Source of the DNA: Rhodospirillaceae bacterium
GTDB taxonomy: Bacteria; Pseudomonadota; Alphaproteobacteria; Rhodospirillales; JABHCV01
Reading direction: 5' to 3'
Length of the DNA stretch: 36,845 bases
NCBI GenBank assembly: GCA_014382375.1
Contig: JACNJU010000029.1
Location: forward strand, 1-36,845
The notes under the pieces are model-generated. The model was not told the origin of the DNA and searched no databases. It saw only the letters and a program-made list of their open reading frames with translations. Shown here piece after piece: positions 1-36,845 of the stretch; the stretch's first letter is position 1, and every line of letters starts with the position of its first letter. The position numbers and the translations under genes are program-made.

Positions 1-116
1 CGTGATGGCGCTATTTACCACACTTGGCGATCTGGGCGAAAGCATGATAAAAAGGAGGATAAATCGAACCATTGGAAGAAGAGTTTAAAGCATGACAGGG
101 TCGATGGGAATCACCC

Positions 117-449
117 TTATGGGGCGGTATCCAGATTATGGTCGTTTTCGCCCATCTTGCGCTGATTACCGTCATAGGGGTCAGGCCTGTCATAACAGAC
201 GGGCTTGCCAAGCGTCCGGTAACACCAGACCTTGGCTTGCGGGTTGGGCTCGTTTTCAAGACAGTAGGTGCGGCCATTGTTTGAACGCACAGTCGAACAG
301 TCCTTGCCGCTGGCATAGGAAACAATATGGTCGCTAAGCGTCTTGCCCGTACCCACCGCGCTGACACCTTCAACGGCACCGATCGGCGATAACAAAGAAG
401 TGCAGGCCGCAAGCGAGATTAAAATGAAGACCGCAAAAAGTACGCGCAT
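117..449 (-). CDS. Small hypothetical lipoprotein
   Basis: A 110-residue protein that starts with a short hydrophobic stretch ending in the lipobox LAAC, so Cys16 should be the lipidated residue after signal peptidase II cleavage. The mature part has four further cysteines (in KDCSTV, TYCLE, VWCYR and PVCYD), which could form two disulfides in the periplasm. An AGGAG ribosome site lies 11 bases before the ATG. I do not recognise the family beyond the lipoprotein signal; similar short Cys-containing lipoproteins are common in alphaproteobacteria. It is convergent with whatever lies left of the window and divergent from the thioredoxin-like gene. Confidence 0.7.
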   Translation of the reverse strand: MRVLFAVFILISLAACTSLLSPIGAVEGVSAVGTGKTLSDHIVSYASGKDCSTVRSNNGRTYCLENEPNPQAKVWCYRTLGKPVCYDRPDPYDGNQRKMGENDHNLDTAP

Positions 450-678
450 CGTCCGAACAACTCCTGATACCAGTGTGCAAGCGTATAGTGCGCTTTTTCT
501 GTTAAAACCGGGTTAACGATGACAAGTGAATTTATTCTTTTAAAACAATATGTTATAAATGTCTCTCCGGTTCCGCGACCGGCAGGGCGAGGTAACCGAC
601 GAGCTTTCCTTGATTGATCGAACAATATTGTCTAATCAAGGGCTCCAATTGGATAAATTTGCCAGGAAATAGACCGTC

Positions 679-1242
679 ATGGTGTCCCTTGAAACCCCAA
701 TTTGTGATTTTGGCTGGAAAGCCCCGGACTTCACCCTCCAGGGTGTGGACGGCAACACCTATAGCCTTAAGGACGTCAGGGGACCAAATGGCGTCCTGGT
801 TATGTTCATCTGTAACCATTGCCCTTATGTGAAGGCGATCCTTGATCGTCTGGTCCGTGACGCAAAGGAATTGCAGGGTCGTGGGGTTGGCGTCATCGCC
901 ATCATGTCCAATGACCCGACCGATTACCCGGAGGATTCTTTTGAAAACATGAAGACCGTGGCCCAGACAAATGACTTCACTTTCCCCTATGTCATTGACC
1001 CAAGCCAGCAAACCGCCCGCGCTTACGATGCCGTTTGCACACCCGATTTCTTTGGTTTTGATAAGGATATGGGGCTGCAGTACCGGGGGCGGCTCGATTC
1101 TTCAAGAAAAGAACCGGGGCCAACGGACGCCCGGCGTGACCTGCTGGAAGCAATGAAGCAGGTTATCGAAACCGGTCACGGACCAGCCGAGCAAATCCCT
1201 TCCATGGGATGTTCGATTAAATGGATAAACGAAAACGAATAA
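679..1242 (+). CDS. Thioredoxin-fold (AhpC/TSA-like) redox protein
   Basis: A 187-residue protein of the thioredoxin/peroxiredoxin superfamily. It opens like AhpC/TSA proteins (APDFTLQGVDG near residues 15-25) and carries a Cys45-Asn-His-Cys48 pair in FICNHCPYVKA, followed by a cis-proline region (VCTPDFFGF near residue 118). There is no N-terminal signal, so it is probably cytoplasmic. This subfamily, annotated as thioredoxin family protein, is widespread in alphaproteobacteria; its substrate is not known. A C-terminal Cys in PSMGCSIKW is a further possible redox residue. AGGAAA lies about 11 bases before the ATG. It stands ahead of the yfgM-bamB-der block but 74 bases away, so it may be a separate unit. 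Confidence 0.85.
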   Translation: MVSLETPICDFGWKAPDFTLQGVDGNTYSLKDVRGPNGVLVMFICNHCPYVKAILDRLVRDAKELQGRGVGVIAIMSNDPTDYPEDSFENMKTVAQTNDFTFPYVIDPSQQTARAYDAVCTPDFFGFDKDMGLQYRGRLDSSRKEPGPTDARRDLLEAMKQVIETGHGPAEQIPSMGCSIKWINENE

Positions 1243-1316
1243 GCGTATTTGCCTTCCTTGTGGCAGGCGGATATTTTGGTCAGTTCAAGCTGACAAACTG
1301 AATTTTGGAGAAAACC

Positions 1317-1979
1317 GTGGCCGAGCCCATTGAAGAAGGCATATTCCGCGAAATCGACGAAGAACTGCGTCAGGAACAGTTCGCCAAGTTGTGGAAACGT
1401 TACGGCAGGGTATTTGTAATTGGTGCCGTTGTCATTATCGCCACTGTCGCCGCATACAAAGCCTGGGAAAGCTATGACATTTCCAGCCGGGGCCAACAGG
1501 GGGAACGCTTTGCAGCGTCCCTTCGCCTTGCACAGGACGGCAATGGAGAGGCCGCCCTTGATGCATTGAAGATCATCAATAGTGAAGCCGGGGCTGGCTA
1601 TCAGATGCTTTCAGGATTTAGCGCCGCCGCCCTGATGGCCGATCAGGGAGATGGGCCCGGAGCCATTGCCGCGTACGACAAACTGGCTGGCGACAGCTCC
1701 CTTCAATCAGTCTATCGTGATTTGGCCGTTCTTCTTGGCACCATTTCGCGCCTCAACAGTGGCGAAAACAGCGCCGCACTGACTGCACGTCTTGCGCCAT
1801 TATCGGCAGATGATAACCCATGGCGGCACAGTGCCCGGGAATTGATGGCGGTTGTCGCCGAACAATCCGGTGACAAAGCCAAGGCGCAGGAATTGTTCAA
1901 GGCATTGTCCGAAGACGCCACGGCACCCCAGGGCATTCGTCAGCGAGCCGGGGAAATGCTGGCAGCTTTAGCCAAATAG
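1317..1979 (+). CDS. YfgM-like TPR membrane protein
   Basis: The 220-residue product has an N-terminal cytoplasmic stretch (REIDEELRQEQFAKLWKRYG), one membrane segment (FVIGAVVIIATVAAYKAW) and an alpha-helical periplasmic part with TPR-like repeats. This is the TPR_21/YfgM family, an ancillary partner of SecYEG and of periplasmic chaperones. Position supports it: the order yfgM-bamB-der is a conserved proteobacterial block. I chose the GTG at 1317 because TTTGGAG sits six bases upstream; an in-frame TTG at 1305 lies on that ribosome site itself and is less likely. Only 13 bases separate it from bamB. Confidence 0.85.
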   Translation: MAEPIEEGIFREIDEELRQEQFAKLWKRYGRVFVIGAVVIIATVAAYKAWESYDISSRGQQGERFAASLRLAQDGNGEAALDALKIINSEAGAGYQMLSGFSAAALMADQGDGPGAIAAYDKLAGDSSLQSVYRDLAVLLGTISRLNSGENSAALTARLAPLSADDNPWRHSARELMAVVAEQSGDKAKAQELFKALSEDATAPQGIRQRAGEMLAALAK

Positions 1980-1992
1980 AGGAAACTGAGAC

Positions 1993-3360
1993 ATGGCTGT
2001 TACAAAAACCAACAAAATGAGCCTCAAAACCATAGGCCACACAGCCATTGTCGCTGGTCTGTTGGTGCTTGGCGGTTGCGAATCCCTGACCGGCCCGGGT
2101 GGAATCTTTGGTGATGAAATTAAAACACCGCTTCCTGGTGAACGGATATCGGTATTGAAACATCAGCGCTCCCTGAGTCCGGACCCTGGATTTTCTGAAA
2201 AAGAAATCCTCCTCCCGGCCCCCTCGCCCAATGCCGATTGGCCCCAGGCTGGTGGTTATGCCAACCACGCTATGCACCATATTGAGATCAGCGATAATAT
2301 AGCTTTCGCCTGGTCCACCGATGTGGGTGACGGTGCCGATGAAGCCATCAGACTGGTCGGTTCCCCCATCGTTGCAGGCGGTCGCGTCTACGCCATGGAC
2401 AGTGGATCCAATGTCAGCGCCTTTGATGCCCAATCAGGAAAACAGCTATGGCGGACGTCCCTGACCCCTGACGAGGAAGATGACAACCACATCAGTGGTG
2501 GGCTGGCCTATGAGGATGGCAAGATTTACGTTACCACCGGTTTTGCTCAGGTCATTTCACTTAACGCGGAAAACGGCGAGATATTGTGGCGCAAATCTGT
2601 GGGCGGCCCCATGCACACGGCCCCTACGGCGCGTGCCGGGCGGGTCTTCGTTATTACCGTCGATAGCCGCATGTACGCCCTGAACGGATCAACTGGCGAA
2701 GAATTGTGGACCTATACCGGAATTGCCGAAATCGCCAGTTTGCTGGGCGGGGCAAGCCCGGCAGTCGATAGTGGCGTCGTCGTTGCCCCGTTTTCTTCTG
2801 GTGAACTGGTTGCCCTGAAGGTCGAAAATGGCCGCGTGTTGTGGACCCAGTCCCTGACCACAACCCGGCGCACGGATGTTGTCTCGGCACTTGCCCATAT
2901 TCGTGGCCGCCCCATCATCGACCGTGGCCGTGTCTTCGCCATTTCCCATGGTGGCTTGATGGTTTCTATCGATTTGCGCAGTGGCAGACGCATCTGGGAT
3001 AAGGAAATCGGCGGCTTGTCCAGCCCCTGGGTTGCCGGAGACTATATCTTTTTATTAACCAATGACGCTGAAATAGCTGCCATTTCGCGTGAAACCGGTT
3101 CCATTTTCTGGGTCCAGACGCTTCCCCAATACGAGGATCCCGAAACCAGAGATTTCCCGATTGTCTGGAACGGCCCCCTGCTTGCCAGTGACCGGTTGAT
3201 TGTCTCCAGTTCCACAGGCGAGGTTTACGCTGTATCGCCCTATGACGGGCGCATCATGGGAAAGATTGACATGCCCTCGGGAATTTCTGTACCGCCGATC
3301 ATTGCCGGGGGTCGCGTCTACTTTCTTGCTGATAACGCCGACCTGGTTGCTTATCAATAA
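1993..3360 (+). CDS. bamB: Outer membrane assembly factor BamB
   Basis: A 455-residue lipoprotein with a lipobox LGGC (Cys about residue 29) and a beta-propeller of PQQ-like repeats, visible as recurrent motifs such as [40 protein letters not shown] and [10 protein letters not shown]. BamB is the accessory lipoprotein of the BAM complex that folds outer membrane beta-barrels by docking on BamA. Family size is 380-460 residues, and the position between yfgM and der is canonical. GAGGAAACTGAGAC precedes the ATG. The first ~10 residues before the hydrophobic stretch make the signal peptide slightly long, and an internal ATG at 2017 (MSLKTIGHT) is a possible alternative start. Confidence 0.93.
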
Positions 3361-3373
3361 CCCTGAGCGAACC

Positions 3374-4738
3374 ATGAGCTTCACCGTTGCCATCGTCGGT
3401 CGGCCCAATGTCGGCAAATCGACCCTTTTTAACCGTCTGGTTGGAAAGCGGCTTGCTATTGTCGATGACACGCCGGGTGTCACCCGTGACCGTCGGCAGG
3501 GCGAGGGTGGAATTTCTGACCTGAAATTTTCAGTAATTGATACCGCTGGTCTCGAAGACGCCATGGATGACTCGCTGGAAGCCCGCATGCGCAATCAGAC
3601 AACAATGGCCCTAGGGGAAGCCGACGTCGCCCTGATGCTGATCGACGCCCGCGCCGGGGTAACGCCGCTCGATAGTCATTTTGGCAAATGGATACGCCAG
3701 CAGGGCGTGCCGCTGATTCTGATCGCCAACAAGTGTGAAGGAAAAGCCGGAATGCCGGGCCTTGCAGAAGCATACGGGTTGGGCCTGGGTGAGCCACTGG
3801 CATTTTCTGCCGAACACGGTGAAGGCCTGAGCGAGCTTTACGACGCCCTGTTACCCTACGCCGGTGAGCGTGATGACAGCGACTTTGAGGGTGGCGATGA
3901 TTACGTCGATGAAGATGGCGATGATGGCACCCGCCCCATCAGTCTTGCTATCGTCGGTCGTCCCAACGTCGGCAAATCGACACTGGTCAACAAATTGCTT
4001 GGCGAGGAACGGATGCTGACCGGACCCGAGGCTGGTATCACGCGTGATTCGATTACCACCAACTGGAACTTCCAGGGCCGCGAAATCAGGCTGGTCGATA
4101 CTGCGGGTCTGCGTAAAAAAGCCCGTGTCACAGAAAAGGTCGAAAGCCTGTCGACGGGTGATTCCATTCGCAGCATTAAATTCGCCCAGGTCGTGGTTCT
4201 GGTCCTCGATAGCGCCGACATGATGGAAAAACAGGACCTGACCATCGCCCGCCGCGTCGTCGATGAAGGTCGGGTTCTGGTCATTGCCGTCAACAAATGG
4301 GATCTGGTGAAAGACAGCAAAATAACCCTGGCCAAACTAACCGACCGCTTGCAGACTTCGCTCCCGCAAGCCCGCGGCATCCCGATTATTACCATGTCGG
4401 CAAAAACCGGGCGCGGCATTGACCGCCTGTTGCCTGCGGTCCTGAATATTTACGAGCTTTGGAACAAACGCATTTCTACCGGGGCGTTGAACCGCTGGCT
4501 CGATGGCATTCTCGCCCACCACCCGCCACCACTTTCCAGCGGCAAGCGCATCAAAATACGCTACATGACCCAGGCAAAAACCCGGCCCCCCACGTTCGTC
4601 GTCTTCGCCAGTAGACCTACGGGACTTCCTGAATCATACAACCGTTATCTGGTCAACGCCCTGCGCGAAGATTTCGACCTGCCCGGCATTCCCATCCGTC
4701 TGCATACGAAAAAGGGCAAAAACCCATACGCGGATTGA
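3374..4738 (+). CDS. der: Ribosome-assembly GTPase Der (EngA)
   Basis: A 454-residue protein with two tandem GTPase domains and a C-terminal KH-like domain. Each G domain starts with the P-loop GRPNVGKS (near residues 8-15 and 194-201) and has DTAGL G3 motifs; the G4 motifs are NKCE and NKWD. An acidic linker ([18 protein letters not shown]) joins the two domains. Der is essential for 50S ribosomal subunit assembly. The start is the ATG at 3374, 13 bases after the bamB stop; the open frame continues upstream inside bamB, but that part is not Der-like. It closes the yfgM-bamB-der unit. No terminator is obvious after it. Confidence 0.96.
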
Positions 4739-4844
4739 GGCTCCGGAATTGACCCCGTACAGACATTTGGCAAATTGGATTGATCGCAACTTTACTGCTT
4801 TCACATCATTTTTTTGCGCTGGGAATATTCTGCTGTAGAACGTC

Positions 4845-5003
4845 CTATTTCTCAGTATTTAACTGTGGCGCAAGCGATTCCGGGGCAAGCTTATCAGGGT
4901 TGCCCCCACCAAGACGTTGCAACTTTTCAAAATAGAGATAGATCACAGGCGTCAGGAACAAAGTAATAACCTGGGAGACTGCCAGTCCGCCCACAGCGGT
5001 TTT
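4845..5003 (-). pseudogene. 3' remnant of an RND efflux transporter
   Basis: On the minus strand an open frame from about 5003 to the TAG at 4845-4847 encodes roughly 50 residues that read like the extreme C-terminus of an RND (AcrB/MdtB-type) inner membrane pump: GGLAVSQVITLFLTPVIYL followed by a charged tail ending LNTEK. This is the last transmembrane helix and cytoplasmic tail of the family. Nothing upstream in this frame resembles the remaining ~1000 residues. Similarity begins within about 15 bases of the stop codon of the neighbouring small aor-cluster gene, so the pump gene was cut by a deletion or by arrival of the aor operon. There is no start codon or ribosome site. Confidence 0.8.
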
Positions 5004-5016
5004 ATTTTTTCGGGAC

Positions 5017-5307
5017 CTAGCCGCCGCCGCGCTGAAAGGCGCGGTCGAAGGCTTTTATTGTTTTTGTGATTTCGGCCTCGCCGTACCCCTTGAACGTCAA
5101 GGTGACGCAGGTGACCGGCAGGACAAACAGGGCGATGCGGCGCTCGCCTTGTTCTGAAATGGAAATTACCAGGCTTTTGTCATCACCTTCCAGGATCACC
5201 CGGTCGGTCTGCTTGCTGAAATCTTCTCCCAGGACACGGGGAATGTTGCGAAAGAATTCGGTGTGGGAGATACCCATTTCCTTTTCAATGACAACATCAC
5301 TGCCCAT
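5017..5307 (-). CDS. Unknown small protein, last gene of aor operon
   Basis: A 96-residue protein with no recognised domain. It begins three bases after the MoaD-like gene ends, with GGGGGTTAAAAG before the ATG, so it is translated from the same operon. It has no signal peptide or membrane helix. Predicted character is alternating beta and alpha: ISHTEFFRNIPRVLG, then hydrophobic strands (SLVISISEQG, RRIALFVLPVTCVTL) and a C-terminal helix ending in RGGG. Five-gene aldehyde oxidoreductase clusters of this order are known from betaproteobacteria such as Aromatoleum, where the fifth gene also has no settled role; whether this is its homologue I cannot show. Cofactor insertion or maturation is a guess from context only. 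Confidence 0.75.
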   Translation of the reverse strand: MGSDVVIEKEMGISHTEFFRNIPRVLGEDFSKQTDRVILEGDDKSLVISISEQGERRIALFVLPVTCVTLTFKGYGEAEITKTIKAFDRAFQRGGG

Positions 5308-5310
5308 CTT

Positions 5311-5562
5311 TTAACCCCCCGCCACTGGCGGCCACACGGCAAGGGCGTCGCCATCTTCGAGAACCTTTCCGGCACGTTCGCTGGGTGCCACATAATGGCC
5401 ATTGACGAGGACAAGATGGCAATGTTCCAGCGGCACGTCGTGGGCGACAAGCACTCTTTCAAGAGTGTCTCCTGAATCGACGTCGATTTCCACCTCGCCG
5501 CGCACCGCGTGATCGGGAAGATGTTTGCCCAGTGCCGCGTAGAGCTTGAGAGTGATTTTCAC
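5311..5562 (-). CDS. aorD: MoaD/ThiS-like sulfur carrier (AorD-like)
   Basis: An 83-residue beta-grasp protein of the MoaD/ThiS family ending in the diagnostic Gly-Gly (PPVAGG), which in this family is adenylated and thiocarboxylated to donate sulfur for the pterin dithiolene. Further family marks are VKITLKLYAALGKHLP at the start and LVLVNGHYV / LEDGDALAVWPPV in the second half. In the operon it probably serves synthesis of the tungsten-bispterin cofactor of AorB. I chose the GTG at 5562, five bases after the aorC stop, with GAGG eight bases upstream; the frame extends to 5601, but that would overlap aorC and adds residues not seen in MoaD proteins. Confidence 0.87.
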   Translation of the reverse strand: MKITLKLYAALGKHLPDHAVRGEVEIDVDSGDTLERVLVAHDVPLEHCHLVLVNGHYVAPSERAGKVLEDGDALAVWPPVAGG

Positions 5563-5566
5563 AGAA

Positions 5567-6805
5567 CTAGCCTCGTGTACAATCGATATAGGCTTCGACA
5601 AGAAGATTGGGATCGGCCATCAGGCGTTCTTTCCACGAGGCCAGATTGACGCGGGTCTGGATCAGCCCGCGAATAACGCCGATGCCATCGGTGCGGCCAA
5701 TCAACAAGGCACCAACCAACTGATCGCCATCAAAATTAAGCAGTGTGTAGCGAAAGTTCCTGGTATCTAGTTTGACGGCGCTCTCGCCGCCTTCCGCACC
5801 CTGCCAAAGACCGAAGGAACACGAAATAAGGCCCAGGGTATCGAGCACATTCATATTCAGGCTGCCGCGGTAATCGACTTGTTTTCCGGCCATGTTAAGG
5901 GCGGCGACACGGCCATGTTCAACGCCCGTCGGCTGGACCGCATGGACGGACCACTCACCGGTGGAGAAATCAGGACCCTGAGCGACATCGCCCGCAGCGT
6001 AAATATTATCGAGGCTGGATTTAAGATGATTGTCGACCTTGATACCGGCCTCCATCTCAACCCCGCTGCCCTCAAGAAAATCCGCATTGGGGCGAACCCC
6101 GGTTGCAACCACGACCAAATCGGCTTTGATGACGTCGCCGTTATCCACATTGACGGCAAGTTTACCATCCGCCTCGTCAACGGACGTGACCCTTGCCGAC
6201 GTCAACACGTTGACCCCCTTGGCGATACACCAGTCCTTGATCATGTTGCCGGCGTTCTGGTCCATCATCCTGGGAACCATGCGATCCTCGGCCTCAACGA
6301 CGCTGAGGTTAGCCCCCGACAGGGCCAGCGCCTCCATAATGATGCAGCCGATGAAACCGGCCCCCATCAGGACAACATCAACCCCTTCCCCGGCAATAGC
6401 CGCAATATTGCGGGCATCTTCCAGGGTCCAGCAATGATGAATGTTTGGACGGTCCAGTCCCTCGATTGGCGGCTTGATCGGATGGGAACCGGTCGCCACC
6501 AGCATTTTATCGAAGGCAACGGTTTCGCCTGAATCCAGGGTCAGGGTGTTGTTGTCAAGGCTGACGCCCGTCGCCCGGGCCTGAATGTACTTGATACCGA
6601 GATTTTCAAAATGATTTTCGGCTTTACGCAGGTAAACCCCTTCTTCGGGCACTTTGCCAATCAAAAAATAGGGGATCGCCATGCGCCCATACGGCGGATC
6701 TTTTTCCCCGTCAACCAGTACCACCGTGGCATCAGGATCTGCCGTGCGCAAGGTTTCCGCTGCGGTGACGCCGGATGGTCCGGCCCCAACAATGACGTAT
6801 TGCAT
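5567..6805 (-). CDS. aorC: AOR-associated FAD/NAD oxidoreductase (AorC-like)
   Basis: A 412-residue pyridine nucleotide-disulfide family flavoprotein. It has an FAD-binding motif GAGPSG (residues 7-12), an ATG box near residue 105, an NAD-binding motif GAGFIG (148-153), a second ATGVRPN (235-240) and the FAD-closing AAGD (270-273). In the known Aromatoleum-type enzyme this subunit passes electrons between the iron-sulfur chain of AorA/AorB and NAD. No redox-active CxxxxC is present, as expected for NADH-ferredoxin-reductase-type members. The start at 6805 is set by GGGGAG seven bases upstream; the frame extends to 6841, but that lies inside the hairpin before the gene. It is separated from aorB by 79 bases. 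Confidence 0.9.
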   Translation of the reverse strand: MQYVIVGAGPSGVTAAETLRTADPDATVVLVDGEKDPPYGRMAIPYFLIGKVPEEGVYLRKAENHFENLGIKYIQARATGVSLDNNTLTLDSGETVAFDKMLVATGSHPIKPPIEGLDRPNIHHCWTLEDARNIAAIAGEGVDVVLMGAGFIGCIIMEALALSGANLSVVEAEDRMVPRMMDQNAGNMIKDWCIAKGVNVLTSARVTSVDEADGKLAVNVDNGDVIKADLVVVATGVRPNADFLEGSGVEMEAGIKVDNHLKSSLDNIYAAGDVAQGPDFSTGEWSVHAVQPTGVEHGRVAALNMAGKQVDYRGSLNMNVLDTLGLISCSFGLWQGAEGGESAVKLDTRNFRYTLLNFDGDQLVGALLIGRTDGIGVIRGLIQTRVNLASWKERLMADPNLLVEAYIDCTRG

Positions 6806-6820
6806 TTGTACTCCCCAAGA

Positions 6821-6867
6821 ATAGAAAACCCCACACCCCAAAGCTTATTAAGCAAGGGGGTGTGGGG
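6821..6867 (-). terminator. Intercistronic hairpin between aorB and aorC
   Basis: Positions 6829-6839 (CCCCACACCCC) and 6857-6867 (GGGGTGTGGGG) are perfect 11-bp complements, with an inner short stem GCTT/AAGC in the 17-base loop. Read on the minus strand the stem is followed at once by TTTTCTAT, so it has the form of an intrinsic terminator with a weak U-run. It lies after the aorB stop and before the aorC ribosome site, inside what otherwise looks like one operon. It probably terminates part of the transcripts and/or protects the aorAB message. Whether it terminates is inference; the inverted repeat is seen directly. Confidence 0.8.
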
Positions 6868-6884
6868 AACTCTTTTAACGGCCT

Positions 6885-8732
6885 CTACAGTTCGAGGCGG
6901 CTGAGTGTTTCGTTTGAAGGAACACCTTCAGGTGTCCAGCCACGAAGCTCGTAGTATTCGGGCAGCATCTTGCCCAACTCGCTGACCTTGCCTTTCGCCG
7001 GACCAGTCTTGGCCGCGTCTTTTAGCAGTCGTGCGGGCAAGGTGTCGTCGGCTGCGGTGAAGCCCGCCTCCATATTGAACTTGCGCTCCAGATTCCAGAT
7101 TCGCTCGCCAATTTCCACCAACGTTTCGGACGACCACTCGCCATCCAGATCGGCATTGATCATCGGCGCAACGTCGTCCAGGGTCAACGCGAATGACGTG
7201 AAGATGCAGATGCCGGCGGCATCAAAAGCGGCCGTCGCATCCTGAAACGCCATAACCAAACCGGCCTTGCCATCAGACGTCAGTGGATCGGTCTTTTCCG
7301 GGATACCCAGAATTTCAGACGCCACCGTGTAGCTGCGCAAGTGACAAGCACCACGGTTAGACGTCGCATAGGTCAGTCCCATACCCTGGATACCGCGCGG
7401 GTCATAGGCCGGGAACTCCTGGCTTTTAACCGTCATTGAAAGTTCAGGATGACCGTATTTTTCGGTCATACGACGCGAGCCCTGGCCGATCTCCTTGCCA
7501 AAGCCTTCACCCAGACCGGTCTGATCGCAGATTTTGCACAGCGCTTCGGCAGAGCCGAACTCAAGGGCCAAACCACCGGTATCGGCATCTGTAATCGCGC
7601 CGATCTTATACAGTTCCATCGCCGCGGCGACGGTCGAACCCAGAGAAATCGGGTCCATGCCGTACTCGTTGCAGACGTAGTTGCAATAGGTTAGTGCTTC
7701 AAGATCCTGAACGCCTGTCGCCGCACCCAAGGCCCATGCGGCTTCGTACTCGAGACCACCCTCGTTGCCATGGTACTTCGGCTGGCCCGCGACCGAGAAG
7801 TGATTCGGGTCCATTTGCGAGCGACGCTGACACGAGATTGGGCAACCAAAACACGCCGCGTTGGAGACCAGGTTGGCCTTGCCATCGCTTTCACGCGGCT
7901 CCGCCATGGCTTCACCACCAATTTTTGATGCGCCATCGAATTGCACATCGTTGGAATTGTGAGTCGGCAGTGCACCGGTTTCGTTAATCACATTCATCAG
8001 AACCTGGGTGCCATAGGTCGGCAAGCCTTCGCCCGTCACCGGGTTGTCGGCCAGAATCTGGTTACACGCACCGGTGGCCTGCATGAAAGCCATCGGATCG
8101 CCAACCTGGGTGCCCGTCGTTCCGCGACAGGAAACCGCCTTAAGGTTCTTCGATCCCATAACCGCGCCAACGCCGGAACGGCCAGCGGCCCGATCCTTGT
8201 CGTTAATAACGCCGGCAAACAAAACCTGAGATTCGCCAGCCTGACCGATGGAGGCGCAACGGATGTCGTTGTCGCCGCAAGCTTCACGGAGCATATCTTC
8301 GGTGTCCCACACCGATTTACCCCACATCGCTGAGGCGTCTTTCAGTTCAGCCTGATCGTTTTTGATATCCAGATAAACCGGACCTGCCGATTTGCCTTCA
8401 AAGATAACCATATCCCATCCGGCGTTCTTCAATTCGGCACCAAAAAAGCCGCCGGAATTGGAGCACGCAATGGCCCCTGTAAGCGGTCCCTTGGTGACAA
8501 CGGTCCAGCGACCGGATGTTGGGGCAGCAGTACCGGTCAACGGACCGGTAGCAAAAATCAGCTTATTGTCAGCCGACAGAGGGTCAACTTTGGGGTCGCA
8601 TTCTTCGACGTAATATTTGGTCGCAAGGCCGCGCGAACCAAGGTATTTTTTGGCCCACTCCGTATTCAACGGTTCGCTTTTGCACGTGCCGTCAGTCAGA
8701 TTCACTCTTAAAACATTGTTTGTCCAAGCCAT
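6885..8732 (-). CDS. aorB: Tungsten-type aldehyde oxidoreductase, catalytic subunit
   Basis: A 615-residue enzyme of the aldehyde:ferredoxin oxidoreductase family, which holds a tungsten (or molybdenum) bis-pyranopterin and one [4Fe-4S] cluster and interconverts aldehydes and carboxylic acids. The cluster ligands are visible as Cys294-x2-Cys297-x3-Cys301 (ACFGCPISC) and Cys509 in DAAGIC, which is also one pterin motif; the other is EYGMD at 356-360. The active-site segment GLEYE (327-330) carries the expected glutamate. Family length is ~605-620. GGGAGG lies upstream of the ATG. The N-terminus lacks a signal peptide, so it is cytoplasmic. With aorA and aorC it matches the bacterial AorABC enzymes (order A-B-C-D). 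The substrate is not predictable from sequence; the neighbouring CoA ligase suggests an acid that is later activated. Confidence 0.93.
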   Translation of the reverse strand: MAWTNNVLRVNLTDGTCKSEPLNTEWAKKYLGSRGLATKYYVEECDPKVDPLSADNKLIFATGPLTGTAAPTSGRWTVVTKGPLTGAIACSNSGGFFGAELKNAGWDMVIFEGKSAGPVYLDIKNDQAELKDASAMWGKSVWDTEDMLREACGDNDIRCASIGQAGESQVLFAGVINDKDRAAGRSGVGAVMGSKNLKAVSCRGTTGTQVGDPMAFMQATGACNQILADNPVTGEGLPTYGTQVLMNVINETGALPTHNSNDVQFDGASKIGGEAMAEPRESDGKANLVSNAACFGCPISCQRRSQMDPNHFSVAGQPKYHGNEGGLEYEAAWALGAATGVQDLEALTYCNYVCNEYGMDPISLGSTVAAAMELYKIGAITDADTGGLALEFGSAEALCKICDQTGLGEGFGKEIGQGSRRMTEKYGHPELSMTVKSQEFPAYDPRGIQGMGLTYATSNRGACHLRSYTVASEILGIPEKTDPLTSDGKAGLVMAFQDATAAFDAAGICIFTSFALTLDDVAPMINADLDGEWSSETLVEIGERIWNLERKFNMEAGFTAADDTLPARLLKDAAKTGPAKGKVSELGKMLPEYYELRGWTPEGVPSNETLSRLEL

Positions 8733-8773
8733 TATAATCCTCCCTAATTGAAGCCAGTATTTTTACTTGTTGG

Positions 8774-9253
8774 TTAACTCGTCGCCTGATTTCCAGCGTC
8801 GGTTTTTTCAGCCCAGTGGCGCATTTTGTCCATGCCTGCCTGATCCGCCTCGATAAACGTCAGGGCCGGGGTTGGGCAAACCTTGACGCAATCAGGATCA
8901 CCCCCGCACAAGTCGCATTTGTCCACTTTGGTGGATTCGGAGTTATAATTGATGGTGCCGAACGGACAGGCGATGGTGCAAACCTTGCAGCCTACGCACA
9001 GTGTTGCCGATACTTCTTTGGCGCCGGTTGCGGCGTTTACCGAAATCGCGTCAACAGGACAGGCCTGCAGGCACCAGGCGTCAGCACATTGGGTGCAGAC
9101 ATAAGGCACATTGCGTCCCGTATCCTTAAAATTGAAAATTTTAATGCGAGATTTAGATGGATTGAAAACCCCCTCATGATGGTAACTACATGCCATTTCG
9201 CACTGATGACAACTGGTACATTTACCAGCATCAATGTGGAGGACTTTAACCAT
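8774..9253 (-). CDS. aorA: Four-cluster ferredoxin subunit of aldehyde oxidoreductase
   Basis: A 159-residue polyferredoxin of the DMSO-reductase beta-subunit type with 16 cysteines in four cluster motifs: Cys12/15/18/22, Cys53/56/61/65, Cys86/89/92/96 and Cys113/116/122/126. All four can hold [4Fe-4S] clusters; no cysteine is missing. It is the small electron-transfer subunit that in AorAB-type enzymes passes electrons between AorB and AorC. First gene of the operon; GGGAG lies eight bases before the ATG. The upstream region holds a good -10 (TATAAT read on the minus strand at 9306-9301), a small hairpin and an Fnr-like box. The start is unambiguous because the frame is closed just upstream. 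Confidence 0.92.
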   Translation of the reverse strand: MVKVLHIDAGKCTSCHQCEMACSYHHEGVFNPSKSRIKIFNFKDTGRNVPYVCTQCADAWCLQACPVDAISVNAATGAKEVSATLCVGCKVCTIACPFGTINYNSESTKVDKCDLCGGDPDCVKVCPTPALTFIEADQAGMDKMRHWAEKTDAGNQATS

Positions 9254-9283
9254 TCGAAACTCTCCCAGTGGGTATTAAAACGC

Positions 9284-9306
9284 GCCCGTTACTTTCGGGC
9301 ATTATA
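9284..9306 (-). promoter_or_regulatory. aor operon -10 box and leader hairpin
   Basis: Read on the minus strand, 9306-9301 is a perfect TATAAT; no good -35 lies 16-18 bases upstream (GTTAAA is the nearest), which is typical of activator-dependent promoters. Immediately downstream 9300-9284 forms a 5-bp hairpin GCCCG-N7-CGGGC in the leader. Promoter activity is inferred. Confidence 0.45.
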
Positions 9307-9409
9307 GCTGGTATTTAGCACTCTTTAACACCCTCTACGCAACCACAAATTCTATGGTGTTATTCGCAGTGCGGAAAAGTCTATAAATGCACGGGTAAAA
9401 TACCGTTTT

Positions 9410-9423
9410 TTGATATTAATCAG
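9410..9423. promoter_or_regulatory. Fnr/Anr-like box between the two divergent operons
   Basis: TTGAT-ATTA-ATCAG matches nine of the ten defined positions of the Fnr consensus TTGAT-N4-ATCAA. It lies 23 bases before the GNAT start and 156 bases before aorA. Read toward aorA, a weak -10 (TTTATA, 9387-9382) sits exactly 22 bases past the box, the geometry of a class II Fnr promoter. Read toward the plus-strand operon it would overlap the likely core promoter. Which operon it controls is not settled. Confidence 0.55.
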
Positions 9424-9445
9424 GACATTTTCGGCATCAATTACC

Positions 9446-9922
9446 ATGACAATAAGAAACGCCCTCCCCAAAGACCTGGCCAACATCCTTGAACTCAATC
9501 AGCAGGCCCTACCCCACGTCAATTCCCTAAGAATTGGTGATTTGGAGAGATTTCTTGAACAGGCCGCCTATTTCAAGATTATTGGTGATCTTGACGGTTT
9601 CCTGATCGGCCTCAGACCCGGACTTGATTACAGCAGCGACAATTACCGCTGGTTCTCTGAGGCCTTTGAGGACTTCTTTTACATTGATCGCATCATTATT
9701 GACGAGCGTGCCCGTGGCCAGGGGCTCGGCAGTCTGCTTTACAAGGACATTATTGAAACCGCCCGCGCGCACACGCCGCGCCTGACGTGTGAAGTCAATT
9801 CCCGGCCACCGAACCCACACTCAATGGCTTTCCATCAGCGCTTTGGCTTTGCCCCCGTCGGCACCCAACAAACCGAAGGCGGAACCAAGGAAGTGACCCT
9901 GTTGTCACTTGATCTGACATGA
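9446..9922 (+). CDS. GNAT-family acetyltransferase
   Basis: A 158-residue GNAT protein of the COG3818-like type. The N-terminus MTIRNALPKDLANILELN is the usual first strand and helix, and the acetyl-CoA pyrophosphate loop is in DERARGQGLGSLLY (R-x2-G-x-G pattern, near residues 91-104). The C-terminal strand-helix FHQRFGFAPVGTQ is also typical. I chose the ATG at 9446 rather than an upstream in-frame codon at 9410, because the latter starts inside the Fnr-like box. The gene overlaps the next one by four bases (ATGA), so the two are co-translated. Its target is unknown; co-operonic GNAT enzymes can acetylate acyl-CoA ligases, which is only a possibility here. Confidence 0.85.
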   Translation: MTIRNALPKDLANILELNQQALPHVNSLRIGDLERFLEQAAYFKIIGDLDGFLIGLRPGLDYSSDNYRWFSEAFEDFFYIDRIIIDERARGQGLGSLLYKDIIETARAHTPRLTCEVNSRPPNPHSMAFHQRFGFAPVGTQQTEGGTKEVTLLSLDLT

Positions 9923-10776
9923 CAACCCTCGACATCGAAATCCTGAAGACATGGATCGGGCGCAGTGAAAGCCACAGTGATGTGATTTCCTTAAAACCGG
10001 TGCAGATGATGGCAGCCACCTTGGGGCGAACAGTTGATATCCCCAAAGACGGCGACCCCCTTCCCGCTGCCTGGCACTGGCTCTATTTCCTTGGCGCCAA
10101 GCCCCGTGGCGACCTGGGCCGCGATGGTCACGCCGCACTGGGGGAATTCCTGCCTCCGGTCGCCCTGCCACGGCGCATGTGGGCGGGTGGATGCTTCGAT
10201 TTTCAAAAGCCCATACACATTGGCGAAACCATCAAAAAGGTCTCGACCATCAACAAGGTCGAACGCAAATCGGGCCGCAGTGGCGAGCTGTGCTTCGTCA
10301 CTGTGCGCCACCAGTTGTTCGCCGGTGACGAGATGCGCATAACCGATGACCACAACATCGTTTACCGCGAAGACCCAACATCAAAAGAACCTGCACCGCC
10401 AACGCCAGCGCCAACCAACGCCAAGATTCGCGAAACCATAACCCCTGACCCGGTTTTACTGTTTCGTTATTCGGCGCTGACCTTTAACAGCCATCGCATT
10501 CACTATGACGTCGATTACTGCCGCGATGTTGAAGGGTATCCGGGATTGGTTTTCCACGGACCGCTGACAGCAACGCTGCTTCTTGACCTGGCAATGCGGA
10601 ACATGGAAGGAAGGACTTTCACTGGTTTCTCCTACCGGGCGGTGGCTCCGCTTTTCGACACCAGCCCCTTTACCATCGCCCTTGCCCACGAGGAAGACGG
10701 TATGATTTTATGGGCGGAAACCCCTGAAGGCAATCTGGCCATGAGCGCAACTGTGAGCATCCGGGAGAGACATTGA
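9919..10776 (+). CDS. MaoC/HTD2-like double hot-dog acyl-CoA hydratase
   Basis: A 285-residue protein with an N-terminal FAS1-like dehydratase (hot-dog) domain at about residues 5-155 and a C-terminal MaoC domain. The C-terminal signature FNSHRIHYDVDY (189-200) followed by GLVFHGPLTATLLL (209-222) is that of mesaconyl-C4-CoA hydratase / HTD2-type enzymes, which hydrate enoyl-CoA or dehydrate hydroxyacyl-CoA thioesters. His192, His195 and Asp197 are the likely catalytic region. A proline/alanine-rich linker (EPAPPTPAPTNA) joins the two halves. It overlaps the GNAT gene by four bases and the CoA ligase by one (TGATG). The substrate is unknown; a short-chain or dicarboxylic enoyl-CoA is plausible from the family. 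Confidence 0.85.
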   Translation: MTTLDIEILKTWIGRSESHSDVISLKPVQMMAATLGRTVDIPKDGDPLPAAWHWLYFLGAKPRGDLGRDGHAALGEFLPPVALPRRMWAGGCFDFQKPIHIGETIKKVSTINKVERKSGRSGELCFVTVRHQLFAGDEMRITDDHNIVYREDPTSKEPAPPTPAPTNAKIRETITPDPVLLFRYSALTFNSHRIHYDVDYCRDVEGYPGLVFHGPLTATLLLDLAMRNMEGRTFTGFSYRAVAPLFDTSPFTIALAHEEDGMILWAETPEGNLAMSATVSIRERH

Positions 10777-12065
10777 TGACGGCTGATTTTATGGCTCTGG
10801 CGGAGCTTAGGGAGCTCCAGCAGAAACGCTGGTCAGAGCAGCTGCGCCATGTGGAAACGTCATCGTCATTCTATCAAAGGTTATGGCAAGGGCTTACGCC
10901 ACCTGAGCAGTTGGACGCTTTGCCCGAACTGCCCTTAAGCGACAAGGCCATGCTCAGGACATCGCAGCAGGAGCATCCGCCGTTTGGCGATTATCTGGCC
11001 ACACCCGATCACATGGTCAACCGCCTGCACAGAACATCGGGAACCAGCGGACAGGCGATGAACCTGGCTTTGAGCGCCCACGACGCCCGGCAAACGGCGA
11101 TTATCGGCGGGCGTGCACAAAGTGCTGCCGGACTGGGGCCCGCTGACCGGGTCGTCCATTGCCTGAATTATCAAATGTGGATGGGCGGTTTTACCGATCA
11201 CTGCACCCTTGAGGAAACAGGGGCGATGGTCATCCCTTTCGGGGTCGGTGGCAGTGAGCTGCTAATCAGGACCATACAGGAACTGAAAATCACCGCGATT
11301 TCGTGTACCCCATCTTACCCAAAAGTGCTTGAACAGGTCATCGCCGACTCCTTTCCGGGCCTGACCCCCCGTGATCTGGGCCTGAGACTTGGTCTGTTTG
11401 GTGGTGAGGCCGGTCTGGATGATCCGGCCTACCGTAAACGACTGCAAGACACCTGGGGTTTTGAGGTGCGCAACGCCAATTATGGAGTTTCGGACGTCTA
11501 TTGTAATTTCGCCGCCCAGTGCGAACACAATAACGACCTGCATTTTGTCGCCCTTGATGTTCTGTATCCCGAACTGATCGATCCAGACACGGCCGAACCC
11601 GTTGACTGGCGAGACGGTGCCAATGGCGAGCTTGTGCTCAGCCATCTGGAACGGCAATGCCAACCGCTGGTCAGGTTCAGAACCGGTGACATCATTTCAC
11701 TGACCGGCGTCAGCGAGCCTTGCGCTTGTGGCAGAACCGCGCCCCGTTTCCGGGTCATTGGCCGCAGTGACGACATGATTGTCGTAAGAGGCCTTAATAT
11801 TTTTCCGACCGGTCTGGCCGCTACAATCAACACCTTCCAGGAACTGAGCGGCGAATACCGGGTCATTCTTGATGGCCCCGGCCCTTATGATCTGCTTCCC
11901 CTTGAAGTCGAAGTGGGGGGCGGTGTTGAGCCAACCCCGGACCTTGCCGACATTATCAGCCAGGCCATCAAACGTGATCTTGGCGCCACCGCCCGGGTTA
12001 CCTTGCATGAGCCGGGCGTCTTGCCACGCACGGAAGGCAAAACCCGCCGGGTTATCCGGCAATAA
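10776..12065 (+). CDS. PaaK-like acyl/aryl-CoA ligase
   Basis: A 429-residue AMP-forming ligase of the phenylacetate-CoA ligase group, which activates a carboxylic acid with ATP and CoA. Visible motifs are the ATP loop RTSGTSG (86-92), NYGVSD (235-240) in place of YG-x-[ST]-E, FRTGD (301-305), a possible zinc or turn motif CACGRT (316-321), GRSDDMIVVRGLNIFP (hinge region, 329-344) and the C-terminal catalytic lysine in PRTEGKTRR (Lys422). The length fits the family (430-440). The ATG at 10776 overlaps the hydratase stop and has GGGAGAGA upstream; the frame also allows a TTG three bases earlier. The substrate cannot be read from sequence; close to an aldehyde oxidoreductase it may be the acid that enzyme makes. 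Confidence 0.9.
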   Translation: MTADFMALAELRELQQKRWSEQLRHVETSSSFYQRLWQGLTPPEQLDALPELPLSDKAMLRTSQQEHPPFGDYLATPDHMVNRLHRTSGTSGQAMNLALSAHDARQTAIIGGRAQSAAGLGPADRVVHCLNYQMWMGGFTDHCTLEETGAMVIPFGVGGSELLIRTIQELKITAISCTPSYPKVLEQVIADSFPGLTPRDLGLRLGLFGGEAGLDDPAYRKRLQDTWGFEVRNANYGVSDVYCNFAAQCEHNNDLHFVALDVLYPELIDPDTAEPVDWRDGANGELVLSHLERQCQPLVRFRTGDIISLTGVSEPCACGRTAPRFRVIGRSDDMIVVRGLNIFPTGLAATINTFQELSGEYRVILDGPGPYDLLPLEVEVGGGVEPTPDLADIISQAIKRDLGATARVTLHEPGVLPRTEGKTRRVIRQ

Positions 12066-12079
12066 AGGACTAACAAAAC

Positions 12080-12835
12080 ATGACCTATACGGTAATTTCC
12101 AAATGCGATAACGGTATCCGCAGCATCATCCTGAACAGGCCGGACCGCCTGAACGCCATCAATCCGGAACTGTTAAATGATTTCCTGATCGCCCTGCGGG
12201 AAGGAAATGCCGACCCGGAAACCAGGGTCATGGTCATCAGCGGTGCCGGACGGGCCTTTTGCGCCGGTGACGATTTGAAAGAATTTGACGATCAGGTTGG
12301 TACCGAAGAAGAAACCCGCGCCTACATCGAATCCATCCAGGACATCACAAGGGAAATCGTCCTGGGCGATAAAATTGTCCTGGGTGCCATCCATGGGTGG
12401 GCCGTCGGTGGTGGCCTTGAATGGGTGATCAATTGCGATTTTGCCATCATGGCCGAAGGGACGCGCAGTTTTTTCCCCGAAATTTCTCTTGGTGTTTTTG
12501 TCACCGGGGCGGTGACGACGATCCTGCCCAAGCTGGTCGGCTTACAAAAAGCCAAGGAACTGATTTTACTGGGTGAGCGTTTCGATGCTGCCCAGGCATT
12601 GGGCTGGGGCCTGATCTGGAAGGTCGTACCCGAGACCGACCTGATGAGGGAAACAATGGCGACCGCAGCGCGTATTGCCGACCTGCCAGAACTGGCCGTG
12701 AGGGACTTGAAACGGGTCATTAACCGGGCCTGTGATCTTGACGTCGAGGCTGCAATGAAACTTGAAACGGACGCCACCGTGCGTGGTTTCCTTGATCCTG
12801 CAACGGCGGATCGCATTTCAGAATTTAGCAAATAA
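12080..12835 (+). CDS. Enoyl-CoA hydratase/isomerase (crotonase) family
   Basis: A 251-residue crotonase-fold protein. The oxyanion hole is formed by AFCAGDD (59-65) and HGWAVGGGLEW (105-115). Both acidic residues used by true hydratases are present, Glu114 in GGLEW and Glu134 in FPEISLG, so a hydratase rather than a pure isomerase is likely. It follows the CoA ligase by 14 bases with AAAGGA before the ATG and is the last gene of the four-gene operon. Together with the MaoC-type hydratase there are two unrelated enoyl-CoA hydratases in one operon, suggesting hydration at two steps or opposite stereochemistry. The next gene has its own promoter. Confidence 0.9.
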   Translation: MTYTVISKCDNGIRSIILNRPDRLNAINPELLNDFLIALREGNADPETRVMVISGAGRAFCAGDDLKEFDDQVGTEEETRAYIESIQDITREIVLGDKIVLGAIHGWAVGGGLEWVINCDFAIMAEGTRSFFPEISLGVFVTGAVTTILPKLVGLQKAKELILLGERFDAAQALGWGLIWKVVPETDLMRETMATAARIADLPELAVRDLKRVINRACDLDVEAAMKLETDATVRGFLDPATADRISEFSK

Positions 12836-12851
12836 TGTCATCCGTAAGGAT

Positions 12852-12879
12852 TTGGTAAGAGTTTTTTGGCGAATATAAT
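12852..12879 (+). promoter_or_regulatory. Sigma-70-type promoter
   Basis: TTGGTA (12852-12857), a 16-base spacer and a perfect TATAAT (12874-12879) point at the membrane-protein gene starting at 12909, predicting a leader of about 20 bases. AGGA six bases before the ATG completes the expression signals. Confidence 0.6.
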
Positions 12880-12908
12880 TATACTTCTTGTTTTACGCAG
12901 GATTTTTT

Positions 12909-13466
12909 ATGGAAAACGTAATCCGAACCCAAGATACACGGCGGTTTTCTGACCGGCGCTCCTCACAGGTGGCTCTTGCCATCAGTGAAAGGCGAAGCGC
13001 TGAGCGTCGTAATGGAATAGAACGCAGACAGAATACTGGCTGGTTAGCAAATTGGCTGCACGCACACTTGCCCGTCTTCATGCAGTCTCTGCTCGTTACC
13101 TTTATCGGCCCGCGAAATACCAACCATTTTCAAGTTCCTTTGTGGTCCCTGTTAAGCCTGTTCGTTGTTGGTTTCTTATATCTGGTCGTCAATTACGAGA
13201 CGGCACCGCTGGGCGGCACCACGACACAGTCCGGATACGAAACCAGCGAAGTGATTGTCTTTGACCCCAGCGCAGCGATGTCATCTGACATCGTTCGTTC
13301 AGGTTACGCCGTGATAGAAACCATGGATATGAGAGAACTGGGCATCACGGTTCAACGCTTGAGAATTCCGGCAGGAATGACTGTCCCCGAAGCCCTGACT
13401 GACTTGCGCAGTCGTTATCCTGAAATTGAGGTTGATGTAAACTCTCTGATTGCCCCGACCGATTGA
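12909..13466 (+). CDS. Single-span membrane protein with S8-prodomain-like tail
   Basis: A 185-residue protein in three parts: a basic N-terminus rich in RR pairs (RRFSDRRSSQ, ERRSAERRNGIERRQN), one membrane segment (LLSLFVVGFLYLVVNY, about residues 78-93) and an external C-terminal domain. The last ~55 residues (GYAVIETMDMRELGITVQRL, then IPAGMTVPEAL and LRSRYPEIEVDVN) resemble the N-terminal prodomain that precedes the catalytic domain of many bacterial S8 subtilases, but no protease domain follows. The ATG at 12909 has AGGA six bases upstream. It could be a free-standing inhibitor or chaperone of a subtilase encoded elsewhere. The prodomain resemblance is my pattern judgement. Confidence 0.7.
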   Translation: MENVIRTQDTRRFSDRRSSQVALAISERRSAERRNGIERRQNTGWLANWLHAHLPVFMQSLLVTFIGPRNTNHFQVPLWSLLSLFVVGFLYLVVNYETAPLGGTTTQSGYETSEVIVFDPSAAMSSDIVRSGYAVIETMDMRELGITVQRLRIPAGMTVPEALTDLRSRYPEIEVDVNSLIAPTD

Positions 13467-13478
13467 TGCCTCTCTCTT

Positions 13479-14615
13479 TTAGTAGGCCATACCCCGCGCC
13501 GTAACCGGCCACAGGCATTCGACAACACCGCCGCGTACGCCCACATACCAGTCATAAACATTACAGGTCGGGTCACAGTGTCCGGGGATCAGTTTCAGTT
13601 TTTCATTGAGTTCAAGAACATTGGCCGGATCGGATATCACCCCATGTTCATCGGAACATTTTATGTATTCGATGTCATCACGACCAAAAATAACCGGCAG
13701 GCCTGAATCCAGACTCTGCGCCTTCAACCCCGCATCACAAATCGCCTGGTCGCGCTTTGCCCTGGACATGATTGAGGTCCAGATGAACAGGCTGTTCTCG
13801 AATTCCGAAATGAAACTCCCCTCCTCATCCTTGATGCGTTGATAGTCCGCATCCATGAAAATGTAGGAACCGCACTGGATCTCGTTATAAACACCCGATG
13901 TTCCTTCAAAATAATAAGAGCCGGTTCCAGCCCCCCCAATAATATCGCATTCAAGGTTTACCTGTTTTAGCATCTTGATCGTATCGGCAACCTGCTGAAC
14001 GGCAGTTGTGATCCGCGCCTTGCGATCCGTAAAATCACGGACATGCTGTGCCGCCCCCTGATAAGCCTGAATACCGGAAAACGTCAGGCCATCACTGGCT
14101 GCAATTTTTATTGCAATCTCGAGGGCAGGCTGCCCCCACTGGACACCGCAGCGCGAGGCTCCACAATCAATTTCGACAAGGCATTCAATATTCACAGCAT
14201 ACCGGGTTGCGGCATTGGACAAATCATCAACGTTGCCCAGGTCATCAACGCAAACCAGCACCCGCGCCTTTCCTGCAAGGCGGGCAAGACGGTCGATCTT
14301 TTTTGGATCAACCACCTGATTGGTCACCAGGACATCGCCGACGCCACCAGCAACCAGGGTCTCAGCTTCAGAAACTTTCTGGCAACAAATGCCACATGCC
14401 CCGCCGTTTTCCATTTGATAAAGGGCAATGTCGGCTGATTTGTGTGTCTTGGCATGAGCGCGGTGACGAATGCCCTTATCTTTAATGAAGATGCCCATTG
14501 TTTTTACGTTCTTCTCGAACGCATCAAGGTCGATGATCAGAGCCGGGGTCGAAACATCGGCCAGCGCCATGCCGACTTCAGCAGGGATGTTCAGGCCAAC
14601 AACAGGTTTGGTCAT
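13479..14615 (-). CDS. DSD1-family PLP enzyme (3-hydroxyaspartate/D-threonine aldolase-like)
   Basis: A 378-residue fold-type III PLP enzyme. The PLP lysine is in HRAHAKTHKS (Lys56), and the C-terminal metal site is in HCDPTCNVYDW (His346, Asp348), the pattern of D-threonine aldolase, D-serine dehydratase and erythro-3-hydroxyaspartate aldolase (BhcC). The ending RGGVVECLWPVTARG is very like the BhcC / D-threonine aldolase branch. It should cleave a beta-hydroxy amino acid to glycine and an aldehyde or glyoxylate. It is co-transcribed with the upstream methyltransferase-like gene, two bases apart. The ATG at 14615 is used; a TTG at 14621 overlaps the previous stop and has AGGA at better spacing (8 bases), so a start six bases earlier is possible. 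The other BHA-cycle genes are not in the window. Confidence 0.85.
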   Translation of the reverse strand: MTKPVVGLNIPAEVGMALADVSTPALIIDLDAFEKNVKTMGIFIKDKGIRHRAHAKTHKSADIALYQMENGGACGICCQKVSEAETLVAGGVGDVLVTNQVVDPKKIDRLARLAGKARVLVCVDDLGNVDDLSNAATRYAVNIECLVEIDCGASRCGVQWGQPALEIAIKIAASDGLTFSGIQAYQGAAQHVRDFTDRKARITTAVQQVADTIKMLKQVNLECDIIGGAGTGSYYFEGTSGVYNEIQCGSYIFMDADYQRIKDEEGSFISEFENSLFIWTSIMSRAKRDQAICDAGLKAQSLDSGLPVIFGRDDIEYIKCSDEHGVISDPANVLELNEKLKLIPGHCDPTCNVYDWYVGVRGGVVECLWPVTARGMAY

Positions 14616-14617
14616 TT

Positions 14618-15550
14618 TCAAGTCTGTTGTCCTTTAAGTATGCGAAGGGCGGCAATGTGCTCTGGCGAAAGCCCGCAACAACCACCAATAACCTGGACAC
14701 CATTTTCAACCCACTTGCTGGCAAACTGCAGCAACGCGTCTGGCGTGATCACATCCTTGAATTGCCAGTGAGGCATTTCGAAATAGCCTGAATCCGGATA
14801 AGCCGTCAGCGGTCCGCTGTAAACACCGCGCACAATTTCGATAGCATCAGCGGTGATATCTGATGGAGAATGCATGACGCCCGCGGCCTCCACATCAAAA
14901 CCCTTAAGCACCTCAACCACATCCTCAAAGGGAATATCCCTGTCAGGCGCATAACTGAGAACCTGCCCCTTATCGCCGCGCCTAACAGAAAATCCGGCCC
15001 ATACAGGAAGCCCGGTCTGCTTCGCCGCCTCGAATGCAAGGCCCATGCGTTCGGGATAATACATCATTTCCAAAAGGATCAGATCACAACCCTGATCGAC
15101 AAAGAGCGTGGCAAGTTCAGCAAAAGCATCGGCCATTTGCGCCTGTGACGGAACCTTATTCAAAACCGGTTTTGAGGTACCGCCGGCGATGGGGCACATA
15201 TGTGACAGGGATCCGGCAATCAATACATCGCTCTGCCCGCTTGCCTCGCGTGCCCGCAGCGCCGCAGTGATGGCTGTGCAGTTAATCTCTTTGAACTGAC
15301 CCGCAAAACCGGCAGGCTCGAGCATCAATCTGGAAGAAGCGTAGGTATTGACCGTGATGATATCCGCCCCGGCGGCTATATAATCTTCATGGATGCTTTG
15401 AAGCAGGGCGGAATTTTCAAGTGAGCTTGGCCCGCACCAGGCTTTCGGGTCCATGGTCACCCCGCGTCGTTCAAGTTCAGTGCCGGTGCCGCCGTCAAGA
15501 ACCACAATTCCGCCGCCCTGCAAGCGACGTTCAATTACCGGATAACCCAT
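14618..15550 (-). CDS. Homocysteine S-methyltransferase-family protein, altered zinc site
   Basis: A 310-residue TIM-barrel protein of the homocysteine S-methyltransferase (MmuM/BHMT) family: LDGGTGTELERRG (18-30) at the start, ITVNTYASS (65-73) and the C-terminal zinc motif GGCCG (289-293). In typical members the first zinc ligand is the Cys of G-V-N-C; here that segment reads AGVMHSPSD (223-231), so the Cys is replaced by His227 or the metal site differs. It lies directly upstream of the PLP aldolase and is translationally coupled with it. A role in methyl transfer to or from a thiol amino acid is expected from the family, but the changed ligand makes the acceptor uncertain. Confidence 0.8.
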   Translation of the reverse strand: MGYPVIERRLQGGGIVVLDGGTGTELERRGVTMDPKAWCGPSSLENSALLQSIHEDYIAAGADIITVNTYASSRLMLEPAGFAGQFKEINCTAITAALRAREASGQSDVLIAGSLSHMCPIAGGTSKPVLNKVPSQAQMADAFAELATLFVDQGCDLILLEMMYYPERMGLAFEAAKQTGLPVWAGFSVRRGDKGQVLSYAPDRDIPFEDVVEVLKGFDVEAAGVMHSPSDITADAIEIVRGVYSGPLTAYPDSGYFEMPHWQFKDVITPDALLQFASKWVENGVQVIGGCCGLSPEHIAALRILKGQQT

Positions 15551-15635
15551 CTATCAGCATCCTCGCCAGAAAAACAGCGGTTATGCTAGGTGATGTCTAT
15601 AGCTTCGGCAATCGATCAATTTTTAGGAAGAGCGG

Positions 15636-16070
15636 CTACTTATTGACCATGTTGAGGGTCGATTTTGCCCGGTAAGGATAGGCCATTTTGGTGAATTCCC
15701 AAACGGCAGCGAAGAATTCTTCATCTTCATGTTTCCGGCAGTAGCTTTCAATCCATTTCATGGCCCGTTCAACGCTGGTACGGCCAAGCAAATCGCTGGT
15801 CGAGGAATCCTTGATATTAAAAGCAGTGGCAAAACCCATCAACCATTGACGGAAGGTGGCGTCATAGGGACCGATGGGAGAATCGGGAAATTCCCGCGCC
15901 TCTACAAAGTTTCCACAGCTTAAGGCACCGACGCCCCAATTCTTGAACATGGTATCTTCGTTGACCGATATGCCGGCGTGCAAGGGCGCGTTTTCGGACG
16001 AAAGTTCATCCGAATAGGTAACGCCAGGAATGGCGACAAACAACAGCATAAGCACGACAACGCGTAACAT
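15636..16070 (-). CDS. Small exported two-cysteine protein
   Basis: A 144-residue protein with a signal peptide (MLRVVVLMLLFVAIPGVTYS). The mature part has Cys in LSCGNFVEAR and in ESYCRKHEDEE, with an aromatic motif RQWLMGFATAFN between them. This layout resembles small periplasmic Rap1a/HdeA-style helical proteins with one disulfide, common and unnamed in alphaproteobacteria. The ATG at 16070 is chosen because the signal peptide starts there; the frame runs to 16151 but the extra residues make an unlikely N-terminus. It is divergent from the tandem-repeat protein. Function unknown. Confidence 0.7.
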   Translation of the reverse strand: MLRVVVLMLLFVAIPGVTYSDELSSENAPLHAGISVNEDTMFKNWGVGALSCGNFVEAREFPDSPIGPYDATFRQWLMGFATAFNIKDSSTSDLLGRTSVERAMKWIESYCRKHEDEEFFAAVWEFTKMAYPYRAKSTLNMVNK

Positions 16071-16171
16071 TTCAGGACTTCCCAGGAATATCCATATTGC
16101 ACTAACGACTGACGTTACGTTGTCAACCATTGCCAAAATGTTAATAAGCACATGAAATTTATTAATGAATC

Positions 16172-16191
16172 CAGATAACTAGGGTTATCTG
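16172..16191. promoter_or_regulatory. Perfect inverted repeat in divergent intergenic region
   Basis: CAGATAAC-TAGG-GTTATCTG is an 8-bp perfect inverted repeat with a four-base spacer, about midway between two divergent genes for exported proteins (starts at 16070 and 16278). It could be an operator or a small hairpin; no clear U-run follows on either strand. Confidence 0.45.
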
Positions 16192-16277
16192 TTTAAGTCT
16201 GGTGACAACTTCATACGTAGATGTCAGAATGCCGCCCTGACGTTTGGGTGCTTGCCATAAATGGGCCGGTAGGATTG

Positions 16278-16769
16278 ATGAGACAGTTTTTATTTTCAGC
16301 GCTTTTAGGCGCCGCTTGTGGGCTCGTCGCATTTTCGGGAGTGTCCGCCGATGAACACACCGGCAGTGTTTTTCTGGAAATATTGCGCTCACCCCCCAAT
16401 CGCCACGTTATTGCCATGAGCAGCATGGAAGAATGCCTGCGAGCGGCGGAATTCAGCAAAGCCAAGTGCGTCACAAAACAACCGCGTCTGCCCGATAGCT
16501 CCATCGGCGTCATGCGAACCACCGATTGGTCGGCAAGGCCGTTTATAAATGTCTCGGCCCCCCTGCTAAAGGGAAAAGACTTCGGCCCCGCCTATCTGGT
16601 GATCAGTCGCTCGCCACCTAATCGTCACGTCATCGCCATGGACAGCATGAAGAAGTGTCTGGAGGCTGCCTCCTATACCTCTGCCGAATGCATTGAAGAA
16701 CTGCCAAATCTGCCCGACAGCTCCGTCGGTGTGCTGCGGACGTTGAACAGTTCAAACAATCAGCCGTAA
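16278..16769 (+). CDS. Exported protein with two ~50-residue tandem repeats
   Basis: A 163-residue protein with a signal peptide (MRQFLFSALLGAACGLVAFS, cleavage about Ala24). The mature part is two copies of a ~50-residue unit at residues 32-81 and 106-155. Shared landmarks are RSPPNRHVIAM, a Met-x2-Cys (Cys53, Cys127), a second Cys 11 residues on (Cys64, Cys138) and LPDSSxGVxRT. Each unit thus probably has one disulfide. The DNA of the copies has diverged mainly at third positions, so the duplication is old and both are under selection. GTAGGA precedes the ATG. The function is unknown; I do not recognise the unit. Confidence 0.75.
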   Translation: MRQFLFSALLGAACGLVAFSGVSADEHTGSVFLEILRSPPNRHVIAMSSMEECLRAAEFSKAKCVTKQPRLPDSSIGVMRTTDWSARPFINVSAPLLKGKDFGPAYLVISRSPPNRHVIAMDSMKKCLEAASYTSAECIEELPNLPDSSVGVLRTLNSSNNQP

Positions 16770-16779
16770 AACCATCGGC

Positions 16780-18357
16780 CTAGAAGGTCAGGGCCTTGAC
16801 CTGGACCACCTGTTCCAGCTTGCAGATATCATCCATCACCTGACCAGCGGGCGGGCCATCAATTTCGATCAGTGCAATGGCGTCCCCGCCAGCCTCGGCC
16901 CGTCCCAAGTGGAAGGTCGCGATGTTGATCTTGGCATCACCCAAAGTCGTGCCCAGTGATCCGATAAAGCCCGGCGTGTCCTTATTGGTGATAAACAGCA
17001 TGTTTGGCCCCAGTTCGGCGTCCATGGGGATTCCCTTGATCTCGACAATCCGCGGATGGGCACCGGCAAACAGGGTTCCTGCCACCGAGCGACTCTGGTT
17101 TTCAGTCTTCACTGTCAATTTGATCAATGTCTGATAGGCACTGGCCCGTTCATGCTTGATCTCGGTGACGTCGATGTCGCGTTCCTTGGCGATCACCGGC
17201 GCGTTGACCATATTGACCGATTCCATCAAGGGCGACAGCAACCCTTGTAAAACGATAGCAGTCAGCGGTCGTATGTTCAGTTCGGCGACGTGCCCCTCAT
17301 ACTCTAACGTAACGCCTTCAAGGCCGCTTTCGGTAAGTTGACCGGCAAAACTGCCAAGTTGTTCGGCAAGCTGCATATATGGTTTCAGGCGCGGCGCTTC
17401 TTCGGCTGTCACCGAAGGCATATTCAGGGCATTGGTGACAGCACCGGATACCAGATAATCGGCCATTTGTTCGGCGACCTGCAGGGCAACCTTTTCCTGG
17501 GCCTCCGTCGTTGAAGCCCCCAGATGCGGCGTCGCCACGACATTATCCATGCCGAACAGGGGATTTTCCCTGGCCGGTTCTTCGGCAAAAACATCGAGCC
17601 CGGCGGCGGCGATCTTGCCGCTTTCCAGCCCGGCTTTCAGATCTTCTTCAACAATCAATCCGCCACGGGCGCAATTGATGATACGCACGCCGGGCTTCAT
17701 TTTGGCGATGGCATCGGCGTTGATGATGTCGCGGGTGGTATCAGTAAGCGGCGTGTGCAGAGAGATAAAGTCGGCGCGTGCAAACAAGTCATCCAGTTCG
17801 ACCTTTTCGACGCCAAGCTCAGCTGCCCGTTCGGGCGACAGGTACGGATCAAAAGCGATAACCCGCATTTTCAGTCCCTGGGCCCGGTCGGCGACAACCG
17901 CGCCGATGTTTCCACAGCCGATAATACCCAGAACCTTGCCCATGATTTCGACGCCCATGAATTTTGATTTTTCCCACTTTCCGGCATGGGTAGAGGTATT
18001 GGCGTGAGGAATTTGCCTGGATAGGGACATGATCATGGCAATGGCGTGCTCGGCCGTGGTGATGGAATTACCGAACGGCGTGTTCATGACGCAGACACCT
18101 GCAGCGGTTGCCGCAGCCACATCAATGTTATCGACGCCAATACCGGCACGACCGATCACTTTCAGATTTGTAGCCGCCGCCAGAACCGCAGCCGTCGCCT
18201 TGGTCGCCGAACGGACGGCAAGGCCATCATAGTCGCCAATGCAGGCAATCAGTTCTTCCGGACTCATGCCCGGCTTAACATCAACCTCAACACCGCGAGC
18301 GATAAAAATCTCGGCGGCAAGAGGGCTCATTTTATCGGAAATCAAAACTTTAGGCAT
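16780..18357 (-). CDS. serA: D-3-phosphoglycerate dehydrogenase
   Basis: A 525-residue SerA of the long type. It has the substrate/NAD fold with GIIGCGNIGAVV (near residues 146-157), the catalytic Arg in NCARGGLI, Glu in DVFAEEP and His in TPHLGAST, then the allosteric substrate-binding domain and a C-terminal ACT domain (LFITNKDTPGFIG onward). It oxidises 3-phosphoglycerate to 3-phosphohydroxypyruvate, the first step of serine synthesis. It follows serC with 108 bases between, in which two hairpins lie. The start is the ATG at 18357, with GGAG nine bases upstream; an in-frame ATG five codons earlier lacks a ribosome site. Confidence 0.96.
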   Translation of the reverse strand: MPKVLISDKMSPLAAEIFIARGVEVDVKPGMSPEELIACIGDYDGLAVRSATKATAAVLAAATNLKVIGRAGIGVDNIDVAAATAAGVCVMNTPFGNSITTAEHAIAMIMSLSRQIPHANTSTHAGKWEKSKFMGVEIMGKVLGIIGCGNIGAVVADRAQGLKMRVIAFDPYLSPERAAELGVEKVELDDLFARADFISLHTPLTDTTRDIINADAIAKMKPGVRIINCARGGLIVEEDLKAGLESGKIAAAGLDVFAEEPARENPLFGMDNVVATPHLGASTTEAQEKVALQVAEQMADYLVSGAVTNALNMPSVTAEEAPRLKPYMQLAEQLGSFAGQLTESGLEGVTLEYEGHVAELNIRPLTAIVLQGLLSPLMESVNMVNAPVIAKERDIDVTEIKHERASAYQTLIKLTVKTENQSRSVAGTLFAGAHPRIVEIKGIPMDAELGPNMLFITNKDTPGFIGSLGTTLGDAKINIATFHLGRAEAGGDAIALIEIDGPPAGQVMDDICKLEQVVQVKALTF

Positions 18358-18384
18358 ATCCCAAGACTCCATATCGGCAAGAGA

Positions 18385-18417
18385 GCAACCTGCGTTCCCT
18401 GAACGCAGATAGGTTGC
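18385..18417 (-). promoter_or_regulatory. Stem-loop in serA leader
   Basis: GCAACCTGCGTT and AACGCA-GATA-GGTTGC pair over 12 bp with a four-base bulge and a five-base loop (CCCTG), 28 bases before the serA ATG. It may act as a processing or attenuation element for the distal gene; no U-run follows, so it is not a plain terminator. Confidence 0.5.
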
Positions 18418-18426
18418 CCTGATTCA

Positions 18427-18440
18427 TTAATATCGATCAA
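18427..18440. promoter_or_regulatory. Possible weak Fnr-like site in serC-serA gap
   Basis: TTAAT-ATCG-ATCAA matches nine of ten Fnr consensus positions. A site between two serine-synthesis genes has no obvious logic and may be chance in an AT-rich gap. Confidence 0.2.
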
Positions 18441-18445
18441 ATTAT

Positions 18446-18475
18446 CTTCACTTGAATGATGTCATTTAAGTGAAG
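18446..18475 (-). terminator. Long stem-loop overlapping the serC stop
   Basis: CTTCACTTGAATGA and TCATTTAAGTGAAG pair over 14 bp with a single G-T pair and almost no loop. On the minus strand the stem includes the last serC codons and its TAA stop and is followed by ATAATTTG rather than a true U-run. It is likely a message-stabilising or partial termination hairpin at the end of serC. Confidence 0.5.
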
Positions 18476-19632
18476 TTTGATCTAACGGTTGCGTAAGCCC
18501 AGTCAATCCATGGCATTAAATTTTCAAGGTCAGTGGTCTCGACCGTCGATCCGGCCCAGATGCGCAAACCCGGTGGAGCCGCGGGATAACTGTTGATGTC
18601 ATTGGCAGCACCCTCGTCTTCCAAAAGCTTGGTCATGGCCTTGGCGACGACGGACTGCTTGTCCGCGTCCAATCCCTGAAACCAGTCAGCGACGATCATC
18701 AGACATACCGACGTCCGTGATCGAACCGCCTGATCGGTGGCCACATAATCAATCCATGGGGTGCGCTGGACCCAGCCGTCAATCGCCGCAGCGTTCGCCT
18801 GTGAGCGGCTGACAGTGGCATCGACGCCGCCGATACCTTCGATCCATTTCAAGGAGTCGATGGCATCCTCGACAACGATCATCGAGGGCGTGTTGATGGT
18901 CGCACCCTTGAAAATACCTTCGATCAACTTTCCGCCCTTGGTCAGACGAAAGACTTTTGGCAGGGGCCAGGGCGGGGTGTAGCTTTCCAGTCGTTCAACG
19001 GCGCGGGGGCTCAGAATCAAAATACCATGGGCACCCTCACCGCCCATCACCTTCTGCCAGGAAAACGTCGTCACATCCAGTTTGTCCCAGGGAAGGTCGT
19101 AAGCGAAGACGCCGGATGTCGCGTCGCAGATGGTCAGTCCCGCCCGATCAGCGTCTATCCAGTCGCCATCCGGAACACAGACACCAGAGGTGGTGCCGTT
19201 CCAGGTGAACACAACATCGCGCTGAAAGTTCACCTCGGCAAGGTTGGAAATTTGCCCGTATGGGGCTTTCAGAACCCGAACGTCCTCAAGCTTCAATTGT
19301 CCAGTGACATCATTTGCCCAGTCCGCACCGAAACTTTCCCAGGCCAGCATGTCGACGCCGCGCGCCCCCAGCAGGGACCACAGGGACATTTCCAGCGCCC
19401 CGGTGTCAGAGCCCGGGACGATACCAATGCGGTAGTCATCGGGTAATTTAAGAATGCTGCGAGACCGCTCGAGCACCTCGGCGAGGCGCGCCTTGCACGG
19501 ACCACTACGATGGGAACGCCCGGTTAAGGCATCCTGAAGGACATCCACGGACCATCCGGGACGTTTGGCACAAGGGCCAGTTGAAAAATTGGGATTCGCC
19601 GGACGCATGTCCGGCTTCTGTTGCGGATTCAT
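18466..19632 (-). CDS. serC: Phosphoserine aminotransferase
   Basis: A 388-residue PLP aminotransferase of the alphaproteobacterial SerC type. The N-terminus reads [18 protein letters not shown], followed by [13 protein letters not shown]; the PLP lysine is in [15 protein letters not shown]. It converts 3-phosphohydroxypyruvate and glutamate to phosphoserine, the step after SerA. AAGGAAGGGAG lies before the ATG. It is first in a serC-serA operon, driven by a clear promoter 60-90 bases upstream, with a hairpin in the short leader. Confidence 0.95.
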
Positions 19633-19662
19633 AATTTATCTCCCTTCCTTACAGAAGAGCTG

Positions 19663-19680
19663 ACGTTCGTTGGGGAACGT
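19663..19680 (-). ncRNA. Hairpin in serC 5' leader (serC-motif candidate)
   Basis: ACGTTC and GAACGT are separated by six bases and would form a 6-bp hairpin in the ~55-base leader of serC. Alphaproteobacterial serC-serA operons are known to carry a conserved leader structure called the serC motif; position and host group fit, but I cannot confirm the match without a covariance search. Confidence 0.45.
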
Positions 19681-19692
19681 TGGCCCACGGCG

Positions 19693-19721
19693 CTTATAGG
19701 AGCAATGCCGCGGCGCGTCAA
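19693..19721 (-). promoter_or_regulatory. serC promoter
   Basis: Read on the minus strand: TTGACG (19721-19716), a 17-base spacer and TATAAG (19698-19693). This is close to the sigma-70 consensus with ideal spacing and predicts transcription from about 19686. Confidence 0.75.
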
Positions 19722-19742
19722 CAGAGGACGGACAAAAAAGCC

Positions 19743-21593
19743 CTAAAGCCCGAAATACCAGGGCGCGAACAGGGAGAAGACGATCCATAACAGGACGATC
19801 AGGGGTGCCCCGGCGCGGAAATAATCGCCGAATCGATAGTGCCCCGGCCCCATCACCAATATGGAAGTCTGATAACCGATCGGCGTGGCGATGGCGCAGT
19901 TGGCGGCAAAGACCACCGCTATGGCGAATACTTGAGGATCAATTCCGGCTTCCCGGGCGACCCCGATGGCAATCGGCGTGAACAGCACCGCCGTCGCCTT
20001 GGCGCTGATAATGTTAGCCATGATCGCGGTAAAGGCAAAGAACACCGACAGGATGACCGCCGGGCTGGCCCCGTTCAGGGTCGCCATCAGGCTTTGCGCC
20101 AAAAAATGCGCACCGCCGGTTTCCTGCATCGCCGCCCCCATCGCCAGGGCCGCCGGGATCATCGTCAGGATTTTCGAATCCAGGGCGCGCGAGGCCTGTT
20201 GCAAATTAAGGGCCCCCGACAAGACCATGATAACCGCCCCCATCAGGGCGGCGGCAACAACCGGCAACAGGCCCGTAGCGGCAAAGAAAACGATGCCGAA
20301 GAAAATCATTGCCGCCCGCTTGGCATGATGGGCGACCGCCATTTCCTCGGTCGACCATTCCATCAGGACGACGTTGCGATCAGCGCGCAGGGCCTCGATA
20401 TCGCCAGGTTCACCCTGCACCAGCAATACATCGCCGGCCGCCAACACCGTATCGGCGAGACGCGACCTGATCATTTGCGAGCGGCGCTGGATACCCAGCA
20501 CAAAACAGCGGGTGCGTAGTTGAAAACCGGTTTGTCGTAGTCTGAGCCCGATCATTGATGAGGCTGGTGCGACCATGACTTCGGCCATCACCCGTTCGCC
20601 CTCGCGCATGGCATCTTCGCCGCCGGGCTCGTTTGCGGCGGCCAGAAGAAATCCCGGATCGTCGTTCAGCGCGTCTGATAAGGCCTGGCGGGAGGCCGCG
20701 ACGGTGACGCTATCGCCTTCCTCGATAAGCTCATCATGAAAGGGCGGTGTCAGAACTTTTTCGCCGCGCACGATCATCCGGACCCGCACATCAACCAGTT
20801 TATTGATCACACCGCCCACCACCATGGCGCCGATAAGCCGGGAACCCGGCGCGACGGAGATCTGGGTCATGAAATGACGTGGCGAGCGGGTCATGATGCG
20901 GTGCGCGAGCGAGGTTCTGTCCGGCAACTGGGAAGGCAGGATAAACAGGATGTAAGCCAGCCCGGCCACCGCCAGCACGATCCCCGGCACGGAGAAATCA
21001 AAGAAACCGAAGCCCTGCTCGCCCATTTCCAAAAGGGCGCTGGAAACCAGAAGATTGGTGCCCGAACCAATCAGCGTCGTCATGCCGCCAAGCACCGCAG
21101 CGTAGCTTAATCCCATCATCACTTTCGAGGTGGAGCGCTTAAACCTGTCGGATAACACCTGCATGATCGGGATAAAAATAACAACCACGGGAATGTTGTT
21201 CAGAAAGGCGCTGATGATCAGCACCACGGCCATAACAATGCTCATCGATAACCATTCTTTGTCAGCCCCAAGGTCGAGCACCATCCGGGATACCTTGTCG
21301 AGCACGCCTGTCCTGACCATGCCCTGACCGACAACCAGCAGGGCAAGGACGGTAATCAGGGCCGGGTTGGCAAATCCACGTAGCAGGCGTTCGGCGCTGA
21401 GCGTGTTTAGCCCGTCCGGGGAAGACACCGGAAATCCCTGAAAGAAGGCGATCATTAAGCAGATAACGCCGATGGAGGTGACTTCGATGGACAGCTTTTC
21501 CGAAACGTACAGGGCCAGCGCCCCGATAATCAGGGCAAATGTCGCCCACATCTGAAAAACGTTGTCCGACTGGTTGAGGATTTCAGCGCTCAT
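19743..21593 (-). CDS. SLC13/DASS-type permease with two TrkA-C domains
   Basis: A 616-residue inner membrane protein. Transmembrane segments fill residues ~15-215 and ~420-616, and a central cytoplasmic part (~240-400) has two TrkA-C (RCK_C) modules, e.g. VVGGVINKLVDVRVRMIVRG and LRQTGFQLRTRCFVLGIQRR. This is the SLC13 family (Na+/dicarboxylate/sulfate) arrangement with regulatory TrkA-C insert, often annotated as a sulfate or anion permease. The motif NNIPVVVIFIPI and the second-half repeat near the end mark the ion/substrate sites. The substrate is not predictable. There is no clear ribosome site at the ATG. It ends 21 bases before the serC promoter, so it is probably not part of the serC operon. 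Confidence 0.88.
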   Translation of the reverse strand: MSAEILNQSDNVFQMWATFALIIGALALYVSEKLSIEVTSIGVICLMIAFFQGFPVSSPDGLNTLSAERLLRGFANPALITVLALLVVGQGMVRTGVLDKVSRMVLDLGADKEWLSMSIVMAVVLIISAFLNNIPVVVIFIPIMQVLSDRFKRSTSKVMMGLSYAAVLGGMTTLIGSGTNLLVSSALLEMGEQGFGFFDFSVPGIVLAVAGLAYILFILPSQLPDRTSLAHRIMTRSPRHFMTQISVAPGSRLIGAMVVGGVINKLVDVRVRMIVRGEKVLTPPFHDELIEEGDSVTVAASRQALSDALNDDPGFLLAAANEPGGEDAMREGERVMAEVMVAPASSMIGLRLRQTGFQLRTRCFVLGIQRRSQMIRSRLADTVLAAGDVLLVQGEPGDIEALRADRNVVLMEWSTEEMAVAHHAKRAAMIFFGIVFFAATGLLPVVAAALMGAVIMVLSGALNLQQASRALDSKILTMIPAALAMGAAMQETGGAHFLAQSLMATLNGASPAVILSVFFAFTAIMANIISAKATAVLFTPIAIGVAREAGIDPQVFAIAVVFAANCAIATPIGYQTSILVMGPGHYRFGDYFRAGAPLIVLLWIVFSLFAPWYFGL

Positions 21594-21700
21594 ATCATAA
21601 TACTACAGGCCCTGAGCCGTGCCGCAATGGCCTTCAAGAAAAATGCAGCTACACAAGCGCATCCTGTTATGATATGAAGCGCGCCACACCATCCAAGTGA

Positions 21701-21774
21701 TGGGGAATCGTCTAATGGTAGGACGACGGTCTCTGACACCGTTAATCCTGGTTCGAGTCCAGGTTCCCCAGCCA
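21701..21774 (+). tRNA. tRNA-Gln (anticodon CUG)
   Basis: A complete cloverleaf: acceptor TGGGGAA (21701-21707) pairs with TTCCCCA (21764-21770), discriminator G, and an encoded CCA at 21772-21774. The anticodon stem ACGGT/ACCGT frames the loop CTCTGAC, giving anticodon CTG at 21733-21735 (reads CAG, glutamine). The T loop is GGTTCGAGTCC. The T-G-G start with U1-A72 is normal for tRNA-Gln. Confidence 0.95.
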
Positions 21775-21797
21775 ACACCTTCTACTCATAACCGCAA

Positions 21798-22919
<1,122 letters not shown>

Positions 22920-22963
22920 TTATTTTATTGATTTAAAAATTTCACAATTGGTGACGAACGATC

Positions 22964-23716
22964 CTAATGAGCATGGCTTTCTGTTTCAGCGCCAGTACTG
23001 GCGCTGTGATTATGACCATGACCGCCCAACGCCGACAGGGCTGAAGAGACTCCAAACAGAATAACAATCACCCCCGCAACCCTTCGCATCGTCGGGTTTT
23101 GAACAACAGTGCGCAAATGCTCATAGGCACCACCCATGGCCAAGAGCATGGGCAATGTTCCCAAACCGAAACCGAGCATCATCAGCGCGCCCCTTGATGG
23201 AGAAGCCGAAAGCGCTGAAAGAGCCAGGGCCGAATAAACAAGCCCGCAAGGCAGCCAGCCCCAGACCAGTCCCAGTCCAAAGGCATGAAATGGTGTATGC
23301 ACTGGCATAAACCGCTTTCCAAATGGCTGGATATATTTCCACAAGTGTTGCCCCAGGAATTCCATTTTGGTGACAACGTGACTCCAGCCCGCGAGATAAA
23401 GGCCAAGCAAAATCATCACCAAACCGGCGATTAACCTACCCACCGGAGCGACCATATCAAAGGGAAGATTGGCAGACTGCGCCCCAGCCAGACCGGCAAT
23501 GGCCCCGACTGTGCAATAACTGACAATGCGTCCGGCGTTGTAGGTTAAATGATGGGCTGACTGGGCAAGCCGCGACGGTTGTTTTGTATGCGGCATTCCA
23601 TTGTTCAGGGCGCCAACGATACCACCACACATTCCAATGCAATGGGCCGAACCAAGAAAGCCGATGGTCAACGCAGTCAAAAAAGATAATTCCACCGTCA
23701 ACTCCAAATTTCTCAT
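22964..23716 (-). CDS. TauE/SafE-type (DsbD_2-like) membrane protein
   Basis: A 250-residue protein with six or so membrane segments and the motifs GSAHCIGMCGG (about residues 22-32) and WGWLPCGLVYSAL, typical of the sulfite exporter TauE/SafE family related to the DsbD transmembrane domain and to cytochrome-oxidase/copper assembly proteins. The C-terminus is rich in His (GGHGHNHSAS, ESHAH), suggesting metal binding. In many proteobacteria this gene sits next to an Fnr-type regulator and cbb3 oxidase genes; here only the regulator is present, divergent. The ATG at 23716 is listed, but GTG at 23695 has GGAG six bases upstream and would also give a good start. Confidence 0.85.
   Translation of the reverse strand: MRNLELTVELSFLTALTIGFLGSAHCIGMCGGIVGALNNGMPHTKQPSRLAQSAHHLTYNAGRIVSYCTVGAIAGLAGAQSANLPFDMVAPVGRLIAGLVMILLGLYLAGWSHVVTKMEFLGQHLWKYIQPFGKRFMPVHTPFHAFGLGLVWGWLPCGLVYSALALSALSASPSRGALMMLGFGLGTLPMLLAMGGAYEHLRTVVQNPTMRRVAGVIVILFGVSSALSALGGHGHNHSASTGAETESHAH
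22987..23006. repeat. Perfect 20-bp palindrome in a coding tail
   Basis: CAGCGCCAGT-ACTGGCGCTG is fully self-complementary, placed in the last codons of the TauE-like gene (encoding SASTGA). In RNA it would form a strong hairpin just before the stop codon; no U-run follows. Confidence 0.7.
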
Positions 23717-23850
23717 TGGCCTAGCGTATATGTGTGATGGCGGCTCAAATCCAGTTTATTTTTTGCTCTTCCTTTACTAATTTCAGGTTTGGGGCGAATA
23801 AATTCTCGATTTGGCTTATATGTGGTGTCGGCAAGCTGAAAGGCCTGGCA

Positions 23851-24582
23851 ATGAAACCCATGGAATCCAAATGCCAAAAGACCTGCCTTAACCCCCAGTT
23901 CATAGAGGGGACGGAATGGTCGGTGTTGTCTCCGGAAGAAATTCAACACTTCAACGAAAACGCTATTTGCAGAACCTATGAAGCGGGTGAGGCCATTTTC
24001 TACGAGGAAGATGACTGCAAGGGCCTCTACCTGGTCAAAAGCGGACTTGTCGGGGTCAGAAAGGTTGATGCCGAAGGAGGTCATGTCCTTTTGCGCTTGG
24101 CGAATCCCGGCGATACCCTTGGCTACCGGCCATTACTCGCCGGGGAGAAACACCGGGCCGGTGCGGAAGTTCTGAAAACGGCCACAGTCTGTTTCCTGCC
24201 AAAGATAGCCATGCGTCATTTGCTGATCAGCAACCCGGAACTGGGAGCAGGATTCCTTCAGCGCACGGCGCAAGCTCTCGGTGCCGCCGATGACCGTTTT
24301 TTCAAAACCGTCACCCTGCCCGCCCGGATTCGGTTTATCCATTTACTCATGATCATGCGCGAAAGGTGTGGCCGGATCGTCGAGGATGGAAGTCTTTATA
24401 TGGAGCTTCCCCTGACTCGCCGCGACATTGCTTCGATGCTGGGAATCAGGGCCGAATCCCTTTCACGACTGGTCCACGAAATTGAGGCTGAAGGGCTTAT
24501 TCATTTTTCCGGAAACCTCGTAACGGTTTCCAATCCCGACCAACTGCTAAATGAAATAGACGCTGGGCTTCATTTCCCATAG
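23851..24582 (+). CDS. Crp/Fnr-family transcription regulator
   Basis: A 243-residue regulator with an N-terminal cyclic-nucleotide-binding-like domain (EAIFYEEDDCKGLYLVKSG, GDTLGYRPLL) and a C-terminal winged helix (LTRRDIASMLGIRAESLSRL). The recognition helix keeps Glu-x2-Ser-Arg (ESLSR), the contact pattern of Fnr/Anr proteins, so a TTGAT-N4-ATCAA-type site is expected. Cys8, Cys12, Cys40 and Cys56 are in the N-terminal third, but their spacing is not the canonical Fnr cluster pattern. I chose ATG 23851; the frame runs upstream to 23734 with no likely ribosome site. It is divergent from the TauE-like gene, 134 bases away. It is the obvious candidate to bind the box at 9410. Confidence 0.85.
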   Translation: MKPMESKCQKTCLNPQFIEGTEWSVLSPEEIQHFNENAICRTYEAGEAIFYEEDDCKGLYLVKSGLVGVRKVDAEGGHVLLRLANPGDTLGYRPLLAGEKHRAGAEVLKTATVCFLPKIAMRHLLISNPELGAGFLQRTAQALGAADDRFFKTVTLPARIRFIHLLMIMRERCGRIVEDGSLYMELPLTRRDIASMLGIRAESLSRLVHEIEAEGLIHFSGNLVTVSNPDQLLNEIDAGLHFP

Positions 24583-24842
24583 CCACCGCGCCCAAGAATG
24601 CACATTTGTTAAAAAATTTCCCTGACATTAACATAGATCATCACCCCACCTGACTTTCCGGGCATAGACTCCTCCATCTGTTTGTAAATCCTGTGACGGA
24701 GGGGAAGACGCCGAAGACAAGCATAAATGGTGGACCGGAAACGGTGCCCATCCGCACTGGATCATTCCAAACGCACCAGGCCCGATCAATTTACAGTTGC
24801 GGTTTATGGACACTGTTGTGGAGGTCGTTAAGGTTTGAGATC

Positions 24843-25556
24843 ATGACGAAACCGGGTAACAACGGCATTATGACCGAAGACTCCCGAAACGAGGCCAGGA
24901 CGGCCATGGAGCGAAGTGGGCTCTATGGTTTTCTGGCAACGATTTTCCGTTCCGAGCCAACCGAAGCTCAGATAAAAGGAATGAAATCGCCATCCTTTCA
25001 GGAAGCCCTGGGCGGAATTGATCTTGGTTTTACAGATGCAAACGATGCCGTTCTGGCCAGGGACTTGGCTGTTGAATACGCGGCCCTGTTTCTGGGTCCC
25101 GGTGGCCATGTCTCGCCCCATGAATCGGTTCATGTGGATGATGGCGGGCAGCTTTTAAGTGAGGCCACGGTTGCGGTCAAAAACTATATCGAGGCGTGCG
25201 GGTTTGAATATGACCCGGACTATCACGAACATCCTGACCACATCAGCACGGAGTTTGAATTCCTGGCAGAGGTCACTCGTCAGGAAGCTGTGGCCTGGCA
25301 GGAAAACGAATTGGCCAAGGCTCTGAATTGTCTTGAATATGAACGCGAATTTTTCGACAGGCATCTCGGTCGCTGGTTACCGACCTTTTGCGAAAGAGTC
25401 CTGGAACGGGCTGAATTGCCGTTCTATCGCCGAATCATTGAACTGGCGAGAAATTTCCTTGATGATGAAGTCGGTGAAATTAACCGACGCCTCACCTTAG
25501 CGAAGTCCGCTCTGGAAGGAAACTTGCCGGCGTTTGCAAGCGAAGGACACTGCTAA
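24843..25556 (+). CDS. TorD/DmsD-family molybdoenzyme chaperone
   Basis: A 237-residue all-helical protein of the TorD family, cytoplasmic chaperones that hold apo forms of DMSO-reductase-type molybdoenzymes before Tat export. Family signatures are the helix HVSPHESVHVDDG (TorD P-x-ESV motif) and DHISTEFEFLAEVTRQEAVAW (the D-H-I-x-x-E-x-E-F block, near residues 130-150). The start at 24843 has AAGG nine bases upstream; an ATG at 24870 (MTEDSRNEARTAM) begins exactly where family similarity starts and is an alternative. Its client should be adjacent, but none is found: downstream is only a 27-codon signal-peptide-like ORF. The preceding 260 bases (24583-24842) hold no convincing gene. Confidence 0.87.
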   Translation: MTKPGNNGIMTEDSRNEARTAMERSGLYGFLATIFRSEPTEAQIKGMKSPSFQEALGGIDLGFTDANDAVLARDLAVEYAALFLGPGGHVSPHESVHVDDGGQLLSEATVAVKNYIEACGFEYDPDYHEHPDHISTEFEFLAEVTRQEAVAWQENELAKALNCLEYEREFFDRHLGRWLPTFCERVLERAELPFYRRIIELARNFLDDEVGEINRRLTLAKSALEGNLPAFASEGHC

Positions 25557-25561
25557 ACGCA

Positions 25562-25645
25562 ATGAGTCATCAAGGCCCTTATTGGCGCTTGTTTTTCGCC
25601 GCCATTTTATTGACCCTGAACCTGTCATCACCGGCAACCCCCTGA
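25562..25645 (+). pseudogene. Signal-peptide-like ORF, possible truncated gene
   Basis: An ATG five bases after the TorD stop opens a 27-codon frame (starts MSHQGPYWRLFFAAILL, ends SSPATP) that looks like a complete Sec signal peptide with an Ala-x-Pro end, then stops. The 100 bases after it give no convincing continuation in any frame. It could be the start of an exported or cytochrome-type gene whose rest has been lost, or a short peptide gene. The ribosome site is poor (GAAGGA 14-16 bases away). Tentative. Confidence 0.4.
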
Positions 25646-25747
25646 TGCCTTCACCCATAAAAGTGCCTCAAGCTATGGGATTTGGCATTGCCGTCAATCA
25701 CAATAAGAAGGCAGTGCCTTATCTTGAGGGAACCGGTGGCCCTGCCC

Positions 25748-26626
25748 CTACGCCTTGTTACGCATGACCAGCGCTACGGCGGCCATGGCCACGGCCATGC
25801 CGGTGATATCCCTAAGTGTCAGGGTTTCGCCGAACAAAAGATAGGCCTCAACGGCGACGACCGGGGGAACCAGATAAAACAGGCTCGCTACCTGCGAGGC
25901 AGCACCCCGGCGGATCAACAAATAGAGCAGAGTCATAGCGCCGATAGAGAGCACGATGACGAGCCAGGAAATGGCGAATATAAACTCGGCCGTCCAGTCA
26001 ATACGGCCTTCCTCAAAAAGCAAGGTCATCACCAACATGGCGGCGGCGGCGGCGGCGAACTGGACCGCCGAACCGGTGCGCAAATCCATAGTGCCGCCAT
26101 GGCGCTTTTGATAAAGCGTCCCCAGGGTGATACCGCAAAGGGCAATAATACAAGCCAGTACAGGGGCACCGTTGCCGCCATCAAAACCCAGATCATCACC
26201 AACCACCAAAGCGACACCCGCAAAGCCCAGCAGCAAGCCTGCCCATTGCCGGGCGCTGACCTTCTCACCCAGATAGGGTCCGGCGGCAACGGCCGTCAAT
26301 ACCGGTTGGATACCGACAATCAAAGCCGCGATGCCAGATGAAATTCCACTTGAAATAGCCCAAAAAATGCCGCCCAGATAGAAACCCTGCAACAGCAGAC
26401 CGGCGACCATAAGATGCCCCGCCTGGGCCAAACTTGCCGGCCATGGGGCACGCCAGATCAATCCGGCCACCGCTAACAGGGTAGCCAGAATTGAAAAGCG
26501 CATGGTCAAAAAAATGAACGGCTCGGCATGGGGCATACCCAAACGGGCGCCGACATAGCCAGTACTCCATAAAAGCACAAACACAGCCGGTGCGGCCGCC
26601 GTCCAGATATGCCCGCTTTTACCCAT
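25748..26626 (-). CDS. EamA/DMT-family permease
   Basis: A 292-residue inner membrane protein with about ten membrane helices in two EamA halves. Landmarks are VFVLLWSTGYVGARLGMPHAEP (first helix, FxxLWSxxF pattern) and the repeat AIFWAISSGISSGIAALIVGIQPVLTAV, typical of drug/metabolite exporters (RhaT/EamA). It begins only seven bases after the end of the M24 gene on the same strand, so the two are one operon. The substrate is unknown; with an ectoine-hydrolase-like partner, export or uptake of a related compound is possible. Confidence 0.9.
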   Translation of the reverse strand: MGKSGHIWTAAAPAVFVLLWSTGYVGARLGMPHAEPFIFLTMRFSILATLLAVAGLIWRAPWPASLAQAGHLMVAGLLLQGFYLGGIFWAISSGISSGIAALIVGIQPVLTAVAAGPYLGEKVSARQWAGLLLGFAGVALVVGDDLGFDGGNGAPVLACIIALCGITLGTLYQKRHGGTMDLRTGSAVQFAAAAAAMLVMTLLFEEGRIDWTAEFIFAISWLVIVLSIGAMTLLYLLIRRGAASQVASLFYLVPPVVAVEAYLLFGETLTLRDITGMAVAMAAVALVMRNKA

Positions 26627-26633
26627 GGTGGTG

Positions 26634-27815
26634 TTAGTCCTTGATCATCAGTTTACGGGCAACGTTGGACAGGAATTCCGGTCCCGCAGCGCTAATGACC
26701 AGGCTTTCTGTAATTTCCAGCCCCCAGGTATCCATCCACAGACCGGGCATGAAGTGAAGAGCCATGCCTTCGCGCAGTTCAGTCTTGTCGCCGGAGCGCA
26801 GGCTCATGGTGCGCTCGCCCCAGTCCGGCGGATAGCTGAGGCCGATGGAATAACCGGTGCGGTTGTCCTTGACGATGCCATGACGTTTCAACACGGCGAA
26901 GAAAGCACCGGCGATGTCTTCGCAGGTGTTACCGGGCATGGCTTTGAGAAGGCCTTCTTCAAGCCCTTCCAGGACCGCCTTTTCAGCATCGAGAATATCC
27001 TGGGGAGGTTTGCCCAGATAGATTGTCCGCGACAATGGACAATGATAGCGTTTGTGGACACCGGCAATTTCAAAGAACGTCGCCTCGCCCGCCCGCATCG
27101 GCTTGTCGTCCCAGGTCAGGTGCGAAGCCGATGCGTCCTCGCCCGAGGGCAACAAGGGCACGATGGCCGGGTAATCGCCGCCTGCATCAGCCGTACCGCG
27201 TATAGCGGTATGGTAAATTTCGGCGACCAGTTCATTCTTTTTCAAGCCCGGTTCGGTGAGTTCAAAAATTTTCGCGTGCATGGCCTCGACAATCCCACCG
27301 GCCTTGCGCATGTAATCCAGTTCTTGCGGGGATTTGACAACACGCTGCCAGTTCACCAGCCCGGTCGCATCCTTGAAGGTGGCGTTTGGCAAATGTCGGG
27401 TAAGGGAAACGTAGGCCGCAGCAGAAAAATAATAATTATCCATCTCGACCCCGACGGAACCCTTATCCAGGTTTCGATCGATAATAAGGCCCGACAGGTA
27501 ATCCATGGGATGGCGCTCGGTCGATTGAACGTAATGGTCGGGATAGTCCAGAATGTTGGCTTCAGGAAGATACGTTGTCCGCCTGGCACCGTTGGCGTCA
27601 ATCCCCCGCCCATACCACAGCGGATCACCGTGCATGGTCACGAGAACGCATTGATGGACATAAAAGGACCAACCGTCATAACCGGTCAGCCAGGCCATAT
27701 TCGACGGATCGGTAACGATAAGCAGGTCCAGGCCGGCCTTTTCCATAGCGAGGCGGGTGTTGTTCAACCGTGCATCATATTCTGCACGTTCGAATTGCAA
27801 GGTTGGGGGGGACAT
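26634..27815 (-). CDS. doeA: M24/creatinase-family enzyme, ectoine hydrolase-like
   Basis: A 393-residue protein of the pita-bread (creatinase/aminopeptidase P) fold. The N-terminal domain contains DPSNMAWLTGYDGWSFYVHQ and DANGARRTTYLPE, HYVQSTERHPMDYLS and VEMDNYYFSAAAY; the catalytic domain has IAGVHKRYHCPLSRTIYLG, GYSIGLSYPPDWGERTMSL and WGLEITESLV. These blocks are the ones I know from ectoine hydrolase DoeA/EutD, which opens ectoine or hydroxyectoine for use as carbon and nitrogen source. The length fits. The ATG at 27815 has TTGGAG upstream; the frame extends to 27872 without merit. The rest of an ectoine catabolic operon (deacetylase doeB, transporter, regulator) is not adjacent, so the substrate stays unproven. 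Confidence 0.83.
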   Translation of the reverse strand: MSPPTLQFERAEYDARLNNTRLAMEKAGLDLLIVTDPSNMAWLTGYDGWSFYVHQCVLVTMHGDPLWYGRGIDANGARRTTYLPEANILDYPDHYVQSTERHPMDYLSGLIIDRNLDKGSVGVEMDNYYFSAAAYVSLTRHLPNATFKDATGLVNWQRVVKSPQELDYMRKAGGIVEAMHAKIFELTEPGLKKNELVAEIYHTAIRGTADAGGDYPAIVPLLPSGEDASASHLTWDDKPMRAGEATFFEIAGVHKRYHCPLSRTIYLGKPPQDILDAEKAVLEGLEEGLLKAMPGNTCEDIAGAFFAVLKRHGIVKDNRTGYSIGLSYPPDWGERTMSLRSGDKTELREGMALHFMPGLWMDTWGLEITESLVISAAGPEFLSNVARKLMIKD

Positions 27816-27911
27816 GGGCAGAAACTCCAAATTATCTGGCGGCACTGTTACACCAGGCAGCACCGTTGACAATGATCTTCTGAGATAAAATCAAATCTGT
27901 ATAATGTTCCC

Positions 27912-28382
27912 ATGCAAAACCGATTGATCATACTTCCAGCTGTCATATTGATAGGCTTGTCTGGCGCATGCGCTTCACCGCCAAGTGAAATACCGGCAGC
28001 ATACGTGCCAACGAAAACGTACGCCGACCTGAGTTGCAAACAGATTGAGACGAAACTTGAAAGTAACGCTGTCGAAACCGGCAAATTGCAATTTATTCTC
28101 CAGGATAAGGCCAATGTCGATGCATCCCAGATGGGTGTCGGGATTTTCTTCTTCCCGACCCTTCTTTTCCTTGAAGGTGGGGATGGAGAGGACGCCAAAC
28201 GGTATGCCCGTCTGAAGGGCGAAAGAAGGGCCCTGGCCGGACAGGTTGCTCATAAAAATTGCCCCATAAACCTGAACGATACCGACATGACATTAAGAAA
28301 AGAAGTTTGTCGCAATATTCCTGATACCGACCAGATGGAATGCCTACCGACCATCGGGCGCCGCATTCCACAGTTTCAATAG
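27912..28382 (+). CDS. Hypothetical lipoprotein
   Basis: A 156-residue protein with a lipobox LSGAC (Cys20) after a hydrophobic stretch. The mature part has a conserved-looking block YADLSCKQIETKLESNA, then VGIFFFPTLLFLEGGDGED, a hydrophobic stretch that could dip into the membrane, and KRYARLKGERRALAG. This combination is common to a family of unnamed alphaproteobacterial lipoproteins. Three more cysteines lie in the C-terminal ~50 residues. It is divergent from the ectoine-hydrolase-like gene. Function unknown. Confidence 0.8.
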   Translation: MQNRLIILPAVILIGLSGACASPPSEIPAAYVPTKTYADLSCKQIETKLESNAVETGKLQFILQDKANVDASQMGVGIFFFPTLLFLEGGDGEDAKRYARLKGERRALAGQVAHKNCPINLNDTDMTLRKEVCRNIPDTDQMECLPTIGRRIPQFQ

Positions 28383-28417
28383 CTTTCAGGCGAAACGCCG
28401 AAGGACGTAAAAACACC

Positions 28418-28861
28418 ATGCGATCATGTGATAGCTGTCCCGGCGGCAAGGAATGTGCCGGTGTCAATTTGCATCCGATCCTTTTGCAGGTTCTGACCCT
28501 GTATGCTGGCGGAATGACCAACAAATTCGACATCCTTTTCTCCCTCGGCGAGGAAAGTGAAGCCCTGCTCGAAAAATATGATACCCAGGTCTCAAGGGAC
28601 TGCTGGACAAAAGCGGCCTTGCTGGCCATTGCCGACGTCATCACCGACAAGAATTCCAATAATTGGTCTGAAGAAGCGCCGGCCTTGATCGCATCCGCCG
28701 TCGCCGCTTTTGAGCGATTTCCGTGGCAAATCACAGAACTTATCGAGCAAGCACCTGATTTATATCATGCAATTTTTGAGCGCCATCCAGATGGTGCCTT
28801 TGCTGCAGATGTTTCAAAACGCGCCTTCGTAAAATTCTGTAAAACCGTCGCCTATCAATAA
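28418..28861 (+). CDS. Hypothetical cytoplasmic protein
   Basis: A 147-residue protein with a Cys-rich N-terminus (MRSCDSCPGGKECAG) followed by an alpha-helical body of about 120 residues with no membrane segment. The three closely spaced cysteines could bind a metal. The start is the ATG at 28418 with AAGGA about 12 bases upstream; an ATG at 28514 would leave out the cysteines. I do not recognise the family. It follows the lipoprotein gene by 35 bases on the same strand. Confidence 0.6.
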   Translation: MRSCDSCPGGKECAGVNLHPILLQVLTLYAGGMTNKFDILFSLGEESEALLEKYDTQVSRDCWTKAALLAIADVITDKNSNNWSEEAPALIASAVAAFERFPWQITELIEQAPDLYHAIFERHPDGAFAADVSKRAFVKFCKTVAYQ

Positions 28862-28910
28862 CCATATTAAACATGTAACCTTTAGGGACCAGATAATCGG
28901 AGATTTTCCC

Positions 28911-29342
28911 TTGGAACAGAAAATCGGCATTTCCAAAGCGGCACGTCTGTTAGGCATCAAACGGGCCGAACTGAATGATCGCCTTACCGCCGCCGGGATT
29001 GAGACCTTCGAGGGTGAGGTCGATTACAAGAAAGTCCAGTGCATCGCCCCGACGTTAAATTTTGGCGACCCCATCACCGAGCGCATCAAGCATATCCGCG
29101 AGAATCCGGCCAAAAGGGTCAAGGGGCACGAAACCGCCGTCAGCAAGCAGGACTTACTCGACGAGATCACCCGTCTTTCATCAGACCTGCGGGTCGAAAC
29201 CATGACGGCCAGACAATATCGTCAGGTGATCGAAGACGTGGCCGAAAAGCTGGGAAAGATGCAGGTTTCAGGTACCGAGGCCGAAAGGGAACTGGCCTTT
29301 CAATTCTGCAACTGGCTTCGCCAAAGAATTATTGAGGACTGA
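28911..29342 (+). CDS. Hypothetical helical protein, TTG start
   Basis: A 143-residue protein. The N-terminal ~45 residues (ISKAARLLGIKRAELNDRLTAAGIETFEG) look like a helix-turn-helix of the Fis/MerR-like kind, then a central block with CIAPTLNFGDPITERIKHIRE and a C-terminal charged helix likely to form a coiled coil. The start is TTG at 28911, chosen because GGAG lies eight bases upstream and no other start gives the HTH-like N-terminus. Similar N-terminal domains precede [2Fe-2S] proteins in some proteobacteria, but no such domain follows here. It is followed by a strong terminator at 29452. Confidence 0.6.
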   Translation: MEQKIGISKAARLLGIKRAELNDRLTAAGIETFEGEVDYKKVQCIAPTLNFGDPITERIKHIRENPAKRVKGHETAVSKQDLLDEITRLSSDLRVETMTARQYRQVIEDVAEKLGKMQVSGTEAERELAFQFCNWLRQRIIED

Positions 29343-29451
29343 GAACTAAATTGACCTCTGTCAATGCGCGGGCCGCTTTAATCGTTGATAGTACGAAACA
29401 GGTTCAGACCCCTTCTCTCCCCCGGGGTTCTGTTTCCTCCTTGTCAACTCG

Positions 29452-29477
29452 CCGGGCCAGATGGCCCGGTTTTTTTT
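29452..29477 (+). terminator. Intrinsic terminator
   Basis: CCGGGCC-AGAT-GGCCCGG followed by TTTTTTTT: a perfect 7-bp GC stem, four-base loop and eight T. It ends the plus-strand genes finishing at 29342. Confidence 0.9.
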
Positions 29478-29491
29478 AGGAATAAAAGAGT

Positions 29492-29502
29492 AACCAGTTG
29501 AA
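29492..29502 (+). repeat. AACCAGTTGAA site 1
   Basis: AACCAGTTGAA, identical over 11 bases to part of the site at 29711. It is the left half of a wider inverted repeat with ACTGGT at 29510-29515. Confidence 0.4.
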
Positions 29503-29619
29503 TCAAATGACTGGTAATAGGGTAAAAAATGCAGGGTACTGCCTTTGGGAATTTCGACGTTTATTCCGTAAAATATACTCACCAATTTCCTCAACTCATT
29601 GAAATTACTAAATTATGGC

Positions 29620-29643
29620 GTGCAACTAGTTGCACCTAGGTAA
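29620..29643 (+). repeat. 16-bp perfect palindrome plus TAGGTAA
   Basis: GTGCAACTAGTTGCAC is perfectly self-complementary (29620-29635) and is followed by C-TAGGTAA. The unit recurs with minor changes at 30608-30628, on the other side of the higBA genes. Confidence 0.6.
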
Positions 29644-29710
29644 GCAGCTAATCATTTATTGGTGATTTTTCCTAAATTCATGCGTTGTATTTTGTTACCC
29701 TTGGCTTTTT

Positions 29711-29721
29711 GCAACCAGTTG
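29711..29721 (+). repeat. GCAACCAGTTG site
   Basis: GCAACCAGTTG occurs here on the plus strand and again as its complement inside 30608-30621. Confidence 0.45.
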
Positions 29722-29812
29722 AAAAATCTTGATCAATGTACTTTTTATTGGTTGGTAGTCATCGCGATCATTCAACTTCATTATCCTCCATAAATGTGAC
29801 AATCTTCTGGTT

Positions 29813-30103
29813 TCATGCTGCTGGCGACATCCGCTCAACCTTGATCCGGTCCGCCGTCTTCATCGCCTGAGCGAGATCGAATGCAGCTTGAAGGTGGAAC
29901 CATGTGTCCGCACTGCCGCCGAATGCCTTATCAAGGCGGATTGCCATCTCAGGCGAAATACCTGAATGACCGTTCACTATATCGGACAGTTGCTTTCGAC
30001 TGATGCCGAGTTTCTTCGCCGCCACCGTCACGCTGAGCCCCAGGGGGTCCAGGCAATCGTGGCGGATTGACAAGCCTGGGTGGGGTGGGTTCTTCATCAC
30101 CAT
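29813..30103 (-). CDS. higA: HigA-type antitoxin (XRE family)
   Basis: A 96-residue antitoxin of the HigA family: [19 protein letters not shown] is the typical N-terminal segment, then a helix-turn-helix [35 protein letters not shown] and a dimerising C-terminus. It binds and neutralises the toxin encoded just upstream and represses the shared promoter. The AGGAG ribosome site overlaps the stop of higB, so translation is coupled. The ATG at 30103 fits that site (8 bases). Confidence 0.92.
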
Positions 30104-30114
30104 GTTTGATACTC

Positions 30115-30393
30115 CTAATGATAGTCGATCAGGTCAACATTGCAGGCATGCGCCCCTTCGAAACCGAAGATAATTCGCCAATTCCCAGAAACACTGATTG
30201 ACCAATAACCAGCGAGATCGCCCTTCAACGGATGCAACCTATAGCCCGGCAACCCCATGTTGGAGGGTTCCGTCGCCTCATCGAGACGAGCCAAGATACG
30301 TTCAACTTTTTCAGCGTGTTCCAGGGGCACCCGTCGCCGACTTCCTTTTTCGTAAAGAAGCTTGAGGCCTTTATGACGAAAGCTGACGATCAT
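30115..30393 (-). CDS. higB: HigB-type toxin (RelE/ParE superfamily)
   Basis: A 92-residue RelE-like toxin with [23 protein letters not shown] at the start, the core [28 protein letters not shown] and [17 protein letters not shown] at the end, the usual HigB pattern. HigB toxins cleave mRNA on the ribosome. The toxin-before-antitoxin order is characteristic. The promoter ends six bases before the ATG, so the message is probably leaderless. All expected positively charged residues are present; it looks intact. Confidence 0.92.
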
Positions 30394-30399
30394 TCACAA

Positions 30400-30428
30400 A
30401 TTGTAACCTGTCACCTCACAGTTTGCAA
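30400..30428 (-). promoter_or_regulatory. higBA promoter, leaderless
   Basis: Minus strand: TTGCAA (30428-30423), a 17-base spacer, TACAAT (30405-30400). The higB ATG begins seven bases past the -10, so transcription should start at or next to the ATG. The spacer contains AACTGT-GAGGTG-ACAGGTT, an imperfect inverted repeat suited to HigA binding. Confidence 0.7.
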
Positions 30429-30687
30429 TTTTCATTTTTAACCAATTATATAATGGGTTGTTTTTGTGGTATGCCCCCGTCCCTTACAAGAAATATTCTG
30501 CTTTGAGATGGATTAGTTGATGGACAAAAAAATATAATCTGAGGGATATATAACAAATCCTATTTCCGCCGTTAGTTTAGTGCGGAAATACTGAGCCTTG
30601 ATCACATTGCAACTGGTTGCATAGGTAACGTAGATCATCTTAGCCGATAGCAAATAGTCAATATACTGGGCATGAATGCCCGATATT
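30429..30687. other. AT-rich gap between higB and yaaA
   Basis: No gene is supported. It holds a 9-bp hairpin (TATTTCCGC 30561-30569 / GCGGAAATA 30582-30590), the second TGCAACTGGTTGCA-TAGGTAA unit and a small hairpin GGGCAT-GA-ATGCCC (30668-30681) just past the yaaA stop that may end its message, although no U-run follows. Confidence 0.6.
30608..30628 (+). repeat. TGCAACTGGTTGCA-TAGGTAA site
   Basis: TGCAACTGGTTGCA is palindromic except at the centre and is followed by TAGGTAA, as in the copy at 29621-29643. Confidence 0.55.
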
Positions 30688-31458
30688 TTAGCGTTCGCGT
30701 GTGAAGACCCAGTTATCATCGTCGGACAGATGGTCTTGGTAGGCATATCCGCCGTCGCTGAATTTCTTGAGCTTTTCTGATTTCTCGATGCGCTTGCTAA
30801 TCATGAAGCGCGCCATCATGCCGCGCGCCCGCTTTGCAAACATCCCCAGAACCTTGGCCTCGCCGTCCTTGACCTCTTTAAAGACAGGCGTAATGACCCG
30901 CGCCTTCATGTTTTTGGCTCTTGCCGCCTTGAAATATTCATTTGAGGCCAGATTGATCACCACCGGTTCATTGTGACCTGAAACTGCCCTGTCAATAGCC
31001 TCTGCCAGATCATCAGCCCAGAAAGCATAAAGGTCGGAACCCTCGGGATTTTGTAGACGCGAACCCATTTCCAGCCGGTAAGGCTGCACCAGATCCAGCG
31101 GCCGCAGCAGACCGTACAAGCCTGAAAGAATCCGCAAATGATCCTGGGCATAAACCAGATCATCTTCGCTTAAACTGGCTGCATCAAACCCGACATAGGT
31201 ATCACCACTAAATGCCAAAATCGCCTGTTTGGCATTGGCGGTCGTGAACGGTGGTGCGAAAGCCTTGAAGCGCTGGAAATTAAGCTCGGTCAGTTTGTCG
31301 CTCAGTTTCATCAGGCGGCTCAACTCGGCGCGACTTAGTTTACGTGCCGAATTGATAAGAACCTGCGAGCGATCCAGAAAATCAGGCTGCGAATGCGTTA
31401 TCGGAGCCGCCAGTTCGGTAAAATCAAGTTTTTTGGCTGGCGATACAAGGGCGAGCAT
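30688..31458 (-). CDS. yaaA: Peroxide stress protein YaaA
   Basis: A 256-residue protein of the YaaA/DUF328 family, known to protect against hydrogen peroxide by limiting unincorporated iron and to bind DNA. Typical blocks are MLALVSPAKKLDF at the start, PAILAFSGDTYVGFDA-like AILAFSGDTYVGFDAA, LRILSGLYGLLRPLD and VINLASNEYFKA. The ATG at 31458 has ACGGAG six bases upstream; an in-frame TTG two codons earlier sits on it. It is divergent from the ArsC-like and msrB genes, grouping stress functions. Confidence 0.95.
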   Translation of the reverse strand: MLALVSPAKKLDFTELAAPITHSQPDFLDRSQVLINSARKLSRAELSRLMKLSDKLTELNFQRFKAFAPPFTTANAKQAILAFSGDTYVGFDAASLSEDDLVYAQDHLRILSGLYGLLRPLDLVQPYRLEMGSRLQNPEGSDLYAFWADDLAEAIDRAVSGHNEPVVINLASNEYFKAARAKNMKARVITPVFKEVKDGEAKVLGMFAKRARGMMARFMISKRIEKSEKLKKFSDGGYAYQDHLSDDDNWVFTRER

Positions 31459-31528
31459 TGTCAACTCCGTTTAAGAAAATCTATGATTGGAATCGTTTTA
31501 ACAAACTGAGATGAATTGCGCCACCTAG

Positions 31529-31873
31529 ATGATAATGATTTATGGACTTAAAAACTGCGATACTTGCCGCAAGGCAAGAAAATGGCTGGACACGGAAGGC
31601 CTTAAGCACCAGTTCAAGGATGTCAGAGCCGATGCCCTTGAGGGCGCAACCATCGCGCGTTGGATTGCTGCCGTTGGCTGGGAGGTCCTGTTGAACCGAC
31701 GCGGCACCACATGGCGGAACTTGCTTGACGGGGACAAGCACGAAGTCGACGCCGACAAGGCACAGGCTTTGATGACTGAACATCCGGCCCTGATCAAGCG
31801 CCCGGTGTTCGAAGTAAATGGGAAAGTACTGGTCGGCTTTAAGGAAGACGTTCAGGCGAACCTGAAGGAATAA
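31529..31873 (+). CDS. ArsC/Spx-family (YffB-like) reductase
   Basis: A 114-residue thioredoxin-fold protein of the ArsC/Spx group with the N-terminal motif YGLKNCDTCRKARKWL (Cys10-x2-Cys13) and KRPVFEVNGKVLVGFKED at the end. In YffB-type members the CxxC replaces the single Cys of arsenate reductase, and the function is a glutathione-dependent thiol reductase of unclear target. Two in-frame ATGs open it (31529, 31535); neither has a strong ribosome site. msrB follows after four bases, so both are co-expressed. Confidence 0.88.
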   Translation: MIMIYGLKNCDTCRKARKWLDTEGLKHQFKDVRADALEGATIARWIAAVGWEVLLNRRGTTWRNLLDGDKHEVDADKAQALMTEHPALIKRPVFEVNGKVLVGFKEDVQANLKE

Positions 31874-31877
31874 GGCA

Positions 31878-32276
31878 ATGAGCGACAAAATCATCAAGAC
31901 CAAGGAAGAGTGGCTGCAACAGCTAACCCCCGAGCAATACGCCATCTGCCGGGAAAAAGGCACGGAACGCCCCTTCACCGGCAAATACAACAACACCGAT
32001 ACAGCCGGAACTTATGTTTGTGCCTGTTGTGGTGAGGAACTGTTCACGTCGGACGCCAAGTTTAATTCCAGTTGTGGCTGGCCGAGCTTTACCAAAACAG
32101 CGCCAGGCGACACGGTCGAAGAGCATGAAGACCACACGCTGGGCATGTGGCGAACGGAAGTCACATGCAAGCGCTGCGATTCACATCTGGGCCACGTATT
32201 CAACGACGGCCCACCGCCAACGGGACTTAGGTATTGCATTAATTCGGCTTCGATCAAGTTGGTGGAAAAAAGTTAA
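31878..32276 (+). CDS. msrB: Peptide-methionine (R)-S-oxide reductase
   Basis: A 132-residue MsrB. The catalytic Cys120 is in RYCINSASIKL, the zinc cysteines are Cys48/Cys51 (VCACCGEE) and Cys97/Cys100 (CKRC), and a resolving Cys66 is in SSCGWPSF. It repairs oxidised methionine in proteins with thioredoxin. The length fits single-domain MsrB. No msrA is adjacent. AAGGCA before the ATG; it is four bases after the ArsC-like gene. Confidence 0.96.
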   Translation: MSDKIIKTKEEWLQQLTPEQYAICREKGTERPFTGKYNNTDTAGTYVCACCGEELFTSDAKFNSSCGWPSFTKTAPGDTVEEHEDHTLGMWRTEVTCKRCDSHLGHVFNDGPPPTGLRYCINSASIKLVEKS

Positions 32277-32343
32277 TCGAACTTCTACAAGAATTTTTAA
32301 GCTTTCTATGGTACCGCTTCCCAAGTTGTGAAGGGAGCCGGGT

Positions 32344-33552
32344 GTGAACCAGAAAGAAAATTGGTGTGAGCAAGTAGTTGAAAAATCCCTTATGGGGATT
32401 TGTCTGCTGGCGGGTATTCTCGGGGTCGTTGCCTCAAAAGCGATGACTGTTTTGGTAGCATTGAGCGGACTGGTGTGCTTCATCTCCTTTTTAATTAACA
32501 GAAAACAACACCCGAAATTCGTTTCGGTTTTTATTGTTACCCTTTCCTTACTCTTTGTCTGGGCCGGGATTTCTTCAATTTGGGCTCTCAATGGAAGCGG
32601 CGCGCTTCAACTGTGTTTTCGCCTGACCTTTCTTTGCCTTGCCGGGTTTGTCCTCCTACACGCCAGCACCACAGCGTCATCTGTTACACAGGTCAAGTCC
32701 CAGAAGGCCCTGCTTATTGGTTTTGGCTTAAGCGTGCTCGCCCTGATAATAGGCTATACCTATGCACAGGAAACTGGAGATTCTTTATGGGGGGGGTATT
32801 ACTTCGATCCCCTGACAACATTGAACAATGGTGCCGTTATTGTCGCTCTGCTGCTGTGGCCTGTTACCTTGATGATCTGGCACAATGACAAGCCAACAAC
32901 AGCAGTTCTTCTACTTCTCGCTGTATCTTCTGGATTAATGTTTCTTTCAAGCGGAGCTTCGCTTCTCGCTATTTGCGTGGGCGGGCTGGTTTATGTCAGC
33001 CTCATGTTCTTTGGTCGTCCCGCAGCACTGGTGATTGCATTCGCAACAGTCGGATTTATCTTCATTGCACCAGTTATTTCAGAAAAAATCACGAATTCCG
33101 AAACTATAATGGAGATTGTTGAAAATTCCCCGTCCTCGGTCAAACACCGTTTGATTATGTGGGATTTCGTATCGCAAAAAATTGACGAGACCCCATATTG
33201 GGGTTTCGGCATGGACTCATCCAGACGTCTTCCCCAAGAGGAGTTTCGCCTGGCATCAAACATGGAAATTATGCCCTTACATCCCCATAATGCCGCCCTG
33301 CAAATTCGTCTGGAACTAGGCTTGCCCGGCATCGTTCTCGCTGCAGCTTTGGTTCTTTCCTTATTCTGGACAGTGTTGAAGGAAGCAGGTAACAGGCAAC
33401 AAATGGCGGTCAGAATAAGCATTCTTTGCTCTTATCTTAGTGTCGGGGTTGTTTCCTATGGTGTCTGGCAGTCCTGGTGGATTGCAACCGCCTGGGCATT
33501 GGCTGCGATTGTTCAAATCGTTCTTCCCTCGGATCAGTCTCGTATTCCATAA
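32344..33552 (+). CDS. O-antigen ligase/polymerase (Wzy_C family)
   Basis: A 402-residue inner membrane protein with about ten to twelve membrane helices and a large periplasmic loop near residues 250-320 containing SSVKHRLIMWDFVSQ, YWGFGMDSSR and LHPHNAALQIRLELG, the signature loop (R-x-x-W, G-x-G, HPHN) of O-antigen ligase WaaL and related polymerases. It joins or polymerises lipid-linked glycan on the periplasmic face. The GTG at 32344 has AAGGGAG five bases upstream. Its 3' end overlaps the convergent heparinase-like gene by 19 bases. Confidence 0.9.
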   Translation: MNQKENWCEQVVEKSLMGICLLAGILGVVASKAMTVLVALSGLVCFISFLINRKQHPKFVSVFIVTLSLLFVWAGISSIWALNGSGALQLCFRLTFLCLAGFVLLHASTTASSVTQVKSQKALLIGFGLSVLALIIGYTYAQETGDSLWGGYYFDPLTTLNNGAVIVALLLWPVTLMIWHNDKPTTAVLLLLAVSSGLMFLSSGASLLAICVGGLVYVSLMFFGRPAALVIAFATVGFIFIAPVISEKITNSETIMEIVENSPSSVKHRLIMWDFVSQKIDETPYWGFGMDSSRRLPQEEFRLASNMEIMPLHPHNAALQIRLELGLPGIVLAAALVLSLFWTVLKEAGNRQQMAVRISILCSYLSVGVVSYGVWQSWWIATAWALAAIVQIVLPSDQSRIP

Positions 33553-35525
33553 CCGGGACTGAAGCGTAGATCGAGCGACCAGAGCTTGCGAAGAGATGTT
33601 CCGTCTTTGACAATTCGGGGAATGACCTTCGAAGATTTGGTCCCCGATATTAAATCTGTAATACGAATTTTTCCGTCCTGAATTTCTATATGTCTATGCA
33701 GAGGTACGCCATATCCGGCATGGCGTCCCTCAAAACCATCGGGGCTGAAGCACAAACAGCGGGCATCAACATTGTTTTCCAGGCGAAAGAGGCCAAAATC
33801 CAGCCTCGAGGGTTCCTTATCCCCGATCTTCGGGGCGGCGTGGGCGTGAACGGAACGATAGGCATTTCGGTCGTTGGGTGCTGGTGTGTAAAGATAGGTT
33901 CCCGGATCGGCGATCCAATCCTCGCCATCGATATTCAGTTCAATAGCCAACTGGTCATTATGGGCGTGCCCACCGTTGCCATTCTGCCCGACAGGACCAC
34001 AACGAACCGACATGAAGAAACGGGACGAGCGCCAAATGAATAAACCAAAATCCGGATAAGAAAAAACTGTCAACCCGTTCAGAACAGTTGCATCAACGGG
34101 TTCAATGAACGTTTGGGCCAGCACGGATAGGCCGCTATCAACACCACCTGTAATTTGAACACCCATAGCCCCCGGATTGTCTCCGGGTTTTAAATAACTG
34201 GTGATTTTTTGCCCCCCCGCCAAGGCGCTGACCACAGTTGTATCAAGAGCAACGTCGGGACCAGAAAATTCCTCGAAGTCCTCACGCTCAAATAGCCCGT
34301 TGATAGCGGCGACCGTGGAGCGATGATCCAGGTGTTGCTCCTTAAATGTTCCACCGGCCTCATCAAACGATGGGCATATTTTGAAGAAACGCCCACTGTC
34401 GTTATCACCGATTTGGGCTACCCGCCCGTTTGGTTTGGTCACATGAACGCAAAATTCCGCCATTCGTTCCAGCCGTTCAAAATACCAGTCGGGAAAAGAG
34501 TTTTTCCCTCCCAATATGGCCTTTTTATCTTTTGGCAGTCCAAGTACCAGAGCCGTTCCATAAACCACCATTTCTGCAGACAGGCGATGATAGCTGGTTG
34601 AAGCCTCAAAATTAGCGCCATCTGGTGTGAATTGCCGTTCAACCTCGTTGATCATCTGCTCGACCGAAAAAATGAGCCAGGCATTGCTCTCATCGGTGCA
34701 CGGCAGATATGCTGCGACGAATAACAGGCCAACAATATCTGCCAGATAATGATTGGCGCGATGCACGTCATGCCATTCAAGGTTTGCCATGATGTGTTTA
34801 CCATGGGCCACGATCAGGGCATGGAATTCACCCAAAAATGCTTCATCAAATTCAATGCCCTGACTGATAAATAAATCGTAGGCAATGATTATATTGGCGG
34901 CGCGAATGGCGACATCCATTGTGCACAGCCAGTTGACCCCGTAGCCGGGCGGATTGGCGGCGGCGAAGTCGAGCACCTGGTTGCGGAATTCGCGTATGGA
35001 TTTTTCATCCCCTGACTGCGCCAACCATGACAGATGATGAAGACGGGCTAATTCCCACGGGACTTTAACGTCGACAGCGGGTTCATGACCGTAGCGCAAG
35101 GTTCCCGACAACCGGTCCGCGCGCCACCGGTAGCCCGATTTGAAATCCAGTTGCCAGTCGATGGGGTTGTAAGCAGAATCAATCAATTGACGAATTGCGA
35201 GTGCCCGTTTTTGATTGCCTGATGATAATCGATAGGACTTGGGATCACATTCGACTGAAACCCAGCCCGATCCAAGCAAATCAAACCGATGTTCCATTAT
35301 CATTGGCATTGCTGCTGCTATGTTCTTTGGTGTCCGTTGAAAGCTCACATTACCCAAGAACCGGGAAAAACGACCGACACCCACGGGCTGATAGGAGCTG
35401 CGTGATCTGTGTATTATCTGACGGACATTAGATCCAAGGATACGCCCGCTATAGGTTACGGATTTTGCCAAGGCAATATGGGGCGGCATGGACAGGGCAT
35501 AACGGGCTAAATGTTTCAAGCTCAT
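33534..35525 (-). CDS. Heparinase II/III-family protein
   Basis: A 663-residue protein with an N-terminal alpha-toroid region (e.g. DWQLDFKSGYRWRADRLSG, PWELARLHHLSWLAQSG, WEWHDV-like EWHDVHRANHYLAD, which carries the expected catalytic His/Tyr region) and a C-terminal beta-sandwich (GQNGNGGHAHNDQLAIELN, the zinc/His motif). These are the marks of heparinase II/III and alginate-lyase-like proteins often found in capsule or exopolysaccharide loci, where they trim or modify glycan. No signal peptide is obvious, so it may be cytoplasmic or poorly exported. It starts four bases into the glycosyltransferase stop (ATGA overlap) and is translated with it. Confidence 0.88.
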   Translation of the reverse strand: MSLKHLARYALSMPPHIALAKSVTYSGRILGSNVRQIIHRSRSSYQPVGVGRFSRFLGNVSFQRTPKNIAAAMPMIMEHRFDLLGSGWVSVECDPKSYRLSSGNQKRALAIRQLIDSAYNPIDWQLDFKSGYRWRADRLSGTLRYGHEPAVDVKVPWELARLHHLSWLAQSGDEKSIREFRNQVLDFAAANPPGYGVNWLCTMDVAIRAANIIIAYDLFISQGIEFDEAFLGEFHALIVAHGKHIMANLEWHDVHRANHYLADIVGLLFVAAYLPCTDESNAWLIFSVEQMINEVERQFTPDGANFEASTSYHRLSAEMVVYGTALVLGLPKDKKAILGGKNSFPDWYFERLERMAEFCVHVTKPNGRVAQIGDNDSGRFFKICPSFDEAGGTFKEQHLDHRSTVAAINGLFEREDFEEFSGPDVALDTTVVSALAGGQKITSYLKPGDNPGAMGVQITGGVDSGLSVLAQTFIEPVDATVLNGLTVFSYPDFGLFIWRSSRFFMSVRCGPVGQNGNGGHAHNDQLAIELNIDGEDWIADPGTYLYTPAPNDRNAYRSVHAHAAPKIGDKEPSRLDFGLFRLENNVDARCLCFSPDGFEGRHAGYGVPLHRHIEIQDGKIRITDLISGTKSSKVIPRIVKDGTSLRKLWSLDLRFSPGYGIRD

Positions 35526-36844
35526 TGAGGAGCCTCATGGGCAGCCTGATAAAGAATATCCAATGTACTTTCGGTCGTCTTCTCCCAGGAATAATTTTCA
35601 GCCCGGGTTAAGGCTTTCCGGGAAAGCTCCCCACACAAATCCTTGTCATCCATTAGCCGCCCAATGGAAGACGCCATGTCTTCAACATTATAGGGGTCGA
35701 AATAAAGAGCTGCATCACCGGCAACCTCTGGCATGGCGGCCGTGTTAGAAGTTGCAATGGGTGCACCAGATGCCATCGCTTCAATTAAGGGGTTTCCAAA
35801 GGTTTCAACGGTAGAGGGAAATACGAATACGGCACAATGATGATAAAGGTCGACCAACTCGTCTACCTGGACACCACCGAGAAATGTGACGTTACCCTCC
35901 AACTCCTTTTCAAAAATCAGTTTGTTCAGTTCCTGATGATATGCCTCGTCAATAAAACGTCCGGCAATTTTCAGTTCAATATTGGGTTTCTGCAAACGCA
36001 GAATGGCGATCGCGCTTATCAGGTTTTTCAGATTTTTTTGAACATAAATATCGGAAACTGCAAGGATATAGTCCTGGCGTTTTGCCGCCCTTACATTTTC
36101 GGAAAAAACTTTACTAACACCGTGCGGGACGACACTTAAACGGTTGCGTAAAAAGCCTGAAATAAAGCCAAAATTTGACTGTCGCGCATATTTGGAAACG
36201 GAGATCACCCTGTGACAGGTTATCATCGACATCAGCGTGCCGATAGAAACCAGCAGCCAGTAAATCATTTTGGCGGGCCGCCTTTCGACAAAGGCAACAC
36301 CCAAAGCATTTCGTAACATAATCACAGGGTTAGGGGTAAAAAACGGACCATAATTAGCCGGAGAGAATGTTACATCAGCACCAATTTTTCGGGCCAGTTT
36401 GGGAACCTGGACTTGCTCCCAAAACGGTAGGCGCCAAAAACCGGGTTTGAAATTAAAGGTGTGAAGATTAACCTTGCCGTTCAGTTCCGGCAATATATCG
36501 ACCTGATCTTCATGAATACAAAGATGAATTTCAAAATCTGGGCTTTCAGCAATCAGAGGAAGGATGTTCTTCAGATACGTCACCCCGCCACCGGTCTTGG
36601 CGTGTAGAGCGTTGAGCAATACTATTGTCGGCTTGCGTACTGTCGGCTTCTGTAACGCAAGCGCCCTATCCAGGCCACGGGTTATTTTTATAGCTTGGTG
36701 ATCCCAGGTATATCGCGACTTCACCCTGTCGCGCGCCTTCAGACCGGCAACACGACGCCATTCAGGATTTTCAACAAGATACTCTATCGCTAAAATAATG
36801 TCCGTTTCAGATTTCGGCTCCACGAGAATCCCGCATGCTTCTGG
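35522..36844 (-). CDS. Tandem GT4 glycosyltransferase, 5' end off window
   Basis: The 440 residues present are two pieces. The first ~50 (PEACGILVEPKSETDIILAI, then YLVENPEW, RDRVKSRYTWD) match the very C-terminus of a GT4 transferase; then a complete second GT-B/GT4 domain begins (TIVLLNALHAKTGGGVTYLKN) and ends with FPSTVETFGNPLIEAMASG and YSWEKT. The frame is open to the window edge, and the GTG at 36823 is an internal codon, so the real start is outside. It is therefore a fusion of two glycosyltransferases. Its stop overlaps the heparinase-like start (ATGA), making one polysaccharide operon. The sugar and acceptor are unknown. Confidence 0.85.
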   Translation of the reverse strand, partial: PEACGILVEPKSETDIILAIEYLVENPEWRRVAGLKARDRVKSRYTWDHQAIKITRGLDRALALQKPTVRKPTIVLLNALHAKTGGGVTYLKNILPLIAESPDFEIHLCIHEDQVDILPELNGKVNLHTFNFKPGFWRLPFWEQVQVPKLARKIGADVTFSPANYGPFFTPNPVIMLRNALGVAFVERRPAKMIYWLLVSIGTLMSMITCHRVISVSKYARQSNFGFISGFLRNRLSVVPHGVSKVFSENVRAAKRQDYILAVSDIYVQKNLKNLISAIAILRLQKPNIELKIAGRFIDEAYHQELNKLIFEKELEGNVTFLGGVQVDELVDLYHHCAVFVFPSTVETFGNPLIEAMASGAPIATSNTAAMPEVAGDAALYFDPYNVEDMASSIGRLMDDKDLCGELSRKALTRAENYSWEKTTESTLDILYQAAHEAPQ

Positions 36845-36845
36845 C

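Follow-up and report, generated by a model that had tools for sequence, protein, structure and literature searches.

A probable class III tungsten aldehyde oxidoreductase operon of an alphaproteobacterium, with a terminator-like hairpin between aorB and aorC and a candidate maturation protein, AorE

The closest described relative of the locus considered here is AORAa, the tungsten aldehyde oxidoreductase (AOR) of Aromatoleum aromaticum EbN1, with which it shares the gene order A-B-C-D-E, the subunits, 17 of 19 mapped AorB residues and the C-terminal segment of AorA (PMC6365974, PMC10413684, PMC9295118). Among class III oxidoreductases one characterised enzyme has been counted (PMC13328260), and the Moorella enzyme was thought to be a second one with three subunits (PMC6365974). 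AOR-MoaD clusters were already published in 2006 by Iyer, Burroughs and Aravind, who described neighbourhoods of AOR with MoaD, a pyridine disulfide oxidoreductase and a 4Fe-S ferredoxin (PMC1779556). These include an alphaproteobacterium, since the proteobacterial list of that paper names 'Mmag', which we take to be Magnetospirillum magnetotacticum. Tungsten AORs and PQQ-dependent alcohol oxidation have also been linked before (PMC5023235, PMC12510462). All statements on these papers refer to the portions of them that were covered.

The window, that is the whole stretch of 36,845 nt analysed here from a Rhodospirillaceae bacterium, contains five open genes in the order aorA-aorB-aorC-aorD-aorE on the minus strand, from 9253 to 5017. 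A sequence-only reading of this DNA had given the same outer limits, which coincide exactly with the start of aorA and the end of aorE. aorA (8774-9253, minus strand) encodes a polyferredoxin-like small subunit of 159 aa with 16 cysteines and four [4Fe-4S] motifs, and aorB (6885-8732, minus strand) the catalytic W-bis-MPT subunit of 615 aa, composed of AFOR_N and AFOR_C. The FAD/NAD-binding subunit AorC (5567-6805, minus strand; 412 aa) starts at an ATG behind GGGGAG. aorD (5311-5562, minus strand) has a GTG start and encodes a MoaD/ThiS-like sulfur carrier of 83 aa that ends in PPVAGG, and aorE (5017-5307, minus strand) encodes an operon-specific accessory protein of 96 aa that ends in RGGG. 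The program-made open reading frames are overlong relative to the likely genes for aorC (from a TTG at 6841) and aorD (from a TTG at 5601).

The best solved relatives of AorA, AorB and AorC are three chains of one entry, 8c0z, the structure of the Aromatoleum enzyme (8c0z_C at 7.3e-68, 8c0z_A at 1.6e-278 and 8c0z_E at 6.7e-124, respectively). This bears out the earlier identification of a tungsten-type AOR with the AorABC order, as do the AFOR domain matches of AorB (E 5.6e-138 and 1.8e-80). AorC carries a Pyr_redox_2 domain (4.8e-57) and two GxGxxG motifs. These sequence comparisons make the operon orthologous to AORAa, which belongs to class III of the tungsten oxidoreductases, and in itself it is one further copy of a known enzyme. 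It resembles the class III oxidoreductases of clade 87 in being composed of WorL, WorS and WorN (PMC13328260). The window operon differs from that of Aromatoleum in its host, in its neighbours and in a T-tailed aorB/aorC hairpin that is not present in this form in the two Aromatoleum loci of the set. Neither this hairpin nor AorE was found in the covered part of the 2006 paper (PMC1779556).

The alignment of AorA to 8c0z reaches through the C-terminal segment GMDKMRHWAEKTDA, a correspondence to the C-terminal helix at the level of sequence. The segment joins protomers in the Aromatoleum filament (PMC10413684), and a tail of the form M..[WFYL] occurs in 68 of 78 AorA proteins, a set that includes the second copy of the host genome and one Azospirillum. 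For AorB, the 19 residues named in PMC10413684 were mapped by reading the alignment to 8c0z, and 17 of these cofactor and active-site residues are identical; the exceptions are Val510, which is Ile, and His484, which is Leu. Both His484 and His464 are named near the tungsten (PMC10413684). Since position 464 is His in window AorB and in 9mqx, whereas position 484 is Thr in 9mqx, we take His464 rather than His484 for the histidine conserved in the family. Thus, the earlier statement that all cofactor residues are intact is correct provided that 484 is misprinted or dispensable.

In an AorB tree, a quick one of 87 rows with SH-aLRT support only, long outgroup branches and no Pyrococcus AOR, the window protein falls, as the sequence-only reading would have it, with the Aromatoleum/Thauera branch, that is the bacterial AOR branch. 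A phmmer search with AorB ranks 8c0z (928.9 bits) above 9mqx (687.5) and 1aor (607.2). Window AorB is 68% identical to AorB of A. anaerobium and A. buckelii (EbN1 lies outside the set of loci) and closest among named proteins to that of a Magnetovibrio MAG (84%), with which the alphaproteobacterial host agrees. The earlier description of the known bacterial AorABC systems as few was overstated, as the order ABCDE recurs in 62 of the 80 named loci that lie closest in sequence. A rare or horizontally odd operon was considered and is ruled out by this shared order and by the unremarkable AorB tree. Alphaproteobacterial titles account for nine of the 80 loci, and the AORAa type is present in 14 of 385 sampled genomes of the host's class.

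The genes for tungstate or molybdate uptake and for pterin synthesis that the operon had been predicted to need are in the genome. tupA (PF12849 at 6.0e-45) is adjoined by tupC and a cut tupB, modA (PF13531 at 5.1e-48) by modBC, moaA scores 352 bits against a TIGR02666 cut-off of 284, and moeA, moaE and mobB were recognised at another locus by sequence reading. Similar genes flank the operon elsewhere: TupA/TupB in 30, MoaA/MoeB/MoeA in 25 and Ped-type PQQ markers in 21 of the 80 named loci, where 20 unrelated window proteins used as a control match 0-4 loci each. The term 'PQQ' is absent from the main text of PMC13328260. The host genome also contains a second aorABCD (C34, L006) inside a PQQ alcohol-dehydrogenase cluster, which the sequence-only reading, made without database tools, could not reveal.

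By analogy with the published work on Aromatoleum, AorB would use a W-bis-pterin centre to oxidise aldehydes to acids, and the electrons would pass from its [4Fe-4S] cluster through the four clusters of AorA to the FAD in AorC and on to NAD+. AorAB protomers would stack via the C-terminal helix of AorA into a short wire with one AorC as a cap, and AorD and AorE, as a sulfur carrier and a dedicated accessory protein with a terminal GGG, would help to assemble the tungsten cofactor or to insert it. Downstream of aorB, the hairpin may let only part of transcription (or of stable mRNA) reach aorCDE, so that AorAB would outnumber the cap and the maturation factors. We are fairly confident of this scheme as a whole, comprising a NAD-reducing class III enzyme, a capped AorAB wire, maturation by AorD and AorE and an AorAB excess driven by the hairpin.

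AorD, with ThiS and Ub-Mut7C matches and a terminal GG on its ThiS/MoaD domain, is the MoaD-like sulfur carrier that had been recognised in the operon, and all 69 named relatives end in AGG. The fifth gene, by contrast, is not the unknown it was taken for: it is the aorE that has been described as part of aorABCDE (PMC6365974, PMC9295118). A profile finds AorE in 66 of the 80 named loci, and all 66 proteins end in [RK]GGG; the gene was not detected at the Aromatoleum anaerobium locus. Within the host's class, AorE occurs in 14 of 14 genomes with an AORAa-type AorB, in none of the eight that have only other AORs and in none of the 363 without. In the literature covered AorD and AorE were tested only as a pair. 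Specific activity rose from 4.5 to 85 U/mg when aorDE was supplied together with tungstate, yet without added tungstate the aorABCDE product contained less tungsten than that of aorABC (0.39 versus 1.06) while its activity was higher (PMC9295118), indicating that the role of the two proteins is not a simple one.

The predicted structure of AorE (pLDDT 88) has the element order E-H-E-E-E-E-H, a strand and a helix followed by four strands and a helix. Its fold matches are to PR-10/START-like domains, to kinase-associated domains and to 1v8c, a MoaD-related protein of Thermus thermophilus, in which the matching part is the C-terminal domain and not that of MoaD. The top Foldseek and VIA matches (KA1, PYL, PR-10) were set aside as a common arrangement. 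The match to the 1v8c domain probably holds (Foldseek probability 1.00, TM 0.61 over the query; VIA Z 8.0, 3.0 Å over 81 residues), although its sequence support is weak and many unrelated folds score equally or higher. 1v8c shares the terminal RGGG, and its MoaD domain precedes this domain as AorD precedes AorE in the window. DUF1952, which is presumably this C-terminal domain, matches three of 67 AorE members with E values of 1 or less, the best being 0.0045 and window AorE not among them, and the 67-member AorE profile reaches 1v8c at a weak E of 0.26, whereas a 14-row profile did not find it at E up to 10. Against plasmids, AorE gave two weak matches only (E 2 and 3) and the Thermus fragment none.

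The hairpin in the aorB/aorC gap (6819-6870, minus strand), which the sequence-only reading had missed, consists of the stem arms CCCCACACCCC and GGGGTGTGGGG, in which 6867-6857 pairs with 6839-6829, followed by TTTTCTATTC. None of 200 shuffles reaches the folding energy of the gap, which is -37.7 kcal/mol (z -4.0). Of the named loci, 18 have an aorB-aorC gap below 40 nt, and of the 56 with a gap of at least 40 nt, 38 have a hairpin of terminator form and 18 do not qualify. Cultured relatives with the operon and the T-tailed hairpin include Motiliproteus sediminis and Azohydromonas lata. With both loci of the host included, 40 of 57 such gaps, which come from related genomes and are non-independent, have the hairpin against 7.1 expected from shuffles, while their reverse complements have it in nine of 57 (expected 4.4). 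Control regions yield few: 3/77 in the 90 nt upstream of aorA, 1/78 after aorA, 1/82 within aorB and 9/66 after aorE. It is also present in eight of a further nine genomes of the class, a set with no member close to the named loci. When the T rule is dropped, hairpins of -12 kcal/mol are common in every region tested (45-77 of 66-82; 57/57 in the gap), so the signal depends on the T tail. In one group four of nine stem pairs are changed on both sides; further pair types (six) were no higher than shuffles in the covariation test. A looser first count (-10 kcal/mol, any gap length) of 46/76, against 3/78 for the generally short aorA-aorB gaps (median 16 nt), is superseded by the controlled one. 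A terminator scan found eight sites against 6.6 expected, and the aorB-aorC hairpin, whose loop exceeds the limit of 8, is not among them. A promoter scan of 4700-9600 found four sites (3.4 expected), and an FNR-like site upstream of aorA was rejected as too weak (five window matches, 1.6 expected). Literature searches aimed at the hairpin found no published report of it in the texts covered, and neither PMC10413684 nor PMC6365974 has the words 'terminator', 'hairpin', 'stem-loop' or 'intergenic' in its main text.

Might the enzyme instead, as the sequence-only reading hinted, run mainly in reverse and use low-potential electrons or H2 to reduce acids to aldehydes? AORAa does reduce acids and accept electrons from H2 in vitro (PMC9295118, PMC10413684). 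However, benzoate was reduced very slowly, and only with Ti(III) citrate at low pH (PMC6365974), and the operons of relatives often lie beside alcohol-oxidising PQQ genes, which would yield aldehydes, so that we regard this direction as highly improbable. Another alternative is that the second aorABCD of the host, the one in the PQQ cluster, is the working copy and the window operon a redundant or decaying duplicate. Indeed, the two AorB proteins are sisters, 88% identical, that split later than the Magnetovibrio branch. However, the five window frames are open, the hairpin is present and nearly all residues are kept. Moreover, in the second copy AorD ends in GGKK and no aorE follows, so that aorE and an AorD with a terminal GG belong to the window copy alone; decay, if any, would be in the second. 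A redundant or decaying duplicate is thus a most unlikely description of the window operon.

For AorE, the wording 'resembling MoaD' in PMC6365974 implies a second sulfur carrier of the beta-grasp type, and the terminal GGG, like the GG of MoaD and ThiS, and the position behind AorD would suit one. Yet neither window AorE nor any of the 67 members matches the ThiS/MoaD family at E up to 1, and the predicted element order and fold matches do not suggest a beta-grasp, which makes such a carrier improbable. A stronger contender, although still rather unlikely in our estimate, is that the hairpin is no terminator but stabilises or processes mRNA as a 3' end barrier for the aorAB message. The same effect on the subunit ratio would then arise post-transcriptionally. 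Hairpins of this stabilising kind are used in puf-type operons, and strong gap hairpins without T runs are found in both Aromatoleum loci and Azoarcus Aa7, all among the non-qualifying gaps, and in two examined Thauera loci; the terminator form is therefore not seen in the one group of species whose filament is known. It is the T-rich tail on the sense side, so much more frequent than in the reverse complement, that argues against a mere barrier and for attenuation, which we infer from the present analysis. Attenuation at the hairpin could give the excess of AorAB over AorC that an (AB)nC filament needs.

A further proposal, tentative and somewhat doubtful, is that a conserved, direction-specific attenuator between aorB and aorC sets the AorAB:AorC ratio and with it the length of the nanowire, and that AorE, a small protein of alpha/beta type whose GGG tail is invariant and which is fused to MoaD in Thermus, is a novel type of maturation protein for the cofactor that works with AorD for this enzyme class only and in this host acts in trans on both AorABC enzymes. 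What AorE in particular does in this proposal is our own suggestion. That the operon is linked to PQQ alcohol dehydrogenases suggests a physiological role of the enzyme in alcohol oxidation. Strict co-occurrence and the GGG tail make AorE worth targeting in studies of how the tungsten cofactor is inserted, which may be useful for heterologous production. Finally, since the make-up Aor(AB)nC is known and the hairpin sits between the repeated and the capping subunit, it offers a testable answer to how n may be set.

The five consecutive minus-strand genes running from 9253 to 5017 form a known kind of operon, which the sequence-only reading described correctly as a tungsten-type aldehyde oxidoreductase (AOR) operon. 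They are aorA (159 aa; Fer4 domains), aorB (615 aa; AFOR_N and AFOR_C), aorC (412 aa from the ATG at 6805; Pyr_redox_2), aorD (83 aa from the GTG at 5562; ThiS/Ub-Mut7C) and lastly aorE (96 aa), in which no Pfam domain was found at E 0.001. The three chains of the Aromatoleum enzyme AORAa (8c0z) are the closest solved relatives of AorA, AorB and AorC, AorB scoring 928.9 bits against 8c0z, 687.5 against 9mqx, 607.2 against Pyrococcus AOR (1aor), 267.2 against 1b25 and 179.4 against benzoyl-CoA reductase (4z3w). That all cofactor residues are intact stands for 17 of the 19 residues named in PMC10413684, identical in the alignment with 8c0z, and His464 is retained, but Ile replaces Val510 and Leu replaces His484. 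AorA contains 16 cysteines, as well as a C-terminal segment corresponding to the one described as making the Aromatoleum filament helix (PMC10413684).

The idea that such operons are a rarity of few bacteria has to be given up. Scanning named genomes with AorB gave 423 relatives, and all counts of named loci here rest on the best 80 of these. The order ABCDE occurs in 62 of the 80, the others being ABC (6), AB (5), BCDE (3), ABCD (2), BCD (1) and DEAB (1). aorE was undetected in 14 of these 80 loci, nine of which stop at most 105 bases past the last aor gene found (L031, L032, L038, L048, L071, L076, L082, L086, L091) and five of which extend further (L040, L060, L075, L080, L081). Nine of the best 80 are alphaproteobacterial by title (L023, L035, L036, L037, L039, L040, L045, L066, L071), and a class sample including our genome holds AorB relatives (E <=1e-50) in 22 of 385 genomes. 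Fourteen of the 22 reach 61% identity, although in G276 this match spans 167 residues only. The AorB tree, a quick, short search with SH-aLRT support only and unsure outgroup placements, joins the window protein to its paralogue on contig C34 (96), then to Magnetovibrio (100), in a branch that also contains Aromatoleum, Thauera and Geothrix rather than unrelated AOR-fold proteins. PMC1779556 had already listed clusters of AOR and MoaD that also contain a pyridine disulfide oxidoreductase and a ferredoxin, naming 'Mmag' among the alpha- to epsilonproteobacteria carrying them.

The window aorB-aorC gap contains a perfect 11-bp stem (6867-6857 paired with 6839-6829) followed by TTTTCTATTC, and folds at -37.7 kcal/mol (z -4.0); in the C34 gap (z -3.2) the outer stem is similar and the T run longer. 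Under a rule requiring a single hairpin of -12 kcal/mol or lower within 90 nt, followed by 10 bases of which 5 or more are T, and with eight dinucleotide shuffles per gap as control, 40 of 57 aorB-aorC gaps of at least 40 nt pass (our two included) against 7.1 from shuffles, while their reverse complements give 9 of 57 (4.4). Elsewhere the counts are 3/77 (2.2) before aorA, 1/78 (1.0) after aorA, 1/82 (3.0) inside aorB and 9/66 (4.1) after aorE. Since hairpins without the T rule occur everywhere, the signal rests on the T tail and its direction. Among the best 80 named loci, 38 of 56 gaps of at least 40 nt pass; 18 further loci have shorter gaps, and in six others no AorC is visible. A second set, nine class-sample genomes with AorB above 60%, aorC in view and gaps of at least 40 nt, own copies excluded, yields 8 of 9 as read off the table; it is disjoint from the named set, since none of its loci exceeds 80.5% identity to a named one. 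By the same table, class-sample loci with AorB at 54-56% and such gaps give 1 of 4. Thirteen hairpins of one group, chosen for a shared GCGG stem, a choice that favours structure, have 95.7% of cells paired with both sides changing in 4 of 9 pairs, against at most 69% and two such pairs in slid alignments; their pair-type count does not exceed shuffles.

From the end of the hairpin to aorC the median distance is 22 nt (range 11-84), leaving little space for a promoter in between. A partial terminator or mRNA barrier would leave AorAB in excess, and the described complexes AorABC, (AB)2C, (AB)3C and (AB)4C each hold one AorC (PMC10413684). Counting against the terminator form, the aorB-aorC hairpins of both Aromatoleum loci and of Azoarcus Aa7 are strong but carry no T runs. 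The main texts of PMC10413684 and PMC6365974 mention no such element, and literature searches aimed at it found no report. In G034 (L012, L132), aorD-aorE seem to come straight after aorA-aorB, with aorC missing from its usual place, and the hairpin is still found behind aorB; this is possibly a two-subunit variant with a maturation pair. In G261 (L013, L133), aorC was not found in the fetched flanks, about 3 kb between lying outside them.

The fifth gene, previously called unknown, is AorE of the published aorABCDE operon, where AorD and AorE are described as resembling MoaD (PMC6365974). PMC9295118 gives specific activities (U/mg) of 4.5 with ABC alone and 16 with ABCDE, rising to 85 when ABCDE is combined with tungstate; the corresponding W values are 1.06, 0.39 and 1.52. 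A profile of 14 AorE sequences matches 66 of the best 80 named loci, including Aromatoleum buckelii (EbN1 is not among the loci); all 66 end in [RK]GGG, and AGG closes each of the 69 AorD sequences read. The 385 class genomes include 14 with AorE, exactly those with AORAa-type AorB, and AorE is absent from the eight with only other AORs; Fisher values for this co-occurrence are not probabilities because genomes share ancestry. In a phylum sample including our genome it occurs in 7 of 398. In Aromatoleum anaerobium (L081, 11400-11600) no aorE could be detected in the stretch from aorD to the tup permease; a congener (L096) has one. The AorE AlphaFold model (pLDDT 88) begins with a strand and a helix, continues with four strands and closes with a long helix that runs into the tail. 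Foldseek matches it to the Thermus MoaD-related protein 1v8c (probability 1.00, query TM 0.61, rank 42, E 0.08), and VIA gives Z 8.0 for the 1v8c C-terminal domain, many other folds being equal or higher. The sequence link is weak, in the same direction, and both proteins end in RGGG; one further profile search with AorE did not recover 1v8c. It is likely that AorE belongs to one family with the C-terminal half of the Thermus protein, in which AorD and AorE would be fused.

Our genome (3.3 Mb, 205 contigs, the window being C18; 99.37% complete) matches the AOR family in four places: the window; C34, where a second aorABCD has an AorB 88% identical to the window's; C41, where a lone AOR (56-57%) is accompanied by a MoaD-like gene; and C126, where a fragment (27%) is truncated at the contig edge. 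The last (L008, 1-2686) stops 9 bases short of gpmI, a phosphoglycerate mutase gene identified by reading the sequence, and has no NCBIfam match at 1e-8; we would guess a glyceraldehyde-3-phosphate enzyme. Uptake and pterin genes are present: tupA (family model) with tupC and an edge-cut tupB on L115, modA (family model) with modBC on L116, moaA (family model) on L117, and moeA, moaE and mobB on L008, those without a family model being assigned by reading. Neither outcome that the sequence-only reading had set as refuting its view, an AorB placed among unrelated proteins or a genome lacking such genes, was therefore observed. A plasmid of Azospirillum thermophilum (L123; NZ_CP029357.1, 94527-103895) carries an operon that starts with an AOR, an AorA-like Fe-S protein and MoaD, continuing with complex-I-like membrane subunits and a NuoD-like gene, with hypA adjoining. 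The NuoD-like gene is annotated as a nickel-dependent hydrogenase large subunit, has RVCGIC and DPCISC motifs, and best matches NuoD in NCBIfam, under its cut-off. On this one plasmid read, the system is possibly a membrane-bound aldehyde:hydrogen lyase; similar AORs lie on four other Azospirillum plasmids. Eight loci of a mostly gammaproteobacterial group (L024, L025, L027-L030, L033, L034) have aorBCDE then moaA, with moeB and a GNAT acetyltransferase following on the opposite strand. In the window, too, a GNAT gene (9410-9922) is oriented divergently from aorA. At 9410-9423, upstream of aorA, there is an FNR-like sequence with a single mismatch; the window has 5 matches of this kind where 1.6 would be expected.

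The C34 operon sits within a periplasmic alcohol-oxidation cluster comprising a PQQ alcohol dehydrogenase (TIGR03075), a quinoprotein relay hydrolase, a SoxYZ-like carrier, cytochrome c-550 PedF and a PQQ-linked ABC system (TIGR03863, TIGR03866, TIGR03864, PedC). The dehydrogenase has WDYDG at the position where lanthanide enzymes have a second Asp. Ped-type markers lie near AorB in 21 of the best 80 named loci, TupA/TupB in 30 and MoaA/MoeB/MoeA in 25, against 0 to 4 for each of 20 unrelated window proteins; no PQQ or Ped-type gene was seen beside the window operon among the frames read. The Pseudomonas homologue of the ABC system is described as needed for low-lanthanide growth (PMC6839425), tungsten AOR and xoxF3 as higher on methanol (PMC5023235), and a proposed pentane pathway points to the same AOR-PQQ role (PMC12510462). 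We infer that AORAa-type enzymes often oxidise aldehydes from PQQ alcohol dehydrogenases. The C34 AorD (L006, 6265-6527) ends in GGKK, a tail seen in none of the 69 named relatives read, and no aorE lies between it and pedF. It is possible that tail and missing gene are errors in the draft genome; if real, the tail should block MoaD-like function unless trimmed. Given this tail and the lack of aorE there, the window AorD and AorE may serve both AorABC enzymes. Attention is due to the hairpin, to AorE as a family and to the second copy rather than to the presence of an AOR in an alphaproteobacterium.
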